Assembly (NCBI RefSeq): GCF_030056735.1
Contig: NZ_JASHKN010000010.1
Location: 14,122 to 78,121 of the forward strand
Reading direction: 5' to 3'
Length of the DNA: 64,000 nt
Source: Rhodococcus sp. IEGM 1409
GTDB lineage: Bacteria; Actinomycetota; Actinomycetes; Mycobacteriales; Mycobacteriaceae
Shown: one piece after another, positions 1 to 64,000 of the stretch
How positions within the stretch are numbered: position 1 is the first letter of the stretch
Layout of the letters: each line of letters opens with the position of its first letter
The notes under the pieces: generated by a model
The model's input: only the letters and a program-made list of their open reading frames with translations
Database searches by the model: none
Told to the model about the DNA's origin: nothing
Position numbers and translations under genes: made by a program

Positions 1-378
1 ATGAACTACCTCTCCCCGGACAAGGTCTTCCTGTTCCTGGTCAACTCCTCCGGTGCGATCGCGCTGTTCGTCTGGCTCGTCATCTCGGTCTCCCAGCTGC
101 GCACTCGCCGCAAGCTCGAAGCGTCGGGCCAGGAGCTGGAGCTGAAGATGTGGTTCTTCCCGTACCTGACCTACGCCACGATCGCCGCAATCATCGCGCT
201 CTGCATCGGAATGCTCACTCTGGACTCGACTCGCAGTCAGATGTTCGTGTCTCTGGGACTCGCAGCGGTCCTCGTGGGTATCGGGCTCTACCGCTACCGG
301 AACGACAAAGACACCGAAGCCTCCGGAGACACCGAAGCCGAGGTCGTACCGGCGGCCGAGGGCGCTCCCACACCCTGA
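1..378 (+). CDS. Amino acid permease, C-terminal fragment
   Basis: The visible 125 residues are the end of an APC-superfamily amino acid permease (GabP/AnsP/CycA group), an inner-membrane importer. Three hydrophobic segments are visible, at about residues 10-29, 50-69 and 79-96. A basic patch (QLRTRRK) follows the first, and an acidic, disordered tail ends the protein. The phrase FLVNSSGAIALFVWL is typical of the last helices of these permeases. The family is usually 450-500 residues, so the ATG at base 1 is almost certainly an internal methionine and the gene begins before the window. The substrate cannot be told from this fragment. Confidence 0.7.
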   Translation: MNYLSPDKVFLFLVNSSGAIALFVWLVISVSQLRTRRKLEASGQELELKMWFFPYLTYATIAAIIALCIGMLTLDSTRSQMFVSLGLAAVLVGIGLYRYRNDKDTEASGDTEAEVVPAAEGAPTP

Positions 379-414
379 CGCCAATGTCCCCATCTGCGAG
401 ATACTTCGATGTCC

Positions 415-420
415 TAGTAT
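415..420 (+). promoter_or_regulatory. Possible -10 element of the thiolase gene
   Basis: TAGTAT fits the actinobacterial TANNNT -10 consensus and lies 49 bases before the chosen start at 469. That would leave a short leader containing the GGGGA ribosome binding site. No convincing -35 element is visible. Confidence 0.35.
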
Positions 421-468
421 CGGCCACGGACGAAGAAATCGACGTGAGCACAGCAGATGGGGACAATC

Positions 469-1650
469 ATGACCACACCCGAACCGATCGTCATTGTCGA
501 CGGGGCCAGGACCCCCGTCGGTAGCTTCGGCGGCGTCTTCAAGGACGTCCCCGCACACGAGCTGGGCGCCGCAGCAGCCAAAGCCGCGCTGAGCCGCGCC
601 GGCGTTGCACCCGAAGACATCGACGAGGTCGTCATGGGCTGCATCGGCCAGGTCGGCCCCGACGCCTACAACGCACGCCGCGTGGGGATCGCCGCCGGGC
701 TTCCCGAGAACGTCCCCGCCTACACCGTCAACCGCCTCTGTGGCAGCGGCCTGCAGGCCGTGTGGTCTGCGGCGATGCAGATGCGTTGGGGCGCAGCTGC
801 CATTACGCTCGCCGGCGGCGACGAGAGCATGTCCCGCATGCCGTTCTACGACTTCGCTGCCCGCTCCGGCTACAAGCTCGGCGATCGCAGCCTCGTCGAC
901 GGCACCGTCGCCATGCTCACCGACCCGTTCAGCAAAGCCCACATGGGCCGCACCGCCGAAGCCGTCGCCCGCAAGTACGGCGTCAGCCGCGAGCAGCAGG
1001 ACGAGTTCGCCGTCGAATCGCAGCGCCGCGCCGCTACCGACGCAGCGAAGGCAGCGTTCGCCGAGGAAATCACTCCCGTCGAGACCGGTGGCCGACGCTC
1101 GGTCACCGTCACCGAGGACGAGCACCCCAAGCCCGGAACCACCGTCGAAACCCTCGCCAAGCTGCGCCCCGCCTTCGAAGAGGGCGGATCCGTCACTGCC
1201 GGTAACGCGTCGGGCATCAACGACGGCGCAGGCGCACTCGTCCTCGCGACGGGCACCGAGGCCGCCAAGCGCGGCCTCACCGGACTCGTCACGCTCGAAA
1301 CCGTCACGACGGCAGCAATGGAGCCCGGTCTGATGGGCTACGCTCCCGTGCTCGCCCTCGAAAAGCTCTTTGCGCAAACAGGATTGAAGCCGTCCGACAT
1401 CGGCACCGCCGAGGTCAACGAGGCGTTCGCTTCGCAGGCCATCGCCGTCATCCGCGACAGCGGCCTGGATCCGGAGAAGACCAACCCGTACGGCGGAGCC
1501 ATCGCCCTCGGACACCCGGTCGGAGCCACCGGAGCCATCCTGACCCTGCGCGCGGCCCGCGACATGGTCCGTCGCGACCTCGAATTCGGCATCGTCACCA
1601 TGTGCATCGGCGGCGGACAGGCACTCGCTGCCCTGCTGAAGCGAGTATGA
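469..1650 (+). CDS. Acetyl-CoA acetyltransferase (thiolase)
   Basis: A 393-residue thiolase that condenses or cleaves acyl-CoA through a cysteine acyl-enzyme. The nucleophile is Cys91 in NRLCGSGLQAV. The C-terminal catalytic motifs NEAFASQA, GGAIALGHPVGATG and CIGGGQ are all present, and length is normal for the family. The start at 469 (MTTPEPIVIV) is preferred because GGGGA lies just upstream; an in-frame ATG at 457 would add four residues. An acyl-CoA dehydrogenase follows after three bases, so the two are probably co-transcribed and act in fatty acid or branched-chain acyl-CoA degradation. Chain-length preference and the synthetic or degradative role are unknown. Confidence 0.9.
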   Translation: MTTPEPIVIVDGARTPVGSFGGVFKDVPAHELGAAAAKAALSRAGVAPEDIDEVVMGCIGQVGPDAYNARRVGIAAGLPENVPAYTVNRLCGSGLQAVWSAAMQMRWGAAAITLAGGDESMSRMPFYDFAARSGYKLGDRSLVDGTVAMLTDPFSKAHMGRTAEAVARKYGVSREQQDEFAVESQRRAATDAAKAAFAEEITPVETGGRRSVTVTEDEHPKPGTTVETLAKLRPAFEEGGSVTAGNASGINDGAGALVLATGTEAAKRGLTGLVTLETVTTAAMEPGLMGYAPVLALEKLFAQTGLKPSDIGTAEVNEAFASQAIAVIRDSGLDPEKTNPYGGAIALGHPVGATGAILTLRAARDMVRRDLEFGIVTMCIGGGQALAALLKRV

Positions 1651-1653
1651 ATC

Positions 1654-2805
1654 ATGGCGACCAAGCGTAAGCCGTCGTGGCACGACGACGAGATCACCGC
1701 AGTAGCCGAACTGGCCCGCGGTTTCTTCGATCGTGAACTGATCGCCAAGCGTGAGCAGTGGGACGCTCAGCATCGCGTCGACCGATCCGTGTGGCTCGAA
1801 GCCGGCAAGCTCGGCCTGCTGTGCTGCTCGATTCCCGAGGAATACGGCGGGGGCGGTGGAACTTTCGCACACGATCTCGCTGTCTTCGAGGCGCAGGGCT
1901 ACTGCGGTGACTACGCGCTCGGAAACTCGGTGCACAGTGGCATCGTCGCCCACTACGTGCTCGAGTACGGCAACGAAGAGCAGAAGAAGGCCTGGCTGCC
2001 TGGCATGGCGACGGGCGAAATCCTAGGCGCCATCGGAATGACCGAGCCCGGAACAGGTTCCGACCTCAAGGCCATCACCACCTCCGCGATCCGCGACGGT
2101 GACCACTACGTCGTGAACGGGTCGAAGACCTTCATCACCAACGGTGGCAGCGCCGACATGATCGTGCTCGCCGTCAAGACCGATCCCAAGGCCGGGGCCA
2201 AGGGAGTCTCGCTCTTGATCGTGGATCTTCGTGACTGCGAAGGCTTTGCCGTCGGCCGCGTGCTGGACAAGGTCGGTCAGCACGGCGCCGATACGTCCGA
2301 GCTGTCCTTCACCGACGTTCGCGTTCCGGTGTCGAATCTCCTCGGCGAGTCCGAGGGTCTCGGTTTCGGTCAGCTGATGGCGCAACTGGTGCAGGAACGC
2401 CTCATCATCGGCGCGCAGGCCATCGGCACCATCGAGCGTGCAGTCGAGGAGACCGTCGCATACACAAAGGCGCGTCAAGCGTTCGGGCACAGTCTCTTCG
2501 AGTTCCAGAACACCGCCTTCGAGCTGGCCGAGTGCCAGACGATCGCACGCACCTGCCGCGTGTTCCTCGACAATTGCATCGAGGATCACCTCAACGGCGA
2601 GCTGGACGGCGCCGACGCCGCCATGGTCAAGTACTGGCTCACCGAGCAGCAATGCGCCGTCGTCGACCGGTGCGTGCAGCTTTACGGCGGATACGGCTAC
2701 ATGCGTGAATACCCGATCGCGCGTATGTACGAGGACTCCCGCGTGCAGAAGATCTACGCCGGTGCCAACGAAGTGATGAAGGGCATCATCGCGAAGAGTC
2801 TTTGA
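1654..2805 (+). CDS. Acyl-CoA dehydrogenase (LCAD/IVD-like active site)
   Basis: A 383-residue FAD-dependent acyl-CoA dehydrogenase that introduces the alpha-beta double bond in acyl-CoA. Visible landmarks are the FAD/substrate motif AIGMTEPGTGSD near residue 130, the FITNGG strand, and the C-terminal YGGYGYMREYPIARMYED block. The usual catalytic glutamate of the IYEGT motif is alanine here (IYAGANEV). Long-chain and isovaleryl-CoA dehydrogenases also lack it and use a glutamate in a helix-G ERL motif; QERL with Glu248 is present. It starts four bases after the thiolase stop and ends at a strong hairpin, so the two genes form a two-gene unit. The substrate is not determined. Confidence 0.9.
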   Translation: MATKRKPSWHDDEITAVAELARGFFDRELIAKREQWDAQHRVDRSVWLEAGKLGLLCCSIPEEYGGGGGTFAHDLAVFEAQGYCGDYALGNSVHSGIVAHYVLEYGNEEQKKAWLPGMATGEILGAIGMTEPGTGSDLKAITTSAIRDGDHYVVNGSKTFITNGGSADMIVLAVKTDPKAGAKGVSLLIVDLRDCEGFAVGRVLDKVGQHGADTSELSFTDVRVPVSNLLGESEGLGFGQLMAQLVQERLIIGAQAIGTIERAVEETVAYTKARQAFGHSLFEFQNTAFELAECQTIARTCRVFLDNCIEDHLNGELDGADAAMVKYWLTEQQCAVVDRCVQLYGGYGYMREYPIARMYEDSRVQKIYAGANEVMKGIIAKSL

Positions 2806-2836
2806 TCACCGGCACCGAAAACCATTGACACCGACC

Positions 2837-2868
2837 GGGCACCCACCGAGCATTTTCGGTGGGTGCCC
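2837..2868 (+). terminator. Intrinsic terminator after the acyl-CoA dehydrogenase
   Basis: Perfect 12-bp arms GGGCACCCACCG and CGGTGGGTGCCC enclose an 8-base loop 31 bases after the stop codon. The tail is TTCGTGTGTG rather than a clean T-run, as is common in high-GC actinobacteria. Confidence 0.8.
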
Positions 2869-2917
2869 TTCGTGTGTGCCTAGAGGCAGTATCGAGCTGT
2901 TCGGAAGGCAATCACTG

Positions 2918-3841
2918 ATGAGCTTCACCATCGACGTCGGATCGGCACGCGTCACCCAACTGACCGAACTGGCGCACTGGCCATTCCCGCCGCGAGAGCT
3001 TTTTCCGCACGCGGGTGAGACGGAGTTCGAGGAAGCGTCGACGCGTCTGACACCGGAATTCTTCGACGCGGGCAGCGGTGACCTCGTACTTGCCATCCAC
3101 ACCTACCTGGTGGAGATCGGCGGCAAGGCCATCGTCGTCGACACCGGCAACGGCAACAGCAAGCACCGGCCGAACCTCTTGCCGCATCACATGTTCGGTA
3201 CCGACTACCTCTCACGCTTTGCAGCCACCGGCGTCGCCGTGGACGACGTCGATCTGGTGGTCAGCACACATCTGCACCCCGACCACTGTGGTTGGAACAC
3301 CAACCTCGACGCCGAAACCTGGCGGCCCACCTTTCCCCTCGCGACCTACATTTTCGACCGCACCGAACTGGCCGAGCTCGAACAACTCGCCGCCGACGGT
3401 CCACACGAAGGAGTGGTCTCGGATCTCGCGCAGACCTTCGAGGACAGCGTCCGTCCCGTTCTGGAGGGGGCGAAGTGGGCGGCAGTCGACGACGGGCATG
3501 TCCTGGCCGAGGCAGAAGGCACCAGCGTCGTCGTGCGCAGCGCGCCCGGTCACACACCGGGTCACATCGTGATCGAGATTCGCACCGCCGACGGTGGCGC
3601 CGTCATCTCGGGCGACGTGATCCACCATCCGATTCAGTTTCTGTACCCGGACCTCAGCCAGGGCGGTGACGCTGACCCCGACATCGCCAGGGTCACCCGC
3701 TGCGTACTTCTCGAACGCTGCGCGTCGGAGGGGCTCCTTCTACTTCCCGCGCACTTTCCGGTCGACGAACCGATCACCATCGGTTTCGATACGAGGGGTG
3801 TGCCGAGTGCGGCGGGTCTGATCGGTCTCGCAGCGTCCTGA
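2918..3841 (+). CDS. Metallo-beta-lactamase-fold hydrolase
   Basis: A 307-residue cytoplasmic hydrolase of the MBL superfamily. The metal-binding signature HLHPDHCGW (HxHxDH), a later APGHTPGH histidine and an ISGDVIHHP aspartate motif are all visible, so a dinuclear zinc site is likely. The ATG at 2918 is chosen because GGAAGG lies just upstream. The in-frame TTG at 2825 would put the preceding terminator hairpin inside the gene. It stands alone between that terminator and the glf promoter. Lactonases, esterases and glyoxalase-like enzymes share this fold, so the substrate is open. Confidence 0.85.
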   Translation: MSFTIDVGSARVTQLTELAHWPFPPRELFPHAGETEFEEASTRLTPEFFDAGSGDLVLAIHTYLVEIGGKAIVVDTGNGNSKHRPNLLPHHMFGTDYLSRFAATGVAVDDVDLVVSTHLHPDHCGWNTNLDAETWRPTFPLATYIFDRTELAELEQLAADGPHEGVVSDLAQTFEDSVRPVLEGAKWAAVDDGHVLAEAEGTSVVVRSAPGHTPGHIVIEIRTADGGAVISGDVIHHPIQFLYPDLSQGGDADPDIARVTRCVLLERCASEGLLLLPAHFPVDEPITIGFDTRGVPSAAGLIGLAAS

Positions 3842-7015
<3,174 letters not shown>

Positions 7016-7035
<20 letters not shown>

Positions 7036-7549
7036 AGTACGGATTCTGGCCGGGATTCAATCGACCGTCGGGCAGCTGCCCGGAGCAGTTCAGGTCGCCC
7101 GCGGCATGTCGCACTTCGGTGAGCACTCCCTCGGATGGATCGCGATCGCAGCCGTCGGAGCCGCCGTGGACAAGCCGCGCCGACGCGAATGGGCCGGAGC
7201 AGCCGTCGGAGCGTTCGGCGCACACGCCGCCTCCGTGGTGATCAAACGAGTTGTCCGGCGCAAGCGACCGTCCGATCCGTCGGTGCAGGTCAACGTCTCG
7301 ACGCCGAGCAAGCTCAGCTTCCCGTCATCACACGCGACGTCGACGACGGCAGCGGCTGTGCTGATCGGTCGACTCACCGGGCTACCCTTACCGGCGTTGC
7401 TGGTGCCCCCGATGATGCTCTCGCGTCTGGTCCTGGGAGTTCACTACCCGACCGACGTACTCGCCGGAGCGGCACTGGGAGCCGCATCCGCGGCGGTAGT
7501 TCGCCGGGTCGAAGAAGCCAGAGCCGAACAGAAATGTGGAGATAAATGA
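7016..7549 (+). CDS. PAP2-family phosphatase (Rv3807c-like)
   Basis: A 177-residue membrane phosphatase. The three PAP2 signatures are visible: KRVVRRKRPS (KxxxxxxRP), PSSHATS and SRLVLGVHYPTD (SRxxxxxHxxxD). By position and family it should remove the 5-phosphate from decaprenylphosphoryl-5-phosphoribose, the step after the UbiA-like transferase encoded next. That leads to decaprenylphosphoryl ribose, the DprE1 substrate. The GTG start lies 20 bases inside glfT2 and the stop overlaps the next start by four bases. Co-location with the transferase strongly supports this role, though the exact substrate is inferred. Confidence 0.85.
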
Positions 7550-8451
7550 GCGAGGAACCGGCTACGGTCAGCGGACCCCCGAAGTCCCTGCCCGCCGGCA
7601 TCGTCAAGGCGCTTCGCCCACGTCAGTGGGTCAAGAACGTCCTTGTGCTGGCAGCGCCCATCGCGGCCGGAACCGCCACCGAAGGCGACGTGCTCCTGCC
7701 CGTCGCGCTGGCGTTCGTCGTGTTCTGCATGGCGGCATCGGGCATCTACCTCGTCAACGACGCGATGGACGTCGAAGCCGACCGTGCGCACCCCACGAAG
7801 CGATTCCGTCCCATCGCGGCCGGAGTTCTGCCCGTCAACATCGCCTACGGCATGGCAGTCGTACTGCTGGCCGCTGCGATCGGACTGTCCTTCCTGGCCA
7901 ACTGGCAACTCGCCGTGGTCATGGGCGTGTACATCGTCATCCAGCTCGCGTACTGCTTCGGTCTGAAGCATCAGGCAGTCATCGACATCTGCATCGTCTC
8001 GTCGGGCTTCCTGCTTCGGGCGATCGCCGGTGGCGTTGCCGCCGAGATCGATCTCTCGCAGTGGTTCCTGCTGATGATGGCGTTCGGTTCGCTCTTCATG
8101 GCCGCAGGCAAGCGCTACGCGGAACTGCAGCTGGCCGAGAAGACCGGCGCGAAGATCCGTAAGTCCCTCGAGAGCTACACGATGACGTACCTGCGTTTCG
8201 TGTGGACGATGGCAGCGACGACGCTGGTCCTCTGCTACGGACTGTGGGCGTTCCAACAGGACGCCATCAAGGGCACCAACTGGTACGCGATCTCGATGGT
8301 GCCGTTCACCATCGCGGTGCTGCGATACGCGGTGGACGTCGACGGCGGCGAAGCCGGAGAGCCTGAGGAGATCGCGCTCGGTGACCGGGTGCTGCAACTC
8401 CTCGCGATTGCGTGGATCGGAGTAGTGGGTGTCGCTGTCTACCTCGTCTGA
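7546..8451 (+). CDS. ubiA: Decaprenyl-phosphate phosphoribosyltransferase (UbiA family)
   Basis: A 301-residue polytopic membrane enzyme of the UbiA prenyltransferase superfamily, matching the 302-residue Rv3806c. It transfers 5-phosphoribose from PRPP to decaprenyl phosphate, the first committed step to the arabinose donor DPA. The polyprenyl/metal motif NDAMDVEADRAHPTK (NDxxDxxxD) is near residue 80, and the N-terminal LRPRQWVKN is typical of the family. Several hydrophobic helices follow. It overlaps the phosphatase by four bases and aftB by 23. Confidence 0.95.
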   Translation: MSEEPATVSGPPKSLPAGIVKALRPRQWVKNVLVLAAPIAAGTATEGDVLLPVALAFVVFCMAASGIYLVNDAMDVEADRAHPTKRFRPIAAGVLPVNIAYGMAVVLLAAAIGLSFLANWQLAVVMGVYIVIQLAYCFGLKHQAVIDICIVSSGFLLRAIAGGVAAEIDLSQWFLLMMAFGSLFMAAGKRYAELQLAEKTGAKIRKSLESYTMTYLRFVWTMAATTLVLCYGLWAFQQDAIKGTNWYAISMVPFTIAVLRYAVDVDGGEAGEPEEIALGDRVLQLLAIAWIGVVGVAVYLV

Positions 8452-10348
8452 GCCACGCACCGAGGCCGACCCGCACGTCGACACTGCGGCGAATCGCACC
8501 ACCCTCAGTCGAGGAGTTTTTCTCGGCGGGGTGGTGCTTGCTGCTGCCCTCATGTTCTGGGGTGCGTGGGAGCGTCGCTGGATTGCCGACGACGGACTCA
8601 TCGTCTTGCGAACCGTCCGCAATCTGCTGGCGGGAAACGGCCCGGTCTTCAATGCGGGTGAGCGTGTCGAGGCGAACACGAGTACCGCCTGGACGTACAT
8701 CGTCTACGCGTTCAGCTGGCTCACGCAGATCCGCCTCGAATACGTCGTCCTGACGATAGCCCTGGTCCTCTCCACTGCGGCTGTCGTGTTGGCGATGCTC
8801 GGTACCGGTCGTCTGTACCGTGGCGTGCGGCCGTCGGCGGGAGGAACGATCCTGCTGGTTCCGGCAGGTGTTCTCGTCTACATCGCGGTTCCGCCTGCAC
8901 GAGATTTCGCCACTTCCGGGCTCGAAACGTGCCTGGTGATCTTCTGGATCGCGCTCCTGTGGCTACTGCTCGTTCGGTGGGCGCAGGCGTCGACGCCGTC
9001 TACAGCGTCAATCCTGACTCTCTCGTTCGTGGCCGGCCTCGGACCCCTGGTTCGACCCGAGATGGCGATTCCCGGTGCCGCCGCGTTGATGATGATCGTT
9101 CTCTCCGCAGGGCTGACCTGGAAGATTCGCGCCCTGATCGTGGTCGTCGCCGGACTTGTCCCGGTGGGCTACCAGATCTGGCGAATGGGCTACTACGCCC
9201 TGCCGTACCCGAACACCGCGGTGTCGAAGGACGCCGGTGGCGCGAAGTGGGCACAGGGTTTTGCATACCTGTGGAACCTCGTCGGGCCATACCTGCTCTG
9301 GCTGCCGCTGCTGTTCCTTCTCATCGGTGCACTGCTGCTCTTCTGGCGAAGCCGAGCGGACACACCAGCCACCGCCACCGATCAACCAGCACGCCCGCTG
9401 TGGCAGCGCTTTCAGCAGTTCCTGCGCACGCCGCGGGCGATTGTCACCTTCATTCTCGGCAGTGGGCTGATCCTCGGGATCTACTCGCTGCGCGTCGGCG
9501 GCGACTTCATGCACGGCCGCGTCCTGTTGCCGGTGCTGTTCTGCCTGCTCATCCCTGTCGCGGTCATTCCGTTGCGGGTTCCTGCCCGGTCAGCGTTCGG
9601 CAGTAACCGCGACACCGCCATCTTCGGTGTCTCGGCTGTGCTGTGGATCGGCACGATCATCTGGGCTTTCTTCGCAGCCAACACGACGGGTATGCCGGAA
9701 GGCTCCGTGGTGGGTCGCTCGGGAATCGTCGACGAGCGCGCGTTCTACGCACTCAACACCGGTCACAAGCATCCGATCCTCGCCGAGGACTACCTCGACT
9801 ATCCACGGATGCGTGCCATGGTCGAGACCATCGCACGGACCCCGGAGGGTGGGCTGCTGCTGCCGTCGGCGAGCTACGACTCCTGGTTTGTCGTCCCACC
9901 GCCCGGACCGCTCGAAGAGCCGGCCGAGCACGTCGTCTTCTTCCTCAACCTCGGTATGACGAGCATGAACGTCGGCCTCGACGTCCGGGTGCTTGATCAG
10001 ATGGGGTTGGCGTACCCGCTGGCAGCTCACACCGAGCGACTGGAGGACGGCCGGATCGGGCACGACAAGAATCTCTATCCGGACTGGGTGGTCGCGGACA
10101 CGGGAATGATCGACGTTCGCCCGTGGCTGCCGTTCTTCCTCGACGAGGACTGGGTTGCGGACGCAAAGCTGGCCATCACCTGCCCGGAAACGCAGGAGTT
10201 GCTGACGTCGTACCGCTCCGAGCTGACCTGGGCCAGATTCAAACAGAACTTCCAGCAGGCATTCGACTTCGCGAAGTACCGATTCGACCGGGTTCCGGCC
10301 TACGAATTGGAACGCTGCGGGCTCGTGCCACCAGAGCCACTCAAGTGA
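8429..10348 (+). CDS. aftB: Arabinofuranosyltransferase AftB
   Basis: A 639-residue GT-C enzyme predicted to add the terminal beta-1,2-linked arabinofuranose to arabinogalactan from decaprenylphosphoryl arabinose, on the outer face of the membrane. The first extracytoplasmic loop has the acidic pair in RWIADDGLI expected of GT-C catalysis. About ten hydrophobic segments follow, then a large soluble C-terminal domain rich in aromatic residues. The GTG start lies 23 bases inside ubiA. It is the last gene of the glf operon; a small dyad spans its stop codon and the mycolyltransferase promoter region follows. Confidence 0.93.
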   Translation: MSLSTSSEPRTEADPHVDTAANRTTLSRGVFLGGVVLAAALMFWGAWERRWIADDGLIVLRTVRNLLAGNGPVFNAGERVEANTSTAWTYIVYAFSWLTQIRLEYVVLTIALVLSTAAVVLAMLGTGRLYRGVRPSAGGTILLVPAGVLVYIAVPPARDFATSGLETCLVIFWIALLWLLLVRWAQASTPSTASILTLSFVAGLGPLVRPEMAIPGAAALMMIVLSAGLTWKIRALIVVVAGLVPVGYQIWRMGYYALPYPNTAVSKDAGGAKWAQGFAYLWNLVGPYLLWLPLLFLLIGALLLFWRSRADTPATATDQPARPLWQRFQQFLRTPRAIVTFILGSGLILGIYSLRVGGDFMHGRVLLPVLFCLLIPVAVIPLRVPARSAFGSNRDTAIFGVSAVLWIGTIIWAFFAANTTGMPEGSVVGRSGIVDERAFYALNTGHKHPILAEDYLDYPRMRAMVETIARTPEGGLLLPSASYDSWFVVPPPGPLEEPAEHVVFFLNLGMTSMNVGLDVRVLDQMGLAYPLAAHTERLEDGRIGHDKNLYPDWVVADTGMIDVRPWLPFFLDEDWVADAKLAITCPETQELLTSYRSELTWARFKQNFQQAFDFAKYRFDRVPAYELERCGLVPPEPLK

Positions 10349-10363
10349 TGTGATCAGCATCAC
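10345..10363. repeat. Small inverted repeat at the aftB stop codon
   Basis: GTGATG and CATCAC arms flank a seven-base TGATCAG spacer, and the left arm includes the TGA stop of aftB. It is too short and AT-poor to be a confident terminator, and could equally be a protein-binding site. Confidence 0.35.
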
Positions 10364-10679
10364 CAGCGGTTGAAGGTTTCAATATTTCGATTCAGTAACA
10401 CCGAATCGATTGGCCACGATGTACTCGAAGACGATTCACCTAACCTGAATCGCCCCCCAAGGGGTGACGACGGTGTCGCTCGCGGACTGGGACGTAACGG
10501 TCTGTCTATTTGTCACAGCTGAACCTGTGACATAAAGTCCAGCGAGCGCAGTGTGACTTGGAAGAGGTCCGCTGCCGACCTGAACTTGTTCAGGCTGGCA
10601 GAAAAGCCTGTTCCCCGACGGAATCCGCCGGAACCACTCACCGAGTGGGTGCCGCAGACGAAGAGAGAGAGCAGTATCC
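10349..10679 (+). other. 331-bp intergenic region before the mycolyltransferase
   Basis: No gene is seen here. It contains, in order, an inverted repeat (TCGATTC at 10387-10393 and GAATCGA at 10403-10409, with AGTAACACC between), a short CCCC/GGGG stem near 10455, the promoter with its overlapping dyad at 10510-10538, and an untranslated leader of about 135 bases. The leader ends in a purine-rich stretch (GAAGAGAGAGAG) before the start codon. The long leader and several dyads suggest the downstream gene is regulated. Confidence 0.6.
10510..10538 (+). promoter_or_regulatory. Mycolyltransferase promoter with overlapping dyad
   Basis: The -35 TTGTCA (10510-10515) and -10 TAAAGT (10533-10538) are 17 bases apart, the best-formed promoter in the window. 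A perfect inverted repeat, TGTCACAG (10511-10518) and CTGTGACA (10525-10532) with six bases between, fills the region from the -35 to the -10. A protein bound there would block polymerase. As I recall, GTCACA repeats are described at MtrA-bound sites near an antigen 85 gene in M. tuberculosis, but the regulator here is unknown. Confidence 0.6.
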
Positions 10680-11690
10680 ATGCGTTTTGCCAGAAAGAGG
10701 CTGACCCAGCGCCTCAAGCACCGAGCGTTGGCCATCGGTGCCGCAGCACTTGTGCTTCCCCTTGCTGCAGGTGTTGCCGGTAGTGCTGTCGCCTCTGCTG
10801 CGCCCGCGCACACTGCTCCCAGCCGCACCGTCCAGTCGGGCGGATACGAAGAGCTGTGGGTGCCCTCCTCGATGGGCAACATCAAGGTCCAGGTCCAGTG
10901 GGCCGCTCGCGGCGGAAACGCTGCCCTCTACCTCCTCGACGGCCTGCGTGCGCGTAACGACGCCAACGCGTGGAGCTTCGAGACCAATGCGATGGATCAG
11001 TACCGCAACGACAACATCACCCTCGTGATGCCCGTCGGTGGCGAGTCCAGCTTCTACAGCGACTGGTATGCACCGTCGAACTTCAACGGCCAGCAGATCA
11101 CGTACAAGTGGGAAACGTTCCTCACGCAGGAACTGCCCAACTTCCTCGCGAACTACGGCGTTTCGCCCACCAACAACGCGGTTCTCGGCCTCTCGATGGG
11201 TGGCAGCGCTGCTCTGACGCTGGCTGCTTACCACCGTGACCAGTTCAAGTTCGCCGGCTCGCTGTCGGGCTACCTGAACATCTCGGCTCCCGGCATGCGC
11301 GAGGCAATCCGCGTCGCAATGCTCGATGCCGGTCGCTTCAACGTCGACTCCATGTGGGGACCGCCGTGGAGCCCGTCCTGGCTGCGCAACGACCCGTTCG
11401 TCTTCGCACCGCGTCTGCAGGGCCTGTCGATGTACATCTCGTCGGCAAGCGGCCTGCCCGGTGAATACGACCAGCCGCGCGCACCGATCGACTACTACAA
11501 CACGGCTAACGGCATGGGCCTCGAAGCTCTCGCCCTGGTCAACACCCGTGCATTCCAGATCCGCATGAACTCGCTGGGTATCCCGGCCACCTACAGCTTC
11601 CCGTCCAACGGCACGCACTCGTGGCCGTACTGGTCGGCAGAGCTGTGGAAGGCTCGCGGCCAGATCCTCGACACCATGAACGCTTGGTGA
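10680..11690 (+). CDS. Mycolyltransferase, antigen 85 family
   Basis: A 336-residue secreted alpha/beta hydrolase that transfers mycolate between trehalose mycolates and arabinogalactan. A signal peptide of about 45 residues (twin-basic start, hydrophobic core, cleavage near ASAAPA) precedes the domain. The nucleophile is Ser172 in GLSMGGSA; a glutamate in GLEALAL and the histidine in GTHSWPYW complete the expected triad. The WxFETNAMDQY and PVGGESSFYSDW blocks are typical. It has its own promoter and its own terminator, so it is a single-gene unit next to a longer paralogue. Confidence 0.94.
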   Translation: MRFARKRLTQRLKHRALAIGAAALVLPLAAGVAGSAVASAAPAHTAPSRTVQSGGYEELWVPSSMGNIKVQVQWAARGGNAALYLLDGLRARNDANAWSFETNAMDQYRNDNITLVMPVGGESSFYSDWYAPSNFNGQQITYKWETFLTQELPNFLANYGVSPTNNAVLGLSMGGSAALTLAAYHRDQFKFAGSLSGYLNISAPGMREAIRVAMLDAGRFNVDSMWGPPWSPSWLRNDPFVFAPRLQGLSMYISSASGLPGEYDQPRAPIDYYNTANGMGLEALALVNTRAFQIRMNSLGIPATYSFPSNGTHSWPYWSAELWKARGQILDTMNAW

Positions 11691-11724
11691 TCGTGCGCGA
11701 TCCCGTGACCTAGTCACTTCACCA

Positions 11725-11764
11725 GTGCCGTTCCGGACTCCTCGAAGGAGAACCGGGACGGCAC
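11725..11764 (+). terminator. Terminator after the first mycolyltransferase
   Basis: Outer arms GTGCCGT (11725-11731) and ACGGCAC (11758-11764), extended by TCCGG/CCGGG pairing and an inner CTCCT/AGGAG stem, give a long hairpin followed by TTGTGT. Confidence 0.75.
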
Positions 11765-11798
11765 TTGTGTATTCAGGTGCTGCACGAGCGCCGGATGT

Positions 11799-11824
11799 CA
11801 GTAACAATTGCACCACCAGTAACA
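11799..11824 (+). repeat. Direct repeat CAGTAACA upstream of the LGFP mycolyltransferase
   Basis: CAGTAACA occurs at 11799-11806 and again at 11817-11824, 18 bases start to start. The same octamer occurs upstream of the first mycolyltransferase near 10393. A possible -10 TAGTTT lies at 11864-11869. Repeats with a GTAAC core could be a response-regulator site shared by both genes. Confidence 0.4.
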
Positions 11825-11942
11825 GCGCGGCTACCCCAAGCGGGGATCGTTTGCGTGTAGAAATAGTTTCAACGGGGGTCTGGCTGCTCAGGCGGCTCCA
11901 CGATCGACGCGCGGACCGAACGTAAGGAAAGAGAGTGAGCTC

Positions 11943-13826
11943 ATGCGAGTAGGCCTTGCCAGGGAGGACCGTCGCCGGTCCCGGGCAACCTTCCGGACAA
12001 AGGTCGTCGGCGCACTGGCAGCGATGCTGGTCCTGCCGATCGCCGCGGGCTTGACGACCGCCGGAACCGCGGGAGCGGCGCCGGCACCTGCTCAGGCCGC
12101 ACCGGCCGTGACCCAGAACCCCACCGGAGCAGCGGTCACGAAGGTCGACTGGCTCAGTGAGCGTCGCGTCGCGTTGTGGGTGAACTCTCCCGCGATGGGC
12201 ACCCCGATTCAGGTGCAGATCCTCTTGGCCCGCGATTGGAACGTCAATCCGTCGGCCAGCTTCCCCTCGGTCTGGATGCTCGACGGTCTTCGCGCGACCG
12301 ACAACGAGAACGCCTGGACCTACGAAACCGACGCAGAATCCTTCTACGCCGACAAGAACGTCAACGTCATTCTTCCCGTCGGCGGTCAATCCAGCTTCTA
12401 CTCCGACTGGCTCCAGCCCGACAACGGCAAGAACTACCAGTGGGAGACGTTCCTGACCAAGGAACTGCCCTCCATTCTCGAAAAGGACTGGCGGACCACG
12501 CAGACGCGCGGAGTCGTCGGACTGTCGATGGGCGGAACGTCCGCGATGTTCCTCACGGCGCGCAACCCCGGCTTCTTCAAGTTCGCCGCGTCGCTGTCCG
12601 GCATCCTCACCACCACTTCGCTCGGCATGCCTCAGGCAATCCAGTTCGCGATGACCGACGCCGGTGGATACAACTCCGCCGCGATGTGGGGACCGCCGTC
12701 CAACGCACAATGGGCTGCACACGATCCGTACGCGCTCGCCGAGAAGCTCAAGGGCGTCAGCCTGTACGTCTCCAGCGGTAGCGGTACGACCGGTCCCTAC
12801 GACCAGCCGTCGGGAATTCCCGGCGTGAGCACCAACTACGCAGGCATGGGCCTCGAGATCCTCGCTCGCCTGACCTCGCAGACCTTCGCGACCAAGCTGA
12901 ACCAGCTGGGAATCCCCGCGCAGGTCAACTACCGCCCGTCCGGTACCCACTCGTGGCCGTACTGGCAATTCGAGCTTCATCAGCTGTGGCCGCAGTTGGC
13001 GGGCGCCATCGGCGTCGAGGTCGAGAAGCCGGCTTGCGGCACATCGGGCGAGATCGGTGCGACGGCTGCAGCCAACGGTTGGATCGGCGACTGCATCACC
13101 CCCGAGTACAGCGTCGGGGGTGGCCTGGCACAGGACTTCCGCAACGGTCGCATCTACTTCACCAGTGGAACCGGCGCTCAGCCCGTCGCCGGTCGTATCG
13201 CCGGCGCGTACATGAACACCGGAGCAGCGGCCGGCCCGCTCGGCTTCCCGCGTACTCCCGAACTCGGTACGCCCGACGGGCGCGGACGCTTCAACCACTT
13301 CCAGAACGGCTCCATCTACTGGACCCAGCAGACCGGCGCTCACCCCGTCAGCGGCGACATCCTCGCCGAGTGGTCCGCACAGGGATGGGAAGGTGGCCCG
13401 CTCGGCTACCCGACCGCCGACGAGATCGCGACCCCCGGTAAGCCAGGCAAGGTCCAGGGATTCGAGATCGGCGCGATGTACAGCAGCGCCAACGGAACTC
13501 ACGCGGTTCTCGGAATGATCATGGGCAAGTACGGCGAACTCGGCTGGGAAAACGGCTGGCTCGGATTCCCGAAGTCGAACGAGGTCCCCGTCAAGGACAA
13601 CGGACGCTTCACCGAGTTCGAGGGCGGCAACATCTACTGGAGCCCCGGCACCGGTGCTTGGTCCGTCGAGAACGGCCCGCTCTTCGACGGTTGGAAGAGC
13701 GTCGGCTACGAGGGTGGACGACTCGGATTCCCGATCAGTGACAAATTCGACATTCCCGGTGGTGTCCAGCAGAACTTCCAGTTCGGCTACATCACGGTGA
13801 TCGGTGACAAGACAGAAGTTCACTAA
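11943..13826 (+). CDS. Mycolyltransferase with C-terminal LGFP repeats
   Basis: A 627-residue secreted enzyme. A signal peptide (about residues 1-50, Ala-rich, cleaved near AGAAPA) leads into an antigen 85-type mycolyltransferase domain to about residue 360. Ser195 lies in GLSMGGTSA, with GLEILAR and GTHSWPYW following. The last 270 residues contain at least four LGFP-type repeats (GPLGFPRT, GPLGYPTA, GWLGFPKS, GRLGFPIS), each next to a GxIYW/GAMY block. LGFP repeats are thought to anchor proteins in the arabinogalactan-mycolate layer; the corynebacterial mycolyltransferase Cop1 (PS1) has the same layout. It probably works in place on the wall. Terminators lie on both sides. Confidence 0.93.
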   Translation: MRVGLAREDRRRSRATFRTKVVGALAAMLVLPIAAGLTTAGTAGAAPAPAQAAPAVTQNPTGAAVTKVDWLSERRVALWVNSPAMGTPIQVQILLARDWNVNPSASFPSVWMLDGLRATDNENAWTYETDAESFYADKNVNVILPVGGQSSFYSDWLQPDNGKNYQWETFLTKELPSILEKDWRTTQTRGVVGLSMGGTSAMFLTARNPGFFKFAASLSGILTTTSLGMPQAIQFAMTDAGGYNSAAMWGPPSNAQWAAHDPYALAEKLKGVSLYVSSGSGTTGPYDQPSGIPGVSTNYAGMGLEILARLTSQTFATKLNQLGIPAQVNYRPSGTHSWPYWQFELHQLWPQLAGAIGVEVEKPACGTSGEIGATAAANGWIGDCITPEYSVGGGLAQDFRNGRIYFTSGTGAQPVAGRIAGAYMNTGAAAGPLGFPRTPELGTPDGRGRFNHFQNGSIYWTQQTGAHPVSGDILAEWSAQGWEGGPLGYPTADEIATPGKPGKVQGFEIGAMYSSANGTHAVLGMIMGKYGELGWENGWLGFPKSNEVPVKDNGRFTEFEGGNIYWSPGTGAWSVENGPLFDGWKSVGYEGGRLGFPISDKFDIPGGVQQNFQFGYITVIGDKTEVH

Positions 13827-13843
13827 CTCACAGTGGTGCACGA

Positions 13844-13877
13844 CGGGCGGGCCCGATCACGGATCGGTGCCCGCCCG
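13844..13877 (+). terminator. Terminator after the LGFP mycolyltransferase
   Basis: Perfect CGGGCGGGC (13844-13852) and GCCCGCCCG (13869-13877) arms enclose a loop with a small inner CGATC/GATCG stem, 18 bases after the stop. There is no T-run, as is usual for actinobacterial hairpins. Confidence 0.75.
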
Positions 13878-13932
13878 CGTGCGTTGCGTAACCTGTTGAT
13901 GGACTTTCGACTGAAGGCAAGGACGGACATTG

Positions 13933-14484
13933 ATGTCGCTTTTCTCGGGTAACCGAAACACTTGTGCACGCGCGATCGCGGTCGGCGCCCTGGCGCTCGT
14001 CACCGGTGGCGCACTTGTCGCGTGCGGTAGTGACGACTCCACTGCAACCTCCAATCCGGTCACCACGACGTCCGCTGCGGCTTCGTCCTCGAGCGGATCG
14101 GCGTCTGCGTCCGCCTCTGCGACCACGACGGCTTCGGCTACCCCCACCAGTCCGGGAGCCGCGGCCACCGCGCCGCCGGAGCAGCCACAGAGCATCGAAG
14201 GCTTTCCGGGTCCCACAGTCGTCGAGGTCAGCCCTGAGGCACAGAAGTTCCTCGACGGACTGAAGGCGAAGGGCATCACCCCGGCCGGCGACGGAAGCAT
14301 CGCCGTCAACACGGCCAATTACATCTGCGCTGCCGGTCCTCAGACCGACGACGAGGTCCTGACATTCGTGACCGCCTTCGTCGGCCAGGAAGCGTCGGCG
14401 GAAGGTAAGCAGATCACTCCCGATCAGGCAGGTGCGAACGCTCAGATCTACATCGACGTCGCCAACGCCACCTACTGCAAGTAG
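13933..14484 (+). CDS. DUF732-type lipoprotein
   Basis: A 183-residue secreted lipoprotein of unknown function. A signal sequence ends in a lipobox (GGALVAC) with the lipidated cysteine near residue 32. A low-complexity Ser/Thr/Ala linker spans about residues 38-85, and a small C-terminal domain follows. That domain has the two-cysteine, helix-rich pattern of DUF732 (AANYICAAG-like start, ending in NATYCK). The ATG at 13933 is preferred over the adjacent TTG at 13930. Ten bases separate it from the cutinase gene, so a shared transcript and a cell-surface role are likely. Confidence 0.75.
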   Translation: MSLFSGNRNTCARAIAVGALALVTGGALVACGSDDSTATSNPVTTTSAAASSSSGSASASASATTTASATPTSPGAAATAPPEQPQSIEGFPGPTVVEVSPEAQKFLDGLKAKGITPAGDGSIAVNTANYICAAGPQTDDEVLTFVTAFVGQEASAEGKQITPDQAGANAQIYIDVANATYCK

Positions 14485-14493
14485 GCGCGGGAA

Positions 14494-15447
14494 ATGGCGA
14501 GGTCTGGAAAGCGTCGTGGGTGCCTGATCCCGCTGCTGATCATTCTTGTGGTCGCAGCGGTCGTGATCGGCGGTTGGTACATCCTGGCCGGGCGGGTGCC
14601 TTCGCCGACTCCGATCCCGCCGAGCCCGGAGCCGCCGGTGTCTCAGCCGGCCAGCTGCCCCGATGTCCAGGTAGTAGCCATACCGGGTACGTGGGAGTCG
14701 AGCGCTACCGACGACCCGTACAACCCGACGGCCAATCCGGCGTCGTTGATGCTGAACGTGACCCGTCCTCTGCAGGAGAAGTTCGATACTTCACGGGCAG
14801 ACGTCTACACCGTTCCGTATGTCGCACAGTTTTCGAATCCGGTTGCGATCCCGCCGGACGGACAGCAGTCCTACAACAACAGTCGGGCCGCGGGAACTGC
14901 TGCCACCAACGACTTTCTGACGAAGCGGCACGCCGAGTGCCCGCTCACGAGCTACGTCCTGACCGGATTTTCCCAGGGTGCGGTGATCGCGGGTGACGTC
15001 GCAGCGAGTATCGGCGACGGCACCGGCGCTGTGCCTGCCGATCTGGTTCTGGGCGTCGGCCTGATCGCCGATGGTCGGCGCGATCCGGCGTTCGGGAACA
15101 CCGTTGGCCCGAGCATTGCCGGTGTCGGCGCCGAGCTGTCGCTGAACGGGCTGAAGCTTCCCGGTCTCACGATGACCGGCCCGAGGCCTGGCGGATTCGG
15201 TGATCTCAACGGCCGAACCTATCAGATCTGCGCGCCCAGCGACGGTATTTGCGACGCTCCGGCCGCTGCTCTCAATCCGACTAACTGGTTGAGTTCGGCG
15301 CCGCGACTGCTCGAGTACTACAACAATCCTGTGCACGCGATGTACAACTCCTTCCAGGTCGATCCGAACGGCACGACGGCCACCCAGTGGATGGCACAGT
15401 GGGCTGCGGAGAAGATCGACGCCGCGCCGACGCCGCCTCACAGTTGA
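14494..15447 (+). CDS. Cutinase-family hydrolase, Culp6/Rv3802c-like
   Basis: A 317-residue envelope esterase anchored by one N-terminal membrane helix (about residues 10-31), followed by a Pro-rich linker and a cutinase domain. The nucleophile elbow is GFSQG with Ser160. Paired cysteines (SCPDVQ, AECPL, QICAPSDGICD) and the NPVHAMY histidine fit the family. In mycobacteria the orthologue sits in the same cluster between the mycolyltransferases and fadD32 and has phospholipase/thioesterase activity. It is thought to link mycolate synthesis with envelope remodelling. Here an oxidoreductase gene intervenes before fadD32. Confidence 0.88.
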   Translation: MARSGKRRGCLIPLLIILVVAAVVIGGWYILAGRVPSPTPIPPSPEPPVSQPASCPDVQVVAIPGTWESSATDDPYNPTANPASLMLNVTRPLQEKFDTSRADVYTVPYVAQFSNPVAIPPDGQQSYNNSRAAGTAATNDFLTKRHAECPLTSYVLTGFSQGAVIAGDVAASIGDGTGAVPADLVLGVGLIADGRRDPAFGNTVGPSIAGVGAELSLNGLKLPGLTMTGPRPGGFGDLNGRTYQICAPSDGICDAPAAALNPTNWLSSAPRLLEYYNNPVHAMYNSFQVDPNGTTATQWMAQWAAEKIDAAPTPPHS

Positions 15448-15526
15448 GACGCCGCCGCGCAGTTGATTCGTCACAATCGGGCGTCTCGGGAGTTCTGTCC
15501 CGGGTAATCTGCTCCTTTGGTCCCGG

Positions 15527-15565
15527 TAGAGTGCTGCACGGTCCGGGGGCGTCCTCTACAGTGCT
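15527..15565 (+). repeat. Tandem promoter-like repeats before the LLM gene
   Basis: TAGAGTGCT (15527-15535) and TACAGTGCT (15557-15565) are exactly 30 bases apart and each contains a TANNNT -10-like hexamer. They may be two alternative promoters or a repeated operator. Nothing else is recognised between 15448 and 15652. Confidence 0.3.
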
Positions 15566-15652
15566 CTCACGTAAGTGACTGGCGAGTAGGTTCGGTTTGT
15601 TCGAGTTTGTAGTTCGAGTACGACGTGCGTGTCCATCACAGGAGATCGATAT

Positions 15653-16648
15653 ATGAGTTCCACCCACGGCAGCGATGCCCTACGCAAATTCCGGTTTGCG
15701 GCCGGTGGCGAGGGCAACGCCGAAGAGGGTGGTGCGCGTCGCTTCGTCAAGCTTGCGCAGAAGGCCGAGGAACTCGGTTACGACTCGTTCATGATTCCGG
15801 ACCACCTGGGTAATCAGGTCGGCCCGATCGCGGCTCTCGGAGCGCTCGCCGTGGCCACGGACAAGATTCGTCTCGGCACCGCCGTGTTGGCCAACGGCTT
15901 CCGTCATCCCGCTGTGCTGGCGAAGGACGCGGCGACCATCGACGTACTGTCCGGCGGTCGACTCGAACTCGGTATCGGTGCAGGCTGGATGAAGGAAGAG
16001 TTCGACAAGGGCGGTATCGCCTACGAAAGCCCGGGCGTTCGCATCGAGAAGCTCGAGGAGTCGTTGCAGATTCTCGACGTTCTCCTACGCGGACAGGAAT
16101 GCACTTTCGAAGGCAAGCACTATCAGGTGCGCGGCCTCAAGGGCAGTCCACGACCGCGGCAGGGCCCGCGGCCGCCGATCATCGTGGGCGGCGGCGGACC
16201 GAAGATGCTTGCTCTCGCGGCGAAGTACGCGGACATCATCTCGGTCGCCACACCGACCAACCGTGACGGGCGACTTCTGCTCTCCGGAATCACGATGGAA
16301 AAGACCATCGAACGTGTCGAGCGGATCCGCGAAGCTGCCGGCGAGCGTTTCGATGAGATCGAGCTCAACTGGACCATCACCATGATCATGATCACCGACG
16401 ATCGAGAGCAGGCTGCCGAGATGGCAATCGCCGCTCTGGACCACGGTTTTCCGCCGAACATCGAAGTGGATCGTAAGCTGAGCGTGGAGGAGCTGTTGAA
16501 CTCTCCCTACCTGGCTGTGGGCACTTTCGAGGAAATCGCAGACCAGATTCGACTGGTCCGCGAGAAGACGTCGATGTCGTACGTCGGGGTCTTCCCGACG
16601 CAGATGGAAGCGTTCGCCCCGATCATCCCGTTACTGGCGGGCGAGTAG
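15653..16648 (+). CDS. LLM-class oxidoreductase, probably F420-dependent
   Basis: A 331-residue TIM-barrel enzyme of the luciferase-like monooxygenase superfamily, resembling the TIGR03621 F420-dependent group. Supporting blocks are AEELGYDSFMIPDHL near residue 30, RLGTAVLANGFRHP, LSGGRLELGIGAGWM near residue 100 and RPPIIVGGGGPKMLALAA. The ATG at 15653 follows AGGAG (15640-15644) by eight bases; the in-frame GTG at 15629 has no such site. It sits alone between the cutinase and fadD32, an insertion relative to the mycobacterial order. The substrate is unknown. Confidence 0.85.
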   Translation: MSSTHGSDALRKFRFAAGGEGNAEEGGARRFVKLAQKAEELGYDSFMIPDHLGNQVGPIAALGALAVATDKIRLGTAVLANGFRHPAVLAKDAATIDVLSGGRLELGIGAGWMKEEFDKGGIAYESPGVRIEKLEESLQILDVLLRGQECTFEGKHYQVRGLKGSPRPRQGPRPPIIVGGGGPKMLALAAKYADIISVATPTNRDGRLLLSGITMEKTIERVERIREAAGERFDEIELNWTITMIMITDDREQAAEMAIAALDHGFPPNIEVDRKLSVEELLNSPYLAVGTFEEIADQIRLVREKTSMSYVGVFPTQMEAFAPIIPLLAGE

Positions 16649-16676
16649 GCCGGAGAATACGGATGATGCGAATCTG

Positions 16677-16682
16677 TAACAT
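16677..16682 (+). promoter_or_regulatory. Possible -10 element for fadD32-pks13-accD4
   Basis: TAACAT fits TANNNT and would give a leader of about 140 bases before the fadD32 start at 16831. No clear -35 is seen. A small dyad, CGCAC-AAA-GTGCG, lies downstream near 16724-16736. Confidence 0.3.
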
Positions 16683-16830
16683 GTCGATGGTTTGGGATCG
16701 ATGAAGTGATTCAGGTGAGTTGCGCACAAAGTGCGGTTCGATTGATCGAAGATGGACCCGAGAGAGCGAAGGAAGTCTGGGGCGCAGGCATGAAAGGCAG
16801 TGCTTGTGTGATCGCTTCGGAGGAGATGGA

Positions 16831-18720
16831 ATGAACGCGCTGTTCGATGGCTTTCTCGACGAGAAGGGCCAGATCCGCCTGCAACCAGGCTTCACGCTGG
16901 TCGACTACGTCGAGCAACACTCGCGTGTCAACGCGGACGAGCTCGCGTATCGATACATCGATTACTCGCGCGAGCGTGACGGTGAAGCCCTGGAGCTGAC
17001 CTGGGAGCAGTTCGGTGTGCGTCTGCGGGCTGTTGCAGCCCGTCTGCAGCAGGTCACGGGGCGTGGCGACCGCGTTGCGATTCTTGCTCCGCAGGGGCTC
17101 GACTACGTCATCTCGTTCTTCGCGGCCATCCAGGCCGGCTCCATCGCGGTGCCGCTCTTCGATCCGGACGAGCCCGGTCACAGCGACCGTCTCCACGCTG
17201 TTCTCGGTGACTGCAAGCCGACCGCGATTCTGACTGCCGCTTCGTCGGCGGCCGGTGTTCGTCAGTTGTTCCGCTCGCTTCCCGCTGCCGAGCGTCCGCG
17301 CATCATTGCCGTCGACGCGATTCCCGACACAGTCGGTGAAACGTGGGTTCGCCCCGACATCGAGCTCGACGACATCGCTTACCTGCAGTACACCTCCGGT
17401 TCGACCCGAGTTCCCGCCGGTGTGGAGATCACCCACCGTGCTGTCGGAACGAATGCGCTCCAGATGGTCGACTCCATCGAGCTCAACGAGGACTCACGCG
17501 GCGTCACCTGGCTGCCACTGTTCCACGACATGGGCCTGCTGACGGTCATCCTGCCTGCCCTGGGCGGCAAGTACATCACCATCATGAGCCCGCGCGCTTT
17601 CGTGCAGCGCCCGTACCGGTGGATCAAGGAACTGGCTGCGGTTTCCGACGGCGCCGGCACCTTTGCTGCTGCTCCCAACTTCGCGTTCGAGCATGCTGCC
17701 GCGCGCGGTCTGCCGAAGGACGGAGAGACCCTCGACCTGAGCAACGTCATCGGTCTGATCAACGGCAGTGAGCCGGTCACGACGTCGTCGATGCGCAAGT
17801 TCAACGAGGCTTTTGCTCCGTACGGGCTGCCCAAGACTGCGATCAAGCCGTCGTACGGCATGGCCGAAGCGACGCTCTTCGTCTCCTCGACCAAGCATTC
17901 CGACGAGGCCAAGGTCATCTACGTCGACCGCACGGAACTCAACAGGGGCCGCATGGTCATCGTCGACCAGTACTCCGAGAACGCGATCGCGCAGGTCTCC
18001 TGTGGGTACGTCTCGCGCAGTCAGTGGGCGGCGATCGTCGATCCCGAGACGCTGACCGAGGTCCCCGACAGTCACGTCGGCGAGATCTGGTTGCACGGCG
18101 AGAACATCGGCATCGGCTACTGGGGACGCCCCGACGAGACGGCTGAGACCTTCCACAACAAGCTGGACAATCGGTTGAGCGAAGACAGCCACACCGAGGG
18201 CACACCGGCGGATGCCAACTGGATGCGTACCGGCGACTTCGGCGTCTACGTCGACGGCGAGCTGTACATCACCGGCCGCGTCAAGGACCTCGTGATCGTC
18301 GACGGCCGCAATCACTACCCGCAGGACCTCGAGTCTTCGGCTCAGGAAGCCAGCCCCGCTCTGCGTCCCGGATTCATCGCTGCGTTTGCCGTACCGGCCA
18401 ACCAGTTGCCTTCTGTCGTGTTCTCCAACACGCATTCGGGTCTGAAGTTCGACGACGACGATTCCTCGGAGCAGTTGGTCATCGTGGCCGAGCGCGCTCC
18501 CGGCGCAGGCAAGGCGGATCCGCAGCCGATCGCGGACACCGTGCGTGCGGCGATTTCTTCCCGTCACGGCGTCACGGCCCGAGACATCCTGCTCGTCCCT
18601 GCCGGTTCGATTCCGCGAACGTCCAGCGGCAAGATCGCTCGCCGCGCGTGTAAAGCGAGCTATATCGAGGGAACGTTGCGAGGCGGCTATCAGCAGACCG
18701 CATTCCCCGATAGCGTTTGA
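16831..18720 (+). CDS. fadD32: Long-chain fatty-acyl-AMP ligase FadD32
   Basis: A 629-residue FAAL that activates the meromycolic chain as an acyl-adenylate and loads it onto the N-terminal ACP of Pks13. The adenylation motifs [26 protein letters not shown] and WMRTGDFG are present, and the C-terminal hinge/lysine region reads [11 protein letters not shown]. The ATG at 16831 follows GGAGGAG closely; the TTG at 16720 would add 37 residues unlike the family. M. tuberculosis FadD32 is 637 residues. pks13 begins 37 bases downstream in the same operon. Confidence 0.96.
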
Positions 18721-18757
18721 GGAGCAGTCCCTTCATGATCGGTGGCTTGGTGAGTTG

Positions 18758-21700
18758 ATGGTTGAACAAGATGGTGCGCAGGGCAAAGACGTTGTGAGCG
18801 AGATGAGTGTCGCGCAGCTGCGTGAGTGGCTTCGTAACTGGATCGCCGACGCGACCGGTCAGCCGGTGTCGACGATTGTGGACGACCGCCCGCTGGACGA
18901 GTTCGGACTCGCCTCGCGCGACGCAGTTGCGCTGAGCGGCGACATCGAGGATCTGCTCGGTGTCACGCTGACCGCCACGATCGTCTATCAACACCCCACC
19001 ATCGCTTCGCTCGCGACTCGGATCATCGAAGGTGAGCCCGAGGCGCCGGAGGAGACCGTCGACGCGTCGTACTACGTCTCAGGCGGCACGACGGACGCCC
19101 ACGACATCGCCATCGTCGGACTTTCGACACGATTCCCCGGTGCCGGGCACACGCCTTCGGACATGTGGGAAATGCTGGCGGCCGGACGCGACGGCATCAG
19201 CGACCTCCCCGAGGACCGCTGGGCAGAGTTCATGTCCGACCCCGCCATCAAGGCCGCGGTCGAGAACGCCAACACCAAGGGCGGGTACCTCGACGACGTC
19301 AAGGGCTTCGACGCCGAGTTCTTCGCGATGTCTCCGCTCGAGGTCGTCAATGTCGATCCGCAGCAGCGCCTCGCTCTCGAACTCGCGTGGGAAGCACTCG
19401 AGCACGCTCGCATTCCGGCCAGTGGGCTCAAGGGCAAGCAAGTCGGTGTTTTCATCGGCAGTTCCGCCAACGACTACCAGCTGCTCGCGGTCAGCGATCC
19501 GACGACGGCGCACCCGTACGCGCTGACCGGAACGTCGACGGCCATCGTTGCGAACCGGGTCTCGTACTTCTTCGACTTCCGTGGTCCGTCCATCGCTCTG
19601 GACACCGCGTGCTCGTCTTCGCTGGTTGCCGTTCACGAGGCTGTGCGCTCGCTGCGCAGCGGTGATTCCAGCATCGCGCTGGCCGGTGGCGTCAACATGC
19701 TGCTGGCCCCTCCCGGAACGCTCGGTTTCGATCAGACCGGAATGCTTGCTCCCGACGGCAAATTGCGTGCCTTCTCCGCACATGCTCAGGGAATCGTTCG
19801 CAGCGAGGGTGGCGGACTCGTTGTCCTCAAGCGCCTCGAAGACGCCGAGCGTGACGGCGATTCCATCCTCGCGGTGATCGCCGGATCCGCGATCAACCAG
19901 GACGGCCGTTCCAACGGTCTGCTCGCGCCCAACCCGGACGCCCAGGCCGACGTGTTGCGTTTCGCGTACCGCGACGCCGGCATCGTGCCGACCACCGTCG
20001 ACTACATCGAGGCCCACGGAACGGGTACCGATCTCGGCGATCCCATCGAGGCCGACGCTCTCAGCCGGGTCGTCGGTCGTGGCCGCGACGACGACAAGCC
20101 GGCATTGCTCGGTAGCGCGAAGACCAACTTCGGGCACCTGGAAGCAGCTGCAGGCGCAGCCGGCCTGATCAAAGTCGTTCTGGCGATGCAGGAAAACAAG
20201 ATTCCCGCAACGATCAACTACCTGGGCCCCAACCCGCACATCGACTTCGAGAAGGCGCACCTGCAGGTGACGCCCGAGGCCACCGACTGGCCGCGTTACA
20301 CCGGTAAGGCCGTCGCCGGTGTTTCCGGTTTCGGTTTCGGCGGAACCAACGCGCACGTCGTGGTCAAGGAATACGTGCCTGCCGAGACGGTAGAACCGGT
20401 GCCGGTCGTCGAGTCTCCGGCGCTCGAGGACACCACCGTTGTTCTCGCCGTGTCGGGTTCTCTGCCGTCGCGTCGTCGCCGCGCCGCAGCCGATCTGGCC
20501 GACTGGCTCGAAACCGAAGAGGGAAGCAAGACGCCCCTCGCCGACGTCGCCCGCACACTCGCGCGTCGCAATCACGGACGTTCGCGCGCCGCTGTTGTGG
20601 CGAAGACGCGGTCCGAGGCCATCAGCTCGCTGCGCGCTGTCGCCGCGGGCAAGCCGGCTCAGGGCGTCTTCTCGGCCGACTCACCTTCGCCCAAGGGTGC
20701 GGTGTGGGTGTTCTCGGGCTTCGGCTCGCAGCACCGCAAGATGGCCAAGCAGCTTTACACGGAGAACGCGGCCTTCAAGGCAGCCGTCGACGAGGTCGAC
20801 GCGCTGATCCAGGACGAGGCCGGTTATTCGATGGTCGAGATGTTCCTCGACGATTCGATCGAGTACAACGTCGAGACCGCACAGGTGGGAATCTTCACCA
20901 TCCAGGTCGGTCTGGCTGCGTTGCTGCGCCACCACGGCGCCGACGCCGAAGCTGTGGTTCCGCACTCGATGGGTGAGGCCGCTGCCGCATACGTTTCCGG
21001 CGGTCTGAATCTGGAAGACGCTGTCCGCGTGATCTGTTCACGTTCACGGCTGATGGGTGAGGCCGAGGGCGCACTTGTCGGTGACGACATCCGTCTGATG
21101 GCATTGCTCGAGTACAGCGCATCCGAGATCGAGGCGCTGCTGCCCACGTACCCCAAGCTCGAGGTCTGCGTTTATGCAGCTCCGACGCACACGGTGATCG
21201 GTGGACCGCAGCCGGACATCGAGGCGATCGTCGCTGCCGCCGAGGCCGACGGCAAGATGGCGCGTGTCCTGCAGACCAAGGGCGCCAGCCATACTTCGCA
21301 GGTAGATCCGTTGCTCGGCGAACTTGCCGCGGAGTTGGCCGGTATCGAGTCGAGCACGTTGAAGCTCGGCGTCTACTCGTCCGTGGACAAGGACACCTTC
21401 TACCGTCCCGGTCACGAGCCGATCCATCAAGAGGCGTACTGGGTCAAGGGTCTTCGCCACAGCGTGTACTTCACCAATGCGGTGCGCGGTGCAGTTGCCC
21501 ACGGCCACACCACTTTTGTCGAGCTTGCACCCAATCCGGTGACGCTGATGTCGGTGGCGGCTACCGCTTTCGATTCGGGTCTGCACGACATGGAGCTCAT
21601 CCAGACGCTCAAGCGTAAGGAAGACGAGTCGGAGGGTGTACTTGCCGCTCTCGCGCAGCTGTACGTGCACGGTCATGCAGTGAACCTCGAATCTCTGCTT

Positions 21701-23692
21701 CCCGCAGGCGATTTTGCTTCGGTTCCGCGTACCGCGTTCGTGCGTAAGCCGTACTGGCTCGACATTCGCGTCAGTGCCGGTGGTTCGGCTCGCGTTCCCG
21801 GTTCGCACGTTGCCCTGCCCGACGGCCGCCACGTGTGGGAGGTCGACGCATCCGCCGTCACCGACCTGGCGGTGCTCGTGAGCGCTGCTGCCGCACAGGT
21901 GCTTTCGGATGTCTCTCTGACCGCCGCTGTTCCGCACGGTGAACTGGCCGGTGCTGCGACCCTGACCACGACACTCAACCCGCATCCAGGCGGCGCGTCG
22001 GTGCAGGTGCACGCTCGTGAGGGCGCTACGTTCCGTTTGCTGTTCGACGCCGTCGTCACGTCCGGTGAGCCGCTGCCCGAGCTGGTCGTCAGCGCGCCGG
22101 TCAAGACCAGCGCGCCGATGGAAACGCTGGCCGAGGTCGTCGAAGACGCCGGAGAGAAGTGGGATCCGAACGGTTCGCAGAGCCTCGACGACCGCCTCAA
22201 GATCGTCGTGGCCGAGTCGATGGGGTACTCGCCGGAGGACCTTCCGGCCGAGGTTCCGCTCATCGAACTGGGTCTCGACTCGCTCATGGCGATGCGTATC
22301 AAGAACCGCGTCGAGTACGAGTTCGACATTCCGCAGCTCCAGCTCCAGGCAGTCAAGGACGCGAGCCTGGACGAGGTCAACAAGTACCTGCGTTACGCGA
22401 TCGACAATCGCGAAGAGGTTCAGGCGATGGCCGACAAGCAGGCTGCGGAGAAGTTGGCGGCCGATGCTGCTGACGACGAGGACGTTGCTCCCGCCGAGGT
22501 GGCGGTGGAACTACCTGCCACTGCTCCCGTCGTGCCGGCTGCCGCGCCCGCCGATCCTTCGCGTGCCGGAACTGCCGACGACGCCGGCTCCGACGTACCG
22601 CCGCGAGATGCGGCCGAGCGCTTGACGTTTGCGACGTGGGCCGTCGTCACCGGGAAGTCAGCCAAGGGCATCTTCAACGATCTGCCGATCGTCGGTGACG
22701 AGGTCGCCGAGAAGCTTGCTGCTCGGCTTTCCGAGCGTGCGGGCGGCGAGATCACTCTCGACGACGTTCTCGATTCCACCACCATCGAAGAGCTTGCGGA
22801 CGTCGTTCGCCAGTACCTCGAGGACGACGGCAAGATCGACGGACTCGTTCGTACTCTGCGTGCCCGTCCCGAAGGCTCCACGGCCGTACCGGTATTCGTC
22901 TTCCACGCTGCCGGTGGTTCGACGGTGACGTACGAGCCTTTGCTCAAGCGACTGCCTGCCGGCACGCCGATGTACGGGTTCGAGCGGATCGAGGGCTCGA
23001 TCGAAACCCGCGCTGCTGCCTACGTTCCGCTGCTTCGTGAGATCCAGGGTGACGGGCCGTACGTGCTGTGCGGTTGGTCGTTCGGCGGCGTGATGTCGTA
23101 TGCGGTCGCGAAGTTGCTGCGTGAGCAGGGCGCCGACGTGCGTGTGGTCGGACTTCTCGACACCGTGATGGCCGGAGTGGTCGTGCCGGACACCGAGGAG
23201 GAACGACGCAAGCGTTGGGAGCGCTACGGCAAGTTCGCCAAGCGCACCTACAACCTGGATGTTCCGCTGCCGCTTGACGTTCTGGCCTCCACCGAAGCCG
23301 ACGAGGATCAGATCCAGATCTTGATGGACATGATCAAGATGAGCGGCGCCAAGATTCCCGGCGGCATCATCGAGCATCAGCGGACGTCGTGGTTGGACAA
23401 CCGCGCCATCCAGACTGCCGCGTTCAGCAGTTACGACGGAGACGTCGTGCTCTACATGGCCGACAAGTACCACGACGAGCTGATGACGCTCGAGCCTGCA
23501 TTCAAGACCCGCAAGGCAGACGGTGGTTGGGGTGACTACGTGAAGAACCTCGAGGTCGTCTACATCGGCGGGGATCACCTGCAGATCGTCGACGAGCCGT
23601 ACATCGCGAAGGTCGCGGCGGACCTCACCACAAAGCTGGCCCAGATCGAGACAGCCCAGACCAAAGCGTCGGAAACCGGAGTTCAGAAGTGA
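18758..23692 (+). CDS. pks13: Polyketide synthase Pks13 (mycolic acid condensase)
   Basis: A 1644-residue synthase that condenses the meromycoloyl chain with a carboxyacyl unit to form the alpha-alkyl beta-keto precursor of mycolic acids. Domain order is: N-terminal ACP (phosphopantetheine Ser53 in GLASRD); KS (Cys285 in DTACSSS, then EAHGTGT and [10 protein letters not shown]); AT (Ser737 in PHSMGE); C-terminal ACP (Ser1175 in LGLDSL); an acidic Ala/Pro linker with an extra helical stretch; and TE (Ser1441 in GWSFGG, His in [11 protein letters not shown]). It is shorter than the 1733 residues recalled for M. tuberculosis. The ATG at 18758 gives an N-terminus like the known protein; the ORF opens further upstream inside fadD32. 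Confidence 0.96.
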
Positions 23693-25230
23693 CGACAACC
23701 ACCGCGGAGAAGCTCGCTGAACTCCGCGAAAAGTTGGAGAAGGCAAAGGAACCCGGCTCGGCTCGGGCCATTGCCAAGCGCGATGCAGCAGGGCACAGTA
23801 CGCCGCGCCAGCGCATCGACATGTTGCTCGATCCCGGTAGCTTCATCGAGATCGGCGCCCTGGTGAAGATGGCGGGCGAGGACAACCCGTACAGCGACGG
23901 CGTCATGACCGGTCACGGAACCGTCGACGGGCGTCCGGTTGCCGTGTTCGCGCACGATCAGACAGTGTTCGGCGGTGCCGCCGGAGAGATGTTCGGTCGT
24001 AAGGTTGCAGCTGTCAACGATTTCGCGCTGAAGGTGGGCTGCCCGGTCGTCGGTATCAACGATTCCGGTGGAGCTCGCATTCAGGACGCTGTTTCCTCGT
24101 TGGCCTGGTACGCCAACATGGGTTCACGTCAGGAACCCTTGTCCGGCGTGTGCCCGCAGATCTCGGTCATCCTCGGTAAGTGCGCCGGCGGCGCCGTGTA
24201 CGCCCCGATCAACACCGACGTCGTGGTTGCGACCGAAGAGTCGTACATGTTCGTCACCGGGCCCGACGTCATCAAGTCGGTCACCGGCGAAGAGGTCAGC
24301 CTCGAGGACCTTGGCGGAGCACGCAAGCAGGCGGAGTACGGAAACATTCATCACGTCGCTCCCGACGAGAAGGCGGCTTTCGACTGGGTGCGTGAGTACC
24401 TGAGCTTCATGCCGTCCTCGTGCCAGGAGAAGGCTCCGTTGATCAACCCGGGTCTCGAGCCCGAGATCACCGAGTCGGATCTCGAACTCAATGCGTTCAT
24501 GCCGGATGCCGACAATGCCGGCTACGACATGCACGACATCATTCTGCGGATCTTCGACGACGGCACCTTCCACGAAATCGGAGCCCAGGTCGCGCACAAC
24601 GTGATCACCGGGTTCTCCCGCGTCGACGGCCTGCCCGTCGGTGTCGTGGCCAACCAGCCCACGTACCTCAGTGGCGCCCTCGACGCGGACAGCTCCGACA
24701 AGGCCGCCCACTTTGTGCGCCTGTGCGACGCTTTCAACATCCCGCTCGTCTTTGTCGTCGACACACCTGGCTTCCTTCCCGGCGTCGATCAGGAAAAGGT
24801 CGGCGTCATCAAGCGCGGCGGGCGTTTCCTGTTCTCGTACATCGAAGCCACTGTGCCGAAGGTGACTGTGGTGGTTCGTAAGGCGTACGGCGGCGGCTAT
24901 GCCGTCATGGGCTGCAAGCAGCTCGGTGCCGACATCAACCTCGCGTGGCCGACGGCACGGATCGCCGTGATGGGCGCCGAGGGTGCCGTCAACATCATGG
25001 GACGTCGTCAGCTCGCCGAGGCGGGCGAGAACGCACCCGCGGTGCGTGCTCAGTTGATCAACTTCTACAACGAGTTCGTCGCGACCCCGTACATCGCGGC
25101 TGAGCGCGGATACATCGACGCGGTGATCGAGCCTTCGCAGACGCGTCTCGAAATCCGCAAAGCTCTGAAGTTGCTCAAGGACAAGACGATCTTCAAGAAC
25201 CCGCGCAAGCACAACTTGCTGCCGCTCTAA
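23689..25230 (+). CDS. accD4: Acyl-CoA carboxylase beta subunit AccD4
   Basis: A 513-residue carboxyltransferase subunit that, with AccA3 and AccD5-type partners, carboxylates long-chain acyl-CoA to give the extender unit used by Pks13. Both crotonase-like halves are visible. The N-terminal half has [16 protein letters not shown] and [16 protein letters not shown]; the C-terminal half has [13 protein letters not shown] and [14 protein letters not shown] with [15 protein letters not shown]. The GTG start overlaps the pks13 stop by four bases. Its own stop overlaps the stop of the convergent LysR gene. Confidence 0.95.
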
Positions 25231-26138
25231 TTCTTTTTGTCACCGAGGGCGTCGAACTGGCGGCGTAGTGCTTCTATCGCCGCCAGGACGGCCGGCCTTT
25301 CGCTGTCGGTTCGCCAGGCGAGGTAGATGTCTCGGCTCAACGGCGGAACCGTGTCGAGCATTCGAACACCTTCCGGTGGTGCAACTCTCGCCAGGCGCGG
25401 GATCAAAGCGACGGCGAGGCCCTGGGCGACGAATTCGACCTGGGTGGGAAACTCTGCGACCTCGTACTCGATTCGAGGGTCGAATCCCTGCGCGCGCAGG
25501 GTCCTGACGGTGAAGGTGTGAAAATCCGTTCCCCGCGTCCACGTCGCCCAGGCATGCTCGGACAGCTCGCTGAGCGCGACGACCTTGTTCTCCGCCAGCG
25601 GATGTGACGCGGGGAGAGCGAGCAGCGCCACGTCGTCGTACACGGGCGTGAAGGAGAGTCCGTCGGGAAGTTCTACGGGCAGAGTGCTCCAGCTGTCGAC
25701 CACCACGACGTCGAGGTCGCGGCGAATCAGTGCGGGGAGCAGTTCTTCGGATTCGCCTTCTTTGAAGGTGATTTCGAGCTGGGGGTGCGCGAGCCTGATC
25801 TCGGCGATGGCTCGCGGCAGAACCGTCCTGCTGGGCGAGACCAGGGCGCCGATGCGCACGCGGCCCGTCACCTCGCTCTGCAGCGACGCGATTTCCGCCT
25901 CGGCCTGAGCGAGCGTCGAGAGAACCTCTGCGGTTCGGCGCGCGAGGATCCGGCCGGCTTCGGTGAGTCGCACACCGCGGCCCTGCGGTTCGAGGAGTGG
26001 AACACCGACCTCGCGCTCGAGTTTGTTCAACTGCTGCGAAATTCCGGAGGGTGTGACATGCAAGGTGCGGGCGGCTGCCGCCACTGATCCGTTCTCGGCG
26101 ACAGCGTGCAGGGCGCGGAGTCTCTCGAGGTTCAACAC
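25227..26138 (-). CDS. LysR-family transcriptional regulator
   Basis: A 303-residue regulator with an N-terminal winged helix-turn-helix (about residues 1-60, [28 protein letters not shown]) and a C-terminal periplasmic-binding-like effector domain starting near residue 90. It is divergent from the EamA transporter gene with 73 bases between, the usual layout when a LysR protein controls its neighbour. Its TAG stop shares bases with the accD4 TAA stop. The GTG start follows a -10-like TAGTAT by seven bases, suggesting a leaderless mRNA. The effector is unknown. Confidence 0.88.
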
Positions 26139-26145
26139 GGTAGAA

Positions 26146-26151
26146 ATACTA
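26146..26151 (-). promoter_or_regulatory. Leaderless -10 element of the LysR gene
   Basis: Read on the minus strand, TAGTAT is followed by seven bases (TTCTACC) and the GTG start. It touches the first of the CTGAAT repeats, so self-repression would be possible. Confidence 0.45.
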
Positions 26152-26187
26152 CTGAATACACGGTCTGAACATTTGCTTGTGCTGAAT
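26152..26187 (+). repeat. Three CTGAAT-type repeats in the LysR/EamA intergenic region
   Basis: CTGAAT (26152-26157), CTGAAC (26165-26170) and CTGAAT (26182-26187) are in the same orientation within 36 bases of the divergent spacer. They are candidates for the LysR binding site. Confidence 0.45.
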
Positions 26188-26211
26188 AGTTAGCGGCAGG
26201 AACATTGTCGG

Positions 26212-27150
26212 GTGACCACTCTGACCTCCGCGACCGCGCACACACCGACCCATACCCGTACTTCTCAGGGGCGCATCGACCCTCGATTGCTTGTCGTCGG
26301 AGGCGCGGCCGCGATCTCGATCAGTTCGATCCTGATCAAACTGGCTGATGTCGGGCCCTCGACAGCCGTCTTCTTCCGTTGCTCCCTGGCCTTGCCGCCC
26401 CTCGCGTGGTTGGCGTGGCGGGAGTACCGCCGGGTGGGCAAGCCGAGCAGGCGGGCGGTCGTTCTGCAGGTGTTCGGCGGTCTGCTGCTCGGGCTGGATT
26501 TTGCATTGTGGTCGCAGTCGATTCTCATGATCGGCGCGGGTATGGCGAGCGTTGTCGTGAACGTGCAGGTGGTTGTGGTGCCCGCACTGTCCTGGTTGGT
26601 GTTCGGCAATCGGGTTCCGATGCGCTTCGTGTTCGCTTTGCCGTTCATGTTCACGGGAATTGCCTTGGCGGGCGGCGTGTTCGGGGGTGGGGGAACCGGC
26701 GACGAACTGCTGTGGGGGACGGCGCTCTCGCTCGTCTCCGGAATCGCCTACGGCGGCTACATCTTCGTGGTCGGCCGTACGGGCGAGGCGGATCGGGCAG
26801 CGAGCCAGGTGTTGATCTCGACGACGTCCGCGGGCATCGCCGGCTCCGTGATCGGATCACTGTGGGGCAGGATCGATTTCGTCCCGGGTTGGGAAGCATT
26901 CGGCTGGCTCGCGGCACTGGCGCTGGTCGGCCAGGTGTTCGGCTGGATGCTGATGGGGCACTCGCTCCCTCGGCTTCCCGCCGAGGTGGGCGCGACGCTC
27001 CTGCTCATGCAACCGGTACTCGCCGTACTGCTGGCGGTTGTGCTGCTCGGCGAACGGCCCGGTATCGGGCAGCTACTCGGGTGCGTCGTAGTTGTCGGAG
27101 CGGTCTCGGCCGTCTCCGTACGTCGCACCCGAGTAGGTGGTGCAGGCTAG
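26212..27150 (+). CDS. EamA/DMT-family transporter
   Basis: A 312-residue inner-membrane transporter with two EamA repeats and about ten hydrophobic helices, likely an exporter of an amino acid or metabolite. The segments LVVGGAAAISISSILIKLA at the start and GATLLLMQPVLAVLLAVVLL near residue 262 are typical first-helix and second-repeat blocks. The GTG start has an AGGA site ten bases upstream. It is divergent from a LysR gene that probably regulates it, and its TAG stop shares bases with the stop of the convergent emb gene. Confidence 0.87.
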   Translation: MTTLTSATAHTPTHTRTSQGRIDPRLLVVGGAAAISISSILIKLADVGPSTAVFFRCSLALPPLAWLAWREYRRVGKPSRRAVVLQVFGGLLLGLDFALWSQSILMIGAGMASVVVNVQVVVVPALSWLVFGNRVPMRFVFALPFMFTGIALAGGVFGGGGTGDELLWGTALSLVSGIAYGGYIFVVGRTGEADRAASQVLISTTSAGIAGSVIGSLWGRIDFVPGWEAFGWLAALALVGQVFGWMLMGHSLPRLPAEVGATLLLMQPVLAVLLAVVLLGERPGIGQLLGCVVVVGAVSAVSVRRTRVGGAG

Positions 27151-30100
27151 TGCACCCGCATCTCGCCGGGCATCCACATGCCCGAGCGGGTTGCGGTCCC
27201 CGTCTCCACCTCTGCCGGAACAGCATTCGGGAAGTACCGGTCGTAGCGCTCGAGTGAGCCCCAGTCCCGCGCCCAGTCGTCCTTCAGGTACGTCGGAACA
27301 GTCGTCGCACCGCCGAGAACCTCGGTGAATCCGAGCGGGCCGCCGTTGTCCGCGGACTGCCAGGTGTCGGTGGAGCTGACTGCGAGGGGACGGTCCGGGA
27401 GGATGCGGAAGTTCGGCATCTCGGCCACGCCGTTCTGATGTGTGAACGGACGTTGGCACGGGAACTGAAGACCGACAGCCCAGTCCAGGAGAACCGGCTG
27501 CTCGTTGCCGATGTACGAGTTCAGGGACTCGAGCTTGGGCACGCGCGGCGGCGTGAATGCCATCCACTGATCGCCCGTGAGGTTGGGATCGAACGCGACC
27601 ACCCGAACGGCGTCGGCGTCTGGCGCGAGTTCGTCGATGGGGATACGGACGTTGCGCCACGACGGTGCGGGCCCGATGTCTCGCGGCATGTACGAACCCT
27701 GAACCTGCACGGTTCCGTCGGGCTGAGTCTTGCCGTACTCGACCAGCAGCGACTGGCCGTAGGTGATCGCACCGGTGTTGTCGACGGACCACACGCGGCC
27801 CGCTACGGACATGACGACCAGCGGTGATTCTTCACTGCGAGTGGGCAATCCGTACCAACTCGAGATGAGGGAAGCAGGTTCCTGCACGCCGGGCTGGTAG
27901 CTGCCCATGACCGGCGTCTTCGAAGGATCGAGACCGAAGGGGAGCTTGGCCGTGCTGCCGTTGATGCCGACGTTGCCGGTGCCGCCGCTGGTTCCGGCGC
28001 CGGAACCGGTGGCGAAGCTGGGCCCGACACTCTGGTTGTCGGTGTTCCCCATGCCCTGCTTGACCTCGATGTAATCCGCAGTCAGATCGCTGGGAACCCC
28101 ATTGGGGGAGAAGCCCTTCGAATCAACCCCGGACAGCGGATCCTCGGCGTTGAATCCGGAAGCGGTCAGCGGCCGCAGATTCCCGGAATTGACGTCGGTC
28201 TCCACGAGAACGTCCTCGGCCATGCCGCAGGTCTTGCCCGCGAGTGCCTCGATGTTGCTTCGGCCCAGCGAGTACGCCGGGTACTGCGACACTGCGCCCT
28301 TGAGGAGTGAGAGCACCTCGAACAGGACCATCAGACCGGCAATCACGGTGAGTGGTGCGGCCGCGAACTTGCGAATTCGTCTGCCCTTGGCCGTGTTCGG
28401 CTTCTCGGGCGGGGCTGCAAATCCCTCACGCAGGTACTGCCAGGCGGCAAAAGCCAAGGCGAGAGCAAAGAGTGCGAGGAACAGGGTGTTGGATTCACGG
28501 CCGTCGTAGGAGATGGTCTTGTCGAACCACGGCACGCCGTAACTCGAGACGTACCAGTAGCCGTTGACGCCGGCGAACGTCAACGCCAGCATCAGGAGCA
28601 GTCCGGCCACGAACACTGATCGGTTACGACGCGAGCGCAGGGCCGACGCGGACACGGCGACGGCGGTCAGCGCGGCGAGAGAACCGGCGATGCCCGCGTA
28701 CGCACCGAAGTGGTGAGTCCACTTGGTGGGGTTGAACATCATCAAGAACATCGTGCCGAAGACGACGCCGACAAGGCGCCACGACGGACCGGTTGCGGCG
28801 CCGGGGACGCGGCCGCGGCGCAGCAACACGAAGAGCGTTGTGAAGAGGCACAGGATCATCGTCAAGAATGCGAAGCGTCGGGCAACGGAGCCGTCGACCG
28901 TCTGGACGAAGAGGTAGTAGTAGCGCAGGAAGTCCTGGTACCACTCGAGGTTGGGGCCGATGATCGTTCGGACGCGGGTGGCTTCCATGACGCCGGCGAA
29001 GGTCTGATCGGCGAAGATGACCACCAGCACGATGGTTCCGGCAGCGGCGATCGGAGCGAGAAGCGGCAGTGTGCCGACCAGCCGGTGACGCTTGACGACG
29101 ATGCGTACCAACGGGCGGACACCGGCGAGAAGAGCTGCGATACACATCAATCCGGTGGGCGCGGCGGCAAGAGTGAAGGCGCCGATCAAGATCGCGGTCG
29201 CCGCAGGGAAAAGGCGTCCGGTGGCGATGGCGCGCTCGATGGAGCACCAGGTGAGCAGTGCGCCGAGAGCCACGATGGGCTCGGGGCGAAGACCGTTGTT
29301 GTACGCCAGCCAGAAGGACAGGAACACCAGCCCGCCGGTCCAGAGGGCGACGTTGCTCCGGCGAACCGCCCGGCCGAGACGCGGGACGACCTCGCGGCTG
29401 ATGACCATCCAGCACAGGATTCCGGCGAGCAGAGCGGGCAGACGCATGAACGGGCTCGCGGTCGAGATCTTCGCCATCACGGCCAGCACTTCGTAGTACC
29501 AACCGAACGGGGCCTCGGGAACGCCGAACCAACGGAAGTAGTTGGCCATGTATCCCGCGTCCGGCGAGACTCGGGCCATGGTGAGGAGATAACCGTCGTC
29601 GGCGGTGTTCGCGCCGATGAAGTGCCAGACGATCAGTGTTCCGACCACAACTCCGTCGATGCCGGAGAACTTCCACCAGCGTGCGGGTAGGAAGCGTCGG
29701 TGCTTGCGGCCGTCGGTGCCGTCGAGGCGGGCAAGGGCGACCAGAGCGACGATGGTCGAGAGGACGGCCACGATCATCGCTACCAGCTTCAAGACGCTGG
29801 GGCTCGACGAGAATCGTGAGTCGATCGTCATCGAGAAGCCGAGGCCCTCGGGGGCAGCGCCGTCGGGCAGGTCGCTGAAGACACCGACCACCTGCGGGCG
29901 GAAGTCGCCGTCGAGCTGACCACGAATCGGGTTGCCGTCGGGGTAGGCCAGACCGACGAACTCTGCTGTGGTCCGGTTGACGTCAGAGCTGAACGCGATG
30001 GCGCCGCAGCGACTCGACTCGACGTCCTCGCGCGACGCCGAAGCGACGACGACGTTGCGATCGAGCACGTCGACGCTGGTCGCGGACACCCGGACGAACA

Positions 30101-30449
30101 TCGACGAGAGTGCCGCGCCGTCGCCCTGTGCAGGTGCCGTCGACAGCAAGATGCCGCCGCCCTCGGGCAGTGAGCTGACAGCGGTGCAGGGGATCGACGC
30201 GTTGACGTCGATGGCAACCTGCGCCATCAGAGGTGCCTCGACGTCGCCGATCACGCCGTTCTGCGGCCAGTTGACCGTCGCCGTCGTCTGCACGACGGGA
30301 AGCAGCGGAGTTGCCAGTGCGAGCACGAAGCCGAGCAAGCCGGCGATGATCGCAACCCATCGAGTGCGATGGAAACGCTCGCGGGCATCCTGACCAGCAG
30401 GAGGCGGCGAACTCGAAGTCTGAGGTGAAGCTGTCACGGCGTCGGGCAC
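27147..30449 (-). CDS. Arabinosyltransferase, EmbA/EmbB-like
   Basis: A 1100-residue GT-C enzyme that builds arabinan from decaprenylphosphoryl arabinose. It has an N-terminal periplasmic jelly-roll region after the first helix, the catalytic DDGYLLTMARV loop near residue 290, about fourteen further helices and a large C-terminal carbohydrate-binding region ending in RSGMWMPGEM. The middle (WYQDFLRYYYLFVQTVDGS) and C-terminus (GINGSTAKLPFGLDPSKTPVMGSY) recall both EmbA and EmbB, so a one-to-one name is not given. It lies 73 bases after the other emb gene on the minus strand and may have its own leaderless promoter. Confidence 0.93.
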   Translation of the reverse strand: MPDAVTASPQTSSSPPPAGQDARERFHRTRWVAIIAGLLGFVLALATPLLPVVQTTATVNWPQNGVIGDVEAPLMAQVAIDVNASIPCTAVSSLPEGGGILLSTAPAQGDGAALSSMFVRVSATSVDVLDRNVVVASASREDVESSRCGAIAFSSDVNRTTAEFVGLAYPDGNPIRGQLDGDFRPQVVGVFSDLPDGAAPEGLGFSMTIDSRFSSSPSVLKLVAMIVAVLSTIVALVALARLDGTDGRKHRRFLPARWWKFSGIDGVVVGTLIVWHFIGANTADDGYLLTMARVSPDAGYMANYFRWFGVPEAPFGWYYEVLAVMAKISTASPFMRLPALLAGILCWMVISREVVPRLGRAVRRSNVALWTGGLVFLSFWLAYNNGLRPEPIVALGALLTWCSIERAIATGRLFPAATAILIGAFTLAAAPTGLMCIAALLAGVRPLVRIVVKRHRLVGTLPLLAPIAAAGTIVLVVIFADQTFAGVMEATRVRTIIGPNLEWYQDFLRYYYLFVQTVDGSVARRFAFLTMILCLFTTLFVLLRRGRVPGAATGPSWRLVGVVFGTMFLMMFNPTKWTHHFGAYAGIAGSLAALTAVAVSASALRSRRNRSVFVAGLLLMLALTFAGVNGYWYVSSYGVPWFDKTISYDGRESNTLFLALFALALAFAAWQYLREGFAAPPEKPNTAKGRRIRKFAAAPLTVIAGLMVLFEVLSLLKGAVSQYPAYSLGRSNIEALAGKTCGMAEDVLVETDVNSGNLRPLTASGFNAEDPLSGVDSKGFSPNGVPSDLTADYIEVKQGMGNTDNQSVGPSFATGSGAGTSGGTGNVGINGSTAKLPFGLDPSKTPVMGSYQPGVQEPASLISSWYGLPTRSEESPLVVMSVAGRVWSVDNTGAITYGQSLLVEYGKTQPDGTVQVQGSYMPRDIGPAPSWRNVRIPIDELAPDADAVRVVAFDPNLTGDQWMAFTPPRVPKLESLNSYIGNEQPVLLDWAVGLQFPCQRPFTHQNGVAEMPNFRILPDRPLAVSSTDTWQSADNGGPLGFTEVLGGATTVPTYLKDDWARDWGSLERYDRYFPNAVPAEVETGTATRSGMWMPGEMRVH

Positions 30450-30457
30450 GGCTACCG

Positions 30458-30463
30458 ATGGTA
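30458..30463 (-). promoter_or_regulatory. Leaderless -10 element of the second emb gene
   Basis: On the minus strand TACCAT is followed by eight bases (CGGTAGCC) and the GTG start at 30449. The spacing equals that at glf, the first emb gene and dprE1. It implies that the downstream emb gene can be transcribed separately. Confidence 0.5.
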
Positions 30464-30515
30464 TGTCAGGGCTGAGCGTGGACCTACCGTGCCCGGGTGG
30501 TTGATAGGTCCACGC

Positions 30516-30537
30516 GTAACAGTTACGACTGGTAACG
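30516..30537. repeat. GTAAC/GTTAC cluster between the two emb genes
   Basis: GTAACAGTTAC (30516-30526) is an exact palindrome around one base, and GGTAACG (30531-30537) follows. The cluster includes the TAA stop of the upstream emb gene and lies 50-75 bases before the -10 of the downstream one. GTAAC cores also occur before both mycolyltransferase genes. Confidence 0.35.
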
Positions 30538-33500
30538 AATCGGGCCCGGCGTCCAGGTGCCCGAACGGGTCTCGGTGGTGACGTTCATCTGAGCGGGAAC
30601 TGCGTCCGAATCGAGCGGTGTGTACTGCTCGAGCGAACCCCAGTCCCGATCCCAGTCGTTGTCCAGGTAGGTCGGCAATGCCCTCGCCGAGAGCAGTTCG
30701 GTGGTCCAGCCGAGCGGCCCGCCGCCGTAGTGGTCCTGCCAGGCGTTGGTGGACTCCGCACCGATGCGGTCGGGCAGAATGCGCCACTCGGGGATCTCGG
30801 CGACGCCGTACAGGTGATCCACCGGACGTTGGCACGGGAAGGCCAGACCGACAGCCCAGTCCATCAGCACCGGATCGGTGGATCCGACGACGTCCTGCAG
30901 CGTGCGCATGGTCGGCACTCGCGGCGGTGTCACCGCCAGCCACTGGTCGGCGCTGATATCGGTGTCACTGGCCACCAGACGCACGGTGTCGGCGTCGGCG
31001 GGCAGTTGATCCATCGGAACGCGCAGGTTGCGCCACGACGGCGACGGGCCGATGTCGATCGGATCGACACGTCCCAGTGCGTCGACGCTCCCGTCTGCCT
31101 GCTTCTTGCCGTACTCGACCTGCAGGACCGCACCGGGGGTGACGATGCCGTCGGAGTTGACGTAGCGGATGCGTCCGGCGGCCGCGACGGTCAGTAGTGG
31201 TGCTGCGTCGTTGCGCTCGGGTAGTGAGTACCAACCGGTGGTCAGCGCAGCGGCCTGCGCCGCCCCGTAACTACCGAGCACCGGTGTTTTTGCGGGGTCG
31301 AGCCCGAACGGGAGCGCGACATTGCTGCCGTTGACGCCTGCCGTCGACTGCGAGCCACCGGCAGTGCCGGATCCGGTTCCCGGCGTGGTGGTGCCGGACT
31401 GAGAGGTCGTGGTGTCGAGGCTGTTTGCACTGCCCGCCGTCGAGTCTTCTGCATCGGCGGTGAGATCGCCTGCGACTCCGTCCGGCGAGAACCCGGTCGA
31501 TTCGCTCGCACCGAACGCACCCGCGCCGGCGAGATCGGTGGGCCGATCCGTCAATTGAAGAACGCCGGCGTTCGGATCGGACTCGACGAGTACCTCGCCC
31601 GCGAGACCGCAGCTTCCGCCGAAGACCGATTCGATGTTGGACTTGCCGATCGAATACGCGGGGTACTGCGCAACAGCTCCCTTGATCAGGGACAGCACCT
31701 CGAACAGCACTACGGCTCCGGCCGCGATGGTCAACGGTGACGGGGCGAGAAGGCGAAGTCGCCTTGTCTTCTTGACGCTGTCTTCCGCGCCGTTTCGCTC
31801 GCGCGGCTCCATGACGTGGTACCAAGCGGCCAACAGCAGCGCGAGGATCGTCAGACCGAGGAAGGCCGTCGAGAATCCCTTACCGCCGATTGACGGCGGC
31901 TTGTCCCACCACGGGACGCCGTAACTCGAGACGTACCACCAGCCGTTGGAGCTGGTGAACGCCACAGCGAGGATGAACAGGATGCCCGCGGCGAACAGGG
32001 CGCGGTTTCGTTTGGAACGCATGCTCGACGCACTCACGCCGACGGCTGCGAGCACGGCAACCGTGGCGGCCAGACCGGCGTACACACCGAAGTGGTGGGT
32101 CCACTTGGTGGGTGTGAACTGCATCAGGAGCAGCGACGCGAACACGATGCCGAGGATCCGGCGCGACGGCCCGATCGCGGTGCCGGGGATCCGGCCCTTG
32201 CGCAGGATCATCATCACGCAGAAGACGAGTCCGACGATCATGACGAACATGCCGAAGCGGCGCGCCAGCGAACCGTCGGGGGAGATGGTCATCAGTGCGT
32301 CCCAACGCAACCGTTCCTCGAACCACGGAACGTTCGGTCCGACGGCCGTTCGCACCCTGGTCGATTCGAGAACTGTCGCGAGGGTTTGATCTGCGAAGAC
32401 CGCGACAAGCACCACGGTTCCGGCTGCGAGGATCGGCATGATCTGAGACAGGAAGCCGACGCGTTTGCCGCGGGCGATCAGGATCTGCAGGATCGGCCGG
32501 GCGCCGGCGATCAGCGCGCCGATCGCGATCAGACCCGAAGGTCCGGCGGCCAACGAGAATGCAGCGATCAGCACCGCCATCGCGGCGGGCAACAGACGTC
32601 CGGTGGCGATGGCGCGCTCGATCGAGCACCAGGTGAGCAGAGCGCCGAGGGCGATGATGGGTTCGGGACGCAAGCCGTTGTTGTACGGCAACCAGAAGGC
32701 CAGGAACACGAGCCCGCCGGTCCAGATCGCAACCTTGTTGCGGCGCACCGCGACACCGAGTCGTGGGATCACCTCGCGGCTGATGACCATCCAGCACAGA
32801 ATGCCGGCGATCAACGCGGGCAGGCGCATCCACATGCTCGCGGTGCTGACCTTCGCGAACAGCGCCAGCACGTCGTAGTACCAACCGAACGGCGCTTCGG
32901 GGACTCCGAACCAGCGGAAGTAATTGGCCATGTACCCGGAGTGCTCCGAGACTCGGGCCATGCCGAGCAGGTAACCGTCGTCGGAAGTGTTGGCGCCGAA
33001 CACATGCCACAGTGCCAACGTGCCGATCACCAGGGCGTCGATGCCGGTGAACTTCCACCATCGCGCAGGCAGGAACCGCCGCGCACGACGGCCGTCGACG
33101 CCGTCGATCCGGTGCAGTGCGTACAACGAGACGATCGTCGAGAGTGCCGCGACGATCATCGCGAACAGTTTGAGAAGTGTGGGGCTGGACGAGAACCGGG
33201 AGTCGACGTCCATGTGGGCGGACAGTCCGGCGGGTGCTGCGCCCTGCAGATCGGTGAAGATGCCGACAACCTGTGGGCGGTAGTCGCCGGTCAGGGTGGT
33301 GCCGACGCCGTCGATGCCGGTGACGGCCGCGACGGTCTGCTCGGAGTTGGTCGTGATGGTGAGCGCGGTGCATCCGCCGAGTTGATCGAGCGGAGCCGAG
33401 ATCAGAACCGAATCGCGAGTGAGTGCTTCGAGGCGGTCGGCAGTAGTGCGGACGGTGAGGCCTCGGGCGTTTCGGTCCGGCGCACCGTTCGCCATGGTCG

Positions 33501-33810
33501 AGAGCAGAGTGCCGCCGCTGCCGCCCAATTGGTCCAGGGTCGAACACGGGATGGTGATGTCCAGAGATGTGGGCGAGTAGGAGATCAGCGGCGACGAAAC
33601 GCTGTTGAGGGTCCCACCCTGCGGCCAGTCGATGCTCGCTGCTTCCTGCTTGACGGGCAGGAAGGGCGTCGCAAGTGCGAGAAGCAGGCCGAGAAGGCCG
33701 GTGACTATCGCAATGAGTCGTGCCGTCCGGACTTTCTGGGAATCCGATTCTCGGGGAGCTTCGGGGCCAGTGGGCACGGGTTTCGGGGGCACTACTACTT
33801 CAGACGGCAC
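30523..33810 (-). CDS. embC: Arabinosyltransferase, EmbC-like
   Basis: A 1095-residue GT-C arabinosyltransferase with the same layout as its paralogue: an Ala/Pro-rich cytoplasmic start, first helix, jelly-roll domain, DDGYLLGMARV catalytic loop, multiple helices and a C-terminal carbohydrate-binding domain. The C-terminal stretch with RTLQDVVGSTDPVLMDWAVG and the ending RSGTWTPGPIRY recall EmbC most closely, so the symbol is tentative within the Emb family. The GTG at 33810 sits eight bases after a TAACAT -10; an upstream GTG at 33843 would add 11 residues. It should contribute to arabinan of lipoarabinomannan and/or arabinogalactan. Confidence 0.92.
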   Translation of the reverse strand: MPSEVVVPPKPVPTGPEAPRESDSQKVRTARLIAIVTGLLGLLLALATPFLPVKQEAASIDWPQGGTLNSVSSPLISYSPTSLDITIPCSTLDQLGGSGGTLLSTMANGAPDRNARGLTVRTTADRLEALTRDSVLISAPLDQLGGCTALTITTNSEQTVAAVTGIDGVGTTLTGDYRPQVVGIFTDLQGAAPAGLSAHMDVDSRFSSSPTLLKLFAMIVAALSTIVSLYALHRIDGVDGRRARRFLPARWWKFTGIDALVIGTLALWHVFGANTSDDGYLLGMARVSEHSGYMANYFRWFGVPEAPFGWYYDVLALFAKVSTASMWMRLPALIAGILCWMVISREVIPRLGVAVRRNKVAIWTGGLVFLAFWLPYNNGLRPEPIIALGALLTWCSIERAIATGRLLPAAMAVLIAAFSLAAGPSGLIAIGALIAGARPILQILIARGKRVGFLSQIMPILAAGTVVLVAVFADQTLATVLESTRVRTAVGPNVPWFEERLRWDALMTISPDGSLARRFGMFVMIVGLVFCVMMILRKGRIPGTAIGPSRRILGIVFASLLLMQFTPTKWTHHFGVYAGLAATVAVLAAVGVSASSMRSKRNRALFAAGILFILAVAFTSSNGWWYVSSYGVPWWDKPPSIGGKGFSTAFLGLTILALLLAAWYHVMEPRERNGAEDSVKKTRRLRLLAPSPLTIAAGAVVLFEVLSLIKGAVAQYPAYSIGKSNIESVFGGSCGLAGEVLVESDPNAGVLQLTDRPTDLAGAGAFGASESTGFSPDGVAGDLTADAEDSTAGSANSLDTTTSQSGTTTPGTGSGTAGGSQSTAGVNGSNVALPFGLDPAKTPVLGSYGAAQAAALTTGWYSLPERNDAAPLLTVAAAGRIRYVNSDGIVTPGAVLQVEYGKKQADGSVDALGRVDPIDIGPSPSWRNLRVPMDQLPADADTVRLVASDTDISADQWLAVTPPRVPTMRTLQDVVGSTDPVLMDWAVGLAFPCQRPVDHLYGVAEIPEWRILPDRIGAESTNAWQDHYGGGPLGWTTELLSARALPTYLDNDWDRDWGSLEQYTPLDSDAVPAQMNVTTETRSGTWTPGPIRYQS

Positions 33811-33818
33811 AAGGAACG

Positions 33819-33824
33819 ATGTTA
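33819..33824 (-). promoter_or_regulatory. Leaderless -10 element of embC
   Basis: On the minus strand TAACAT is followed by CGTTCCTT and the GTG start at 33810. No Shine-Dalgarno sequence precedes that GTG, which supports leaderless initiation there. Confidence 0.5.
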
Positions 33825-33859
33825 GGCGAGTGCGGGCCCGCACATCCTGAGAGAACTAC

Positions 33860-34129
33860 TCAGGATGCAACTTCCTGTTCGGATTGTGGTGTTTCAAGTG
33901 TTCGGGCGATGGTGTCGAGTGAAATACCCAACACTTCCGCGACCGCGCTGATGGTGAAGAAGGCGGGTGTCGCGATGCGGCCGGTTTCGATCTTGCGCAG
34001 CGTTTCGACCGAGATACCGGCGTCGAGCGCTACCTGAACCATGCTTCGGTCTCCCCGTGCCGATCGCAGGAGTTCACCCAGTCGTAGCCCTCGTTCGAGT
34101 TCTTCCGCCGTCAGCGGTACGCGCACCAT
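33860..34129 (-). CDS. XRE-family helix-turn-helix regulator
   Basis: An 89-residue DNA-binding protein that is essentially one Cro/C1-type domain. It has a helix-turn-helix around residues 30-50 (VQVALDAGISVETLRKIETG) and an FTISAVAEVLGISLD helix after it. It is divergent from a methionine aminopeptidase gene with a symmetric operator-like sequence between them, so it probably controls itself and that enzyme. It ends 49 bases before the embC start on the same strand, so read-through into embC is possible. The start follows a TACTAT -10 by six bases. Confidence 0.85.
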   Translation of the reverse strand: MVRVPLTAEELERGLRLGELLRSARGDRSMVQVALDAGISVETLRKIETGRIATPAFFTISAVAEVLGISLDTIARTLETPQSEQEVAS

Positions 34130-34134
34130 GTGCT

Positions 34135-34154
34135 TATAGTAATACCGGTATAGT
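34135..34154. promoter_or_regulatory. Divergent promoter/operator of the XRE and MAP genes
   Basis: TATAGT occurs at 34135-34140 and 34149-34154 on either side of an exact palindrome ATACCGGTAT (34142-34151). On the plus strand the second TATAGT is a good -10 for the aminopeptidase. On the minus strand TACTAT (34141-34136) lies six bases before the XRE start. One repressor bound to the palindrome would cover both promoters. Confidence 0.55.
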
Positions 34155-34178
34155 TATTCGACAAGGAAGGTGTTCGAG

Positions 34179-34943
34179 ATGGTCGAAATCAAGACCGCAG
34201 GCGAAATCGACGCGATGGCGGCGGCGGGAAGAATCACGGCGCAGGCTCTGGCTGCGGCGCGTGAGGCGGCGAGCGTCGGGGTGACGTTGCTCGAATTGGA
34301 CGCCGTTGCCGCGGAGGTTATTTCGGCGGCCGGTGCCTCGGCACTGTTTTTGAACTACCGGCCGGCAACAGCGCCGGTACCCTTCCCCGGTGCCATCTGT
34401 GCGAGCGTGAACGATGCTGTGGTGCACGGTATCCCGAATGGGTACCGACTCCGCGACGGTGACCTGGTCAGCATCGACTGCGGTGCGAGACTCGACGGAT
34501 GGTGCGGCGACTCCGCCATCAGCTTCACTGTCGGGCAGGGGAGCAGTGAGGATCAGGCACTGATCGACGCGACCGATCAGGCCCTGGCACACGGCATTGC
34601 CGCCGCCCTGCCCGGAAACCGGTTGGGCGACATCGGTGCCGCGATCGGACAGTACGCGCGCGGCCTCGGATACGGCATGCTCGCCGATCACGGTGGGCAC
34701 GGCATCGGCCGTGAGATGCACGAAGGACCTGACGTGCCCAACGAAGGTCGAGCAGGCAAAGGCTTCCGGCTGCGCCCCGGCCTGGTCATCGCCATCGAAC
34801 CGATGCTCATCGCCGACGGAACCGACGACTACCGGCACGACGACGACGGGTGGACCCTTCGTACCGTTTCTGGCGCCAGGGCTGCGCACAGTGAGCACAC
34901 TGTCGCGATCACCGAAGACGGTCCGGTGATCATGACCTGCTGA
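34179..34943 (+). CDS. map: Type I methionine aminopeptidase
   Basis: A 254-residue metalloprotease that removes the initiator methionine from nascent proteins. The metal ligands expected for the family are visible in SIDCGA, GDSAISF, GGHGIG, AIEPML and SEHTVAI, with a substrate histidine in VVHGIPN. There is no N-terminal SH3-binding extension. The ATG at 34179 is preferred over the GTG at 34170 because AAGGAAGG (34163-34170) lies eight bases upstream. Having a dedicated divergent XRE regulator is unusual for a housekeeping map gene, so this may be a second, conditionally expressed copy. Confidence 0.92.
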   Translation: MVEIKTAGEIDAMAAAGRITAQALAAAREAASVGVTLLELDAVAAEVISAAGASALFLNYRPATAPVPFPGAICASVNDAVVHGIPNGYRLRDGDLVSIDCGARLDGWCGDSAISFTVGQGSSEDQALIDATDQALAHGIAAALPGNRLGDIGAAIGQYARGLGYGMLADHGGHGIGREMHEGPDVPNEGRAGKGFRLRPGLVIAIEPMLIADGTDDYRHDDDGWTLRTVSGARAAHSEHTVAITEDGPVIMTC

Positions 34944-34952
34944 TCAACCCGT

Positions 34953-36785
34953 TTAACCCTGGTTCGAGGTTTTGCCGCTCACGAGGTCTCTTACGTCCCA
35001 CACCCACACGTCGTCGACGCGTTTGGCGTCGAAGCCGACCAGTTCCTCGACCGTGTGGCGCAGGGCGTCGTCACCGGAGAATCGCGGAAGTACCAAAACG
35101 TCGGCGTGCCAGTACCGCAGGTCGGTCAGTGCGTTCGCCCTGGTGCCCACGTCGATCAACGGAACCTTGCCGGTTTGTTTGGCATTGACCAGCAGGGTCG
35201 AGGTGGGCCGGGACTCGGCGCCGTAGATTCCGGCGCGGGTCTTCGAATCCGGACCGACGAAGTATCCGCCGGCAATCGGGAACCCGAAGTCCGCGTCGAC
35301 CTGCCAGCTCAGTGCGCGGGCGTCTTCCGCGCTCGCGACGGGGACCGTCACCAGGGTGCCGTTGCTGACGTAGTTCTCCCACGAGCCGCTGGTGATGAAT
35401 TCGGGCGTCGCCGATCGCTGATCGGCGTCGATGGGCGTCGGGATGAGAGGAATCATCGCGACGGCGAGCGTCACCAGCCAGACCCCGGCAGCAGTGCGAC
35501 GCGGTCCACGAAGCTCGACAAAAGCGCGGTAGGTGCCGAGGGTGAGGAGCAGTCCGATCGCCGGAATCGCGCCCATGGCGAATCGGGATTCGAGCACCGA
35601 TTCGAACAGCGGCAGGTCGGCGAGAAGTTTCCACGGCAGGGTGATGCCGGTCCTGTCGCCGTCGATGATCAGTTCGGAACCGAGCGAGAGCACACCCATG
35701 ACCACGATCACGGCGGCGGCAGCGCGGGTCAGGCGGATGCGCCACAACCACACCGTGGCACCGAGGAGCAGGATCACCAGCGGCCAGCCGAAGTAGGCGT
35801 TCTCCTCGGTCGGGTTCATCCGGAACTCGGCGCCCTCGGGATCGCCCGCAACCGATTCGGTCGGGAACGTGGTGAGGGCAGCGGTGTCGTTGCCGGCCTG
35901 ACCGTGTGAGACGCCGTCGTAGCTCGCTGGGCCGAAGAACTGCGACCACAGCGGCACGGCGGTGATCAGGAGTGTGACTGCGCCGCCGACCACGAGGCCG
36001 GGCATCGCGCGCTTGATCGCCTGTCGTGACTTGGCCACGTCGGGCAGGGCGTATGCGGCGCCGAACACCATGGCTGACATCGTGAAGATGAGGAGCGGCT
36101 CTTCGCCGAGGAAGATCTGCCACGCGACGAGTAGGCCGAGAACGATTCCGTCGCGAACCGGGCGCTTGCCGTTCGAGATGCGCACTACCTGCAAGAAGAT
36201 GAACGGGAGGACGAAGAACGCGACGAAGTTCGGATGGCCGTTGGCGTGCGAGATCATGGCCGGGGCAAATCCGCAGAACCCCGCGCCGACGGCGGCGGCG
36301 ACCTTGGAGCGGACCGAGACGCCGGTCAGTACGTGCCTCGAGAACGCCCAGTACCAAGCGATGGCGGTGCCGCCGAGCCCGGCGGTCAGCCCGATCGCAT
36401 ACGTGGCCGTCGGTCCGAAGATCAGCGTGATCGGGGCCAGCGGGATGCTGATACCGAACATCGCGGTATTGGCCATCAGGTTCACGCCGAGTGGGTAATT
36501 CTGCAGGTCACTGAACAGCGGACTGCGGAACTGGGCCAGGGCGTGGGCGGTATCGGCGAAGAACCATTCCCACATCGCCTGGTCGCGGCCCGCATTGAAC
36601 AGGTAGCCGGACTGCAGATCGCTCCACAGGTTCGACATCACGTAGATCGCCGCGACGGTGAACGTCGCCATGATCGCGAGATCGACCAGACGCCCGCGCT
36701 GGACTACCGAGCGCCTGACTGCTGAACGGACTCGCCCCGGACGTGCTTCTTCGAGCAGTTGGACGTCGGGCAAGGTCTCGGTCAT
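34953..36785 (-). CDS. Polytopic membrane protein, possible GT-C glycosyltransferase
   Basis: A 610-residue membrane protein with a basic cytoplasmic start, about ten to twelve hydrophobic helices and a soluble C-terminal domain from about residue 440. An early extracytoplasmic loop contains NAGRDQAMWEWFFAD and later QNYPLGVNLMANTAMFG, and a short motif HANGHPNFVAFF follows. This layout is common among actinobacterial GT-C-like mannosyl- or arabinosyl-transferases, but no family-defining catalytic motif is certain. It is convergent with map (9-base gap) and divergent from the porin gene. It could be a polyprenyl-phosphate sugar transferase or a relative of the YfhO-type protein at 54422. Confidence 0.6.
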   Translation of the reverse strand: MTETLPDVQLLEEARPGRVRSAVRRSVVQRGRLVDLAIMATFTVAAIYVMSNLWSDLQSGYLFNAGRDQAMWEWFFADTAHALAQFRSPLFSDLQNYPLGVNLMANTAMFGISIPLAPITLIFGPTATYAIGLTAGLGGTAIAWYWAFSRHVLTGVSVRSKVAAAVGAGFCGFAPAMISHANGHPNFVAFFVLPFIFLQVVRISNGKRPVRDGIVLGLLVAWQIFLGEEPLLIFTMSAMVFGAAYALPDVAKSRQAIKRAMPGLVVGGAVTLLITAVPLWSQFFGPASYDGVSHGQAGNDTAALTTFPTESVAGDPEGAEFRMNPTEENAYFGWPLVILLLGATVWLWRIRLTRAAAAVIVVMGVLSLGSELIIDGDRTGITLPWKLLADLPLFESVLESRFAMGAIPAIGLLLTLGTYRAFVELRGPRRTAAGVWLVTLAVAMIPLIPTPIDADQRSATPEFITSGSWENYVSNGTLVTVPVASAEDARALSWQVDADFGFPIAGGYFVGPDSKTRAGIYGAESRPTSTLLVNAKQTGKVPLIDVGTRANALTDLRYWHADVLVLPRFSGDDALRHTVEELVGFDAKRVDDVWVWDVRDLVSGKTSNQG

Positions 36786-37118
36786 GCAGTCGGTGCCTTT
36801 CGGTTCTGGCGCCCATCCCTGAAGTGGCGATCTCAGAAGTTCGGGGTGGCCTCTTTAGGTCTCGATTCGATAACTTCCACTGTCAGAGTAACGAACAAAA
36901 CGGTTCGCGTCTGCGAGCGGGCGCAGTCATCGGGACAAACCGGTCCACCCGACTTGTCCGAAAAGTAATGTTTTGTGCATCGTTTGACGGGTTCGTGACC
37001 GGGGTATCGCAACAAGGATCTTGCTCGCGTTTGTTCAGGCAGCCCCGACGAATCCCATCCTCGACGAAGAGTTGGAACCTACGTCCGGGGCCTATACCGG
37101 ATGGGATGGTGCTTGTGC
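36786..37118. other. 333-bp divergent intergenic region before the porin gene
   Basis: No gene is seen. It must hold the promoters of the minus-strand membrane protein and the plus-strand porin. Visible elements are a GTAAC core near 36892 and GGACAA/TTGTCC arms around 36930-36960. The porin -10 candidate lies near the right end. No riboswitch-like structure is recognised. Confidence 0.4.
37093..37098 (+). promoter_or_regulatory. Possible -10 element of the porin gene
   Basis: TATACC resembles a -10 hexamer, with TTGGAA (37072-37077) as a weak -35 at a short 15-base spacing. A start site near 37105 would lie after the ATG at 37101, which favours the downstream ATG at 37119 as the real start. 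Confidence 0.3.
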
Positions 37119-37790
37119 ATGTCGAAGACAGCAGTTCGCAGTAGCGCAGTAGGAGCAGTGGCCTTGTTGGCCGTTGTCTTGGGGGGTGGGACGGCGTCGG
37201 CAGGCGTCGACAACACCAGTTCGATAACCGACGCCAAAGGAAATCGGATAGAAGTCTTCCAAGCGGACACCGCTATCCATGTCTTTCCGCCGCTCGACAG
37301 CTCACCGCTGAGTGTCGAGTTCTTCCACGACGGGGTTGCCGGCGTGAAGATCGACGGGCCGGATGCAGCAAGCTTCACCGGAACGAAGCTGACGATCGGC
37401 TATCAGATCGGCTACCCGATCGCGTTGACCGGTGCGACAGTTGTTCTCAACAGCCCCGGCCTCGACTGGGCGGTAACGGGCGGAACGAACCTCGGTATCG
37501 GCCTGGTTCCGGACTTCGAACTGGGACTGGACATTTCGAACGGGTTTGCGATAGGCGGCGACATCATTCCTTCCCAGGAACTTGACGTCGATCTGGCGCC
37601 GGGTGGTATCACCGACGTCGCGTTGCTCGAGGATCAGGAATTCGACGGTCCCGAAGCGGCCGTTCGACTTTCCGGAGTTCACGGCTACGTGCAGGGAGCA
37701 ATCGGGCCGGTGACTATCAGGCCGTACGCGAAGGCTGTCACCTCGAATGGCGATACCGTCGTCACTTACGGTGTACCGCAGAGGCTTTAG
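37119..37790 (+). CDS. MspA-family porin
   Basis: A 223-residue secreted protein with a signal peptide of about 28 residues (AVALLAVVLGGGTASAG) and a beta-rich mature part typical of MspA-type outer-membrane porins, which let small hydrophilic molecules cross the mycolate layer. Family features are the start VDNTSSITDAKGNRIEVFQ, the glycine-rich strands GYQIGYPIALTG and GLDISNGFAIGGD, and the ending VRPYAKAVTSNGDTVVTYG-like block. The ATG at 37119 is chosen over 37101 on promoter position. A very strong terminator follows immediately, so it is a single-gene unit. Confidence 0.88.
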   Translation: MSKTAVRSSAVGAVALLAVVLGGGTASAGVDNTSSITDAKGNRIEVFQADTAIHVFPPLDSSPLSVEFFHDGVAGVKIDGPDAASFTGTKLTIGYQIGYPIALTGATVVLNSPGLDWAVTGGTNLGIGLVPDFELGLDISNGFAIGGDIIPSQELDVDLAPGGITDVALLEDQEFDGPEAAVRLSGVHGYVQGAIGPVTIRPYAKAVTSNGDTVVTYGVPQRL

Positions 37791-37804
37791 CGGAAGCGGG
37801 TGCT

Positions 37805-37843
37805 CCCACCGTCACGCTGCAACAGCGTGACGGTGGGGGTTTT
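37805..37843. terminator. Bidirectional intrinsic terminator
   Basis: Perfect 15-bp arms CCCACCGTCACGCTG and CAGCGTGACGGTGGG flank a three-base loop, and TTTT follows at 37840-37843. It terminates the porin gene. The stop codon of the convergent minus-strand gene (37812-37814) lies inside the left arm, so one hairpin may serve both. Confidence 0.88.
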
Positions 37844-38444
37844 CCGCGTTGCGCGTGGTCGAATCGGTGCCACGAATAGGCGAAGCGTCTGCCCAATGGG
37901 CACTGCGGGAAACACTGACGAGTTTCGCGACCAGTCGTGCCGCGATCCACACGAGGTACACGGCGGTGATCAGAAGCAGAAGTGCCCAGTCGTGCGCGAA
38001 GAATCCGACTATCCCGCCGACCGTGAACGCGAGGGCGACAAAGACGACGCGTCCGCCCACGTCGGTCTCGACCAGGTACTCGGGTTCGATCGGATCGTCG
38101 GGTTCGCTCGATTCGTCGACGTCCCCAGCCGATTCGGCCTTGGACTTCTCGTGGTGTTCGGTCGGGATCTCGAGTAGCTCACCCCATTCGAGCACCGCAA
38201 CGGTGTGCGCGGTGTCGGTCGGGATCGTGCGGTAGTCGCGAGACTCGGAAACGTCGATGAGAGCCCTTGCCAGAGTGAGGACTTCGATGCGGTTGCGAAT
38301 CGCGACGCTCAACACTTCGTGAAAGGCCTGCTCGCGCCCGAACGGTTTGCCGCGTGCAATGACCAGAACATGCTCAGCGGAATCGAGAACTGCACGATGC
38401 GGTACAAGCTCGCGGCTGTGCGCAACGAGTTCGCTCACTGTCAT
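37812..38444 (-). CDS. ANTAR-like protein with two membrane helices
   Basis: A 210-residue protein of uncertain function. Residues of about 15-65 (start HRAVLDSAEHVLVIARG, then AFHEVLSVAIRNRIEVLTLARALID) resemble an ANTAR domain, the small three-helix RNA-binding module of antiterminators. An acidic linker follows, then two hydrophobic helices (about residues 130-150 and 153-175) and a short hydrophilic tail. ANTAR proteins are normally soluble, so this arrangement is unusual. ATG 38444 is preferred over the adjacent GTG 38447 because GGGG lies upstream. Its stop codon is inside the terminator hairpin of the porin gene. The domain call is from pattern only. Confidence 0.6.
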   Translation of the reverse strand: MTVSELVAHSRELVPHRAVLDSAEHVLVIARGKPFGREQAFHEVLSVAIRNRIEVLTLARALIDVSESRDYRTIPTDTAHTVAVLEWGELLEIPTEHHEKSKAESAGDVDESSEPDDPIEPEYLVETDVGGRVVFVALAFTVGGIVGFFAHDWALLLLITAVYLVWIAARLVAKLVSVSRSAHWADASPIRGTDSTTRNAENPHRHAVAA

Positions 38445-38543
38445 CACCTACCCCACCGGTGGTTGATGCGGCCGTTTGCTCGACTGCGCTTGGAGGGGCT
38501 GAGTACCCCGGCAGTTTCGGAAACAAACTCGCCGGGTGGCGTG

Positions 38544-39152
38544 TCAGATTTGCGCAGCCGGTGCCGAGAGTGCTCCGAGGCAACTTTCGATCAGGTCGGC
38601 AGCGATCACGTGAGCCCGATCTCGGCTGTCGACGCGACCCTCCCACGTGGCAAACGTGACGACGGTGAGCACGGTCAAAGTTTCCGCCCGAAGTTCGGCG
38701 ATGTCTGTCGGCAATGAAGAAGCGGCGATGATCCGCCGCTGAACTTCGCGGAAGCTCTCGGCCTGCATGTGATCGCGGATGGTCGACGACATGGCCGGGT
38801 CGAAGATCGACTGCACCAGGAACCGTGCGTACAACGTGCCCTCGCGGTAGATGGTCTGTTCTGCCAACGGCAGGACGAGAGCCTCGACGAGGGCACGCAT
38901 CGTCGGCGGATTCGGGTCGAGATCGATCATGTCGAGGAACTCACGCCGACGCTCGGCGGCAGGTCGCATTCTGGACTCGACGACTGCCGCCAGCAAACCT
39001 TCACGTGAACCGAAGTGATACTGCGCGGCCGACTTGTTGGCCTGCCCGGCTTCGGTCTGAACGTCACGAAGCGTCAGTGCGGCCAGGCCTCGTTCGGCAA
39101 CCAGACGCTCGGCTGCATCGATCATTGCCGCTCGGGCATCGGTTCGGGTCAC
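38544..39152 (-). CDS. TetR-family transcriptional regulator
   Basis: A 202-residue repressor-type protein with an N-terminal helix-turn-helix (about residues 10-55: AAERLVAERGLAALTLRDVQ followed by ANKSAAQYHFGSREGLL) and an all-helical ligand domain. The YHFGSREGLLAAV pattern is diagnostic of TetR. Its target is unclear: neighbours are aftA upstream on the same strand and the ANTAR-like gene downstream. The GTG start is six bases after a TAACTT -10. Confidence 0.88.
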   Translation of the reverse strand: MTRTDARAAMIDAAERLVAERGLAALTLRDVQTEAGQANKSAAQYHFGSREGLLAAVVESRMRPAAERRREFLDMIDLDPNPPTMRALVEALVLPLAEQTIYREGTLYARFLVQSIFDPAMSSTIRDHMQAESFREVQRRIIAASSLPTDIAELRAETLTVLTVVTFATWEGRVDSRDRAHVIAADLIESCLGALSAPAAQI

Positions 39153-39158
39153 GGTATG

Positions 39159-39164
39159 AAGTTA
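39159..39164 (-). promoter_or_regulatory. Leaderless -10 element of the TetR gene
   Basis: On the minus strand TAACTT is followed by CATACC and the GTG start at 39152. Confidence 0.4.
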
Positions 39165-39225
39165 GGGGTGCGTCGGGGTCGCGTCAACGACCCCGACGGT
39201 AAGCCTTTTGTGACGTATCTCCTGG

Positions 39226-41160
39226 TTAGTTCACGTCAGAGCGGGTAGCGACCACAAATGGACCCTGCTCTGTGACGGTGAAACGAGGATCGTCGAACAG
39301 TTCCTTGGGGAACGTGACCGTGTACCGGCGGACGTTCGGGTCGTTGGGGTAGACGTCCTCGGCCAACCGCAGTGTGTACCCGTCGGCGCCCTGGCGGAAG
39401 ACGAAGGCGTCGGGGCTGCGCCACGGCGCCGAGTCGAGCGCAGCTATCAATTCGTCAGGGGTCTTCAGTTCCGACCACTGCTCGATCAGCGCGGCGCGCG
39501 CACGGAAATCGGCGAGGGGGTTTGCGTAGTGCGATGTCAGCCCTTGGAAGCCGAAGTACGGGTAGAAGCTCAGGAAGCCGATGTCGGCGGTGAGCACCAC
39601 TGTGTCATGGGGTTCGCGTCCCAACTGTTCGCGGATAATCCGGTCGATGTCGGCGTAATTGGCTTCGGCACCCGGGGGTCGCTTGTCTCCGCGCTCGCCG
39701 TTGCCATCGGTATCGCTGTATGCCACAGCGATATCCGGCGCCAGCACCTGCGGGATGTTCTGCGCGAAAGCGATGGTTCCGATGACACCGAGTGCCACCA
39801 GCACCGCTTTGACTCGGGGATTCTCGCTTGTGGCCAGCACGATCCAGCCTGCGAACTCGAAGAAACCGAACACACCGGCGGCCGCGAGAAGTCCGATCAG
39901 AACCGGCTCGAGCCGGAATCCGAGGAGCGTGCTGCCGGCAACGGTGAACGTCATGGACAGCAGCGCCCACAGGTACACGGCGATGACACCGATACCGAGT
40001 GCTCGGGCGCGGCGGGAGAACAGGAACCGCGAAATCAGCCAGACCGTGCCGAGCAGGCACAGGCCGCCGACGAGCGAGAAACTCAGCATCGGGAAGGGCA
40101 GCACCGCACCGGAATCTGGGAGGTAGTGCATTGCGGTGCCGGACTCTGCGGTGGCACCGGAGAGTGCCTTCAGCAGGTACGGCGTCCAGACGGTCAGAGC
40201 TACCAGACCCGAGATGATTGCAATTACTGCAAGTCGAATGAGGGGTCCCAGTGCAGCTTTCCAGGTGTTCTGGGCACGCGCGGCGAGCACTGCCGCGACC
40301 AGGGCCATCAGAGTCACTGCGAACGCGGCGAATCCGAGGTACAGCGTGTAGACGGTTGCGGCAAAACCGAGGAACAGGCCCGTCCCCAGTATTGCGCCGG
40401 CTCCGGCAAATCGAGATGCACCCGGGCGATCGAGCGCACCCCACGCCAGGATCAGCACCGGCGGGATCAAGAGGTTGATGACGGCGCCGTACGCCTCGGG
40501 AGAGTTGTACGCCAACACGACGGCAGTGACGGCCAATGCTGCGACGACGGCCCAATCGCGTCGAATCAGCTTGGTCCACAACACGAGTGCAACGACGGCG
40601 ACGACCGCCAGGGAGCCGATCGCGTACGGCTTGAACGCTTCCCAACCGTCCATGCCCAGCAGGTTCGCGACGCGTCCACCGACCCAGAACCAGCCGGCCG
40701 GGTAGAACGGCGGCAGATCCACGTACGTCATGTCCTGCAGCGCAGCAGAATCCGTCAGCCGGGTCAGGTACTCGGTGCGGAACTGCTGATCGACCGAGAC
40801 CCCGTGCAGATACAGACTTGTCGCGGCCAGGGGCAGACCGAGCGTCGTGGTGACAAAGCCGGAGAGCCCGGCCCACGAGAGGAGTTTTGCGATCCGCTCG
40901 GCCTTGCGGGCGCGGAACATCAGAACCGCAACGCCGACCACTGCGATGCAGAGCACCTGCAGCACCGTCGTGACTGCCTGCGTGACGTTGGAAGAGGTGA
41001 ACGCCGGCCACTGAACTCGGCCGAAAGCAAAGAGCCCGACAGCGGCTACAACAGCGGCGACCAGCGCTCCGAGGGCCATTTCCACCACCGTCGCCGTGGC
41101 ATTACGCCACGGCGACGGGGTCGAAAGGTCTGTACTCGGAGCAGTTGTTGTTTCTGGCAC
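39226..41160 (-). CDS. aftA: Galactan 5-O-arabinofuranosyltransferase AftA
   Basis: A 644-residue GT-C enzyme, close to the 643 residues of Rv3792, that places the first arabinofuranose on galactan and so primes arabinan synthesis. It has about eleven hydrophobic helices. The extracytoplasmic motif YVDLPPFYPAGWFWVGGR lies near residue 150, and a soluble C-terminal domain starts near residue 470. It begins nine bases after dprE2 on the same strand, so dprE1-dprE2-aftA is an operon. In M. tuberculosis embC would follow; here a TetR gene and a 5-kb block separate them. Confidence 0.93.
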   Translation of the reverse strand: MPETTTAPSTDLSTPSPWRNATATVVEMALGALVAAVVAAVGLFAFGRVQWPAFTSSNVTQAVTTVLQVLCIAVVGVAVLMFRARKAERIAKLLSWAGLSGFVTTTLGLPLAATSLYLHGVSVDQQFRTEYLTRLTDSAALQDMTYVDLPPFYPAGWFWVGGRVANLLGMDGWEAFKPYAIGSLAVVAVVALVLWTKLIRRDWAVVAALAVTAVVLAYNSPEAYGAVINLLIPPVLILAWGALDRPGASRFAGAGAILGTGLFLGFAATVYTLYLGFAAFAVTLMALVAAVLAARAQNTWKAALGPLIRLAVIAIISGLVALTVWTPYLLKALSGATAESGTAMHYLPDSGAVLPFPMLSFSLVGGLCLLGTVWLISRFLFSRRARALGIGVIAVYLWALLSMTFTVAGSTLLGFRLEPVLIGLLAAAGVFGFFEFAGWIVLATSENPRVKAVLVALGVIGTIAFAQNIPQVLAPDIAVAYSDTDGNGERGDKRPPGAEANYADIDRIIREQLGREPHDTVVLTADIGFLSFYPYFGFQGLTSHYANPLADFRARAALIEQWSELKTPDELIAALDSAPWRSPDAFVFRQGADGYTLRLAEDVYPNDPNVRRYTVTFPKELFDDPRFTVTEQGPFVVATRSDVN

Positions 41161-41169
41161 GGGAGGAGC

Positions 41170-41931
41170 TTAAACCGGCAACTTCCGGAAGATCGGGCGC
41201 GGCACGTGGCGCAGACCCATCATGACGAAGCGCCAGGGGCCGGGAGTCCAGACGATTTCCTTGCCCTTGTCCGAGGCGGCAACAGCGAGCTTCGCGACGA
41301 TGTCCTTGTTGACCGTCAGCGGGGCTTCCTTGACGTGGGCACTGAACTGCGTGCGCACCATGCCGGGGCGAACGACGGTCACCTGCGGTCCGAATTCCGC
41401 GAGAGCCTCGCCGAGCCCGAGGTAGAAGCCGTCGAGGCCCGCCTTGGTGGAGCCGTAGACGAAGTTGGCACGCTTGACGCGTTCGCCGGCTACGGACGAC
41501 ATCGCGATGATCTTGCCGAAGCCCTGAGCCTTCATCTTCTCGCCGAGAAGAACACCGACCGAGACGGAAGCGGTGTAGTTGACGTTCGCGACCAGTACCG
41601 CCTTGCGCTGGTTCTGCCACAGCTCTTCGGAGTCACCGTCCAACGCAAAAGCGACGATGGCCACGTCGACGTCACCGTTCGAGAACGCCTGGTCGATCAC
41701 CTTCGGGTGCGACTCGAAATCAACAGCGTCGAAGTCGATGAGCTCCACCGAGGTGGCGCCCTTGGCTTCGAGCTGCTTGACCGCAGCTTCGCGTCCCGGA
41801 TCGCCGGGGAGTGCCGCCAGAATGACGCGCAACGGCGCCTTCTTCAGGTACTCCTCACAGATGGCGAGGCCGATCTCGGAGGTTCCACCGAGAAGCAAAA
41901 CGGTTTGCGGGTTACCTACAGCGTTGATCAC
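41170..41931 (-). CDS. dprE2: Decaprenylphospho-2-keto-erythro-pentose reductase DprE2
   Basis: A 253-residue short-chain dehydrogenase that reduces the keto intermediate to decaprenylphosphoryl arabinose, the arabinan donor. The NAD(P) motif [11 protein letters not shown] is near residue 12 and the active-site pattern includes [10 protein letters not shown] and [12 protein letters not shown] (YxxxK). The GTG at 41931 overlaps the dprE1 stop by four bases and gives the family length (254 in M. tuberculosis). The open frame continues upstream through dprE1, but that part reads as shadow sequence. Confidence 0.95.
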
Positions 41932-43361
41932 AGTTCCAGCCTTCTGGACATATCGGAGGCGAAAACGCCTGTGGGGTCGTACTTGCGGCGCGTCGCGATC
42001 CACTCGTCGATGCGCGGGTACATGGCGTGGAAGGTTTCCGCGGACGTCCGCGAATCTTTGGCCGTGTACAGGCGTCCGCCGAATTCGAGGACACGCTTGT
42101 CGAGTTCGGTGACGAACTCGTTCAGGCCAGGCTTGATACGGAAGTCGACGCAGATGTTCCAGCCCGGGATCGGGAAGCTCAGCGGCGCCTGGTTGCCCTC
42201 GCCGAAGAGCTTGAACACGTTGAGGAACGAGTAGTGCCCGCTGCGCTGGATGTCGACGATGATCTTCTTGAATTCGTCGACTGCCTCCGGCGGAACCACG
42301 AACTGGTACTGCAGGAATCCGTTGGATCCGTAGCCACGGTTCCACTCACCGAACATGTCGAGCGGGTGGTAGAACTGCGTCAGATTCTGGACCTTGCCGC
42401 GGTACGTACCAGCCTTGCGGTACCAAACCTCACCGACAGCGCTGAAGATCGGCTTGTTCGCCAGGCCGTTGGGGAAGACGTCGGGGAACGTCAGGAGCTG
42501 CGGTGCATCGAACTTGAGCGGGTTCTTCTGCAGCTTGGCCGGAAGCTGATCGAGCTTCGCCAACGATCCGCGCGAGACTGCCGCACGGCCGAGCTTCGGG
42601 GGCGCGGCAATCGCGTCGAACCACGCGCTCGAGTAGTCGTAGTTGGCTTCGCTGCCGTCGCTGTGCAGTGCGATGGTCTCGTCGAGGGTGTTGGTGACGT
42701 CACCGTCGGCGATGAAGTACGCCGTCTCGGTCGGTGTCATCTTGATGGTTGCCCGCAAGATGATGCCCGTCAGGCCCATGCCGCCGATCGTGGCCCAGAA
42801 CAGCGCGGCCTTGGGGTCGTTGCGCCCGCCCTTGGGAGTGAGCGTGCGAACCTTGCCGTCGGCCGTCAGCAGATCCAACGACACGACGTGGTTGCCGAAG
42901 CTGCCCGCGCTGTGATGGTTCTTGCCGTGGATATCCGAGCCGATGGCGCCGCCGATCGTGACCTGGCGAGTACCCGGCAGGACCGGAACCCACAGGCCGA
43001 ACGGCAGAGCAGCCTTCATCAGCTGATCCAGATTTACGCCGGCGTCGACGTCCACCAGAGCGGTGTCGCGATCGATGCGGTGAATGCGGTCGAGTGCATT
43101 CATGTCGATGACCAGGCCGCCGGCGTTCTGCGCCGGGTCACCGTACGAGCGGCCGAGGCCGCGCGCGATGACGCCGCGTCGCAGATGCGAGGGCTTGGAA
43201 TCGTTCTGTTCCGCAACCTGGGCGACCGCGTTGGCGATCACTTCCACGTCGGGGGTGGACAGCACCTGTGCAGTGGTGGCGGCGGTGCGTCCCCAACCGG
43301 TGAGGGTGCGGGCTTGGGTGTGGAGAGCCGGCTTCGGCGTCTCTTCTGCTGTCGTGGACAT
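41928..43361 (-). CDS. dprE1: Decaprenylphosphoryl-beta-D-ribose oxidase DprE1
   Basis: A 477-residue FAD enzyme that oxidises decaprenylphosphoryl ribose at C2, the first half of its epimerisation to the arabinose donor. The FAD-binding motifs [17 protein letters not shown] and the segments [11 protein letters not shown] and [14 protein letters not shown] are clear, and the C-terminus [11 protein letters not shown] is conserved. Cys404 in GWNICVDF matches the M. tuberculosis Cys387 that covalent benzothiazinones attack. The ATG at 43361 lies eight bases after a TAACCT -10; the frame stays open far upstream but with shadow sequence. It is divergent from gtrA. Confidence 0.96.
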
Positions 43362-43369
43362 CAAGGTAG

Positions 43370-43375
43370 AGGTTA
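43370..43375 (-). promoter_or_regulatory. Leaderless -10 element of dprE1
   Basis: On the minus strand TAACCT is followed by CTACCTTG and the ATG at 43361, with no Shine-Dalgarno sequence between. Confidence 0.5.
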
Positions 43376-43411
43376 CCTGGGAGTAGTGCCGACGGCTCCG
43401 ACTCGAGTGGT

Positions 43412-43417
43412 TACTCT
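43412..43417 (+). promoter_or_regulatory. Leaderless -10 element of gtrA
   Basis: TACTCT is followed by CGTCGTC and the GTG at 43425. It lies 37 bases from the oppositely oriented dprE1 -10, forming a compact divergent promoter pair. Confidence 0.45.
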
Positions 43418-43424
43418 CGTCGTC

Positions 43425-43898
43425 GTGCCCGAAACACCTGCAAGTCACCAGCACGAACCCCATGTCCCGCTGCCCGTCGAGATTCCTGTCACGACGGACA
43501 TCGCCGACGACGCGATGGACCTGAAAACGCAGATCGTCAGGTTCGTCGCGACGGGTGGCCTGTCGGCGGTCGTGGACTACGGGCTGTACGTGCTGCTCCT
43601 GGCGCTGGGGTTGCCGCGCGTCGCCGCCAAATCGCTGAGCTTCGTCGCGGGCACCACGACGGCGTATCTCATCAATCGTCGGTGGACGTTCAAGGCCGAG
43701 CCTTCGCGGGCCCGCTTCATCGCGGTTGTTGCGCTGTACGCGGTCACTTTTGCCGTTCAGGTCGGACTCAACGAAGTGATGGTCCATGTCTTCGACGAAC
43801 ATTGGTGGCGGACACCGCTGGCCTTCGTCATCGCGCAGGGCACCGCGACGGTCATCAACTTCATCGTTCAGCGGGCAGTGATCTTCAAGATCAAGTAA
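43425..43898 (+). CDS. GtrA-family membrane protein (Rv3789-like)
   Basis: A 157-residue small membrane protein with four hydrophobic helices starting near residue 38 ([20 protein letters not shown]) and the family motif [12 protein letters not shown]. The last helix block reads [22 protein letters not shown]. Rv3789, next to dprE1 in M. tuberculosis, belongs to this family and has been proposed either to move or to organise decaprenylphosphoryl arabinose for the arabinosyltransferases. The GTG at 43425 fits the promoter; an internal ATG at 43515 would give a 127-residue form nearer the 121 recalled for Rv3789. Confidence 0.85.
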
Positions 43899-43952
43899 CG
43901 GTTCGGGGTGGATTAGCGCATTCGTCCGGTTTCTCGAGAGAGAATCGAGCGC

Positions 43953-44864
43953 ATGATCATCGTTCTCGATTCTTCGGCCCTGACCAGGGGTGCACGGTTC
44001 GACACCGCCATCGCCGACGCTCGCGCACTCGGACACCGCGTCGTCGTGCCGCGGTTGGTCGTACTCGAGGTTGCGAGTCGCTACCGCGAGGAATCGGCGG
44101 AGATGATCGCGGCCCTGAGCGTCCAGGCGCGCATGTACGACCGACTGGGGTTGCGGCGCGACCTCACGAGGTTTGTCGACGCGGCTCACGACAAGGCCGA
44201 CGGCTACGTCGACGACGTGATCGAAGACCTCGTCGCGATCGGCGTCGAAGTGGTCGATCCAGTCGACGTTTCGCATCTCGAGGTGGCCGAGAGGGCGATC
44301 TCTCTGCGCCGGCCGTACGTCGACAAGAAGAAACGTGACGGATATCCGGCGACGCTGAATTGGCTGACCGTGCTCGATCTCGCCGACCGCAACCCGGGCG
44401 TCGACGTGATCTGGGTCAGCTCCGACGCACGGGCGTACGGCGATGGCGAAGACGGTGTGTGGCATGGCGACCTGGCACACGAACTGGCGGCGCGTGGCCT
44501 CGAGTATCGGGTCCGGTGGGCGTCGGACATCCCGGTGATCGACGGACCGGTTCAGGTGGAGGAAGTCGCTGAGGTCGCCCCCGAGGCCCCGCAGATTGTT
44601 CAAGGTTTTCTGGAGCCGGAAGCGGTGGTTCCAGCAGAGATTCCCGAACCCGTGGCTTCCGTAGCGCCCGCGGCACCTGCAGTAGCTCCCGCACCCAAGC
44701 CCGTTCAGCGCGCAGCGCGGACGAGAGTTGCGCCTCAGCGCATCGAGCCAGCTCCGAAAGCTCAGTCCGGTGGACTGCGCGGTCTGGGCAAGGTCATCGG
44801 CGGGCGGAAACGAAAGGTCACGATCGTCGACGATCTCGACGAAGTCGACCTCTTCGGTGCCTGA
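43953..44864 (+). CDS. PIN-like domain protein with Pro/Ala-rich tail
   Basis: A 303-residue protein whose first 190 residues look like a PIN (DUF4935-type) nuclease domain. Acidic metal-ligand candidates are Asp in VLDSSAL at residue 6, Glu in VVLEVASRY near residue 35, and Asp in [11 protein letters not shown] and VSSDARAYG later. A Pro/Ala/Val-rich linker of about 70 residues follows, then a basic-to-acidic tail (GGRKRK then [11 protein letters not shown]). No antitoxin-like small gene adjoins it, so it does not look like a VapBC pair. An RNase role is inferred from the fold only. Confidence 0.65.
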
Positions 44865-44871
44865 TCGCTTC

Positions 44872-44877
44872 TAATCT
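44872..44877 (+). promoter_or_regulatory. Leaderless -10 element of the alpha/beta hydrolase gene
   Basis: TAATCT is followed by GGACAG and the ATG at 44884. Confidence 0.45.
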
Positions 44878-44883
44878 GGACAG

Positions 44884-45852
44884 ATGTCTCTGTTGCCGAC
44901 TGTCAGTCGTAGGACCGGAACTCGATACGGCAGGCCGAGTATCGAATCACAGGTCCTCTACAACGCGTGCCGATGGATGCTTCGGCCCGTGGTCGGGATC
45001 GCGCCGCTGACGCCTGGCGCCATGCGCCGCGCCGCAGTTCTGGACTCGGCCGCGGGTGTGCGCATTCCGTTCGGGATCGATCGGGAGGCGATTCGTTTTC
45101 CGGGTTTCGACGGTGAACTCGTGCGCACGGCAGGCTCGACGGCTGATCTGCGCGACGGTGTCGTTCTCTACCTGCACGGCGGTGGGTTCATGTGCTGCGG
45201 GCTCAACACGCATCGGCCGGTGGTTTCCAGCATCGCCAAGCGAACCGGCCTTCCGGTCCTGCACGTCGCGTATCGGCAGTTGCCGAGTACGAGCATCAGC
45301 GGGTCCGTCGACGACTGCCTGGATGCATACCGGTGGCTCCTCGAACAGGGAGCATTGCCGGAAAAGGTTGTCTTCGTGGGTGATTCGGCCGGAGGTTTCC
45401 TGGTCTTCGCGACGGCGCTTGCAGCTGTTTCCGCCGGGCTCGAGGTTCCGGCCGGTCTTGTCGGACTCTCACCGCTCCTCGATCTCGATTGCACCGCCAA
45501 ATCGGTCCATGCCAACGCTCGACGTGACGTCATCGCCCCGGTGTCGGCCTTGATGGCGATCGGAAAGCTTGGCGGACAGACGAACTCACCCATCGACGGC
45601 GATCTGGCCGCGTTGCCGCCGTCGTTGCTGATCGCCGCCGAATCCGAGGTGCTCAGAGTTGATTCGGAGGTCATGGCGCAGCGACTCGCCGCCGCCGGGG
45701 TGGACTGTTCGCTGCAGATCTGGAACGGACAGGTTCATGCGTTTCCCGCCGTCTGGCCTGGCTTGCCGGAGAGCCGGGCTGCCCTACGTGACGTTGCCAG
45801 GTTCATTCGCACCAGGCTCGATACGGTCCCGCCCCAGGAATCAGAGATGTAG
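44884..45852 (+). CDS. Alpha/beta hydrolase, hormone-sensitive lipase family
   Basis: A 322-residue esterase or lipase. The oxyanion-hole motif HGGGF is near residue 99, the nucleophile elbow GDSAGG near residue 173, and a late aspartate (EVLRVDSE) and histidine (GQVHAFP) complete the expected triad. This pattern is that of the HSL/GDXG family (Lip proteins of mycobacteria). No signal peptide is seen. Its 3' end overlaps the convergent ATP-grasp gene by 12 bases. Substrate unknown, probably short- to medium-chain esters. Confidence 0.88.
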   Translation: MSLLPTVSRRTGTRYGRPSIESQVLYNACRWMLRPVVGIAPLTPGAMRRAAVLDSAAGVRIPFGIDREAIRFPGFDGELVRTAGSTADLRDGVVLYLHGGGFMCCGLNTHRPVVSSIAKRTGLPVLHVAYRQLPSTSISGSVDDCLDAYRWLLEQGALPEKVVFVGDSAGGFLVFATALAAVSAGLEVPAGLVGLSPLLDLDCTAKSVHANARRDVIAPVSALMAIGKLGGQTNSPIDGDLAALPPSLLIAAESEVLRVDSEVMAQRLAAAGVDCSLQIWNGQVHAFPAVWPGLPESRAALRDVARFIRTRLDTVPPQESEM

Positions 45853-46713
45853 TGACGCGACAACCGCACGGGCGAGCGCGTCGGCGGATCCAGGGGCGAA
45901 TGGCAGAAAGAGTTCGGGCTCGATCAATTCCACTTCCATGAGCAGTGGTTGATCCACCGGCCCCACGACGTCGACACGCGCATACAGCAATTCGCCGGGG
46001 ACGCATGGGGCTGCGGCCAGTGCCGCGTCGGCCACCGCGAGTTCGGCGGCGGACGGTTCGTGGAGGTGGTTGGTTCCGCCGTGGAATTCCTGCACACGGA
46101 AGTCGTTGGCGGCCGGGATCTTCCGGACCGCATGGGAGTAGCGTCCGCCGATGTGGATGATCGAGCGCTCGCCGTCGACGACGTCCGAGATGAAGGGCTG
46201 GACCAATGCGTCGTTGCCACTCTCGAGGATGGAGCTGAGGTGAGCGTGGGCCTGCGCGGACCCGGAGGCAAATTTTCCGACTCCGACAGCGCCGGCGGAC
46301 ACCGCAGGCTTGACGATGACGTCGGCACTCTCGAAGGAAGGGAGGGTGAGTGTTTCGCTCTTTCCGGCGGTGATTCCGGCGGCGAGCACAGCGGTGGGGA
46401 CGATGGGGACGCCGGCCGCGGCAAGTTCGGTCAGGTATCCCTTGTGGGCGTTCCACTTGACGATCGTGAGGGGATTGGCGATCGGGGCGGTCAGCTGATC
46501 GAGGACGGCAAGAAATTCGCCGAGGCGCTGGGTGTAGTCCCACGTAGACCGGATCAGAACCAGGTCGGCGTCGATATCGCGGAGGGACGGGCTTGACCAC
46601 GGCGCCATTGTCGACGCAATGCCGTAGGTGGTGAGAGCTTCCATGACGAGTTTGCTTTCGACATCCGCCTCGCGGGCGGCGCCGTCACAGGTGAGGAGAA
46701 GGACCGTGGTCAT
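45841..46713 (-). CDS. ATP-grasp domain protein
   Basis: A 290-residue protein with the ATP-grasp fold used to ligate a carboxylate to an amine or thiol via acyl-phosphate. Visible parts are an N-terminal pre-grasp domain (TTVLLLTCDG, then VLIRSTWDYTQR), the ATP-binding lysine region VIVKPAVSAGAVGVGKF near residue 135, and the metal-binding end LLYARVDVVG then LLMEVELIEPELFL. It resembles RimK/glutathione-synthetase-like proteins. No pathway partner is adjacent; the genes around it are convergent or unrelated. Product unknown. Confidence 0.8.
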   Translation of the reverse strand: MTTVLLLTCDGAAREADVESKLVMEALTTYGIASTMAPWSSPSLRDIDADLVLIRSTWDYTQRLGEFLAVLDQLTAPIANPLTIVKWNAHKGYLTELAAAGVPIVPTAVLAAGITAGKSETLTLPSFESADVIVKPAVSAGAVGVGKFASGSAQAHAHLSSILESGNDALVQPFISDVVDGERSIIHIGGRYSHAVRKIPAANDFRVQEFHGGTNHLHEPSAAELAVADAALAAAPCVPGELLYARVDVVGPVDQPLLMEVELIEPELFLPFAPGSADALARAVVASLHL

Positions 46714-46747
46714 GCCACGATGCTTTCACGGCTAGAGCTCTTGGAGG

Positions 46748-47839
46748 CTAGCGAGGTGGTCCCTCGTCGAGAACCAAGGACCCGGCCCCGGGCTGCCCCG
46801 TTGCGTCCACCCACGTCAGCGCGACGGTATCGCCGGGGCGGTGCGAGCTCATCGCCGCATTGAGATCCGCGGACGACGCGATCCGGCTGTCTCCGAACTC
46901 CGTGATGACCGCACCTTTGGTGAGCCCCACCCGTTCGGCTGGCGAATCGAAGCTCACGGCAACAACTTCCGCGCCGGGCGGCATTTCTGCGTGGTCCTTC
47001 ACCGCGACACCGAGTACGGGTGTCGGTCCCACGCGCACGGTTTCGGAGGAGCGGCCACCGAGTACCTGCTCGACGATCGGTAGTGCCGTGTCGATCGGTA
47101 TCGCGTAGGACTGAGGCGCCGGCGAGGTTTCGGTGCGGTCGGTGACGGCGTTGCCCGCGCTGCTGACGCCGATCAGTTCGCCCACAGCGTTGACCAGCGG
47201 GCCACCGGAATCGCCCGGCCGGATGTCCGCGTCCACCTCGATGAGGCCCTTCAACTGGTTTCGCGAACCGTCGGACACGTTGCGGGTGTTGACGGTGACA
47301 CCGAGGTTGGTGATGACGCCGGGAGCCGGGACGGGTTTTCCGCCACCTTCGGCATTTCCGATTGCGGTGACGGCATCCCCACGAGCGGCTTCCGTGGACT
47401 TGCCGACCACTGCCACCGGCAGATCGGTGGCGCCCGCAAGGCGCAGAACGGCAAGGTCGCTGACGCTGTCGTAACCGAGGATCTCGGCGTCGTAGATCAG
47501 TCCGTTGGACATGCTGACGGCGGTGACGTCCGAGGCTCCGCTGATGACGTGGTGATTCGTGAGCACCACTCCGTCAGCGGAGAGCACGATCCCGGTTCCT
47601 GCGGTGGTGGTGAATCCGGCCGGCGCGGTGATGGTGACGATGGTGGGGACCACCCGGGCCGAGAGTTCGTCCGGAGTGAGCGGAACAACCGGCGCGGCTG
47701 GGGTGGTCGTGATGACCGTGACGGGAGCGGACTCGATCGTGCCTGGAGTCAGGGGCGGGGCGACCAGCGCGAGACCGCCGAGTCCGGCTGCGAGAACGAC
47801 GGCCGTCCACAGGCCGCGTCTGCTCGCACGTTTGGTCAT
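46748..47839 (-). CDS. HtrA-like serine protease with PDZ domain
   Basis: A 363-residue S1C protease anchored or secreted through one N-terminal hydrophobic segment (about residues 8-28). A chymotrypsin-like domain follows with His in LTNHHVI, Asp in DSVSDLAVLRL and Ser in RPGDSGGPL, so the catalytic triad is complete. A C-terminal PDZ domain spans about residues 275-355 (VVAVSFDSPAERVGLTKGAV). Such proteins act in the periplasm-like space in protein quality control or regulated proteolysis. It stands alone with short gaps to both neighbours. Confidence 0.9.
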   Translation of the reverse strand: MTKRASRRGLWTAVVLAAGLGGLALVAPPLTPGTIESAPVTVITTTPAAPVVPLTPDELSARVVPTIVTITAPAGFTTTAGTGIVLSADGVVLTNHHVISGASDVTAVSMSNGLIYDAEILGYDSVSDLAVLRLAGATDLPVAVVGKSTEAARGDAVTAIGNAEGGGKPVPAPGVITNLGVTVNTRNVSDGSRNQLKGLIEVDADIRPGDSGGPLVNAVGELIGVSSAGNAVTDRTETSPAPQSYAIPIDTALPIVEQVLGGRSSETVRVGPTPVLGVAVKDHAEMPPGAEVVAVSFDSPAERVGLTKGAVITEFGDSRIASSADLNAAMSSHRPGDTVALTWVDATGQPGAGSLVLDEGPPR

Positions 47840-47889
47840 CCAGCCGTCCGTCCCGCCGGTGTCATGCCATCGAGTGTGAAAGGTGAAGA

Positions 47890-48495
47890 TTACCGATTCT
47901 GCGAATCTTCGGCCACAAAACCGGGCAACAGGCCGTCTGCGCGGAGCGTCGCGAGGGATGGTGCGGCAGCGTCCTTTGCGGAGAGCTCGTAGGTGAGGGG
48001 GTTGCCGTTACGATCCCTCTTCGGCCATTCGATCGCGAGTTCCGGATCGAAGGGATCGAGGTCGCGGTCCAGGTGGGGGGAATATTCGATGCTGCACAGA
48101 TACATCACTGTCGATCCGTCTTCGAGCGAAAGGATCGCGTGGCCGAGGCCTTCCGCGAGGAATACTGCTCGTCGTTCGACGTCGTCGATCACCACCGCGT
48201 CCCACTCGCCGAAGGTCGGTGATCCGACGCGCAGGTCTACGACGACGTCGAGGAAGGCACCTTTCACACAGGTGATGTATTTCGCCTGTCCGGGTGGATC
48301 GTCGGTGAAGTGGATCCCGCGGAGGCTGCCGGCTTCGGAAACCGAGCAGTTGGCCTGGGCGAGGTCGAGAGTGCGGCCGGTCGCGGCGGTGAAGGTAGAG
48401 CTTTTGAACCATTCGAGAAAGACGCCGCGATGGTCGCCGAACTGCTTCGGCGTGATCTCCCAGGCTCCGGCGATTTTCAGTGGACGAATTTCCAC
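47890..48495 (-). CDS. rmlC: dTDP-4-dehydrorhamnose 3,5-epimerase RmlC
   Basis: A 201-residue cupin enzyme that epimerises dTDP-4-keto-6-deoxyglucose at C3 and C5 on the route to dTDP-L-rhamnose. Family blocks are FGDHRGVFLEWFKSSTF, the His in SLRGIHF and KGAFLDVVVDLRVGSPTFG. The GTG at 48495 has AAGGA at a good distance; the longer frame upstream overlaps rmlA and reads as shadow. It begins one base after the rmlA stop, so rmlA-rmlC is an operon. Confidence 0.95.
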   Translation of the reverse strand: MEIRPLKIAGAWEITPKQFGDHRGVFLEWFKSSTFTAATGRTLDLAQANCSVSEAGSLRGIHFTDDPPGQAKYITCVKGAFLDVVVDLRVGSPTFGEWDAVVIDDVERRAVFLAEGLGHAILSLEDGSTVMYLCSIEYSPHLDRDLDPFDPELAIEWPKRDRNGNPLTYELSAKDAAAPSLATLRADGLLPGFVAEDSQNR

Positions 48496-48496
48496 G

Positions 48497-49372
48497 TCAC
48501 CATTCCTTGCCGTGCTCGAGCAGTTCGAGTAGATAGTCGCCATACCCGGATTTGCCCAATGTTTCTGCCTGAGTGCGTAATTGGTCGGAGCTGATGAACC
48601 CCTGACGCCAGGCGACCTCTTCAGGTGAACCGATCTTGAGGCCCTGGCGGTGTTCGATGGTTCGCACGTAGTTCGCAGCTTCGAGCAGGGAATCGGGAGT
48701 GCCGGTGTCGAGCCACGCCGTTCCGCGAGGGAGGACGTCGACAGAGAGTTTGCCTGCCTCGAGATAGTGCCGGTTGACGTCGCTGATTTCGTATTCGCCA
48801 CGCGCAGAGGGCTTCAGAGTGCGTGCGATGGCCACGACGTCACTGTCGTAGAAGTAGAGGCCAGGGACCGCGTAATTGGATTTCGGTGATGTCGGTTTTT
48901 CCTCGATGGACACCGCCCGGCCGGAGTCGTCGAATTCGACGACCCCGTAGGCAGTCGGGTTCGACACCCAGTAGGCGAAGACCGCGCCACCATCGATGTC
49001 GGAGAAACGCCTGAGTTGGGTTCCGAGACCGGGGCCGTAGAAGATGTTGTCGCCGAGGACAAGCGCTACGGATTCGGATCCGATGTGATCCGCGCCGAGG
49101 GTGAATGCCGTTGCGAGGCCATTGGGTTCGTGCTGGATCGCGTACGTGAGATTCACGCCGAATTGTGAGCCGTCGCCGAGAACCCGGCGGAATTGTTCGG
49201 CGTCGTGTGGGGTCGTGATGATCAAGATGTCGCGAATGTCGGCGAGCATGAGAGTGGAGAGCGGGTAATAGATCATCGGCTTGTCGTAGACAGGCAAGAG
49301 TTGCTTGCTCACTCCGAGGGTGATCGGGTGCAACCGCGACCCGGTGCCACCGGCCAGAATGATTCCGCGCAT
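48497..49372 (-). CDS. rmlA: Glucose-1-phosphate thymidylyltransferase RmlA
   Basis: A 291-residue nucleotidyltransferase that makes dTDP-glucose from glucose-1-phosphate and dTTP. The N-terminal signature [16 protein letters not shown] and the [17 protein letters not shown] block are diagnostic, with [11 protein letters not shown] near residue 105 carrying the metal-binding aspartate. ATG 49372 starts exactly at the signature; an upstream in-frame start would add 15 residues. It is divergent from rmlB with a 98-base spacer, so three of the four rhamnose genes are clustered. rmlD is not in the window. Confidence 0.96.
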
Positions 49373-49432
49373 GCGTGCAGTGTCCTGCACTCCTGCCCGC
49401 CGATGCAAACGGGACATGGCGAATTCGGCCGC

Positions 49433-49438
49433 TAAAGT
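49433..49438 (+). promoter_or_regulatory. -10 element of rmlB
   Basis: TAAAGT fits TANNNT and would give a leader of about 26 bases that contains the GAGGAG ribosome binding site before GTG 49471. Confidence 0.45.
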
Positions 49439-49461
49439 GGGAGTTCGTTCGATGAGCCTGA

Positions 49462-50475
<1,014 letters not shown>

Positions 50476-50478
50476 GCC

Positions 50479-51498
50479 TCAGGCTTTGGTGGGGTCCGGC
50501 ACCCGGGAACGCTCGTGTACGAGTGCGTTGCGCAGGACTCGTGATCCGGACAGCGCAGCCACGACGCCGGCAAAGACCTCACAGAGGGTGAACAGCAGCC
50601 TCGACGCCAGTGCGAGGCCGAGCGCGACGCCGGCATCCATGAACGGCGAAAGCGCCGCGACGATGACGGCTTCGCGGACACCGATTCCGGACGGGACGAC
50701 AAACACGAGGACGCCCGCGCACATACCGAGGGCTAGAGCGCCGATGCACTCGACGAGCCCACGAATTTCGAATCCGGCCGAACTCGACGCGAGCAGCCAC
50801 AACTGGATGCCGTAGAGCACCCAGCTGGCTGCGCACCAGCCCAACGCGAGGGCGATCTTGTGCATCGTGAGCGGTTTGTGCAGTGGTGCGCGGCGGAGCA
50901 GTTTCAGTGCGAGGTTCACCAGGCGTGTGAGCACCGGCGGATACGCGCAGACAAGTGCGATCGGGACCAGGATGATCACGCCGACCGCGGCTACTGTGCT
51001 GACCTCGAACAGGGCGGGCAGACCGAAGAGTCCGACGACCAACGCCGAAGTTGTACTCAAACCCACCGTGACAAGTACCGCGACGAAACCTGCCGCCCGG
51101 GACACGCCGGCGCGCCTGACAAGTTCCGTTTGCAGAACGAATGCCCAGACGCTGCCGGGAAGGTACTTGCCGAGTTGGCCGACCAGATAAGCGCGCGCGG
51201 CGTCGAATGCCGGTATCGGTTGTTCGAGTGCGCCGAGTGCGTGTTGCCAGGCACGCACTGCGGCACCCATGCCGAGGAAGATGAACACAGACGAAGCGGC
51301 AAGCGTCCACCAGTTCAGCTCTGTGATCGTGTTCTTGACCTCGGACCATTGGGACTTCACCGCGAAGACGATCGCAACGACGATCGCGAGGGTGACGAGC
51401 ACCTTGAATCCGTTGACGAGAAGACCACGCAGCGCGTTCGGCGGTGCGGCCGGTTCGACGTCTTCGACCGGTTGTTCAGATTCGGGAGAGGTACTCAC
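50479..51498 (-). CDS. Flippase-like membrane protein (LPG synthase TM / UPF0104 family)
   Basis: A 339-residue polytopic protein with about eight helices, matching the lysylphosphatidylglycerol-synthase transmembrane domain family. Its signature motifs GQLGKYLPGSVWAF near residue 110 and VPSGIGVREAVIVAAL near residue 270 are visible, and there is no soluble synthetase domain. Members are proposed to move lipid-linked substrates across the membrane and often sit beside glycosyltransferases. Here it is next to nucleotide-sugar genes, so it may flip a polyprenyl-linked sugar. An acidic, disordered N-terminus of about 25 residues precedes the first helix. Confidence 0.8.
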   Translation of the reverse strand: MSTSPESEQPVEDVEPAAPPNALRGLLVNGFKVLVTLAIVVAIVFAVKSQWSEVKNTITELNWWTLAASSVFIFLGMGAAVRAWQHALGALEQPIPAFDAARAYLVGQLGKYLPGSVWAFVLQTELVRRAGVSRAAGFVAVLVTVGLSTTSALVVGLFGLPALFEVSTVAAVGVIILVPIALVCAYPPVLTRLVNLALKLLRRAPLHKPLTMHKIALALGWCAASWVLYGIQLWLLASSSAGFEIRGLVECIGALALGMCAGVLVFVVPSGIGVREAVIVAALSPFMDAGVALGLALASRLLFTLCEVFAGVVAALSGSRVLRNALVHERSRVPDPTKA

Positions 51499-51556
51499 GC
51501 GCCTGCATCCCGCCCGTTCGTCATTTCGCAGACGATACCAACCAGGATTTGCCTCG

Positions 51557-52273
51557 CTACACCACGAGCGGTTTGTCGGCGCGTTCCCGCCACCAGGTGA
51601 AGGCTTCCGACAGTGAGTCCGGAATGGCCGGTGACGTACCGAAGCTGCCCGCGGAGTAGACGGCTTCGATCGCAGCGATGTCTTCCTCCGAGATACCCGA
51701 TCGACTCATTCCGATTCGGTTGACACCGTGCAGTGACACCGGGTTGCCGAATGCTTTGGCGAAGGGCGGAACGTCCTTGACCACGACGGTTCCCATCCCG
51801 ACCATGGATCCGGAGCCGACGACGCGTCGTTGGTGCGCGACAGTGTGCATGCCCAGGTTGACGCCGTCTCCGACGCTGACATGCCCGGCGAGCGTCGTAC
51901 CGGATGACACGACGCACCGGTCACCGATCTGAACGTCGTGCTCGATTCCGACTCTGTTCATCACGAAGCAGTCCTCGCCGATTTCGGTTCGCCGTTCGCT
52001 GCCCTGGTGGACGGTGCTCAATTCGCGAATCGTCGTTCGAGCACCGATTCGAATTCCCAGACCGGCGCTGACGGACCAGGACGTGGGGTGCAGCGCGCCG
52101 AGGATCTCGGGGGGAGCTCCCAGTACCGTTCCCGCGCCGATCCAACAGTCGTCGCCGATCTCGAGTGGGCCGGTCAGTACGGCATTCGGCCCGATGGTCA
52201 CACCTGTCCCGATCAGTACGTCGGCGCCGATCGCGGCGGTTGGATGGATGTGGCAGTCGGCTCGTTCAGACAT
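51557..52273 (-). CDS. Left-handed beta-helix acyltransferase
   Basis: A 238-residue acyltransferase of the hexapeptide-repeat (LbH, LpxA-like) type. Repeats run from about residue 10 to 165 (AAIGADVLIGTGVTIGPNAV, then IGDDCWIGAGTVLG and IGDRCVVSSGTTLAG). A helical C-terminal region of about 60 residues follows. The HQGSERRTEIG and GIEHDVQIGDRC segments recall LpxA/WbpD-like enzymes that N- or O-acylate nucleotide sugars. It is divergent from a DegT aminotransferase gene, which would provide the amino group. Donor and acceptor are not known. Confidence 0.82.
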   Translation of the reverse strand: MSERADCHIHPTAAIGADVLIGTGVTIGPNAVLTGPLEIGDDCWIGAGTVLGAPPEILGALHPTSWSVSAGLGIRIGARTTIRELSTVHQGSERRTEIGEDCFVMNRVGIEHDVQIGDRCVVSSGTTLAGHVSVGDGVNLGMHTVAHQRRVVGSGSMVGMGTVVVKDVPPFAKAFGNPVSLHGVNRIGMSRSGISEEDIAAIEAVYSAGSFGTSPAIPDSLSEAFTWWRERADKPLVV

Positions 52274-52296
52274 GCGGGTTCCGGAATCCTCTCGAA

Positions 52297-52318
52297 GTAT
52301 CGAATCGTGTTTCGATAC
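52297..52318. promoter_or_regulatory. Perfect 8-6-8 inverted repeat between divergent sugar genes
   Basis: GTATCGAA (52297-52304) and TTCGATAC (52311-52318) flank TCGTGT. It lies in the 110-base spacer between the acyltransferase and aminotransferase starts and is well placed to control both. Confidence 0.55.
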
Positions 52319-52383
52319 GCTTCCTGGGTTGTCGGGGTATTTCGTTCCGACGACGGTCGGATGAATCTATCGGAGGTAACTCA

Positions 52384-53484
52384 GTGATCGCGATATCCAG
52401 TATCTCGTTCGGGGAAGAAGTCGAGCGCGAGGTGCTGGACACTCTGCGATCGGGGATCGTCGCGCAGGGACCCAAGGTGAAGCGGCTCGAGGACGAGTTC
52501 GCAGCGCTGGTCGGGACGCGACACGCGGTGGCGGTGAACAACGGCACGACCGCATTGATCGCGGCTCTTCAGGTGCAGGATCTTCAGCCCGGCGACGAGG
52601 TTCTGACCACGCCGTTCACGTTCGTGGCCACGCTCAATGCGATCCTCGAGGCGGGTGCGACGGCGAGGTTTGCCGATATCTCCGAGTCCGATTTCAATAT
52701 CGACCCTGCTGTCGCTGCCGATCGAATCGGGGAGCGCACGAAGGTTCTGATGCCGGTTCATCTGTACGGCCAGTCGGCGGACATGGATGCGTTGGTGCCG
52801 TTGGCATCGAAGAATGGTCTGACTGTCGTCGAGGATGCCGCTCAAGCGCACGGAGCGACGTTCGACGGGCGAGGCGCCGGCAGCTTCGGCGTGGGTTGCT
52901 TCTCGTTCTACGCAACGAAGAACCTCACGACCGCCGAGGGCGGAATGATCACCACCGACGACGATGCGATCGCCGATCGACTCCGTGTCCTGCGTAACCA
53001 GGGGATGCGGGCGCGCTACCAGTACGAGATGGTCGGCCAGAACTACCGGATGACCGATCTTCAGGCGAGCTTGGCTCTGCCCCAGATGGCGACCTACATG
53101 CAGCAGGTCGAGGCCCGTCGACGCAATGCGGAGGCCTTGCGCGTAGGCCTGAAGGACGTCGAAGGACTGATCTTGCCGAGCGAGCTGCCGGGCCGCGGAC
53201 ATGTCTGGCATCAGTTCACGTTGCTGCTGGCCGAGGACGCACCGATCACTCGCGATCAGTTGAGCGAGCGTCTGGCCGCGAAGGACATCGGTAGCGGCAT
53301 CTACTACCCGAAGGCCGTCTACGACTACGAGTGCTACCGCGAACATCCGCGCGTCGTCGTCGAGGAGACGCCGGTGGCCACTTCGGTGGCATCGCGGTGC
53401 CTGAGCATCCCCGTCCACGCTGCGTTGTCCGCCGGCGACGTCGATCAGATCGTTGCCGCAGTACGCGGCGCCATGGAGGCCTGA
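52384..53484 (+). CDS. DegT/DnrJ/EryC1/StrS-family aminotransferase
   Basis: A 366-residue PLP enzyme that aminates a keto group on a nucleotide sugar. The internal aldimine lysine is in FSFYATKNLTTAEGG near residue 184, preceded by VVEDAAQAHGA with the pyridine-binding aspartate. AVNNGTTALIAAL near residue 50 and NYRMTDLQASLAL complete the family pattern. GTG 52384 is chosen because GGAGG lies nearby upstream. The oxidoreductase start is two bases after its stop, so the pair is an operon. Closest functional models are WbpE/FdtB-type sugar aminotransferases; the actual sugar is unknown. Confidence 0.9.
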   Translation: MIAISSISFGEEVEREVLDTLRSGIVAQGPKVKRLEDEFAALVGTRHAVAVNNGTTALIAALQVQDLQPGDEVLTTPFTFVATLNAILEAGATARFADISESDFNIDPAVAADRIGERTKVLMPVHLYGQSADMDALVPLASKNGLTVVEDAAQAHGATFDGRGAGSFGVGCFSFYATKNLTTAEGGMITTDDDAIADRLRVLRNQGMRARYQYEMVGQNYRMTDLQASLALPQMATYMQQVEARRRNAEALRVGLKDVEGLILPSELPGRGHVWHQFTLLLAEDAPITRDQLSERLAAKDIGSGIYYPKAVYDYECYREHPRVVVEETPVATSVASRCLSIPVHAALSAGDVDQIVAAVRGAMEA

Positions 53485-53486
53485 AA

Positions 53487-54467
53487 ATGACTGCTAGCAA
53501 GCCACGTATCGCCCTCGTCGGATCCGGTCAGATGGGCTCGCTGCATGCGCGGGTCATCGCACAGTCGGCACTGTGTGAGTTGGATCTGCTGATCGAGCCG
53601 CGCGAGGAGCAGGGCAAAGCTGTTGCTGCGCGGTTCGATACGCGTTGGGCCGCAGATTTCGACTCGCTCGACGGTATCGACGCCGTGGTGATCGCCGCGG
53701 CTACGCCCGCGCACTACGAGTTGGCCGGGCGGGTTCTCGATCTGGGTAAGCCCGTCCTGGTGGAGAAGCCGTTGGCGGCGACGTACGAGCAGAGCGTCGA
53801 CTTGGTCGATCGTTCACGCGCGTCCGGTGTTCCCCTGATGTGTGGACTGCTCGAACGGTTCAATCCCGCTGTCCGCACCGCCCGTGAGTTCTCCGGCGAT
53901 GTGTGGCAGGTGAACGGTATCCGCCACTCTCCGTTCGTTTCCCGCATTCCGACGGGTGTCGCGACGGACCTGCTGATCCACGATATCGACCTTGCCATCG
54001 GATTTGCCGGTTCGGAACCCAGTTTGGCAAAGGGGGAGTTCGGCTACTTCCATCCGACGTCCGTGCAGAACCGGTCGGAAGATTGCGCCGACGCCGTACT
54101 GCGGTTCGGATCAGGGGCTGTTGCAACGATTTCCGCGAGCCGAATCAGTCAGCGCAAGATTCGCCAGCTGTCGTTGCTCGAGGCCGATCGACTCATCGAG
54201 ATCGATCTCTTGCGTCGCGACATCACCATCTACCGGCACATCGACGACAACATGCCTACCGATCGCGACGGCTACCAGCAGCAGACAGTCATCGAAATTC
54301 CGACGATCCGTTACAGCGAGGAACCCCTGGCCGCGCAGCTGACGCATTTCCTCGGATTGGTGCAGGGCACAGGTGATGCCGACGGTGAGCGGGCGTCGAT
54401 TCTGCCCGCTCACCGCGCGGTTCACGAAGTGACGGAATCTGCGTTGGCTGCGGCGTTGTCGTCCTGA
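53487..54467 (+). CDS. Gfo/Idh/MocA-family oxidoreductase
   Basis: A 326-residue NAD-dependent dehydrogenase. The Rossmann motif VGSGQMGSLHARV is at residue 11, the conserved EKPLA is near residue 91, and the C-terminal domain has a candidate catalytic histidine in DLLIHDIDLAIG. In amino-sugar pathways such enzymes (WbpB-like) oxidise a sugar C3 hydroxyl for the following transamination. That matches the adjacent aminotransferase. Its 3' end overlaps the convergent YfhO-like gene by 46 bases, the largest tail-to-tail overlap in the window. Confidence 0.88.
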   Translation: MTASKPRIALVGSGQMGSLHARVIAQSALCELDLLIEPREEQGKAVAARFDTRWAADFDSLDGIDAVVIAAATPAHYELAGRVLDLGKPVLVEKPLAATYEQSVDLVDRSRASGVPLMCGLLERFNPAVRTAREFSGDVWQVNGIRHSPFVSRIPTGVATDLLIHDIDLAIGFAGSEPSLAKGEFGYFHPTSVQNRSEDCADAVLRFGSGAVATISASRISQRKIRQLSLLEADRLIEIDLLRRDITIYRHIDDNMPTDRDGYQQQTVIEIPTIRYSEEPLAAQLTHFLGLVQGTGDADGERASILPAHRAVHEVTESALAAALSS

Positions 54468-56632
54468 CCGCTGCGTCGGCGTCGGAAGGCCCAGGCTCCT
54501 TGCGAGAGTGCCAGGAGTAGTCCGACGCCGGCGACAGTCCATCCGAAAGTGCTTCCGGGTGGACTGAATTCGATGGTGAGGGCAGATCCGGACGCGGCAC
54601 TCGGCGGTAGATCGACCTGCAACAACCCGCCGGGGCTCGCCTTCGTTTCGACCGTCTGACCATCTACAGTCGCGGTCCAGCCGGGCCAGGCGAGCAGGGC
54701 GAATGTCACCGTGCCGGACCCGGTGTACTCGACGGTTTCCCGGGTGTCCGTAGCGGCAGCATCGCCACGCACGTCGAGACCAGGCGTCGTTACGGATACG
54801 CGGCCGTCGGGCCACTGATGCTCGGTGGTGCGATGGCCGACGGTAACCATCCGATCCGGCGATACGGTCCACTCGCCTTCGGGTAGGGCGTCGAGGGCGC
54901 GTTTTCCACCGTACGGTCCGGAATTCTGAACTACGACCGTATCGATACGCATCGCGTCGAGCCAGGACACTCCGGTGCCCGGTGATTCGGCGAGCAGTCG
55001 GTCGACGCCGTCCGGACACTGGACGCCGCCGTAGTAGTTCAAGCACAGCGCTTGAACAAAATCGTTGTAGCTGATTCCGGCGTAGCTGTTGACGGCATTG
55101 ACACCGGCCGGCTGCCAGGCGCTGCCGAACAGGAGGTCACCCCACTGCCCGGTTTCATTGTCCGGCGGAATGTTGACGGGGTCGGCGATCGCGAAAGTAG
55201 TTCCCTGGTAACGGTCCTCGAACTTGGACTCGAGGAACGCCACCTGCCTGGGGAACTTCCACGGTGTCACGTTGTAGTTCCCGGTGAACCAGAAATTGGT
55301 CTGGGCGCTGAGCACGACGACGATGCCGACAGCGAGGGCGCCGGCGAGGTAGCGCGGTTTACGGTAGGCCACAACCAACGCGAGAACGGTGAGAACCACG
55401 GTGATGAGCAGTGACGCCGAGTGAATGCCGATATCTTCCGGGACATTCGACCAGGCAAGATAGAACTGAAGTGCCAACAATCCCGCGGTGATGATTGCTC
55501 TCGTCTGGATTCGGTCACGATGTAGTCCGGCGGAGAGGGCCACCGCCGTGACCACGATGGCGGGCAGTTGACCGTACTCGAGCAGTCGCGCCGGCCAACG
55601 GAACAGCCAGAGATTCGACGGTCCGAGAAGCAGCACGACGTAAATTCCGCCGAAGACGAAGAGCGAGACGCTGTGGCGGCCCAACTTCTTCAGTGACTTC
55701 CATTGAATCCACGGTGCGAGCGGTATGAGGAACCAGGCCAGGTACACCAGTGGAATTGTCATGGCGGGCAAAGCGAAAGCGGTGACGTACGGCTGGTTCG
55801 ACGGACCGGAGAGGTTGAGCAGATCACCGAGATCGGGTCGAAGCGAACCGTCGTTCGCGATTCCGGACTGGGTACGCACCGACACGCCGGTGGTGAACAG
55901 CAGTGGTAGGTACACGATCAGCGACATCATGATGATCGCTGCCGCGCTGATCATCAGTGATTTGATGCTGCCTGCGCGTTTGACGGCGATGCATTCCGCT
56001 ATGACAGCGAGGTAGACGACCGCGACACCGACTGCGCCGTACGGGTTGCCGGTGGTCATCGCGAGATAGCCGAAAATGATCGGTACCAGAGGGTTCACCC
56101 GGCCGAGCGCGCTGGCGCGAGTGGACCACCAGACGTGAGGGATCCAAGCGAAGGCGATCAGCCCGGACGCCCAACTGGACGCGTCGAAATAGAGCGTGTA
56201 TCCGGCGAACGGCATGGCAAAGCCGGCGATGAAAGCCATCGACCGATTGGCGCCGTACTGGCGGGCCACCAGGTAGACGCCCACCGCGAGTACTGCCATG
56301 AACTGCATTTTGACCAGCGTGATTCCGATACCCAGGTTCGGAATGAGCGCAATGGCAACCGAATCCAGAAGGATCACGGGATTGTAAGTCCCGTAAAGGG
56401 CTTCGGCGGTGACGTTGCCGCCGGCCCACAATTCGGGAATGAGCGTCGGCCACGAACCGGACAGGATTCGCTCGCCGATCGTGTGCCAACCAGGCGTGAA
56501 AGCTGCTGCGCTGTCGTCCCAGTAGTAGAACCACCGGTTGGAGATCAAGGGGATGGCGGCCACGATCGACACCAGAGCGGCGAGAAGAATTGGCGGCACC
56601 ACGCGTTGTGCGAGCGATAAGTCAGATTTCAC
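54422..56632 (-). CDS. YfhO-like polytopic membrane protein
   Basis: A 736-residue membrane protein with about twelve to fourteen helices, then an extracytoplasmic domain from about residue 470 and a final membrane helix followed by a basic tail. The first outer loop carries WFYYWDDSAAAFTPGWHT, whose acidic pair is where GT-C enzymes keep their catalytic residues. YfhO-type proteins are suggested to transfer sugars from polyprenyl phosphate to wall or lipid-linked polymers. A GT2 gene that could make such a donor is divergent and adjacent. Acceptor unknown; it may be equivalent in role to the mycobacterial GT-C protein Rv3779. Confidence 0.75.
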   Translation of the reverse strand: MKSDLSLAQRVVPPILLAALVSIVAAIPLISNRWFYYWDDSAAAFTPGWHTIGERILSGSWPTLIPELWAGGNVTAEALYGTYNPVILLDSVAIALIPNLGIGITLVKMQFMAVLAVGVYLVARQYGANRSMAFIAGFAMPFAGYTLYFDASSWASGLIAFAWIPHVWWSTRASALGRVNPLVPIIFGYLAMTTGNPYGAVGVAVVYLAVIAECIAVKRAGSIKSLMISAAAIIMMSLIVYLPLLFTTGVSVRTQSGIANDGSLRPDLGDLLNLSGPSNQPYVTAFALPAMTIPLVYLAWFLIPLAPWIQWKSLKKLGRHSVSLFVFGGIYVVLLLGPSNLWLFRWPARLLEYGQLPAIVVTAVALSAGLHRDRIQTRAIITAGLLALQFYLAWSNVPEDIGIHSASLLITVVLTVLALVVAYRKPRYLAGALAVGIVVVLSAQTNFWFTGNYNVTPWKFPRQVAFLESKFEDRYQGTTFAIADPVNIPPDNETGQWGDLLFGSAWQPAGVNAVNSYAGISYNDFVQALCLNYYGGVQCPDGVDRLLAESPGTGVSWLDAMRIDTVVVQNSGPYGGKRALDALPEGEWTVSPDRMVTVGHRTTEHQWPDGRVSVTTPGLDVRGDAAATDTRETVEYTGSGTVTFALLAWPGWTATVDGQTVETKASPGGLLQVDLPPSAASGSALTIEFSPPGSTFGWTVAGVGLLLALSQGAWAFRRRRSGQDDNAAANADSVTS

Positions 56633-56668
56633 GATGTGCTTTCGTCTTCGAGTCGATGGCTGTTGTCA

Positions 56669-56720
56669 GAGCCTGGGTCGTGCTCTTTTTCTCGGAGCCT
56701 GGGCTGCGCCTTGTTTCTCG
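56669..56720 (+). repeat. Imperfect 26-bp tandem duplication
   Basis: Two head-to-tail 26-base units (56669-56694 and 56695-56720) share 20 of 26 bases; both begin GAGCCTGGG and end TTTCTCG, and a third copy starts with GAGCG. They sit immediately upstream of the -10 of the GT2 gene. Confidence 0.55.
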
Positions 56721-56725
56721 GAGCG

Positions 56726-56731
56726 TAGTAT
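56726..56731 (+). promoter_or_regulatory. -10 element of the GT2 gene
   Basis: TAGTAT fits TANNNT and would give a leader of about 40 bases that includes AAGGAG before GTG 56777. The tandem 26-bp repeat occupies the position of the -35 region. Confidence 0.45.
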
Positions 56732-56776
56732 TCCGACGAGTTCGAACTGCAGTCGGGGAAGTAAGGAGATCGGGAC

Positions 56777-57586
56777 GTGGCGATATCGCGGACGGAACCC
56801 GTTCGTGGGGAATCAGCTACGCCGGAACTCTCGGTGATCATCCCCGCATACAACTCAGCCGAGGTGCTGGAGTCGACGGTGCGTCAATTCGCCGAGTACT
56901 TCACCAGCCGCCCGGCCGAGAGCACCGGGCAAGTCGAGATCATCGTCGTGGAGAACGGTTCGACGGACAACACTGCCGATGTATGTGCCGCTCTGGCGGC
57001 TTCCTGGTCGTGGCCGGGAGTGAATTTCCGTCCGATGAGCAGCGACAAAGGAATGGGTGCAGCGCTTCGCGCCGGGACGCTTGCTTCTCGTGGACGGCGC
57101 GTGTTGCTCACTGCGGACGATCTTCCGTTCGGTTTCGGTGACATCGAAGGGGCCGACCGCGTGATGGCGGACCTAGGGTCCGTCCCGCCCGTGGTCATCG
57201 GTTCGAAGGCTCATTCGGACTCAGAGGTGGAACGGGGCTTGTTGCGTTCGGTGATGACGGGTGGATTTGCGACGCTGCGACGGGTGGTGCTGGGCACCCG
57301 CACGGGCGACCCTCAGGGAACTTTTATCGTCGACGGCGTTTTGCTGCGTCGAATCGCACCCTCGTTGACCGAGCGTGGTTTCCTTTTCACCACCGAATTG
57401 GACTACGCGCTCGAATTGGCCGGGGTGCGCCCGGTCGAGGTCCCGATCCGACTCAGTGACGATCATCTGGCACATGCGAGCCGTATCTCGCCCAAGGACG
57501 TGATCCAGATGGCGAAGGGTTTGTTGTCGCTTCGCCGGCGAAAGACCGAGCTGCAGGCCGCCGCTGCAGTGAGTAATCGCGGGTAA
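56777..57586 (+). CDS. Family 2 glycosyltransferase
   Basis: A 269-residue GT-A enzyme of the dolichol-phosphate-mannose-synthase-like group. The nucleotide-binding start LSVIIPAYNSAEVLE, the VVENGSTDNT strand, the TADDLPFGF region in place of the usual DxD, and FLFTTELDYALELA with the catalytic-acid region are visible. No membrane helix is present. Such enzymes charge polyprenyl phosphate with a sugar for use by GT-C transferases; the YfhO-like protein is divergent. The acceptor and sugar are inferred, not shown. Confidence 0.82.
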   Translation: MAISRTEPVRGESATPELSVIIPAYNSAEVLESTVRQFAEYFTSRPAESTGQVEIIVVENGSTDNTADVCAALAASWSWPGVNFRPMSSDKGMGAALRAGTLASRGRRVLLTADDLPFGFGDIEGADRVMADLGSVPPVVIGSKAHSDSEVERGLLRSVMTGGFATLRRVVLGTRTGDPQGTFIVDGVLLRRIAPSLTERGFLFTTELDYALELAGVRPVEVPIRLSDDHLAHASRISPKDVIQMAKGLLSLRRRKTELQAAAAVSNRG

Positions 57587-57632
57587 ATCTGGTGTGACTC
57601 GGTGCCCGGGGCGCCGAGGTGCGGATTCGCGA

Positions 57633-57638
57633 TACCCT
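57633..57638 (+). promoter_or_regulatory. Leaderless -10 element of the second GlfT2-like gene
   Basis: TACCCT, preceded by GA exactly as before glf, is followed by seven bases and the GTG at 57646. Confidence 0.45.
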
Positions 57639-57645
57639 GCGGGGC

Positions 57646-59520
57646 GTGGATACCGTGAACACGACCGATGACCAGTCCGATTCCGAAGTCGAGTTGATCG
57701 AACGCAGCGCGACGTCGGATCGTCTGTTGGCGCAGCGGACGTTGTTCACCGGAACTTCGCCTGTCGCCAGTGACGAACTGTATGCGGTGACCAAGGTCGG
57801 AATGTCGACGCGATCGCGGTTCGAGTTGCGGCTTCAACCGGGGGCCGTCGCACACACCAACACCTTCTTCGGTCGATTTCCGGCCAGCTACTGGCAGCGC
57901 TGGACCAACGTCACCGAGGTCACCGTCACCGCGCACGTTGTGGCCGATACCGCTTGCCGCATCCAAATCCAGGCCTCGGACATCGGTGGTCACCGCCGGA
58001 TCGTGACGAACGTCGTCGTGACCGGCGACGAACGAGTGTCCATGACCGCCCCGCTCGATACCTTCGTCGACGGCGGGGCGCTGTGGCTGCAGTTCGAAGC
58101 GCAGGGTGGCGGCGCGGTAGTCGACGACGTGGAATGGACCGTCGCCTCGCCGGAGTCGATTCGCCCGGTAGCCGTGGCGATCTGCACGTTCAATCGTGCG
58201 GACGACTGCGCACGCACGGTCGAGGCCCTCGCGTCCGACGAGCGTGTACTCGCGTTGCTCGACGCTCTGTACGTCGTCGATCAGGGAACGGATCCGGTCG
58301 AGAGCCGTGAGCTGTTCCAGGAAGTGTCGAAGAAGTTCGGTTCGCGGTTGCAGTATCTGCGGCAGGCGAACCTGGGTGGTGCTGGCGGATTCACGCGGGG
58401 CCTGTACGAAGCGTCGGCGGCCGGACCGCACGCCGACGTGATCTTGATGGACGATGACATTCTGTGCGAGCCCGAATCGGTTCTTCGACTGAGTGCGTTC
58501 GCGAACATGACGACGGAGCCGGCTTTGATCGGCGCCCAGATGCTCTTCCTGTTCAACCCCGACTTCCTGTTGGCTTCGGGTGAACGCGTCGATCTGGGCA
58601 CCCTGCAGCGTGGTGTACCGACCGACGAGCACGGTGTTCGCAACCGGAGTGTGCTCGAGAAGCTGCCGGAACGTCGCGTGGATGCCGAATACAACGGCTG
58701 GTGGTCTTGCCTGATCCCTGCTGAAGCCATCGAGCGGATCGGATTGCCACTGCCGGTTTTCTTCCAGTGGGACGACGTCGAGTACAGCTTGCGGGCCGGG
58801 CGGGCCGGGATTCCCACCATCACGTTGCCTTCGGCTGCTGTGTGGCATGCGGACTTCTACTGGAAGGACGTCGACGGTTTTGCGCACTACTTCAGTACGC
58901 GCAACGGACTCATCACCGCTTCGCTCGACCCGGGGTTTGCACCCAAAACTCTCGCGAAGCAGCTCTCCCGGGACATTTCGCATTCGATCGTGGGTTTGCA
59001 GTACGGCCTTGCGCACACGCAACTCCGGGCGATCGAGGGATTCCTCGAGGGGCCGGCAGGTTTGGCGGATGGTGGGCAGAAGGCGCTTGCCGCGATCAAC
59101 CAGGAGCGTAAGCGCTTCCCCGAGACGGTAACTCGCCCCGCGTCGGAGCTGCCGGGAAGGCTGCCGATCCGTCGCGTTGCGCCGAGCCCGAAACCTGGTC
59201 TGTGGACAGACCTCGTTCTCGCGAAACGTGCTGTGACGCAGGCGCGTAACCACCTCGAACGGGGTCCGGTGGCGATCTCGTACGAAGACGCGCAGTGGTG
59301 GCACGTCGGACGTTTCGATCACGTCTTCGTCACCGATGCTTCGCAGGGAGGCGTGCGTGAACGCCGCTTCGACAGCGAGAAGGCCGCCGAGATGAGCGGC
59401 CGCCTCGCCGGCGTGATGAAGAGGTTCCTCGCCGAAGCGCCAAGTGTTGCTGAGGCATTCGCTCGGGAATTCCCGCAGCTCACCAGCCGGGAGAACTGGG
59501 CTCGCCTGTACGAGAAGTGA
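57646..59520 (+). CDS. Second GlfT2-like galactofuranosyltransferase
   Basis: A 624-residue paralogue of GlfT2 with the same three-part build: a beta-rich N-terminal domain with FGRFPASYWQRW (compare FNAFPASYWRRW in GlfT2), a GT-A core, and a helical C-terminus. Catalytic elements are kept: VILMDDDILCEP, QWDDVEYSLRAG and VWHADFYW, plus the NLGGAGGFTRG acceptor-side loop. The polymerase could build a distinct galactofuran or extend side chains. M. tuberculosis, as I recall, has only one GlfT2. GTG 57646 fits the promoter; GTG 57619 and 57655 are alternatives. It ends three bases before a convergent gene. Confidence 0.85.
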   Translation: MDTVNTTDDQSDSEVELIERSATSDRLLAQRTLFTGTSPVASDELYAVTKVGMSTRSRFELRLQPGAVAHTNTFFGRFPASYWQRWTNVTEVTVTAHVVADTACRIQIQASDIGGHRRIVTNVVVTGDERVSMTAPLDTFVDGGALWLQFEAQGGGAVVDDVEWTVASPESIRPVAVAICTFNRADDCARTVEALASDERVLALLDALYVVDQGTDPVESRELFQEVSKKFGSRLQYLRQANLGGAGGFTRGLYEASAAGPHADVILMDDDILCEPESVLRLSAFANMTTEPALIGAQMLFLFNPDFLLASGERVDLGTLQRGVPTDEHGVRNRSVLEKLPERRVDAEYNGWWSCLIPAEAIERIGLPLPVFFQWDDVEYSLRAGRAGIPTITLPSAAVWHADFYWKDVDGFAHYFSTRNGLITASLDPGFAPKTLAKQLSRDISHSIVGLQYGLAHTQLRAIEGFLEGPAGLADGGQKALAAINQERKRFPETVTRPASELPGRLPIRRVAPSPKPGLWTDLVLAKRAVTQARNHLERGPVAISYEDAQWWHVGRFDHVFVTDASQGGVRERRFDSEKAAEMSGRLAGVMKRFLAEAPSVAEAFAREFPQLTSRENWARLYEK

Positions 59521-59523
59521 GCC

Positions 59524-60351
59524 TTAACGCACTATCTTGACGATGACCTGCTCGTTGTCGACGGTGTACCCCAGGTATTCGAACGAGATGCCGGTGCGTG
59601 TGACGAACTCCGTCCACGCCCGGTACTCGTGCTGCTGCCACCCGGGATAGTTGAAGAACTCGTCGAAGACGACGATCGACCCGGGTACCAGTCGGTCGCC
59701 AAGGAGATCGAGCACCGTCTTGGTGGACGAGTAGAGGTCGGCGTCGAGGTGGAGGAAGGCCACGGGGCCGGGTTCGTCGTTCAGGAACGCGGGCAATGTG
59801 TGCTCGAAGAGGCCCGGAACAAGTTGCGCCCCAGGTACTTCGGGAATGGATTCCTGAGCGAACTCGCCGACCGGGAACCCGGTCCGCCACGTTTGCGGAA
59901 GGCCGGAGAACACGTCGAAACCCGCGACGGTTCCCTCGCGTTCGGTGAATGCCTCCGCGACGATCCTGAGTGTGGTTCCGCTGGCAACGCCGAATTCGAG
60001 TGCCATGCCAGGTATTTCGATCAAGCCCAGTGCATGGCGCAGCGTGTCGTGTGGGTGGCCGAATGTCTCGGCGACTCGAAGGTGTTCGAGGATGAACTCG
60101 GCAGTCGATGCCGTCGCTTCGAGGTCCACGGCGTAGGCCAGATCCCGCCGTTGACGAAATTCCAACTCGTCGATCCTGGACCGGAGGCCCGCGATATCAC
60201 CGCGGGCCCCGGCCAGTTCGTCACGTGAGAGCGTCAGCGCATCGAGGATCTGCTGCGTGCGATCTGCGTTGCGCCGATCTGAGGCCTCGACCACCTCGGA
60301 TACCGCACGCTGAAGCTTGGTCCTGGCGCTGGAACGGAACTGCTCGAACAT
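59524..60351 (-). CDS. TylF/MycF-like O-methyltransferase with coiled coil
   Basis: A 275-residue class I SAM methyltransferase. Residues of about 5-70 are polar and helical, probably a coiled coil. The catalytic domain follows with the SAM-binding loop ALEFGVASGTTLR near residue 117, then FLHLDADLYSSTKTVLDLL and IVVFDEFFNYPGW with the acidic metal-binding residues of TylF/MycF sugar methyltransferases. A wall-sugar methyl cap is plausible from the surroundings. It is downstream of rsgA on the same strand with a 46-base gap. Confidence 0.82.
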   Translation of the reverse strand: MFEQFRSSARTKLQRAVSEVVEASDRRNADRTQQILDALTLSRDELAGARGDIAGLRSRIDELEFRQRRDLAYAVDLEATASTAEFILEHLRVAETFGHPHDTLRHALGLIEIPGMALEFGVASGTTLRIVAEAFTEREGTVAGFDVFSGLPQTWRTGFPVGEFAQESIPEVPGAQLVPGLFEHTLPAFLNDEPGPVAFLHLDADLYSSTKTVLDLLGDRLVPGSIVVFDEFFNYPGWQQHEYRAWTEFVTRTGISFEYLGYTVDNEQVIVKIVR

Positions 60352-60397
60352 GGCAACCTCTCGTCGGGATCACCCCCATGCTGCCAGGCTTTCTTCG

Positions 60398-61483
60398 CTA
60401 GCGGTCTCGACCGCGGTAGTGACTCTTGAGTTGTCGGGAGATCACCTTGATCTCCCGCGTCCTCTCTGCCTGCAGGCGAGCATCGCTTCGCGCGGCATTC
60501 CACGCGTTCTCTCGCTGTAGTTTCCGGTAGCTCGCGAGCCTCCGCTCGTCGACATCGCCACGCCCGAGTGCGCCCAGGACTGCGCATCCCGGCTCGGAGT
60601 TGTGTGCGCAATCGGAGAATCGGCACTCTGCAATCAGCTCCTCGATCTCGGGGAACGTCTTGTCGATCCCCTCCGCAGCGTTCCACATGCCAACCCCTCG
60701 CAGGCCGGGTGTGTCGATCAGCGTCCGGTCGCCGGAGAAGGGGATCAACTCTCTGGTGACGGTGGTGTGGCGTCCCTTTCCGTCGCCGGCCCGAACGCGA
60801 CCGGTCTCGAGTCGGTTGTTGCCGGCGGTCTCTGCGAGGAGGGCGTTCGCGAGCGTCGACTTACCGGCGCCGGATGGACCGAGTATCGCCACGGTGCCGT
60901 CCAGAACTGCATCGAGTACATCCATTCCTTCGTTGGTCTCGGCACTGACAGCCAGCACTGTTGCGCCGGGCGCAATGGCGGAGACTTCGGCGAGAGTTTC
61001 GGAGATATATTGAGCTGCATCGGATTTGGTGAGTACGACGACAGGTGTTGCGCCGCTCTCCCAGGTGAGTGCGAGTAGTCGCTCGATGCGCCCGAGATCG
61101 ACGTCGCCGTCCGAAGCCGTGGCGATGACGACGGTATCGACATTTGCCGCCAGAATCTGGCCTTCCGATTTCCCGGATGCCGAGGACCGAACGATGCTGC
61201 TCGATCGGGGGAGTATCGAAGTGACCGTGTGCATCTCGGGTTCGCGTGAGTCCCGTATCTCGGCCACGGCCACCCAGTCACCCGTGCACAGTGGGCCGGT
61301 ACACCGTGGATCGCTGCCCCAGAGTGCGCGGACCGCGCCTTCGGAGACGGCCACGTCACACCGGCCGCGGTCGACGCGAAGAATGCGCCCGGGCACGGAG
61401 TCCGGTGGAGTCAGGGCAGTGAATTTGTTCGAAAGTGTTGCGTTCCAACCGTATTCGGTCAGGGGCGTGCTGTTTTCCGACAT
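60398..61483 (-). CDS. rsgA: Ribosome small-subunit-dependent GTPase RsgA
   Basis: A 361-residue circularly permuted GTPase that acts late in 30S ribosome assembly. An N-terminal OB-fold (GRILRVDRGRCDVAV) precedes the GTPase domain, whose motifs run in the permuted order G4 (VVLTKSDAA), G1 (GPSGAGKSTLANALL) and G3 (DTPGLRGVG). A C-terminal zinc-binding cluster follows with CRFSDCAHNSEPGC. ATG 61483 has GAGG upstream; the frame opens 27 codons earlier with atypical sequence. It is an odd ribosome gene among cell wall genes. Confidence 0.94.
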   Translation of the reverse strand: MSENSTPLTEYGWNATLSNKFTALTPPDSVPGRILRVDRGRCDVAVSEGAVRALWGSDPRCTGPLCTGDWVAVAEIRDSREPEMHTVTSILPRSSSIVRSSASGKSEGQILAANVDTVVIATASDGDVDLGRIERLLALTWESGATPVVVLTKSDAAQYISETLAEVSAIAPGATVLAVSAETNEGMDVLDAVLDGTVAILGPSGAGKSTLANALLAETAGNNRLETGRVRAGDGKGRHTTVTRELIPFSGDRTLIDTPGLRGVGMWNAAEGIDKTFPEIEELIAECRFSDCAHNSEPGCAVLGALGRGDVDERRLASYRKLQRENAWNAARSDARLQAERTREIKVISRQLKSHYRGRDR

Positions 61484-61638
61484 GGTGATTGTGTCCTCGA
61501 GTACGAAGAAGTGTGAATGTTGACGGTGCTGAAACTGCGGAACACGACAGTCATCAATACTCACTCCTCGAAAATCTCAGGACGCACCATGCGTCGGATC
61601 AGAATCGTCTCAGCCGCGGGCGCGACTGTGCAACTGAT

Positions 61639-62535
61639 TTAACTCGGACGTTCGAACTTTTCTTGCCGGCCGAGTTTGCGCAGTCGCATCCACTCGCGCA
61701 GTCCTGCCGGATCGCGGCGTGTGATCAGAAAGTACCAGCCGAACCGAACCCATTCCTGCGGAAGCAGTTTCCGCATTCCCGGTTGGGCGAGGATGTATCC
61801 ACGGTTGCGGTACGTGAAGTAGCGCTTCGTGTCGTTGTCGGGGTACTGCGTGTGCATGCGTCCGCCGAGGATCGGCTTGAACTCGTCCGCGCCGTTGGGG
61901 TGGACGTAAGCAGTTTGCAGGCAGGTACCGAACTTCAGGCCGGAACGCACGAGGCGACGGTGTACCTCGACCTCGTCGCCGCGGACGAACAGGCGTAGAT
62001 CCGGAACTCCGACGGCATCGATCGCGTCGGCGGTGAACAGTGCGCCGTTGAAGAGAGACGCGATACCGGGCAGGAGATCCTCGTCGCCGAGTTCGGAACG
62101 CAATCGGCGCCACGACGTGCCGCGGCGCAGTGGGAAAGCGAGGCGGTCGGGGTTGTCGATGTCGCAGACGACGGGGGAGACCTCGGCCAAGTCGTTCCGA
62201 ATTGCACAGTCGAGCAGTGTTTCCAGGACTTCGGGGCCCTCCGGGCGCCCGTCGTCGTCGGCGAGCCAGACGCGGTCGGCGCCGAGCGAAAGTGCGTAGA
62301 GAATGCCCAGAGCAAATCCTCCGGCACCGCCGAGATTGTGCTGAGAACCGATGTAACTGGTCGGCAGTGGAGCGCTGTCGACCAGCTCTTTCACATCAGC
62401 TTCGTCGGCATTGTCGACGACAACCAGATGATCGAGCGGACGCGACTGGGTGCTGAGGACCTTCAAGGATTCGGCCAGCAGTTCACGACGCTTGTGCGTG
62501 ACGACGACCCCGATGATTTTCTCGGGTGCGCTCAC
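61639..62535 (-). CDS. glfT1: Galactofuranosyltransferase GlfT1
   Basis: A 298-residue GT2 enzyme (Rv3782 is about 304) that adds the first galactofuranose residues to the rhamnosyl linker before GlfT2 takes over. The start VVVTHKRRELLAESLKVL, the loop IGSQHNLGGAGGFALG, the DDD triplet in WLADDDGRPEG and FVRGDEVEVHRRL are typical. Its ATG overlaps the Wzt-like gene by four bases, so it is the third gene of an export/priming operon. The 5' neighbours are the transporter that moves the finished galactan lipid. Confidence 0.93.
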   Translation of the reverse strand: MSAPEKIIGVVVTHKRRELLAESLKVLSTQSRPLDHLVVVDNADEADVKELVDSAPLPTSYIGSQHNLGGAGGFALGILYALSLGADRVWLADDDGRPEGPEVLETLLDCAIRNDLAEVSPVVCDIDNPDRLAFPLRRGTSWRRLRSELGDEDLLPGIASLFNGALFTADAIDAVGVPDLRLFVRGDEVEVHRRLVRSGLKFGTCLQTAYVHPNGADEFKPILGGRMHTQYPDNDTKRYFTYRNRGYILAQPGMRKLLPQEWVRFGWYFLITRRDPAGLREWMRLRKLGRQEKFERPS

Positions 62536-63338
62536 GGGGTGTTCTCCCGTTCCATTTCCTTGAGGACGTGACGCACATGTTCGGCGGCGTCGTCACCTTC
62601 GTAGGCGCGCACGACGTCTTCGATGTCGCCTTGCATGCGGATCTGGCCGTGGTCGATCCACATCGCGCTGTTGCACAGCTGGGCGAGGAATTCGTTGGAG
62701 TGGCTGGCGAATACCAGGATGCCGGAGCGTTCCACCAGCTTCTGCAGCCGGATGCGAGCCTTCTTCATGAATTCGGCGTCGACGGCACCGATGCCCTCGT
62801 CGAGAAGCAGGATCTCGGGATCGATACTGGTCACGACGCCCATGGCAACGCGAACGCGCATGCCGGTGGAGTAGGTGCGAAGCGGCATCGAGAGGTATTC
62901 ACCGAGTTCGGTGAAGTCGGCGATCTCGTCCATTTTCGCGAGCATCTGCTTACGGGTCTGACCGAGGAACAGGCCACGGATGATGATGTTCTCGTAGCCG
63001 GAGATCTCCGGGTCCATGCCGACACCGAGGTCGAAGACGGGTGCGACGCGTCCGCGAATGCTGGCGGATCCCCGGGTCGGTTCGTAGATTCCGGAGAGCA
63101 GGCGCAGCAGGGTGGATTTGCCGGCGCCGTTGTGGCCCACGAGCCCGATGCGGTCGCCTTCCTTGAGCGTCATCGTGATGTCGCGGAGCGCTTCGACGAC
63201 AACGACATCGGAGTCGTTGCGGCCGATGGATCCTCCGGCTTTGCCGAGGAAAGCCTTCTTGAGCGAGCGGGATTTCGCGTCGAAGATCGGGAAGTCGACG
63301 CACGCGTTCTGCGTGTGGATGCTGACTGGCTGACTCAT
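62532..63338 (-). CDS. Galactan ABC exporter ATPase (Wzt-like)
   Basis: A 268-residue ABC ATPase of the polysaccharide export class, matching Rv3781. Walker A is GHNGAGKST near residue 69, the signature is YSTGMRVRVAM, Walker B is ILLLDEGIGAVD, and the switch histidine is in FASHSNEF. There is no C-terminal sugar-binding extension. With the adjacent permease it should export the lipid-linked galactan for arabinan addition outside. It overlaps glfT1 by four bases and starts nine bases after the permease gene. Confidence 0.92.
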   Translation of the reverse strand: MSQPVSIHTQNACVDFPIFDAKSRSLKKAFLGKAGGSIGRNDSDVVVVEALRDITMTLKEGDRIGLVGHNGAGKSTLLRLLSGIYEPTRGSASIRGRVAPVFDLGVGMDPEISGYENIIIRGLFLGQTRKQMLAKMDEIADFTELGEYLSMPLRTYSTGMRVRVAMGVVTSIDPEILLLDEGIGAVDAEFMKKARIRLQKLVERSGILVFASHSNEFLAQLCNSAMWIDHGQIRMQGDIEDVVRAYEGDDAAEHVRHVLKEMERENTP

Positions 63339-63347
63339 GTGTTTCCT

Positions 63348-64000
63348 CTAGACCCAGTAGGGCACGCGTGCCCGGTACTTGCGGAGTGCCAGGATCGCGA
63401 CGGCCCAGCCGACGACGGTGAAGGCGATGACGATGTACCAGTGGTAGGCCTGCTGGTCGGCTCCGATGAGTGGTGCTCGGATGATCTCGAGGTAGTGGTA
63501 CAGCGGATTTAGTTCGGCGAGCCGGACTCGCTCGCTGGCTTGCCCACCCTGGTCCTTGAGGGCCTGAGTTGTCCACATGATCGGTGTCAGCACGAACAGC
63601 AGCAGCGTCATGCTGCCCAGGATGGGAGCGATGTCGCGGTACCGGGTGGAGAAGATGCCGAAGACGATAGACACCCACAGCGTGTTCGCGACGATCAGCA
63701 CGAATGCCGGTATTGCCGCGAGCGCAGTCCAGCTCATGTTCTGCCAGATGCTGAACGCGAACAACAGAACTATGTAGATCGCGAAGTTGTGTGCGAAGAA
63801 CAGCACCTGCCGCCACACCAGTCGGTACACATGCACGCTCAGCGCCGACGGCAACTGCTTGATCAGGCCCTCGTTGGCGATGAAGACCTCGGAGCCTTCG
63901 AGGATGCCCGCACTGATCAGGTTCCACACGATCAGCCCGACCGTGACGTACGGCAGGAACTCCTTGAGCGGAATGTTCAGCAGCGCGGAGTACAGAAGAC
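63348..64000 (-). CDS. Galactan ABC exporter permease (Wzm-like), 5' end missing
   Basis: A partial ABC-2 type permease: 216 codons are visible and the frame runs without a stop to the window edge, so the apparent start at 63929 is internal. Five hydrophobic segments are present, with the family motifs IANEGLIKQLPSALSVHVYRLVWRQ (in part) and STRYRDIAPILGSM. The C-terminal LNPLYHYLEIIRAPL is typical of Wzm-type proteins. It pairs with the Wzt-like ATPase nine bases downstream. About 60-80 N-terminal residues are probably missing. Confidence 0.9.
   Translation of the reverse strand, partial: LLYSALLNIPLKEFLPYVTVGLIVWNLISAGILEGSEVFIANEGLIKQLPSALSVHVYRLVWRQVLFFAHNFAIYIVLLFAFSIWQNMSWTALAAIPAFVLIVANTLWVSIVFGIFSTRYRDIAPILGSMTLLLFVLTPIMWTTQALKDQGGQASERVRLAELNPLYHYLEIIRAPLIGADQQAYHWYIVIAFTVVGWAVAILALRKYRARVPYWV

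Follow-up and report, generated by a model that had tools for sequence, protein, structure and literature searches.

Six adjacent genes (50479..57586) of a 64,000-nt window, the whole stretch of Rhodococcus sp. IEGM 1409 DNA that was analyzed, are likely to produce an unusual amino sugar bearing an acyl group and to link it to a polymer of the cell wall. With slightly better than even confidence, we interpret this block as an allele of an exchangeable locus that decorates the cell wall through the pathway proposed below. The data support a pathway of linked genes that makes an acylated amino sugar and exports it to a wall polymer by way of a lipid carrier; its chemistry and its acceptor are stated here conditionally.

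Gene content of the slot

The six genes (Table 1) occupy a slot bordered by rmlB on the left and a second GlfT2-like gene on the right. They lie on alternating strands (--++-+) and are therefore not one operon. The initial annotation had placed seven adjacent genes between rmlB and glfT1. The coordinates contain six, rmlB does form the left border, and the right-hand neighbor carries GlfT2 domains, so that its assignment as glfT1 is rejected in favor of the true glfT1 at 61639..62535. The DegT gene begins with a GTG start codon, preceded by GGAGG.

Table 1. Features of the locus and the scores by which they were assigned
Feature	Coordinates	Strand	Evidence
glf-linked GlfT2	5122..7035		GlfT2_domain3 275.0 bits, Glft2_N 218.4
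rmlC and rmlA-like genes, within exchanged block	47890..49372	-	rmlC PF00908 182.9 bits; rmlA named from translation alone
Block replaced in L077 and L078, approximate extent	47895..59468		blastn identity breakpoints
rmlB, left border gene of slot	49471..50475	+	TIGR01181 462.8 bits, cut-off 365.1
LPG_synthase_TM (PF03706) membrane protein, candidate flippase or loading partner	50479..51498	-	75.6 bits, cut-off 33.4
LbH acyltransferase, LpxA-like	51557..52273	-	LpxA model 170.7 bits, cut-off 226
DegT aminotransferase, putative GnnB-like role	52384..53484	+	PF01041 389.4 bits (longer reading frame scored)
Gfo/Idh/MocA oxidoreductase, putative GnnA-like role	53487..54467	+	NF040723 119.6 bits, cut-off 450
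Large YfhO-like membrane protein, candidate GT-C transferase	54422..56632	-	PF09586 24.0 bits, cut-off 28.5
GT2, candidate for lipid-carrier loading	56777..57586	+	PF00535 58.0 bits
Second GlfT2-like galactofuranosyltransferase	57619..59520	+	GlfT2_domain3 72.0 bits, Glft2_N 63.5
glfT1	61639..62535	-	534.7 bits, cut-off 330

The second GlfT2-like protein retains the DDD, WDD, GWW, and WH motifs. It is 32% identical to the glf-linked GlfT2 of the same genome, has weaker Pfam scores, and differs from it in type. Given the presence of this glf-linked GlfT2, an earlier idea, exchange of the principal galactan polymerase itself, was dropped. In genome G158 the sole match at E<=1e-60 is a GlfT2-like protein of the 57619 type (51%), whose gene adjoins glf.

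Co-occurrence and gene order

Fifty genomes were hand-picked, 25 of them carrying the LpxA-like gene and the other 25 lacking it. One search for the LpxA-like gene gave 21 matches, with six short partial ones left out; in another, same-genus genomes head the list of those without a match, which omits 206 further genomes, and rates therefore refer to the genus only. Genes for the LpxA-like, Gfo, LPG_synthase_TM, and GT2 proteins were found in the identical 25 of the 50 chosen genomes, on one contig with DegT and YfhO. Thus, the question raised earlier, whether the genes travel together, is answered in the affirmative. YfhO-like genes are present in 35 of the 50 genomes, in 10 of them only as more distant types. 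DegT adjoins Gfo in 24/24 fetched relatives of the family, and the gene order persists in relatives with as little as 54-60% identity in the LpxA-like protein. Because gene order recurs at this level of identity, the block is more than a chance arrangement; the shared presence of Gfo, LPG_synthase_TM, and GT2 in the same 25 genomes likewise led us to reject chance neighbors. The set of six is incomplete at 54 of the 69 named loci that carry the sugar-making trio (Gfo, DegT, and LpxA-like).

The sugar-making trio

In sequence, the trio resembles GnnA/GnnB/LpxA more closely than WbpB/E/D, the model favored initially. The LbH acyltransferase, previously described as WbpD-like, scores below the curated LpxA cut-offs (NF003657, 170.7 vs 226; TIGR01852, 160.8 vs 231.05), and the best 18 of its 32 matches in a PDB sequence search (E<=1e-6) are LpxA-type, so WbpD was rejected as the closest acyltransferase. 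In an alignment of 26 rows, H112, D113, H147, Q148, and N185 are invariant, and H131, M160, and R191 are kept in at least 90% of the rows. We take H112/D113, H147/Q148, and N185 to be the catalytic His-Asp, the His-Gln, and the conserved Asn of LpxA. Two residues close to the active site and common to both aligned PDB LpxA chains are replaced, the His three before the catalytic His by Gly and the Glu two after the conserved Asn by Ile. Synthesis of lipid A itself was rejected, since a search for LpxC, whose control gave matches in 4/14 genomes, found no match in this genome.

The best curated model for Gfo is NF040723, UDP-GlcNAc 3-dehydrogenase, at a score far under its cut-off. Its best PDB match is 7bvj, titled merely "Oxidoreductase, NAD-binding", which we take to be GnnA. 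Literature searches on 7BVJ/7BVK, and on LpxA-like enzymes together with actinobacteria and GlcNAc3N, found no paper. The LpxA-like acyltransferase, GnnB-like DegT, and GnnA-like Gfo activities are putative.

Membrane and transfer proteins

A simple hydropathy scan finds five TM-like segments in the LPG_synthase_TM protein, eight in the YfhO-like protein, and none in the GT2, unlike four GT2s tested from other loci. The GT2 resembles GtrB (phrog_841, 9.2e-11), and its profile comparison with TM-bearing GT2s (97.7%) indicates the GT2 family, not carrier specificity; a PDB sequence search with it gave four matches, all weak. Assignment of the large membrane protein as YfhO-type stands as a resemblance to PF09586, but the match covers a C-terminal stretch only and lies under the gathering score (Table 1). 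An N-terminal acidic motif is matched by regular expression in 11/18 homologues; by eye, L104 has DD, and L063, L070, L076, L080, and L087 have GD or ED; the motif is not seen in L141. The three matches from a PDB sequence search with this protein are all chance. By gene content and co-occurrence only, a linked GT2, membrane protein, and GT-C candidate are present, which would load, flip, and transfer the sugar, respectively.

Exchange of the slot

Unexpectedly, the slot is polymorphic. The six genes are present in 14 of the 21 same-genus genomes sampled, and slot content differs in all of the other seven (7/7): five contain a different YfhO module and two (L176 and L177) contain none. In two close relatives, L077 and L078, 92% DNA identity gives way to 74% at rmlC; no identity is detectable over the module, and the level recovers to 90% where the GlfT2-like gene ends (by blastn, 92.4% up to 47894 and 90.2-90.3% from 59469/59473); the second GlfT2-like gene has been exchanged along with the slot in these strains. 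The tree indicates that rmlB itself was exchanged in L077-L079. The nine R. erythropolis-group rows fall together in the flanking methyltransferase tree with support of 99, whereas this clade is rejected by RmlB (p-AU 0.0017), the GlfT2-like protein (1.8e-6), and RmlA (0.026), values that are not strictly prior tests, since the clade was picked after the identity table had been seen. In L087 and L076, YfhO and the GlfT2-like protein are both of the R. opacus type, and the methyltransferase and RmlB are not. Pairing of the two types is not strict: allele B YfhO is found beside three GlfT2-like types, and no YfhO was found near the GlfT2-like genes of L176-L179 and L181-L183. The gene trees favor exchange of the slot, which looks like an exchangeable surface-sugar locus providing a serotype-like decoration.

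Proposed pathway and alternatives

We infer the substrate, the acyl group and its length, the acceptor, and every loading, flipping, and transfer step as follows. Gfo would oxidize C3 of UDP-GlcNAc, DegT would aminate the oxidized sugar to yield UDP-GlcNAc3N, and the LpxA-like enzyme would N-acylate the new amine, with a short acyl or acetyl group favored, giving a predicted 3-N-acyl-GlcNAc3N. The GT2 would then transfer the sugar onto polyprenyl phosphate, the LPG_synthase_TM protein would help in loading or flipping, and the YfhO-like protein would move the sugar, outside the membrane, onto a polymer containing galactofuranose, to whose assembly the second GlfT2-like enzyme may contribute. 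The joint pathway envisaged in the initial annotation is thus strengthened by co-occurrence, order, and family resemblance, but loses its gene count, its glfT1 neighbor, and its Wbp model; that annotation also overlooked the polymorphism of the locus. In a bolder version, which we consider quite doubtful, the LpxA-like enzyme would place a fatty acyl group on GlcNAc3N, and this lipid A-like sugar would lipidate the galactofuranose wall polymer of Rhodococcus, tying the wall to the outer membrane independently of mycolates; strains would exchange the whole module in the manner of a serotype locus, with phages as the probable selective pressure.

The acceptor might not be arabinogalactan at all. 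A glycolipid, lipoglycan, separate polysaccharide, or proteins could be the target, as the proposed acceptor is based on gene neighborhood and shared inheritance, and most trio loci kept outside Rhodococcus have no GlfT2-like gene nearby. However, the module sits by the second GlfT2-like gene and glfT1, and YfhO and GlfT2-like types were exchanged jointly in L076 and L087; we regard another target as possible but somewhat unlikely. An unlikely alternative for the chemistry is a Wbp-type 3-acetamido uronic acid derived from UDP-GlcNAcA (or an acetylated non-acid analogue), with the LpxA-like protein a plain acetyltransferase. WbpE chains are among the DegT PDB matches (E 1.4e-52 and similar), and the genome has two UDP-sugar dehydrogenases above cut-off, but both are on another contig (C57), and no chain named WbpB or WbpD is among the Gfo (20) and LbH (32) PDB matches at E<=1e-6.

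It is also rather improbable that the trio and the YfhO/GT2 pair are neighbors with separate roles: most trio loci outside Rhodococcus do lack YfhO or this GT2, and YfhO-like genes also occur without the trio, but among the 50 genomes this GT2 and LPG_synthase_TM occur only in the 25 with the trio. Still less probable is amination by DegT of the RmlB product, followed by acylation of the resulting dTDP-amino-6-deoxyhexose. Although rmlB adjoins the block and the best DegT PDB matches are perosamine synthases, this route leaves no role for Gfo, which is present in exactly the same genomes; the acyltransferase is LpxA-like, i.e., of the UDP-GlcNAc family, and the trio is also present elsewhere without a close RmlB. 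Finally, ordinary divergence or gene loss, rather than exchange, would fit the simple absence of the module from L176 and L177, but is scarcely credible against the abrupt identity changes and conflicting trees.

Relation to known systems

The module can be read as a variant of multi-component transmembrane glycosylation systems, with new features of its own. Like CsbB-GtcA-YfhO (PMC8035078), it has a carrier-loading GT2, a membrane protein, a YfhO-like GT-C candidate, and a wall polymer as the proposed target; unlike that system, it has a sugar-making trio of its own, LPG_synthase_TM in place of a GtrA flippase, a GT2 without TM-like segments, and a setting among galactan genes that include a second GlfT2-like gene. 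The trio comprises the same three enzyme types as the GnnA/GnnB/LpxA pathway by which UDP-GlcNAc3N is made for lipid A (PMC5644692), but scores under the equivalog cut-offs and lies in a wall-polymer gene context, in a genome with no LpxC match. The addition of galactosamine to arabinogalactan by PpgS/Rv3632/Rv3779 and the C. glutamicum homologues (PMC9671496) similarly involves an amino sugar, a polyprenyl carrier, and transfer outside the membrane; however, the donor arises via UDP-GlcNAc/GalNAc epimerization, and the genes differ. The galactan of Nocardia nova, which likewise has mycolic acids, bears glucose as a side substituent (PMC12794489), a decoration of the kind proposed here except that glucose is neutral, unlike the amino sugar predicted for Rhodococcus.

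The locus would put lipid A-type sugar chemistry into a mycolic-acid bacterium. Exchange of the decoration genes as a block, in some strains together with the second GlfT2-like gene, suggests that Rhodococcus wall glycans differ from strain to strain, much as a surface antigen does; infection of C. glutamicum by phage Cog requires arabinogalactan modification genes (PMC9671496). By naming genes and strains for comparison, the locus makes the question of this variation testable.

Gene content and neighbourhood

The slot between rmlB and a second GlfT2-like gene holds a six-gene module (table). The initial annotation named its six gene families correctly; its count of seven genes was too high, and the right-hand neighbour that it called glfT1 is the GlfT2-like gene, with true glfT1 lying further right.

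Features of the module, its surroundings and compared loci
Feature	Position	Place
LPG_synthase_TM membrane protein (PF03706)	in 50479-57586	module
LbH acyltransferase	in 50479-57586	module
DegT aminotransferase	in 50479-57586	module
Gfo/Idh/MocA oxidoreductase	in 50479-57586	module
YfhO-like large membrane protein	in 50479-57586	module
GT2	in 50479-57586	module
rmlC, rmlA-like gene (named from translation only), rmlB		left of module
GlfT2-like gene	57619-59520	right of module
TylF-like methyltransferase, RsgA-like GTPase, true glfT1		right of module
glf and glf-linked glfT2	3860-7035 (glfT2 5122-7035)	window
AftA	39226-41160	window
GtrA + GT2 + DUF2142 set	L178:7612-11001; L179:9170-12625	fills slot
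Second YfhO + TM-bearing GT2 + DegT	L086:8946-13432	own genome, contig C22
Small exported-looking protein	L058:7969-8568; L060:7957-8589; L062:7973-8566; L076:13083-13676	adjoins rmlB

The genome encodes two GlfT2-type proteins. The one beside the module (the 57619 type) is 32% identical to the glf-linked protein and retains its DDD, WDD, GWW and WH motifs. This type is present in 8 of 14 chosen genomes (43-77%), seven of which give a second match, an extra distant copy (35-37%); the other six contain only a distant type (33-35%). In G158 the single match is of the 57619 type and adjoins glf, so proteins of this kind may double as the principal polymerase.

Sugar-making and transfer enzymes

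The acyltransferase scores highest against LpxA models (170.7 bits, cut-off 226), compared with 109.2 bits for a NeuD-type model. LpxA-type chains are the best 18 of its 32 PDB matches, among which no chain is named WbpD. Across 26 relatives, the positions matching the LpxA His-Asp pair, His-Gln and conserved Asn are invariant; two further residues common to two LpxA chains in the PDB alignments are not retained. A near-invariant Met occupies what we take to be the chain-length ruler position in these relatives, as in chain 5dem, presumably the C10-selective P. aeruginosa enzyme. The best model for the oxidoreductase is UDP-GlcNAc 3-dehydrogenase, far under cut-off (119.6 vs 450), and its best PDB match is 7bvj, which we take to be GnnA. 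Together, GnnA and GnnB convert UDP-GlcNAc to UDP-GlcNAc3N (PMC5644692). For the acyltransferase and the Gfo enzyme, which with DegT form the trio, we claim a likeness to the LpxA and GnnA families, not membership. LpxC was not found in this genome; two UDP-sugar dehydrogenases above cut-off lie on a contig other than that of the window.

Wall polymers are the targets of YfhO proteins, which work alongside a flippase and a GT2 that loads the lipid (PMC8035078). The YfhO-like protein here is a candidate, scoring under the Pfam cut-off. The module GT2 matches a GtrB-like PHROG family (9.2e-11, residues 17-181); no TM-like segment was found in it, unlike four other GT2s tested, which have two each.

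A further YfhO/GT2/DegT set (L086) is probably another decoration system. Its DegT scores above the threshold of the model for dTDP-4-amino-4,6-dideoxygalactose transaminase (496.9 vs 375), and homologues of all three proteins occur in L084 and L085.

Distribution of the module

The LpxA-like gene was detected in 25 of 251 genomes of a family sample (E<=1e-20). An order sample gave matches in 21 of 150 genomes at E<=1e-10, of which six were short and partial. That the genes travel together, a question raised by the initial annotation, is borne out in 50 genomes that we picked, 25 with and 25 without the LpxA-like gene: Gfo, LPG_TM (the PF03706 protein) and GT2 each occur in exactly the 25 positive genomes, and YfhO in all 25 plus 10 others, there as more distant types (29-39%). 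In the pieces fetched from 24 relatives, DegT and Gfo always adjoin the LpxA-like gene in an identical arrangement, and 23 pieces contain all six genes; in the exception, L059, YfhO and GT2 lie on the same contig outside the piece. Named relatives include R. qingshengii, R. opacus, R. wratislaviensis, R. koreensis, R. ruber and two Rhodococcoides species.

Among 80 named loci kept from at least 393 relatives, the trio is present in 69, the trio with an LPG_TM homologue in 58, and the full six, at set thresholds, in 15, all Rhodococcus or Rhodococcoides. Therefore, the trio, often with LPG_TM, is a wider actinobacterial unit; within these 80 loci the full six is a Rhodococcus-type arrangement. 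The trio also lies near GlfT2-like genes in Actinokineospora and Haloechinothrix (L129, L153, L155, L158). Near the trio, Amycolatopsis loci (L132, L135, L142 and similar) encode an additional DegT plus a protein resembling RmlB, 27-33% identical to the window proteins, which suggests another polysaccharide cluster.

Polymorphism and exchange at the slot

The slot is polymorphic. Among 21 same-genus genomes sampled, 14 have the LpxA-like gene, and the slot was inspected in all seven that lack it. Five (L077-L081) carry a different YfhO, 29-31% identical, and a different GT2 (allele B); L077 and L079 add an epimerase-type gene, backed by Pfam in both, and a methyltransferase-like gene, backed in L077, the only one scanned. 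In the remaining two (L176, L177) no decoration module was seen in the slot, whose sole contents are a regulator of cupin type, confirmed in L176, and an apparent FAD oxidoreductase. Elsewhere in the family, L076 has YfhO with a different GT2, and L178 and L179 have at the same place a GtrA set whose DUF2142 protein could be a GT-C transferase. Some loci encode a small exported-looking protein beside rmlB (table), with repeats of the GNVGSANTG kind in L076.

L077 and L078 match the window at 92.4% DNA identity as far as 47894 and at 74% over rmlC-A-B. No similarity was detected across the module; identity is 68% along a portion of the GlfT2-like gene and recovers to 90% from 59473 and 59469. 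L053, with the same allele as the window, aligns throughout at 93.4%. The more distant L079 has flanks at 74-83%, with similarity restarting at 57626, close to the GlfT2-like gene start. In the tree of the flanking methyltransferase (22 rows), nine R. erythropolis-group rows group together (support 99); in these quick trees, with the group picked after the identity table was viewed, that clade is rejected by RmlB (p-AU 0.0017), RmlA (0.026) and GlfT2-like (1.8e-6). RmlB unites the five allele B rows in a clade (support 95). RmlA does not reject this clade (p 0.057); GlfT2-like does.

In L087 and L076, YfhO and the GlfT2-like protein are both of R. opacus type, unlike RmlB and the methyltransferase, a hint that YfhO acts on what the GlfT2-like enzyme makes. 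However, three GlfT2-like types adjoin allele B YfhO, which counts against strict pairing.

Relation to known wall decorations

In titles and abstract openings, with partial coverage, we found no description of this locus. The decoration in M. tuberculosis is galactosamine, and a related gene set in C. glutamicum is needed for phage Cog (PMC9671496); the galactan of N. nova carries glucose (PMC12794489). Known decorations thus vary by genus, and a variable decoration slot fits such a picture.
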